Shown piece after piece: positions 1 to 14,635 of a DNA stretch of 14,635 nucleotides. The translations under genes and the position numbers were made by a program. The stretch's first letter is position 1, and every line of letters starts with the position of its first letter. The notes under the pieces were generated by a model, which saw nothing but the letters and a program-made list of their open reading frames with translations, was not told where the DNA came from and searched no databases. Source of the stretch: Candidatus Enterococcus ferrettii (GTDB taxonomy: Bacteria > Bacillota > Bacilli > Lactobacillales > Enterococcaceae); the NCBI RefSeq assembly GCF_017377655.1, contig NZ_JAFREL010000038.1, positions 1 to 14,635 on the forward strand, read 5' to 3'.

Positions 1-77
1 CAATTATTTACTTCAGCATAGTATGGCCAAATTTGTTCCGGTGTTAATTCTGTCTCAACTTCAAAGCTAAATTTCAT
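1..77 (-). CDS. SRPBCC-family protein, N-terminal fragment (cut by window edge)
   Basis: Only the first 25 codons are visible; the gene runs off the left edge. The peptide begins MKFSFEVETELTPEQIW, followed by PYYAEVNN. This resembles the first strand and helix of SRPBCC (START/polyketide-cyclase-like) proteins, small helix-grip folds that bind hydrophobic ligands. I chose the ATG at 77 and not the in-frame ATG at 83, because AAGGAG at 90-85 is 7 nt from the former and only 1 nt from the latter. It has its own promoter (109-137) and lies beyond the terminator of the beta-glucoside operon, so it is a separate unit. The family call rests on a short stretch and no function can be assigned. Confidence 0.6.
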   Translation of the reverse strand, partial: MKFSFEVETELTPEQIWPYYAEVNN

Positions 78-91
78 CGTCATTCTCCTTT

Positions 92-137
92 TTAATAAGT
101 ATACTTATAATATATACACTTATTAAAATGAAGTCAA
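92..137 (-). promoter_or_regulatory. Promoter with overlapping inverted repeats (likely operator)
   Basis: On the minus strand there is TTGACT at 137-132, a 17-bp spacer and TATATT at 114-109, a good sigma-A-type promoter for the gene starting at 77. Two palindromic elements overlap it. A perfect 14-bp palindrome, ATAAGTATACTTAT, lies at 95-108 just downstream of the -10. A longer inverted repeat has arms TTAATAAGT at 92-100 and ACTTATTAA at 118-126, the second inside the spacer. This placement suits a repressor site. The cognate regulator is not in the window. Confidence 0.5.
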
Positions 138-202
138 TCAATAATTATGAGGATCATCAAAGAAATGCCTTAAAATAGGATTTAAGCTTCTATTTCTCTG
201 GA

Positions 203-237
203 CAAACAAAAGACCTGTGACTTCTTAGGTCACAGGT
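203..237 (-). terminator. Intrinsic terminator of the beta-glucoside operon
   Basis: Perfect 9-bp arms (213-221 and 229-237, ACCTGTGAC and its complement) with a 7-nt loop. On the minus strand the stem is followed by TCTTTTGTTT, a moderate U-rich tail. It lies about 170 bp downstream of the antiterminator stop codon and upstream of the SRPBCC-like gene. The plus-strand side has no U tract, so it works in one direction. Confidence 0.75.
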
Positions 238-404
238 TCAAAAAAACAAATAAGCGGTGTGGCTAAAGCAGATCCTTTGGAAGTAAGCCAAATTAATCAT
301 AAAATAAGGACAAGTTATTTTCGAAGTATCATTCCTTTTTTTTAGTGCTTGTCGCTTCTGTCGCACTCTTATATAAATGGCAGTTGATAGAAGTTTTTTT
401 ACTT
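238..404. other. Intergenic stretch with small inverted repeats, no gene seen
   Basis: I see no credible ORF with a ribosome binding site here. It is the 3' untranslated region of the beta-glucoside operon. It holds three weak hairpins: TAGAAGT/ACTTCTA arms at 388-394 and 401-407 overlapping the antiterminator stop codon; AGTGC/GCACT arms at 344-348 and 363-367 enclosing two GCGACA hexamers (minus strand); and AAGGA/TCCTT arms at 306-310 and 333-337. The compact, structured character resembles short intergenic repeat elements of enterococci, but I cannot confirm a second copy. Confidence 0.35.
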
Positions 405-1241
405 CTAATACACTCTTGAAATATGCAATGTTAAGTACAGCAGCTCATCTTGATTCACTGAAGCATCCATTTCTTCTTGGACATACTCCTTGATCTTTAC
501 GGCTGCCCGATAATCTTTAGGAAAGCGTTGCTTCACTGAAGCTAATAAAAAATCGTCTTTTTCTGGCAGTTCTTCTTTTTTTATCATCCGGGCAATGAAA
601 AACTGCAAATGAGTAACAAATCTTAGATAGAGCATGGAATCCTTGTCAATTTGCTTTTCAGGAAATAAATAACTCAACATGGTCAATATATCCTTTAGAG
701 CTCTCACGGAAAGCATGGTTTCTTCCATATTCGTTTGCTCACTTTGAGCATTTACAATATGAAAAGCAATATTTCCGGCCTCTTCTTCTGGCAACTGAAC
801 ATTCATCTTTTTGTTAATTAGTTCAATAGCGTAGCAGCCAACTGCAAATTCCTTTGGATAATACTTTTGAATTTCAATCAGCAAGCGATTTTGAAAAACA
901 ATACCCTTCTGACTGCGTTCGATCGCATACTTCAAGTGATCAACCAGCGTAAAAAATAAACTTTTATTCAGTTTAAAGTCAAACTTGCTGTTAGCATAAT
1001 CAATAATTCGCTTCACACAAATAATTAGATCATCCGAAGCATCCTCAAACAATTTGATGTAATCCTTTTTTAGAGCGTCAGAAAGTGAATCTAATTTAAA
1101 TATTTTTTGGATTTTATCAGCTGGAACAAGATCGCCTTTCTTGAGTTGAAATCCGATCCCTTTTCCCATTAATATCACCTCTTTGCCTTGTTTATCTAAG
1201 CAAAGAATTAAACTATTGTTTAACGTTTTAGCTACTCTCAT
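405..1241 (-). CDS. licT: BglG/LicT-family transcriptional antiterminator
   Basis: RNA-binding antiterminator that should bind the RAT hairpin at 4584-4612 and let transcription pass the terminator before the permease gene. The 278-residue protein has an N-terminal co-antiterminator domain (about 1-55, with LNNSLILC and GKGIGF) followed by two PRD domains. The four histidines used for PTS phosphorylation in this family are visible: H102 (VDHLKYAIER) and H161 (IAFHIVNAQ) in PRD1, H211 (FVTHLQFF) and H273 (YLTLHISRV) in PRD2. The frame is open back to 1298, but the start is the ATG at 1241: it gives the family N-terminus MRVAKTLNNS and has a GAGGGGG site just upstream. It begins 17 nt after the glucosidase stop, so it is the third gene of the operon. 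With no promoter of its own seen, its supply depends on the operon it activates. Confidence 0.94.
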   Translation of the reverse strand: MRVAKTLNNSLILCLDKQGKEVILMGKGIGFQLKKGDLVPADKIQKIFKLDSLSDALKKDYIKLFEDASDDLIICVKRIIDYANSKFDFKLNKSLFFTLVDHLKYAIERSQKGIVFQNRLLIEIQKYYPKEFAVGCYAIELINKKMNVQLPEEEAGNIAFHIVNAQSEQTNMEETMLSVRALKDILTMLSYLFPEKQIDKDSMLYLRFVTHLQFFIARMIKKEELPEKDDFLLASVKQRFPKDYRAAVKIKEYVQEEMDASVNQDELLYLTLHISRVY

Positions 1242-1258
1242 TAGATTCACCGCCCCCT

Positions 1259-2668
1259 CTAAGCTAAGCCATTTCGAGCAATTAATTCTTGGAACCAAAA
1301 GAAACTTTCTTTTCTCATTCGTTTTAATTCTTTAAGGTCCCCATCCGTTCGGTCAACATAAATAAATCCGTAACGTTTATTAAAACCTTGATGAGTACTG
1401 ACAACATCAATCGCTGACCAAGGCATATAACCAAAGACATCGACACCATCTGTTAAAGCTTCCTGAATAGCCAAAATATGTTTGGCTAAATAATCAATTC
1501 TATCCTGGTCATTGATTCGCCCGTCTTCATCCACTATATCTGGAGCTCCGTATCCATTTTCGGTAATTAAAATAGGTAAATCATACCGGTCATATAGTTT
1601 TCTTAGGGTTAGTCTTAATCCAGTAGGATCAACTACCCAGCCATAGGGCGTTTTATCAACATAAGGATTTTCTGCTGCTCGGTAGACGCCTTCTTCCCCC
1701 AACATAATTTGTTGATCTCCTGCTCTAGCGGAGACATCTGATCCATCATTCTTACTAGCAGCGATCGTGGCAGTTGAATAGTAATTAATCGCAATAAAAT
1801 CGGGTTTTCCGGAACCTAATATTTCCTGATCTTCTGCTTCAATTTTAGGATATAATCCGCGATCATTCAAATAGTTTTCAAACAAATAATTGTATTTCCC
1901 ACGAACTGCTGCATCTAAGAAAGACCAGCCTCTTAATGTTTCCCAATTATGGGCTGCAATTGCATCTTCCGGACTGGAAGTGGCTTGATACATAGCAGTT
2001 AAATTGATAGCTGGACCGATTTTTCCTTTAAGATTCAACTGATGGTACAAGTGAATCACTTTAGCTTGAGCCAATAAAACATGGTGGTTAATTTGAAAGA
2101 GTTCTTTTTTTGAAGGCAGCTGTCCACTAAGTGGTAGACCGATGGCACCAGGATGCAGGATCATGGTGTTTTGTTCGTTAATCGTTAACCAATAGTTTAC
2201 CTTATCACCGTATTCATGAAATAGTATTTTTATATAATCGACGAAATGATCAATGGTCTCCCGATTTAACCAACCACCTTGTTCCTCTAAAAAATAAGGT
2301 AAATCGAAATGGTACATGGTTACGATGGGTTCAATTCCCTGATTCAAACATTCATCAATAACTTGATGATAAAAAGAAATCCCCTTCTGATTCACTTTGT
2401 TGTTTTCAATATCCATGATCCGAGTCCAAGCGATGGAAAAGCGAAAAGCCTTCAAACCCAATTCTTTGAACAGTTGAATGTCCTCTTTGTAGTGATGATA
2501 AAAATCCGAAGCTACTTCAAAGTTGGCTACCCCTTCTGTATGCTGATACTTGTCAATAATTGATGGCTGCTTTCCATCTTCTTGATAAGCTCCTTCTGCT
2601 TGGTAAGCACTAATGGAGGCTCCCCATAAAAAATTCTCTGGAAATGCTGAAAGCTGTTTGTACTGCAC
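1259..2668 (-). CDS. bglA: 6-phospho-beta-glucosidase (GH1)
   Basis: Cytoplasmic glycoside hydrolase family 1 enzyme that splits the phosphorylated beta-glucosides delivered by the neighbouring EII permease into glucose-6-phosphate and an aglycone or sugar. The 469-residue length is normal. The acid/base glutamate is E165 in TINEQN and the nucleophile is E370 in LITENGYG. The 6-phosphate recognition trio of phospho-glycosidases is present as S424, K431 and Y433 (STHQGFNKRYGF). The N-terminus FPENFLWGASISAYQAEG is the family's standard opening. The start is GTG at 2668, with AAGGAG at 2683-2678, 9 nt upstream and overlapping the permease stop codon, so translation is probably coupled. Confidence 0.96.
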   Translation of the reverse strand: MQYKQLSAFPENFLWGASISAYQAEGAYQEDGKQPSIIDKYQHTEGVANFEVASDFYHHYKEDIQLFKELGLKAFRFSIAWTRIMDIENNKVNQKGISFYHQVIDECLNQGIEPIVTMYHFDLPYFLEEQGGWLNRETIDHFVDYIKILFHEYGDKVNYWLTINEQNTMILHPGAIGLPLSGQLPSKKELFQINHHVLLAQAKVIHLYHQLNLKGKIGPAINLTAMYQATSSPEDAIAAHNWETLRGWSFLDAAVRGKYNYLFENYLNDRGLYPKIEAEDQEILGSGKPDFIAINYYSTATIAASKNDGSDVSARAGDQQIMLGEEGVYRAAENPYVDKTPYGWVVDPTGLRLTLRKLYDRYDLPILITENGYGAPDIVDEDGRINDQDRIDYLAKHILAIQEALTDGVDVFGYMPWSAIDVVSTHQGFNKRYGFIYVDRTDGDLKELKRMRKESFFWFQELIARNGLA

Positions 2669-2681
2669 GAAAATCCTCTCC

Positions 2682-4505
2682 TTAACTAATTTGCATCAAT
2701 GGTTCATGTTCCTTTAAGTTTCCGGTTGTTTCACTAATTACTTCATAATTTTCACTGTTGGTCACCACAACGATCACTGTATCATCGTAGCCCGCATTTC
2801 TAATGGAATCAAAATCGGCGTCGATTAGCAACTGTCCTGCTGAAACCTGATCCCCTGCTTTTACGAAAACTTCAAAGGGCTTACCTTTGAGATTCACCGT
2901 GTCGATCCCAACATGGATTAATAGTTCAATTCCATCTTTTGAACGCAAACCAATAGCATGCTTAGATTCCAAAATAGTGATAACTTCTCCATCAACTGGT
3001 GAATAAATGCTATTTTCTTCCGGATGAATGGCGACACCTTTACCTAATAAGCCTTTAGAAAAAACGGCATCGTTAACTTCAGAAATAGGATAAATACTTC
3101 CTTTTATTGGACTTTCAATGATGATCGATGATTCCGCTGAAGCCTGTTCTAGTTCATCGGAAGTATCATCAAATCCGATTAGATAAGCAATAATAAAGGT
3201 TGCAACAAAAGCAATCACACATGTAATAATTGCATGAACAATATTCATCGGATTCTCACCAATGAAAGCGGGCAATGCTGCTAAACCTGGTGAAACAAAA
3301 GCATATCTTACCAAACCGCTCAAGCCAGCATATAAACCAGCGATCGCACCGCCAATCATTGAAGCTACCAATGGTTTTTTCAGCTTCAAGGTCACTCCGT
3401 ATAATGAAGGCTCAGTGATTCCCATTAAAGCAGTAATTCCGGTAGAAACAGCTAACTGCTTTAACTCTTTGTTTTTCGTTTTCGCAGCCACTGCAAACGT
3501 AGCCCCAGACTGGGCAATATTGGAGGCTAACATCCCTGGTCCATTGATCATTTCTGAACCATTGCTGCTTAGCTGCATAGTAGCAATTGGTGTCATGGCC
3601 CAAGCTGTTCCGGTTACAACAAGGAAAGGTTGTAAACCACCCATTAAAAATGGAATTAACCATGCTGCCTTACCGTTAATCCACTCAGCTCCAACTGCTA
3701 CAAGATCATTTAGTAGCGTTCCGAATGGTCCAATAACTACTAACGCCAACGGTCCCATGATCAGAAAAACCAGCATTGGTTTAGTAAAGAACTTGATAAA
3801 TGAGGGTGAAATCCGATCGGCAAAGGGTTCCACATAGGACATAATCCAAACCGTGAAAATAATTGGTAACACCGACCCAGCATAATCAGCAGCCAATACC
3901 GGAATTCCTAAGAAAGAAACTGCATCACCAGTAGAAAAAAGCTGCGAAATATTAGGATGAAGCAAGATACCGGCAACTGTAATCGCCAAAATTGGACTGA
4001 CATCAAACTTTATTGCAGCCCCATAAGCTAAGAGTACTGGCATAAAGTAAAAGGCTGCATCAGCGATCGTATTCAAAATGATGTAAGTTTGACTGCTATC
4101 TGATAGTACACCAGTCAAGGTCAAGACTGCTAAGATAGCTTTTACCATCCCAGCACCAGTGATTGCTGGAATCATTGGAGTGAAAGTAGTCGAAATAATA
4201 CTAATCAGTCTTGAAATAATACTTTCCTGACTATCAGAAGGTTTTTTCTGCTTAATAGAGTTACCAACCGCTTTTTGAATTTCTTTAAAAGCAGTTTGGA
4301 CTTCATTGCCAATGACAACCTGGTACTGACCACCACTATCAACAACACTAATCACACCCGAAGTTTTTTCTAAAGCTTTAGTATCAGCTTTTTTCTTATC
4401 TTTGAGCTCAAAACGTAATCTAGTTGCACAGTGGGTTAAACTGACCACGTTTTCTTTTCCTCCAACATGCTGCAATACATTTCTTCCTACTTCTCTGTAA
4501 TCCAT
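2682..4505 (-). CDS. bglP: PTS beta-glucoside-specific EIIBCA permease
   Basis: Membrane transporter that imports and phosphorylates aryl-beta-glucosides using HPr-phosphate. The 607 residues run in B-C-A order. EIIB (about 1-90) has the phosphocysteine C26 in LTHCATRLRF. EIIC (about 110-450) is a run of hydrophobic segments with the conserved GITEPSLYG loop. The C-terminal glucose-type EIIA has H516 and the phosphorylated H531 (LLIHVGIDTV), 15 residues apart as in that family. The frame is open to 4556, but the added 17 codons lie inside the leader terminator. The real start is ATG at 4505, with AAAGGAG at 4520-4514 and an N-terminus MDYREVGRNVL typical of EIIB. EIIA/EIIB should also set the phosphorylation state of the antiterminator, giving substrate-dependent induction. 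Confidence 0.96.
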   Translation of the reverse strand: MDYREVGRNVLQHVGGKENVVSLTHCATRLRFELKDKKKADTKALEKTSGVISVVDSGGQYQVVIGNEVQTAFKEIQKAVGNSIKQKKPSDSQESIISRLISIISTTFTPMIPAITGAGMVKAILAVLTLTGVLSDSSQTYIILNTIADAAFYFMPVLLAYGAAIKFDVSPILAITVAGILLHPNISQLFSTGDAVSFLGIPVLAADYAGSVLPIIFTVWIMSYVEPFADRISPSFIKFFTKPMLVFLIMGPLALVVIGPFGTLLNDLVAVGAEWINGKAAWLIPFLMGGLQPFLVVTGTAWAMTPIATMQLSSNGSEMINGPGMLASNIAQSGATFAVAAKTKNKELKQLAVSTGITALMGITEPSLYGVTLKLKKPLVASMIGGAIAGLYAGLSGLVRYAFVSPGLAALPAFIGENPMNIVHAIITCVIAFVATFIIAYLIGFDDTSDELEQASAESSIIIESPIKGSIYPISEVNDAVFSKGLLGKGVAIHPEENSIYSPVDGEVITILESKHAIGLRSKDGIELLIHVGIDTVNLKGKPFEVFVKAGDQVSAGQLLIDADFDSIRNAGYDDTVIVVVTNSENYEVISETTGNLKEHEPLMQIS

Positions 4506-4527
4506 CTTTCTCTCTCCTTTAAACAGT

Positions 4528-4589
4528 AAAAAAGACCAAGTCAAACCACGCCTCAACCAAAAATTGAAGTGTTAGTTTGTCTTGGTCTT
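4528..4589 (-). terminator. Leader terminator controlled by antitermination
   Basis: On the minus strand the arm AAGACCAAGACAAAC (4589-4575) pairs with GTTTGACTTGGTCTT (4546-4532), 14 of 15 positions complementary, and is followed by a U-run (4533-4528). It sits between promoter and permease start. Its 5' arm shares GACC with the 3' end of the RAT at 4584-4612, so RAT and terminator structures are mutually exclusive. This is the standard BglG/LicT control switch. Confidence 0.92.
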
Positions 4590-4612
4590 GCCTGCGTAAT
4601 CAGTAACATGCC
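4584..4612 (-). promoter_or_regulatory. RNA antiterminator (RAT) site
   Basis: A 29-nt element on the minus strand reads GGCATGTTACTGATT then ACGCAGGCAAGACC. This matches the conserved BglG/LicT RAT blocks (GGxxTGTTACTG and CGCAGGCAAxACC) almost base for base. Its last six bases are the start of the terminator arm. It is the expected binding target of the antiterminator encoded at 405-1241. I found no second RAT in the operon. Confidence 0.92.
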
Positions 4613-4637
4613 AATAACGTTATTTTGCTGTAATCGA

Positions 4638-4666
4638 ATAATAGCATATAATGATAGCGCAATCAA
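4638..4666 (-). promoter_or_regulatory. Beta-glucoside operon promoter with cre-like box
   Basis: Minus strand: -35 TTGATT at 4666-4661, 17-bp spacer, -10 TATTAT at 4643-4638 preceded by TG (extended -10). Transcription should start near 4631, about 19 nt before the RAT. A near-palindrome, TGATTGCGCTATCA, at 4665-4652 has one mismatch to the CcpA cre consensus TGWNANCGNTNWCA and overlaps the -35 and spacer. This predicts carbon catabolite repression by steric block of RNA polymerase. Confidence 0.68.
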
Positions 4667-4721
4667 TAAGAAATTTAAATTTATTTGGTTTTCGTTTTAT
4701 CATTTATTCTTAATATAACAG

Positions 4722-5513
4722 TTAAATCACATCAGCGAATGTATATCTACGCATACCTGCTGCTAAAATGAGTACGTCTAGTACCAACCATACCAGTAAA
4801 ACCATTCCTACATAGCTGGCGGGAAATTCCCAAAATTGTGAGAGCATCGAAAACGCAGATAACGGATCACACAGCTTCAACCACTCTGCTTTTGGAAACA
4901 GTTGGTGAATTTGATAAGTGAAGGATGGAATAAACAGCATCCCTACCATGTAGACAGTAATGGTAATACTTGTTTTTTTAGTAAAAACCAATAAGCAATA
5001 ACCAATTGCAATCATTCCAAGATATAAAGGCATTGATAGAATGATTTGTACGAGCATTCTCAAAATGAAGGCTAAATTAATTCCACCAAAACCATACAGC
5101 AGAACGCCCAATGCTGTACTCGCTGCTAAACAAACGATAGTGTACACTATGCAGCAAAGAAACCCAGTAATGCACTTTGCCAAAAAAACAATCCTCCGAT
5201 TAGCAAAGTAGGACAAAGTGTTTCGAATAGTTCCAGTTGAGTAATCTGCTCCTAAGACAGCTGTTGCAAAAGCAAGAATAAAGAAAGGAAATAGACCATC
5301 ATCTCGCATTTGCTGGATAAAATCAGCACCATTTACTGGCAAAGATCGAGCCGCACTTGCTGCTGATTGAACGCCGATTCCACCAGTACCGCCACCTGAG
5401 TTAAACATATTTAAGCCAGTAATAATAATAATCACTACACCAGCCAGCAATACATTTCGAACTGCGTTTCCTTTGCCTAATCTAAAGAACTCTGCTTTTA
5501 TCAAATTTACCAT
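4722..5513 (-). CDS. ABC-2-type permease subunit (partner of BcrA-like ATPase)
   Basis: Integral membrane partner of the ATPase encoded just upstream. The 263 residues start MVNLIKAEFFRLGKG, a cytoplasmic amphipathic lead typical of ABC-2 permeases. About six membrane segments follow (starting near residues 21, 75, 110, 145, 180 and 240), with a Gly/Ser-rich extracellular loop after the first. BcrB, LanE/LanG and Na+/peptide exporters have this layout, but sequence alone does not show the substrate. The frame is open to 5537 and would overlap the ATPase stop; I prefer ATG 5513, because AAGGAG at 5528-5523 sits 9 nt from it. No terminator is visible between its stop and the beta-glucoside promoter about 55 bp on, so some read-through into that leader is possible. 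Confidence 0.87.
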   Translation of the reverse strand: MVNLIKAEFFRLGKGNAVRNVLLAGVVIIIITGLNMFNSGGGTGGIGVQSAASAARSLPVNGADFIQQMRDDGLFPFFILAFATAVLGADYSTGTIRNTLSYFANRRIVFLAKCITGFLCCIVYTIVCLAASTALGVLLYGFGGINLAFILRMLVQIILSMPLYLGMIAIGYCLLVFTKKTSITITVYMVGMLFIPSFTYQIHQLFPKAEWLKLCDPLSAFSMLSQFWEFPASYVGMVLLVWLVLDVLILAAGMRRYTFADVI

Positions 5514-5526
5514 TGCTTTTCTCTCC

Positions 5527-6441
5527 TTATGCTGCATTAATTACACTGACAAAATAGTCTTCTAAATTTATTTTTACTTCGTTTGATGAATAGACCTTAA
5601 TTCCATTAGAACTAAGTGTTTCGATAACGATTGAAGGATCATCAAAAAAGCTGAATAAATGAATCTCCTCTTTAGAAACAACTTCGAAATTCGTATTGTC
5701 CAAAGCTGAGCGGATGATCCCTCCCGCCATTCGTGCATCGTCAACCTTAAGGGAAATAAATCCACGGATATCCTCTGCTAATTCCTCCTGAGTAAATTCC
5801 TTGAGCATTTTGCCTTGGTGAATAATGCCGTATCTGGTGGCAATATGTGCCAGTTCAGACAAGATATGACTAGAGATCAGAATAGTTGTTTGGTACTCTT
5901 CATTCAATCGCTTAATCAGGTTTCTAAATTCGATCATTCCAGTTGGGTCCAAGCCGTTAATCGGTTCATCCAAAATTAAAAATTCTGGATTCCCCATAAT
6001 TGCTAAGGCCAATCCCAACCTTTGCTTCATTCCTAATGAAAACTGGTGAAATTTCTTCCTGCCGGTATCACTAAGATTTACCAGCTGCAATACTCGTTCA
6101 ATTTCATTTTCATCAACCAGACCTCTTTGAATCCAGTAGTACTCCAAATTTTCCCGCGCAGTCATTTTTGGGAAAAAGACTGGGGTCTCAATCATAGAAC
6201 CAATTCTTGTTCGGGCCTGCTGCAGCTCATCTGCTTTACTGCTACCAAAAAGTTCAATTTCTCCACTAGAAGGTAGTATTAAGGAGGTAATTAACCGCAG
6301 CAGCGTAGTTTTCCCAGCCCCGTTTTCACCAATAAATCCGTAAATCTCACCTTTTCTTATCGTCATATTTATTTTACTTACTGCCATTCTTCCTGTATAG
6401 GATTTTGACAGCTGTGTAGTTCTTAAAATCGTCTTCTCCAT
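5527..6441 (-). CDS. ABC transporter ATPase, BcrA / lantibiotic-immunity type
   Basis: Cytoplasmic ATPase of a two-gene exporter. The 304 residues contain Walker A GENGAGKTT (38-46), signature SLGMKQR (136-142), Walker B FLILDEP (155-161) with the PINGLDP D-loop common in BcrA/LanF proteins, and the switch His H192 (SSHILSE). The C-terminal 90 residues form an accessory domain of unknown role. Relatives remove bacitracin or lantibiotics from the membrane, so a peptide-resistance role is a reasonable inference but not proven. The start ATG has AAAGGAG at 6453-6447. Its stop is 13 nt before the permease start. Transcription probably begins from the direct-repeat promoter at 6534-6563, leaving a leader of about 85 nt. 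Confidence 0.94.
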   Translation of the reverse strand: MEKTILRTTQLSKSYTGRMAVSKINMTIRKGEIYGFIGENGAGKTTLLRLITSLILPSSGEIELFGSSKADELQQARTRIGSMIETPVFFPKMTARENLEYYWIQRGLVDENEIERVLQLVNLSDTGRKKFHQFSLGMKQRLGLALAIMGNPEFLILDEPINGLDPTGMIEFRNLIKRLNEEYQTTILISSHILSELAHIATRYGIIHQGKMLKEFTQEELAEDIRGFISLKVDDARMAGGIIRSALDNTNFEVVSKEEIHLFSFFDDPSIVIETLSSNGIKVYSSNEVKINLEDYFVSVINAA

Positions 6442-6533
6442 AATTTCTCCTTTTTTTGTTTAGTATTTGTGAATATCACGATAAGGAATGAGGCCCATAA
6501 ACCGATTCTGATAACTACCTTTCCTTATTTATT

Positions 6534-6563
6534 ACTATATACAATGAACCTTTAACGAACCTA
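6534..6563 (-). promoter_or_regulatory. Response-regulator-type promoter 1 (BcrA-like ABC operon)
   Basis: Minus strand: half-site TAGGTTC (6563-6557), GTTA, half-site AAGGTTC (6552-6546), six bases, then -10 TATAGT (6539-6534). The half-sites are 11 bp apart, one helical turn. The same arrangement precedes four other units in this window, including the response-regulator gene. There is no good -35 hexamer, as expected for an activated promoter. Confidence 0.72.
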
Positions 6564-6569
6564 AAATTA

Positions 6570-6653
6570 CTATCTTTCATTCCGCCAAATGGCAAAGAGT
6601 AAATTGATAATCACAGTTAGAATAATTGAGAATAGAATGGATCGAAAAAGCAT
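6570..6653 (-). CDS. Small hydrophobic peptide (27 aa), hypothetical
   Basis: Short ORF between the MacB-like operon's hairpin and the next promoter. It starts MLFRSILFSII, continues LTVIINLLFAIW and ends RNER: one predicted membrane helix with a basic tail. GGAG within AAAAAAGGAG (6672-6663) lies 9 nt before the ATG at 6653. An in-frame ATG at 6662 would give 30 residues but abuts the GGAG directly. There is no room for a separate promoter between the hairpin at 6691-6718 and this start, so expression would need read-through from the exporter operon. The strong ribosome binding site and hydrophobic composition argue for a real gene, perhaps a regulatory subunit of one of the two transporters. 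Homology is unknown to me. Confidence 0.5.
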   Translation of the reverse strand: MLFRSILFSIILTVIINLLFAIWRNER

Positions 6654-6690
6654 TACGCTCATCTCCTTTTTTAAAAGCCATTAGATACAC

Positions 6691-6718
6691 GAAAAGCAGT
6701 CTGAATCGACTGCTTTTC
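6691..6718 (-). terminator. Terminator-like hairpin after the MacB-like operon
   Basis: Perfect 11-bp arms GAAAAGCAGTC and GACTGCTTTTC with a 6-nt loop, 10 nt after the permease stop. The U-rich part is only the CTTTTC inside the stem, followed by GTGTATCT, so termination may be partial. That matters because a small ORF with a strong ribosome binding site follows directly. Confidence 0.65.
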
Positions 6719-6727
6719 TCCACTTGA

Positions 6728-7954
6728 TTAACGAAGCAATGTGACGATATCTTTTTTCGCTGCATTTTTAGCTGGCAGCCAACTAAAGATAATCCCTACA
6801 ACAACTGACAAACCTGCTGCTAACAGTACCGTAAATAGATCAGGTTTGACTGACAATGGAGTAATCATACTGACTAAAACTCCAAATAACATGCCAAACA
6901 GATAGCCGATGGTACCTCCTAGCAAGGTCAACGTTACTCCTTCCAATAGAAATTGTTTCATGATATTTCCTTTCGTTGCTCCCATGGCACGACGAACGCC
7001 AATTTCTTTGGTTCGTTCTGAAACCGATATATAAATCATATTCATCACACCAATACCTGAGATAAACAATGAAATGCCACCAATTACAGAAATCAATAAG
7101 GTAATACTGGTCAATAAAGTTCGCAGCGTGTCTACTTGGCTAGTCATGTCTTCTGTCGCATAATTACCAAAATCTCGCCAAACGCCTTGTTCCTTAAGCA
7201 TATTCTCCGCATTTTTTGAGACTTCTTCTGCATTGACAGTCTGCTTCATGTTGACTGAAATCATGTCGTGCTTTTCTGATTTAAAGAAGCGCTCGTAGCT
7301 GCTTTCGGGTATTTCAGCAGTTACGGAGGAATCTTGAGAAACCACAATCGGTCCTGGCTGACGCTCCGCCATAATTCCTACAACTTTAAATAAATGTCCA
7401 CCAATGCTAATAGATTTTCCAATGAGAGATTGAGGTTCTTTCTCGTTAATGGCTTTGGCAGTCACTTCATCAATAACCACTGCCCGATTTTCGTTAATAT
7501 GGTCGCTCTCTAGGATTGGACGGCCGTAAAGGACCGGTGTCCCTTCAGCTTTCAATAGTTTAAAACTATTTGTACGGCTGGTATTGCCGACATCCTTGAT
7601 AGGCTGTTCCGCATATTTTGTTCCGTTTTCCGTTTGGTCATAGTAATCTACGGATTCTACGCCGTCCAATGTTTCTAATCGACTCATGTCTTCCTGTGTG
7701 AAAGCATCTAAACCATTTTCGGTAAAATCCTCATTTTTGGGTGTGAAGGAATAACCAATACTGTTATCAAAAGAATCCAGTCCCAATAATTCAGAGGAAT
7801 ATTGCTCAAACGCACGACCAATAGAAAATACCGTAATAACCGCGGAGACTCCGATAATTAAGCCAATCATCGTCAGAAAGCTGCGACGCTTGTTCTTACC
7901 AATTGCTTTCAGGGAGGTTTTCCAGATTTCACTAATACGCAAAAGCTTCACCAT
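6728..7954 (-). CDS. MacB/FtsX-like ABC permease
   Basis: Membrane subunit of the tripartite exporter encoded at 6728-9439. The 408 residues show the MacB layout: a cytoplasmic lead with KAIGKNKRRSFLTMIG, membrane helix 1 (about 25-46), a large extracellular domain (about 47-275), then three helices (about 281-310, 337-363, 373-395). The motif SERTKEIGVRRAMGA (about 312-326) in the cytoplasmic loop is the family hallmark. MacB-type permeases act by mechanotransmission and move peptides or lipoproteins out of the outer face of the membrane; the substrate here is not shown. The start overlaps the end of the ATPase gene by 23 bp within a short tandem duplication, so translation is probably coupled. 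The single Met start is not fixed by a well-spaced ribosome binding site. Confidence 0.93.
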   Translation of the reverse strand: MVKLLRISEIWKTSLKAIGKNKRRSFLTMIGLIIGVSAVITVFSIGRAFEQYSSELLGLDSFDNSIGYSFTPKNEDFTENGLDAFTQEDMSRLETLDGVESVDYYDQTENGTKYAEQPIKDVGNTSRTNSFKLLKAEGTPVLYGRPILESDHINENRAVVIDEVTAKAINEKEPQSLIGKSISIGGHLFKVVGIMAERQPGPIVVSQDSSVTAEIPESSYERFFKSEKHDMISVNMKQTVNAEEVSKNAENMLKEQGVWRDFGNYATEDMTSQVDTLRTLLTSITLLISVIGGISLFISGIGVMNMIYISVSERTKEIGVRRAMGATKGNIMKQFLLEGVTLTLLGGTIGYLFGMLFGVLVSMITPLSVKPDLFTVLLAAGLSVVVGIIFSWLPAKNAAKKDIVTLLR

Positions 7955-8618
7955 CCTTCAAAAGCTCGCCATCCTTCACGGTAATAATTCGCTCACATTG
8001 TGCGGCCGCATCAGGATCATGGGTTACCATTAAAATCGTAACCTTTTCCTCTTCATTCAGATGTTTGAACAAATACATAATCTCGTCTGACGTTTTACTG
8101 TCCAGCGCTCCAGTTGGCTCATCAGCTACGATGAATTTAGGGTTCCCAACAATCGCGCGGGCGATCGCCACCCGCTGCTGTTGACCACCAGAAAGCTGTT
8201 TCGGTAATTTATTGTATTTATCGGCAATTCCTACTTTTTCAAGAGCTGCCATAACCAGTGGTTTGGTTTTTCGTTGTTTCATGCCGCCATAAAGCAAGGG
8301 TAAAGCGACATTTTCCATCACCGTATTGTTGTCAATTAGCTGAAACGCTTGGAATACAAAACCGACTGACTCATTGCGTAAGGCAGAAAGCTTTTCATCC
8401 TTAAAACGATAAGAATTTTCCTGATTAAAGCGATAAGTTCCTTCAAAATCACCATCCAAGAAACTAATTGTATTGATCAAGGTGGATTTTCCTGATCCGG
8501 AAGGACCCATGATTGCCACAAATTCTTGTTCATTGATGGTTAGAGAAATATCCTTTAACACATGAATTTTTTCCTGATCGACGATGTAATACTTATTAAT
8601 TCCGGTCATTTCGATCAT
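7932..8618 (-). CDS. MacB-family ABC transporter ATPase (LolD/YknY type)
   Basis: Energises the adaptor-permease exporter encoded on either side. The 228-residue stand-alone ATPase has Walker A GPSGSGKST (38-46), Q-loop VFQAFQL (about 88-94), signature LSGGQQQR (142-149), Walker B FIVADEPTGALD (162-173) and switch His H200 (VTHDPD). Length and motifs fit the LolD/MacB/YknY subfamily. Its ATG overlaps the adaptor stop as ATGA, a classic coupling arrangement, and its own ribosome binding site is weak. The final codons contain a near-perfect tandem 18/19-bp duplication (7940-7976) encoding KDGELL then KDGEAF. Confidence 0.95.
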   Translation of the reverse strand: MIEMTGINKYYIVDQEKIHVLKDISLTINEQEFVAIMGPSGSGKSTLINTISFLDGDFEGTYRFNQENSYRFKDEKLSALRNESVGFVFQAFQLIDNNTVMENVALPLLYGGMKQRKTKPLVMAALEKVGIADKYNKLPKQLSGGQQQRVAIARAIVGNPKFIVADEPTGALDSKTSDEIMYLFKHLNEEEKVTILMVTHDPDAAAQCERIITVKDGELLKDGEAFAY

Positions 8619-9439
8619 TCAGCGGTCACATCCATCCCATCACGAATGCCTTGAATATCTTTAATGATCTTTTCGTTTTCTTGCAGACCTTCTCTCATAA
8701 TGTAATAGCCATTGACTTTTTCAGCAATAATTTTTCGTTTTTCGGCTTTGCCTTTGTTAACGGTATAAACATAATGAGCGCCATCTTCTTCAGAAACACT
8801 TTGCTCTGGTAATCGGATCTCGTCTCTTGGGATTAAAATTTCCACTGAATACCCTACTGGAACCGGCTGATCAGAAACTGCAGTATAGTTGTAAGTCACA
8901 ATTCCATCCTGACTGTCCTCATCCGGTTCATTGTTCACTTCTGAGATATTCGTCACTCTTCCTTGAACGATTTGACCGTTACTTGTATATTGAATATCTA
9001 CAGGCTGCTCTAAATTGATTTTCGACCGATCGTATTCAGTTACGGTTCCCTTAATCGTTTGTTCCACACTTTTCAGTACCATAATTGGTTTTTGTGGGTC
9101 ATTCTTGGCATCTTCATCTAGTGAAGTGACTATTGAATCATGCTCCGCTCGGACAATTTCTCCCCAGCGATAAGTAATTAATGGAGTTCCTTTCGTTACA
9201 TGCTGTCCTTCTGCAACATGAATGGTTCGAACCGGTCCCTTTTCTTCATCGACAAAAACCGATTGTTTTTTGAGCGACTGAACTTGCCCCTTAAGTCTTA
9301 GAGGCTCCTGTTTTTTTGCCTCATAGAGCTCTACTGGTGTTCCTTCATCTTCTGCAGTTGCCTGAGAGCTTTGGTAAAATAGGAATCCAGCTACCGCAAC
9401 GACAGCTATTCCTAAACCAATTAAGATTTTTTTCTTCAT
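8615..9439 (-). CDS. Membrane-fusion/adaptor protein (YknX/MacA-like, hairpin-less)
   Basis: Extracytoplasmic adaptor of the tripartite exporter. The 274 residues begin with an N-terminal membrane anchor (about 6-22) after MKKK. A lipoyl-like pair of half-motifs follows (about 47-120, including VRTIHVAEGQHVTKG), then a beta-barrel-like part (about 121-200) and a membrane-proximal domain to the end. The two lipoyl halves are nearly contiguous: the long coiled-coil hairpin that MacA-type adaptors place between them is missing, which explains the short length. Loss of the hairpin is reasonable in a Gram-positive cell with no outer-membrane channel to reach. AAAGGAG lies about 7 nt before the ATG. 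It is the first gene of the operon and follows the direct-repeat promoter at 9499-9528. Confidence 0.88.
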   Translation of the reverse strand: MKKKILIGLGIAVVAVAGFLFYQSSQATAEDEGTPVELYEAKKQEPLRLKGQVQSLKKQSVFVDEEKGPVRTIHVAEGQHVTKGTPLITYRWGEIVRAEHDSIVTSLDEDAKNDPQKPIMVLKSVEQTIKGTVTEYDRSKINLEQPVDIQYTSNGQIVQGRVTNISEVNNEPDEDSQDGIVTYNYTAVSDQPVPVGYSVEILIPRDEIRLPEQSVSEEDGAHYVYTVNKGKAEKRKIIAEKVNGYYIMREGLQENEKIIKDIQGIRDGMDVTAE

Positions 9440-9464
9440 ACATTTACTCCTTTGAAATTATTTA

Positions 9465-9489
9465 ATCTGCTAGAATTCCATCTGCTAGA
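9465..9489. repeat. Tandem 10-bp direct repeat in the adaptor leader
   Basis: Two exact copies of ATCTGCTAGA (plus strand) at 9465-9474 and 9480-9489, with a 15-bp period. They lie between the predicted -10 (9499-9504) and the adaptor start codon, so they would be in the 5' untranslated region. They do not match the half-sites of the shared promoter motif. Purpose unknown. Confidence 0.6.
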
Positions 9490-9498
9490 TATGTTCCT

Positions 9499-9528
9499 AC
9501 TTTAAAAGACTAACCTTGATTGAACCTT
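9499..9528 (-). promoter_or_regulatory. Response-regulator-type promoter 2 (exporter operon)
   Basis: Minus strand: AAGGTTC (9528-9522), AATC, AAGGTTA (9517-9511), six bases, then -10 TAAAGT (9504-9499). The weak -10 and missing -35 imply dependence on an activator. With its flank it is nearly identical to promoter 3 upstream of the lipoprotein gene (21 of 22 bases across the two half-sites). Confidence 0.75.
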
Positions 9529-9658
9529 GAATAAACTTACTGATTTTGTTTTATTTGGCTAATAATTAGCGACATTTCATCAAAATCAATGATCCATCTA
9601 AAAATTTTCAGATAATTATGGCCTAACATCGTATCAGATACAAAGCCGTTTGCTTGAC

Positions 9659-9988
9659 TCAAGTTTTCAGTGTTTCACCACTATAGTATTGTCCAAGACT
9701 ATTGCCAGCCTGAACATTGCCTAAAGCATAGAGCGTCTGGGCGTAGCAGATGGCATTTCGATGATCTTCGGGAATATCTTTTAGTGCCTGCTCCTGCTGC
9801 TTCAGTTGCTTGGCAAGTGCCCCTCTTGAAATATGGATGGAAGGATCAATCAGCTTTGTGGATGAAGATGTCTGATCCGTGGCCTTCTTTTTCTCCAACC
9901 CCTTTGAAGCACAGCCACCAAAAATGGTCACCATCGTTACGACATAGATCATTAAGAAAATTAAACTACCTCTAATTTTTTTGTTCAT
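9659..9988 (-). CDS. Small putative lipoprotein, unknown function
   Basis: I do not recognise this 109-residue protein. It starts MNKKIRG, has a hydrophobic stretch (about 8-23) and a lipobox-like TIFGGC with C26, then a Ser/Thr/Lys-rich linker and a helical, Gln/Ala-rich C-terminal part (about 55-109). Position -3 of the lipobox is Phe where Leu/Val/Ile is usual, so lipidation is likely but not certain. I chose ATG 9988 over the in-frame ATG at 10006 because AAAGG lies 10 nt upstream of it. It stands alone between the kinase and exporter operons, each with its own promoter. No clear terminator follows its stop, so its transcript may run into the exporter operon. As an exported partner in a sensor/exporter cluster it could be a ligand binder or accessory factor; this is inference only. 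Confidence 0.72.
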   Translation of the reverse strand: MNKKIRGSLIFLMIYVVTMVTIFGGCASKGLEKKKATDQTSSSTKLIDPSIHISRGALAKQLKQQEQALKDIPEDHRNAICYAQTLYALGNVQAGNSLGQYYSGETLKT

Positions 9989-10028
9989 CTTCAAATTACC
10001 TTTCATTCAAATTTCTTGTTGCAGCTCC

Positions 10029-10058
10029 ATCCTACTAACCTAAGCTTGATTGAACCTT
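10029..10058 (-). promoter_or_regulatory. Response-regulator-type promoter 3 (lipoprotein gene)
   Basis: Minus strand: AAGGTTC (10058-10052), AATC, AAGCTTA (10047-10041), six bases, then -10 TAGGAT (10034-10029). It begins 10 bp after the U-run of the kinase terminator, so the lipoprotein gene is a separate, independently started unit. Confidence 0.72.
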
Positions 10059-10068
10059 GAATTTCCAT

Positions 10069-10114
10069 AAAAAAAGACTGTAGATCAAAAGCTACAGCCT
10101 TTTTCTACAGTCTT
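10069..10114 (-). terminator. Intrinsic terminator after the kinase gene
   Basis: Arms AAGACTGTAG (10074-10083, plus-strand coordinates) and CTACAGTCTT (10105-10114) are perfectly complementary, and on the minus strand the stem is followed by a run of seven U (10075-10069). The loop contains another copy of the CTGTAG core, which allows an alternative smaller hairpin. It begins a few bases past the kinase stop codon. Confidence 0.9.
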
Positions 10115-10119
10115 ATCAG

Positions 10120-11415
10120 TTATTCTCTTTTCAATATCAGATGAAGAACAAACTCAGTTTCTTCATTTACTTTGCTAGTGAGAGAAATCTTTCCATTTAG
10201 CTGTTCAACAATATTCTGCGCAATCGACAAGCCTAATCCATAACTACCCTCATATTTTTGCCGAACCTCATTCGTACGATAAAAACGCTCAAAGACTTTC
10301 GGTAAATCCTCTCCTGCAATTCCGGCGCCGGTATTTTTAAAACGAATGATGCATTTTCTTCCAGACTCTTCCATCTTCACTTCAAAGGTTCCGCCGTCAT
10401 TGGTATACTTACACGCATTATCAATAAAGATTTCAAACAATTGAATCAGCAATACTTCGTCTGTTTTCGCAGTAATATTGAATAGCTCCTGCTTAACTAT
10501 CACTTGTTTTGAATCAAATTTTTCTTGATAATTATTGAGTGCCTCCTCCAATAATCTATCCACTCGAACCTTCGTGAAATTTAGTGGTTCGAACATATTG
10601 TCCGTTTTAGCTATCGTCAACAATTTATTTATCAATCCGGTCATACGTTTTGTTCCCCGGGAAATATTGTCCAGCCACTTAATCTGTTCTTCGATAGTAT
10701 CTTCTTTACTGGAATACAGCACACCAACATTGGTAGAAATAATACTCAGAGGTGTTTTCAGTTCATGGGAAGCATTTGCGATAAACTGTTTCTGAGTATG
10801 CCAAGCTTCTTCCAACGGCTTCATCGCTCGATTGGCAAAATAAATGATTACTAAGTAGAAAAAGATCAGCAAACCAATTCCGACAATCAGCAAAGTCATC
10901 GCTAGATTTTTTAAACTTTTTTTCGAGTCAGTGACATCAAGGAAACGAATCAAATAGGTTTCATCTTCTTCCCCAATATTTTTATCCTCTTCATCGTAAT
11001 TTAAGCTGGCAATTGCTGGAGCTACCACATATTGCCAATCACGATTACCAAATCGGGTCACACCACCTTCTTGATTTTTCCAAGCAATTTTCGCAGCCTT
11101 GTTATAGTCTTTTTTAGAAAGCTTAATTGCAGAATCAATCATAATCGGCCTTCCAGCCTTGTCTACCAGCATGTTAAAATATACCCCTCCGCCAGGAACA
11201 ATTCGATCAATTTGGAGAGCTTCTTCTTCACTGTCGTCAAAATGAACCTTACCGCCAGTAATTTTTAATTCCTCTGCTTGATTTAGCTTCTCAAAGTTGT
11301 CCGATTGAACTCTTAAATAGGTGGTTAGAAAGATAGCTAAAAACGCCACAATCAAGATAACTGTCACAAAACCGGTAGTCATCGCAATTAATCGGCGTCT
11401 AAATTTTTTAATCAC
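10120..11415 (-). CDS. Sensor histidine kinase (OmpR-partner class)
   Basis: Membrane sensor that should phosphorylate the regulator encoded just upstream. The 431 residues contain membrane helix 1 (about 10-32), an extracellular domain (about 33-170), membrane helix 2 (about 171-194), then a DHp domain with phospho-acceptor H217 (ANASHELKTPLS). The catalytic domain has N-box N333 (FIDNACKYT), G1 NTGAGI (361-366), F-box FERFYR (375-380) and G2 GLGLS (393-397). G1 has Asn where Asp is commonest, a variant known in other kinases. The extracellular loop is long, unlike the short-loop BceS/GraS sensors, so it may bind its stimulus directly. There is no separate HAMP domain. The start is GTG at 11415, with GGAGG at 11429-11425; the gene overlaps the regulator by 8 bp. 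Confidence 0.94.
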   Translation of the reverse strand: MIKKFRRRLIAMTTGFVTVILIVAFLAIFLTTYLRVQSDNFEKLNQAEELKITGGKVHFDDSEEEALQIDRIVPGGGVYFNMLVDKAGRPIMIDSAIKLSKKDYNKAAKIAWKNQEGGVTRFGNRDWQYVVAPAIASLNYDEEDKNIGEEDETYLIRFLDVTDSKKSLKNLAMTLLIVGIGLLIFFYLVIIYFANRAMKPLEEAWHTQKQFIANASHELKTPLSIISTNVGVLYSSKEDTIEEQIKWLDNISRGTKRMTGLINKLLTIAKTDNMFEPLNFTKVRVDRLLEEALNNYQEKFDSKQVIVKQELFNITAKTDEVLLIQLFEIFIDNACKYTNDGGTFEVKMEESGRKCIIRFKNTGAGIAGEDLPKVFERFYRTNEVRQKYEGSYGLGLSIAQNIVEQLNGKISLTSKVNEETEFVLHLILKRE

Positions 11416-12103
11416 TTTGTCGATCCTCCGAAAATTTCAACATATAACCTAAATTACGAATCACCTTAATTTGCGTACAGCTTTCTGCCTGCTTCATCTT
11501 TCTTCTTAAAAGTGAAATATGCATTTCTACATGGTTAGATTCAGCATCGGAATCATAGCCCCAGACCTTTTCAATAATTCTATCTTTAGAAGAAAGCTGC
11601 GGATAATTGTTCATCAAAAATTCCAAAATATTTGCTTCCTTCCTAGTCAGACTGATTTCCTGTGTTTCCGTTATCAGATTCAGAGTATAGGGATTTAATT
11701 CAAAATCTCCCAAAGCAAGGACACCACCTTCTTTGTATTCACTCTTCTTCCGACGCCATAGTGCTTTCAAACGTGCCAAAAGCTCTTGATAATGAAATGG
11801 TTTGCTCAAATAATCATCTGCCCCCAACTCTAGCCCTTCAACCTTATCTTCCAGCTCCCCTTTAGCCGTAAGCATCAGAATCGGGATGTCGACCCCTTCT
11901 TCCCGAGCCTCCTTTAAAATCGTTAATCCATCTTTTTTCGGCAACATAATATCTAAAATAGCCAGATCATATATTCCAGAAACTAAACAGTCTAACCCAT
12001 ACTCTCCTTCCTCGGCTATATCCACAGAATAACCGTTTTTCCGCAGAATTTGAGCGATTGCTTCAGCCAACATAATTTCATCTTCAACTAAAAGAAGTTT
12101 CAT
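11408..12103 (-). CDS. OmpR/PhoB-family response regulator
   Basis: DNA-binding regulator, 231 residues. The receiver domain (about 1-115) has acidic pocket E7/D8, phospho-acceptor D51 (LAILDIMLP), T79 and K101 (LSKPF). The C-terminal winged helix (about 130-225) has LTRKEANILEFL and the recognition region SNHVEMHISLLRRKM, then a closing hairpin with RNLGYML. Members of this family bind as head-to-tail dimers to direct repeats about 11 bp apart. That is the geometry of the five motifs found in this window, including one upstream of this gene (12145-12174), so positive autoregulation is likely. Ribosome binding site GGGAG lies about 8 nt before the ATG. The gene is co-transcribed with the kinase. 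Confidence 0.95.
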   Translation of the reverse strand: MKLLLVEDEIMLAEAIAQILRKNGYSVDIAEEGEYGLDCLVSGIYDLAILDIMLPKKDGLTILKEAREEGVDIPILMLTAKGELEDKVEGLELGADDYLSKPFHYQELLARLKALWRRKKSEYKEGGVLALGDFELNPYTLNLITETQEISLTRKEANILEFLMNNYPQLSSKDRIIEKVWGYDSDAESNHVEMHISLLRRKMKQAESCTQIKVIRNLGYMLKFSEDRQSD

Positions 12104-12144
12104 TAATTATTCTCCCTTATAAATATAGCTAGTGTTCTTACCTT

Positions 12145-12174
12145 ATTATAACGTATCAAACTAAAATGAACCTT
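12145..12174 (-). promoter_or_regulatory. Response-regulator-type promoter 4 (regulator-kinase operon)
   Basis: Minus strand: AAGGTTC (12174-12168), ATTT, a degenerate second half TAGTTTG (12163-12157), six bases, then a perfect -10 TATAAT (12150-12145). The consensus -10 with a weaker second half-site suits a promoter that keeps basal activity and is boosted by its own regulator. Confidence 0.72.
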
Positions 12175-12252
12175 GAATCAAAGCAACTTTTAACTACTAA
12201 AAAACGCTCGATAACTGTTTTTTTATTTATTACTCTTTTCTTTTATCAATTA

Positions 12253-12282
12253 AAGCTTCGCTAAAGGTTCGGCTCTTAGAAT
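12253..12282 (+). promoter_or_regulatory. Response-regulator-type promoter 5 (Asp-box protein gene)
   Basis: Plus strand: AAGCTTC (12253-12259), GCTA, AAGGTTC (12264-12270), six bases, then -10 TAGAAT (12277-12282). It is the only copy facing right and drives the divergent gene at 12316. The same spacing on the opposite strand supports the motif as a functional unit and not a chance run. Confidence 0.75.
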
Positions 12283-12315
12283 CAGAGTATAAATTATAGA
12301 AATGAGGTCATTGTC

Positions 12316-13287
12316 ATGAACAAAAAGAAATCTGATTATTCTTCAAAAGGACGCTCTGGTAAAAGCTGGGGCAGCCTCCTGCGAACGATTCCCTTTACAA
12401 TACGTGTAGTTATTCTAACTGTTTTGATTGGTTTATCACTAGTCTCCTATAATATCGGGAGAGCCGTTTCTGGAGCAAAAGCAGAGGCTGATCTGCATGC
12501 TTCAAATGAAAAACATCCGGTGACTTCTGAGGATGTAAAGGTACGTAGGAATAATGGAAAATGGGAATTTTCATCTGATGATGGCGTTTCTTGGACTCGC
12601 ACACCACCAGAAGATATTTATGAGGATAAAGACGGTCGACTGCGCTACAAGAATTCTCTATCCAAAACTGTCACTAACGATCCCGAGGACGATTTCTTCA
12701 AATTCCCTTTCGATGATAAAAACGGCAAAGGAATCGTGATGAAGCGAGAAGATGACAAATGGAAATTCTCTTCCGATGGCGGAAAAACTTGGACTGAAGA
12801 GGTACCTGAAGGCGTGGAGGTCGATAAAGAAGGAACACTAACATGGAAAAGCGAAGACGGAAATAAATTATCTGAATTTGACTCTGAAGAAAACAGCTGG
12901 AAGTACTCTGAGGACGGCGGGAAAACCTGGTCTGACCCATTAAAAGATGTCGAAGATTGGTTGAAAAATGGCTTCACGGTTCCAGTAGAAGGCGGAGTTT
13001 CCATGAAATTCCAAGACGGCAAAATTCTTTACTCCACTGATGGTGGGAAAACTTGGTCAGAAGAAGTACCTGAAGGTTTTTCAGATAAAGTGAAATCAGT
13101 TATCACAAAGCAAACTGAAGATGGCAAAACACTGTATTCAATCGATGGCGGCAAGACTTGGTCAGAAGAAAAACCAGAAGGCTTTGAAATTCCTAACATC
13201 GATAACATTCTAGATTCTATCCCGGATGAATTACTGCCGAAAGAAGGAAAAGACGATTTTAGTAAAGGCCCAGCAACTTCGGTCTAA
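12316..13287 (+). CDS. Membrane-anchored protein with five Asp-box repeats
   Basis: I do not recognise a named family. The 323 residues have a basic Ser/Lys-rich cytoplasmic N-terminus (1-25), one membrane helix (about 28-49) and an acidic extracellular region. That region carries five Asp-box motifs of form SxDxGxTW: 86-93, 152-159, 198-205, 240-247 and 275-282. Each is preceded by a K/S-W/L-x-[FY] strand, and most are followed by an acidic EEVPEG-like turn. Asp boxes usually sit in beta-hairpins of sialidase-type propellers, but no catalytic domain is seen, and the spacing shrinks toward the C-terminus (66, 46, 42, 35 residues). GAGG lies 8 nt before the ATG. The gene is divergent from the two-component genes and has the same promoter motif, so it probably belongs to their response as a surface binding or sensing protein. 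The reading frame stays open for 32 codons after its TAA. Confidence 0.85.
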   Translation: MNKKKSDYSSKGRSGKSWGSLLRTIPFTIRVVILTVLIGLSLVSYNIGRAVSGAKAEADLHASNEKHPVTSEDVKVRRNNGKWEFSSDDGVSWTRTPPEDIYEDKDGRLRYKNSLSKTVTNDPEDDFFKFPFDDKNGKGIVMKREDDKWKFSSDGGKTWTEEVPEGVEVDKEGTLTWKSEDGNKLSEFDSEENSWKYSEDGGKTWSDPLKDVEDWLKNGFTVPVEGGVSMKFQDGKILYSTDGGKTWSEEVPEGFSDKVKSVITKQTEDGKTLYSIDGGKTWSEEKPEGFEIPNIDNILDSIPDELLPKEGKDDFSKGPATSV

Positions 13288-13386
13288 CGAAAAAACAAAT
13301 ACCATTTACTATTTGATGACTGGTTAATCTTCCCCAATTCAACAGACTACGAACCATTATCTGATACGAATGCTTATATAAAATAG
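13288..13386 (+). other. In-frame open extension after the Asp-box gene stop
   Basis: Directly after the TAA at 13285-13287 the same frame continues for 32 sense codons (starting RKNKYHLLFDDWLIF, ending SDTNAYIK) to a TAG at 13384-13386. That TAG abuts the first base of the terminator stem. No ribosome binding site or start codon is seen inside it. It could be ordinary 3' UTR, the remains of a longer C-terminus cut by a nonsense change, or a read-through extension. Confidence 0.35.
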
Positions 13387-13436
13387 CTTTCGATTCCAGG
13401 ACAAGAAACAGTTAGTCTTGGAATCGAAAGTTTTTT
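13387..13436. terminator. Bidirectional intrinsic terminator
   Basis: Arms 13387-13402 and 13415-13430 pair over 16 bp (CTTTCGATTCCAGGAC against GTCTTGGAATCGAAAG) with one G-U pair. On the plus strand six T follow (13431-13436). On the minus strand the stem is followed by CTATTTTATAT. It lies between the convergent Asp-box and dehydratase genes and serves both; the T-run overlaps the dehydratase stop codon. Confidence 0.92.
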
Positions 13437-14406
13437 AACGCAAGTATTTATTTAGAGCCATAAGATATCTATTCGCAGATTCATTCGCACCACTCATTTG
13501 CAGCACCACATTTTTCCCTTTTATACGATCAGCTATTTTACGGCAAGCTATCAGTGTTGATCCGCCTGCTCCTTCAGCGACATTATGGGTATAGGTGAAC
13601 GCATAAGCAATTCCTTCCATCAGCTCTTCTTCACTTAACAAAATAAAGTCCTTCAAGTGATCCTTATAAATATCAAAGGTTAAATCAAATCCGGCACCAG
13701 TTGCAAAACCGCCTGCAAAGGTTTTATTTTCAGCCTGTGTAATTTCACCTTTTTCCCACGACAAGTAAGCAGCTTTTGAAGCTTCAGCCTGAACAGCATA
13801 GATTTCGACTGAGGGTTTTAGTGCTTTGAAAACAGTCACTGCAGCAGCTAATTCACTACCACCGCCAATTGGAAGAATAATGACATCGATATCCGGAAGC
13901 TGTCTAAGTATTTCGGTAAATTCCGTTCCTACGCCGTGAATTAAATGCGGTTCATTCGCCGCATGAATAAAGCGATACTGATTTTCCTTTTGCAGCTTTT
14001 GTCCATAGGCAGCAGCTTCCTCAAAATGTTCACCTGCTTCCACCAAAGTTGCTCCAGCATCCTTAATTAACTGATTCTTCTCAGGAGAATTATGTTTCGG
14101 TACCACGATAATTGCCTCTAGACCAAAAAGCTGTGCAGATTTAGCAACCGAAATACCATGATTTCCCGTACTGAAGGTAATGACTCCCGGTACTTCCTCT
14201 TTTTTAAGCTGATGCATAATATTGATGCCGCCTCGTATTTTAAAGCTGCCACCCATGTTTTGATTTTCATGCTTAACATAAACGCTGACCCCAAACAGCT
14301 CACTCAAATTTTGATAATGCAGCAGCTGTGAGGGCTGCATATACTGGTAAACAACCTTTTCTGCCTGTTGAATCCCGTCAATTGATACGTGTGTATTATC
14401 GTCCAC
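13435..14406 (-). CDS. Threonine/serine dehydratase-family PLP enzyme
   Basis: Fold-type II pyridoxal-phosphate enzyme, cytoplasmic, 323 residues. The PLP lysine is K56 in GSFKIRGG, the substrate/carboxylate loop is STGNHG (79-84, N82), the phosphate-binding loop is GGGSELA (181-187), and the pyridine-nitrogen contact is probably the Ser in QMSGAN near the C-terminus. It lacks the C-terminal ACT-like domain of biosynthetic IlvA, so it resembles the short catabolic (TdcB-like) dehydratases that convert threonine to 2-oxobutyrate or serine to pyruvate. Serine racemase and other relatives share these motifs, so substrate is open. The start is GTG at 14406, with AGGAGG at 14420-14415, 8 nt upstream. 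It is a single-gene unit ending in the shared terminator. Confidence 0.88.
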   Translation of the reverse strand: MDDNTHVSIDGIQQAEKVVYQYMQPSQLLHYQNLSELFGVSVYVKHENQNMGGSFKIRGGINIMHQLKKEEVPGVITFSTGNHGISVAKSAQLFGLEAIIVVPKHNSPEKNQLIKDAGATLVEAGEHFEEAAAYGQKLQKENQYRFIHAANEPHLIHGVGTEFTEILRQLPDIDVIILPIGGGSELAAAVTVFKALKPSVEIYAVQAEASKAAYLSWEKGEITQAENKTFAGGFATGAGFDLTFDIYKDHLKDFILLSEEELMEGIAYAFTYTHNVAEGAGGSTLIACRKIADRIKGKNVVLQMSGANESANRYLMALNKYLR

Positions 14407-14635
14407 TTATTCTTCCTCCTACCACTTTTTATAAATCCGAACCCCTTTTTATTTGAATGCTTACACAATGTTTATCTAAAAATTACCGATTCTATGCTGC
14501 TATCGATTACCCATTTTTTACTTCGGAAACACATTAGAAAAAGCGGAAGTATATATAATACTTAAGTTCTTGCTATCAAGCTTAATATATTTATTTTAGT
14601 TTTCTTCTTAGCCATTTACAATAATTTATTGAAGG
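14407..14635. other. AT-rich region upstream of the dehydratase gene
   Basis: No gene is seen. A possible minus-strand promoter near the gene has TATAAA preceded by TTCAAA 18 bp upstream. A second candidate farther up has TTGATA (14579-14574), 18 bp, TATATA (14555-14550). The latter overlaps an imperfect palindrome, AAGTAT-ATATA-ATACTT (14547-14563), which also contains TATAAT on the plus strand. Neither promoter is secure. Confidence 0.3.

Follow-up and report, generated by a model that had tools for sequence, protein, structure and literature searches.

A fixed-spacing direct repeat as candidate target site of an OmpR/PhoB-family regulator in Enterococcus and Paenibacillus-like bacteria

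Genes and repeat sites of the locus

The window, i.e. the whole stretch of 14,635 nucleotides analysed here, makes up an entire contig (C90) of the 5.4-Mb genome of Candidatus Enterococcus ferrettii. Its minus strand encodes an OmpR/PhoB-family response regulator of 231 amino acids (11408-12103; Response_reg and Trans_reg_C above cut-off) and a sensor histidine kinase of 431 amino acids (10120-11415; HisKA, HATPase_c); receiver, winged-helix output domain and kinase partner, the features of an OmpR/PhoB two-component system, are all present. On the plus strand lies the gene of a protein with Asp-box (BNR) repeats and a hydrophobic N-terminal anchor (12316-13287; 323 amino acids); homologs were found in Enterococcus and in a small number of other bacilli (closest protein found: 96% identity, Enterococcus sp. 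AZ163). Two exporters are encoded on the minus strand, one of ABC-2 type, consisting of ATPase (5527-6441; ABC_tran) and permease (4722-5537; ABC2_membrane_2), and one of MacAB type, consisting of membrane-fusion adaptor (8615-9439; RND_mfp, below cut-off), ATPase (7932-8618; ABC_tran) and permease (6728-7954; MacB_PCD, FtsX). The preliminary description of this DNA had counted a lipoprotein among the targets. By-eye comparison with a 492-residue E. florum protein, which contains TPR and aspartyl-protease-like domains, revealed that the open reading frame concerned (9659-9988, minus strand) is a deletion remnant of a longer gene: it matches both ends of the E. florum protein, with the middle missing and the end out of frame.

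Two-component pairs located beside ABC exporters, as in the window, are known from BceRS and lantibiotic-protection modules. The BceRS-type module combines a short intramembrane-sensing kinase with a BceB-type permease, whereas in the window kinase two predicted membrane helices enclose a sizeable extracytoplasmic part and the permeases are of MacB_PCD/FtsX and ABC2_membrane type. The structure model of the kinase (mean pLDDT 73) displays a modest extracytoplasmic alpha/beta part in an otherwise ordinary HisKA/HATPase kinase, fold searches having covered mainly the catalytic half; this modelled part makes a Bce-type intramembrane sensor unlikely. The family nearest to the ABC-2 ATPase is the lantibiotic-protection ABC transporter TIGR03740, with a score (223.5 bits) below the cut-off of 309.75.

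It had been proposed that five promoters of the window share one direct-repeat layout, each upstream of a different unit and none needing a -35 hexamer. Direct reading of the sequence confirms layout and placement. In every copy exactly 4 bp separate the half-sites, and exactly 6 bp separate the second half-site from a TANNNT hexamer. Four sites are on the minus strand. Site 1 (6534-6563; TAGGTTC-gtta-AAGGTTC-attgta-TATAGT), with half-sites at 6557-6563 and 6546-6552 and the -10 at 6534-6539, precedes the ABC-2 exporter genes, and site 2 (9499-9528; AAGGTTC-aatc-AAGGTTA-gtcttt-TAAAGT; half-sites 9522-9528 and 9511-9517, -10 at 9499-9504) the adaptor-MacB-type operon. The lipoprotein remnant is preceded by site 3 (10029-10058; AAGGTTC-aatc-AAGCTTA-ggttag-TAGGAT), where half-sites at 10052-10058 and 10041-10047 are followed by a -10-like TAGGAT at 10029-10034. 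Upstream of the regulator-kinase operon we find site 4 (12145-12174; AAGGTTC-attt-TAGTTTG-atacgt-TATAAT; half-sites 12168-12174 and 12157-12163, -10 at 12145-12150). Site 5, on the plus strand (12253-12282; AAGCTTC-gcta-AAGGTTC-ggctct-TAGAAT; half-sites 12253-12259 and 12264-12270, -10 at 12277-12282), precedes the Asp-box gene. Relative to AAGGTTC-N4-AAGGTTC, sites 1 to 5 carry 1, 1, 2, 3 and 1 mismatches in 14 positions. OmpR/PhoB-type regulators characteristically have target promoters with direct repeats of about 11 bp, and such repeats are present in the window and at other loci. The best match to TTGACA in any copy is 1-2 of 6 (spacers 15-19), and since a -35 hexamer at a 17-bp spacer would lie within the first half-site, the repeat occupies the place of the -35.

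To rank positions in the window, we used a matrix built from 21 sites of other genomes, excluding window sites and the -10, with window composition as background. The five top-ranked positions are exactly the five sites, scoring 21.0, 15.0, 12.5, 18.9 and 23.2 (sites 1 to 5), and the next-best position reaches 7.3. In 60 first-order resamplings, 0, 0.017, 0.2, 0 and 0 positions per shuffled window are expected at these scores. Because a scan with this same consensus had supplied the training sites, several of them from relatives that are nearly identical, the ranking is support rather than fully independent proof. Site 3 is the weakest copy, with 0.2 expected by chance and a poor -10; the counterpart gene in E. 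florum is preceded by the same site.

The site in the source genome and within the genus

The source genome was scanned with several patterns. With three mismatches allowed, the genome scan does not discriminate (29 matches against 24 in the reversed control), and we therefore list no genome-wide regulon from it. The search proposed earlier, AAGSTTN-N4-AAGGTTN-N6-TANNNT, yields three matches, two in the window and one outside. The pattern used across the genus, HAGSTTC-N4-DAGGTTS-N6-TATANT, yields eight matches in the source genome when up to one mismatch is tolerated, three of them in the window, so that only three of the five window sites are recovered. Another pattern, applied exactly, matches three times in the source genome (window position 6534, C102:23821 and C121:15031) and never in a sample of 397 further genomes from the phylum, which includes no regulator-positive congener and in which AAGATT sites of the Paenibacillus-like kind cannot fit the pattern. 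The strong sites on two further contigs indicate that in this genome the regulon is not self-contained, contrary to what had been supposed.

Downstream of C121:15031 there is a very short open reading frame followed by a CPBP (Rce1-like) membrane-protease gene, and downstream of C102:23821 only very short frames and then a Fic gene. Weaker sites are located at C121:5276, upstream of an apparently decayed duplicate of the CPBP protease gene, and at C121:357, 227 bp upstream of the start of a gene near the contig end that we read as XRE-type. Another match, C66:26397, was set aside, judged by a very similar match in a regulator-negative genome (G005) that falls within a long open reading frame. 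At the MacB-type paralog of the source genome (contig C24), no site was found at three mismatches.

An ortholog of the regulator (E <= 1e-80) is present in eight of 20 Enterococcus genomes, including the source. Scanned with the genus pattern, the seven other regulator-positive genomes contain 18 matches, every one within the regulator locus and preceding the regulator, the Asp-box gene or the ABC-2 ATPase gene. The 12 regulator-negative genomes together have three matches, each with one mismatch, and the reversed pattern has none in all 20.

Comparison of gene order allows us to follow individual sites. Six relatives (L060-L065) share the order Asp-box gene, regulator, kinase, then a site and the ABC-2 exporter, with extra genes interposed in some. 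Site 1 has its counterpart in all six, together with the ABC-2 genes, and so has site 4; site 5 recurs in L060-L064, L066 and L096 and, in weaker form, in E. raffinosus. In the window two extra units, the lipoprotein remnant and the adaptor-MacB operon, each with its site (the weaker ones at 10029 and 9499), are placed between kinase and ABC-2 exporter; both are absent from the six relatives' loci. E. florum carries lipoprotein and adaptor-MacB genes, both with sites and with site 2 in the same form, at a contig end; this genome attests their presence, not their linkage to the regulator locus.

Could the five sites be a chance occurrence, or have spread solely through recent local duplication? 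Sites 2 and 3 do have a longer stretch in common (attcAAGGTTCaatcAAG), which could mean that one was copied from the other, and the loose scan did not rise above its control. Against this stand the matrix ranking with its shuffles, the lack of any match in the 397 sampled genomes and conservation of the site across species and families, and we regard such an origin of the whole set as hardly credible.

Regulator and site outside Enterococcus

When 398 genomes sampled from the class were searched with a profile of the regulator, 35, the source genome included, proved to encode a member of its subfamily. Thirty-one of the 35 belong to one family and are therefore not independent; they are mostly 5-7 Mb in size and are called Paenibacillus-like here for their likeness to Paenibacillus sp. 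598K. From the 34 other subfamily genomes, 29 loci were analysed. The untuned consensus at two mismatches has a match in 28 of them, L199 being the exception. A widened pattern, defined after inspection of this result, places a site at most 350 bp upstream of the regulator in 27 of the 29 with up to one mismatch, in 20 cases on both strands; the same pattern finds none at 22 loci of other OmpR-type regulators (0.015 expected per region). Half-sites differ between the groups, AAGGTTC/AAGCTTC in enterococci and AAGATTS in Paenibacillus-like bacteria, so that the exact enterococcal pattern misses the latter, and the recognition helices of the regulators are similar in Enterococcus and Paenibacillus.

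Exact scanning of 16 subfamily genomes gave 24 sites, 22 of them within 2 kb of the regulator; G756 and G758 contributed none. Fourteen genomes without the subfamily (0 of 14 in the profile search) contain no exact site either, nor does the reversed control match in any of the 30. The remaining two sites, in two genomes of one genus, are far from the regulator and upstream of CotH-kinase genes. Because CotH genes share a neighbourhood with VTC and DUF4956 genes and are grouped with them, retrieval of CotH by the motif alone is good support. One C. perfringens locus holds VTC and CotH genes, according to PMC2879425. Among more distant regulators (42-55% identity) only one of 25 has the site, and the promoter code is accordingly not claimed beyond the subfamily.

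Seven wider subfamily loci were read for gene content. The locus L201/L227 combines a divergent VTC gene with DUF4956 and a Cthe_2159 protein; L233 contains a Cthe_2159 protein by Pfam, L230 and L232 open reading frames similar by appearance alone, and L231 no such gene within the stretch read. In L228 and L229 an Asp-box gene takes the place of VTC, DUF4956 and Cthe_2159. Across all loci, the effector genes encountered are exporters and a CPBP protease in enterococci, and in Paenibacillus-like bacteria VTC, DUF4956, Cthe_2159 and CotH surface genes.

The preliminary description had attributed the sites to the adjoining OmpR-family regulator and suggested alignment with related species. Conservation at orthologous loci, inside and outside the genus, agrees with this attribution, as does co-occurrence of site and regulator at the regulator's own promoter and those of its neighbours. 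The regulator-site link is strongly supported by these comparisons: the two appear to stay paired across long distances while effector genes change.

Proposed regulon and comparison with known systems

We propose that the regulator encoded at 11408-12103 recognises all five sites as its DNA targets, and that these would define an autoregulated two-component regulon; judging from sequence evidence, we assign this reading a probability of roughly 0.87. The kinase would sense a cell-surface signal, which we guess to be envelope or peptide stress, and phosphorylate the regulator. Two regulator molecules would bind the repeat head to tail, spanning roughly -36 to -19. With a constant 6 bp between second half-site and -10, the bound pair would substitute for the absent -35 and bring in RNA polymerase. 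Predicted targets in the window are the regulator-kinase operon, the Asp-box membrane protein, the ABC-2 exporter, the MacAB-type exporter and the decayed lipoprotein gene, with further ones in at least two places elsewhere in the source genome. Support for the fixed spacing comes from 113 scored sites, which are not independent of each other: at spacer 6 the -10 matches TATAAT best (mean 3.89 of 6; runner-up spacer 4, 2.62), and in 54 of the 113 this spacer is the sole best.

A known counterpart exists in the CiaRH regulon of streptococci. In PMC3091779, CiaR-activated promoters were predicted from two repeats with a gap of five bases, followed after ten bases by the -10. The direct repeat of these promoters has an 11-bp period, and its second copy, counted from AAG, lies ten bases from the -10, as in the window; they form an autonomous promoter set under one OmpR-type regulator. 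The search pattern describes no separate -35, and none is present here. The architecture as such is thus already known. CiaRH has different half-sites (NTTAAG-N5-TTTAAG, against the AAGGTTC type of the window), a different recognition helix (VVEVYVSKVRKKL, against NHVEMHISLLRRKM in the window regulator) and different targets (csRNAs). With only 39-40% identity to CiaR and its own recognition helix, the window regulator cannot be regarded as CiaR. A scan of the genus with the CiaR consensus gave 11 matches against 33 in the control.

This shared geometry bears on two alternatives. The regulator might act as a repressor at all or some of the five promoters: location over the -35 region does not by itself separate activator from repressor, and the -10 of site 4 (12145) matches TATAAT in full. 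None of the promoters has a -35, however, and the -10 spacing is fixed as in CiaR-activated promoters, and we consider repression unlikely. Alternatively, the sites may be read mainly by another OmpR-family regulator, for instance a CiaR-type one, adjacency then reflecting cross-regulation. The source genome is rich in such regulators (32 matches at E <= 0.001) and the geometry is that of CiaR promoters, but the site is missing from all 22 loci of other OmpR-type regulators, and two genomes (G008 and G011) with CiaR-like regulators (L049, L055) and without the present one have no site match. Mainly foreign control therefore seems very improbable.

Direct repeats of similar look are also known for the PmrA/BasR-type OmpR regulators. 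These share the OmpR-family fold (solved complexes 4s04 and 8jo2) but are Gram-negative, with other genes and a weak sequence match (119 bits). None of the papers listed by searches of the open-licence literature describes the regulator, half-site or targets. With the proposed regulon, an uncharacterised two-component system, shared by enterococcal relatives of E. raffinosus and E. malodoratus and by Paenibacillus-like bacteria, gains a concrete binding-site candidate and a gene list. It would open a way to the regulation of VTC, DUF4956, Cthe_2159 and CotH surface genes, as well as of the functionally uncharacterised Asp-box membrane proteins, and provide a clear example of a promoter code that is constant while target genes turn over.

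Regulator and site appear as the constant pair, the Asp-box gene as a recurrent partner. It adjoins the regulator in the window, in seven relatives' loci, in E. larvae, in Paenibacillus sp. 598K and in one Symbiobacteriaceae genome. It has a site in Paenibacillus sp. 598K and L198; none was found for it in L098 and L199. Regulator, kinase and Asp-box protein might represent an old cell-surface sensing unit, the Asp-box protein serving as signal-binding or feedback partner of the kinase and the rigid promoter code (repeat, N4, N6, -10) staying fixed while effector genes swap. We hold this idea only tentatively and think it rather doubtful, because the Asp-box gene adjoins the regulator in just two of the 29 subfamily loci outside the genus (L198 and L199, with 1.5 kb of flank covered) and was found at none of the loci of more distant regulators (25 covered, L099-L123). 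The structure model of the Asp-box protein was dropped (mean pLDDT 52). By sequence, the protein matches stretches of Asp-box proteins of solved structure, sialidases and xyloglucanases for the most part.

Small hydrophobic ORF near the exporter site

Immediately upstream of site 1, the direct repeat that precedes the ABC-2 exporter genes, we found an unlisted ORF with a good ribosome site (window 6570-6653, minus strand), encoding a hydrophobic peptide of 27 residues. Among regulator loci of six Enterococcus relatives, three (L061, L062 and L063) contain a similar ORF between kinase gene and ABC-2 site; none was detected there in L060, L064 and L065. The window's peptide is a candidate small membrane peptide of the two-component system.

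Sites on other contigs and flanks of the window

In the same genome, the best-scoring site among those scored (25.95) heads a stretch of contig C102 (L068 8822-9100). Nothing but very short ORFs follows at first, and beyond these lie one small gene and another with a Fic domain; this stretch possibly gives rise to a small RNA or small peptide. Contig C121 carries two similar promoters with the site (L067 5276-5700 and 15031-16120), in both cases with a very short ORF coming next. Downstream of one promoter lies an intact gene for a CPBP membrane protease; the gene behind the other resembles a decayed version of it.

No such site is present in the window flanks, 405-4556 and 13435-14406. From a reading of its ORFs by eye, the former seems to be an operon for an antiterminator, a beta-glucosidase and a PTS; the latter looks to hold a threonine-dehydratase-like PALP gene.

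CiaR-like promoters in enterococci lacking the regulator

CiaR-like promoters were noted in G007 and G009, two enterococci without the regulator; scanning the whole genus for CiaR sites proved noisy. In G007 (C5:180230; L080 1501-1595), a promoter matching the CiaR-like pattern is followed, within about 70 bases or less, by a strong hairpin (z -3.3) and T-run, suggesting a candidate csRNA-like small RNA. An identical site occurs in G009 (C5:184730), together with a promoter resembling it (C6:63960).
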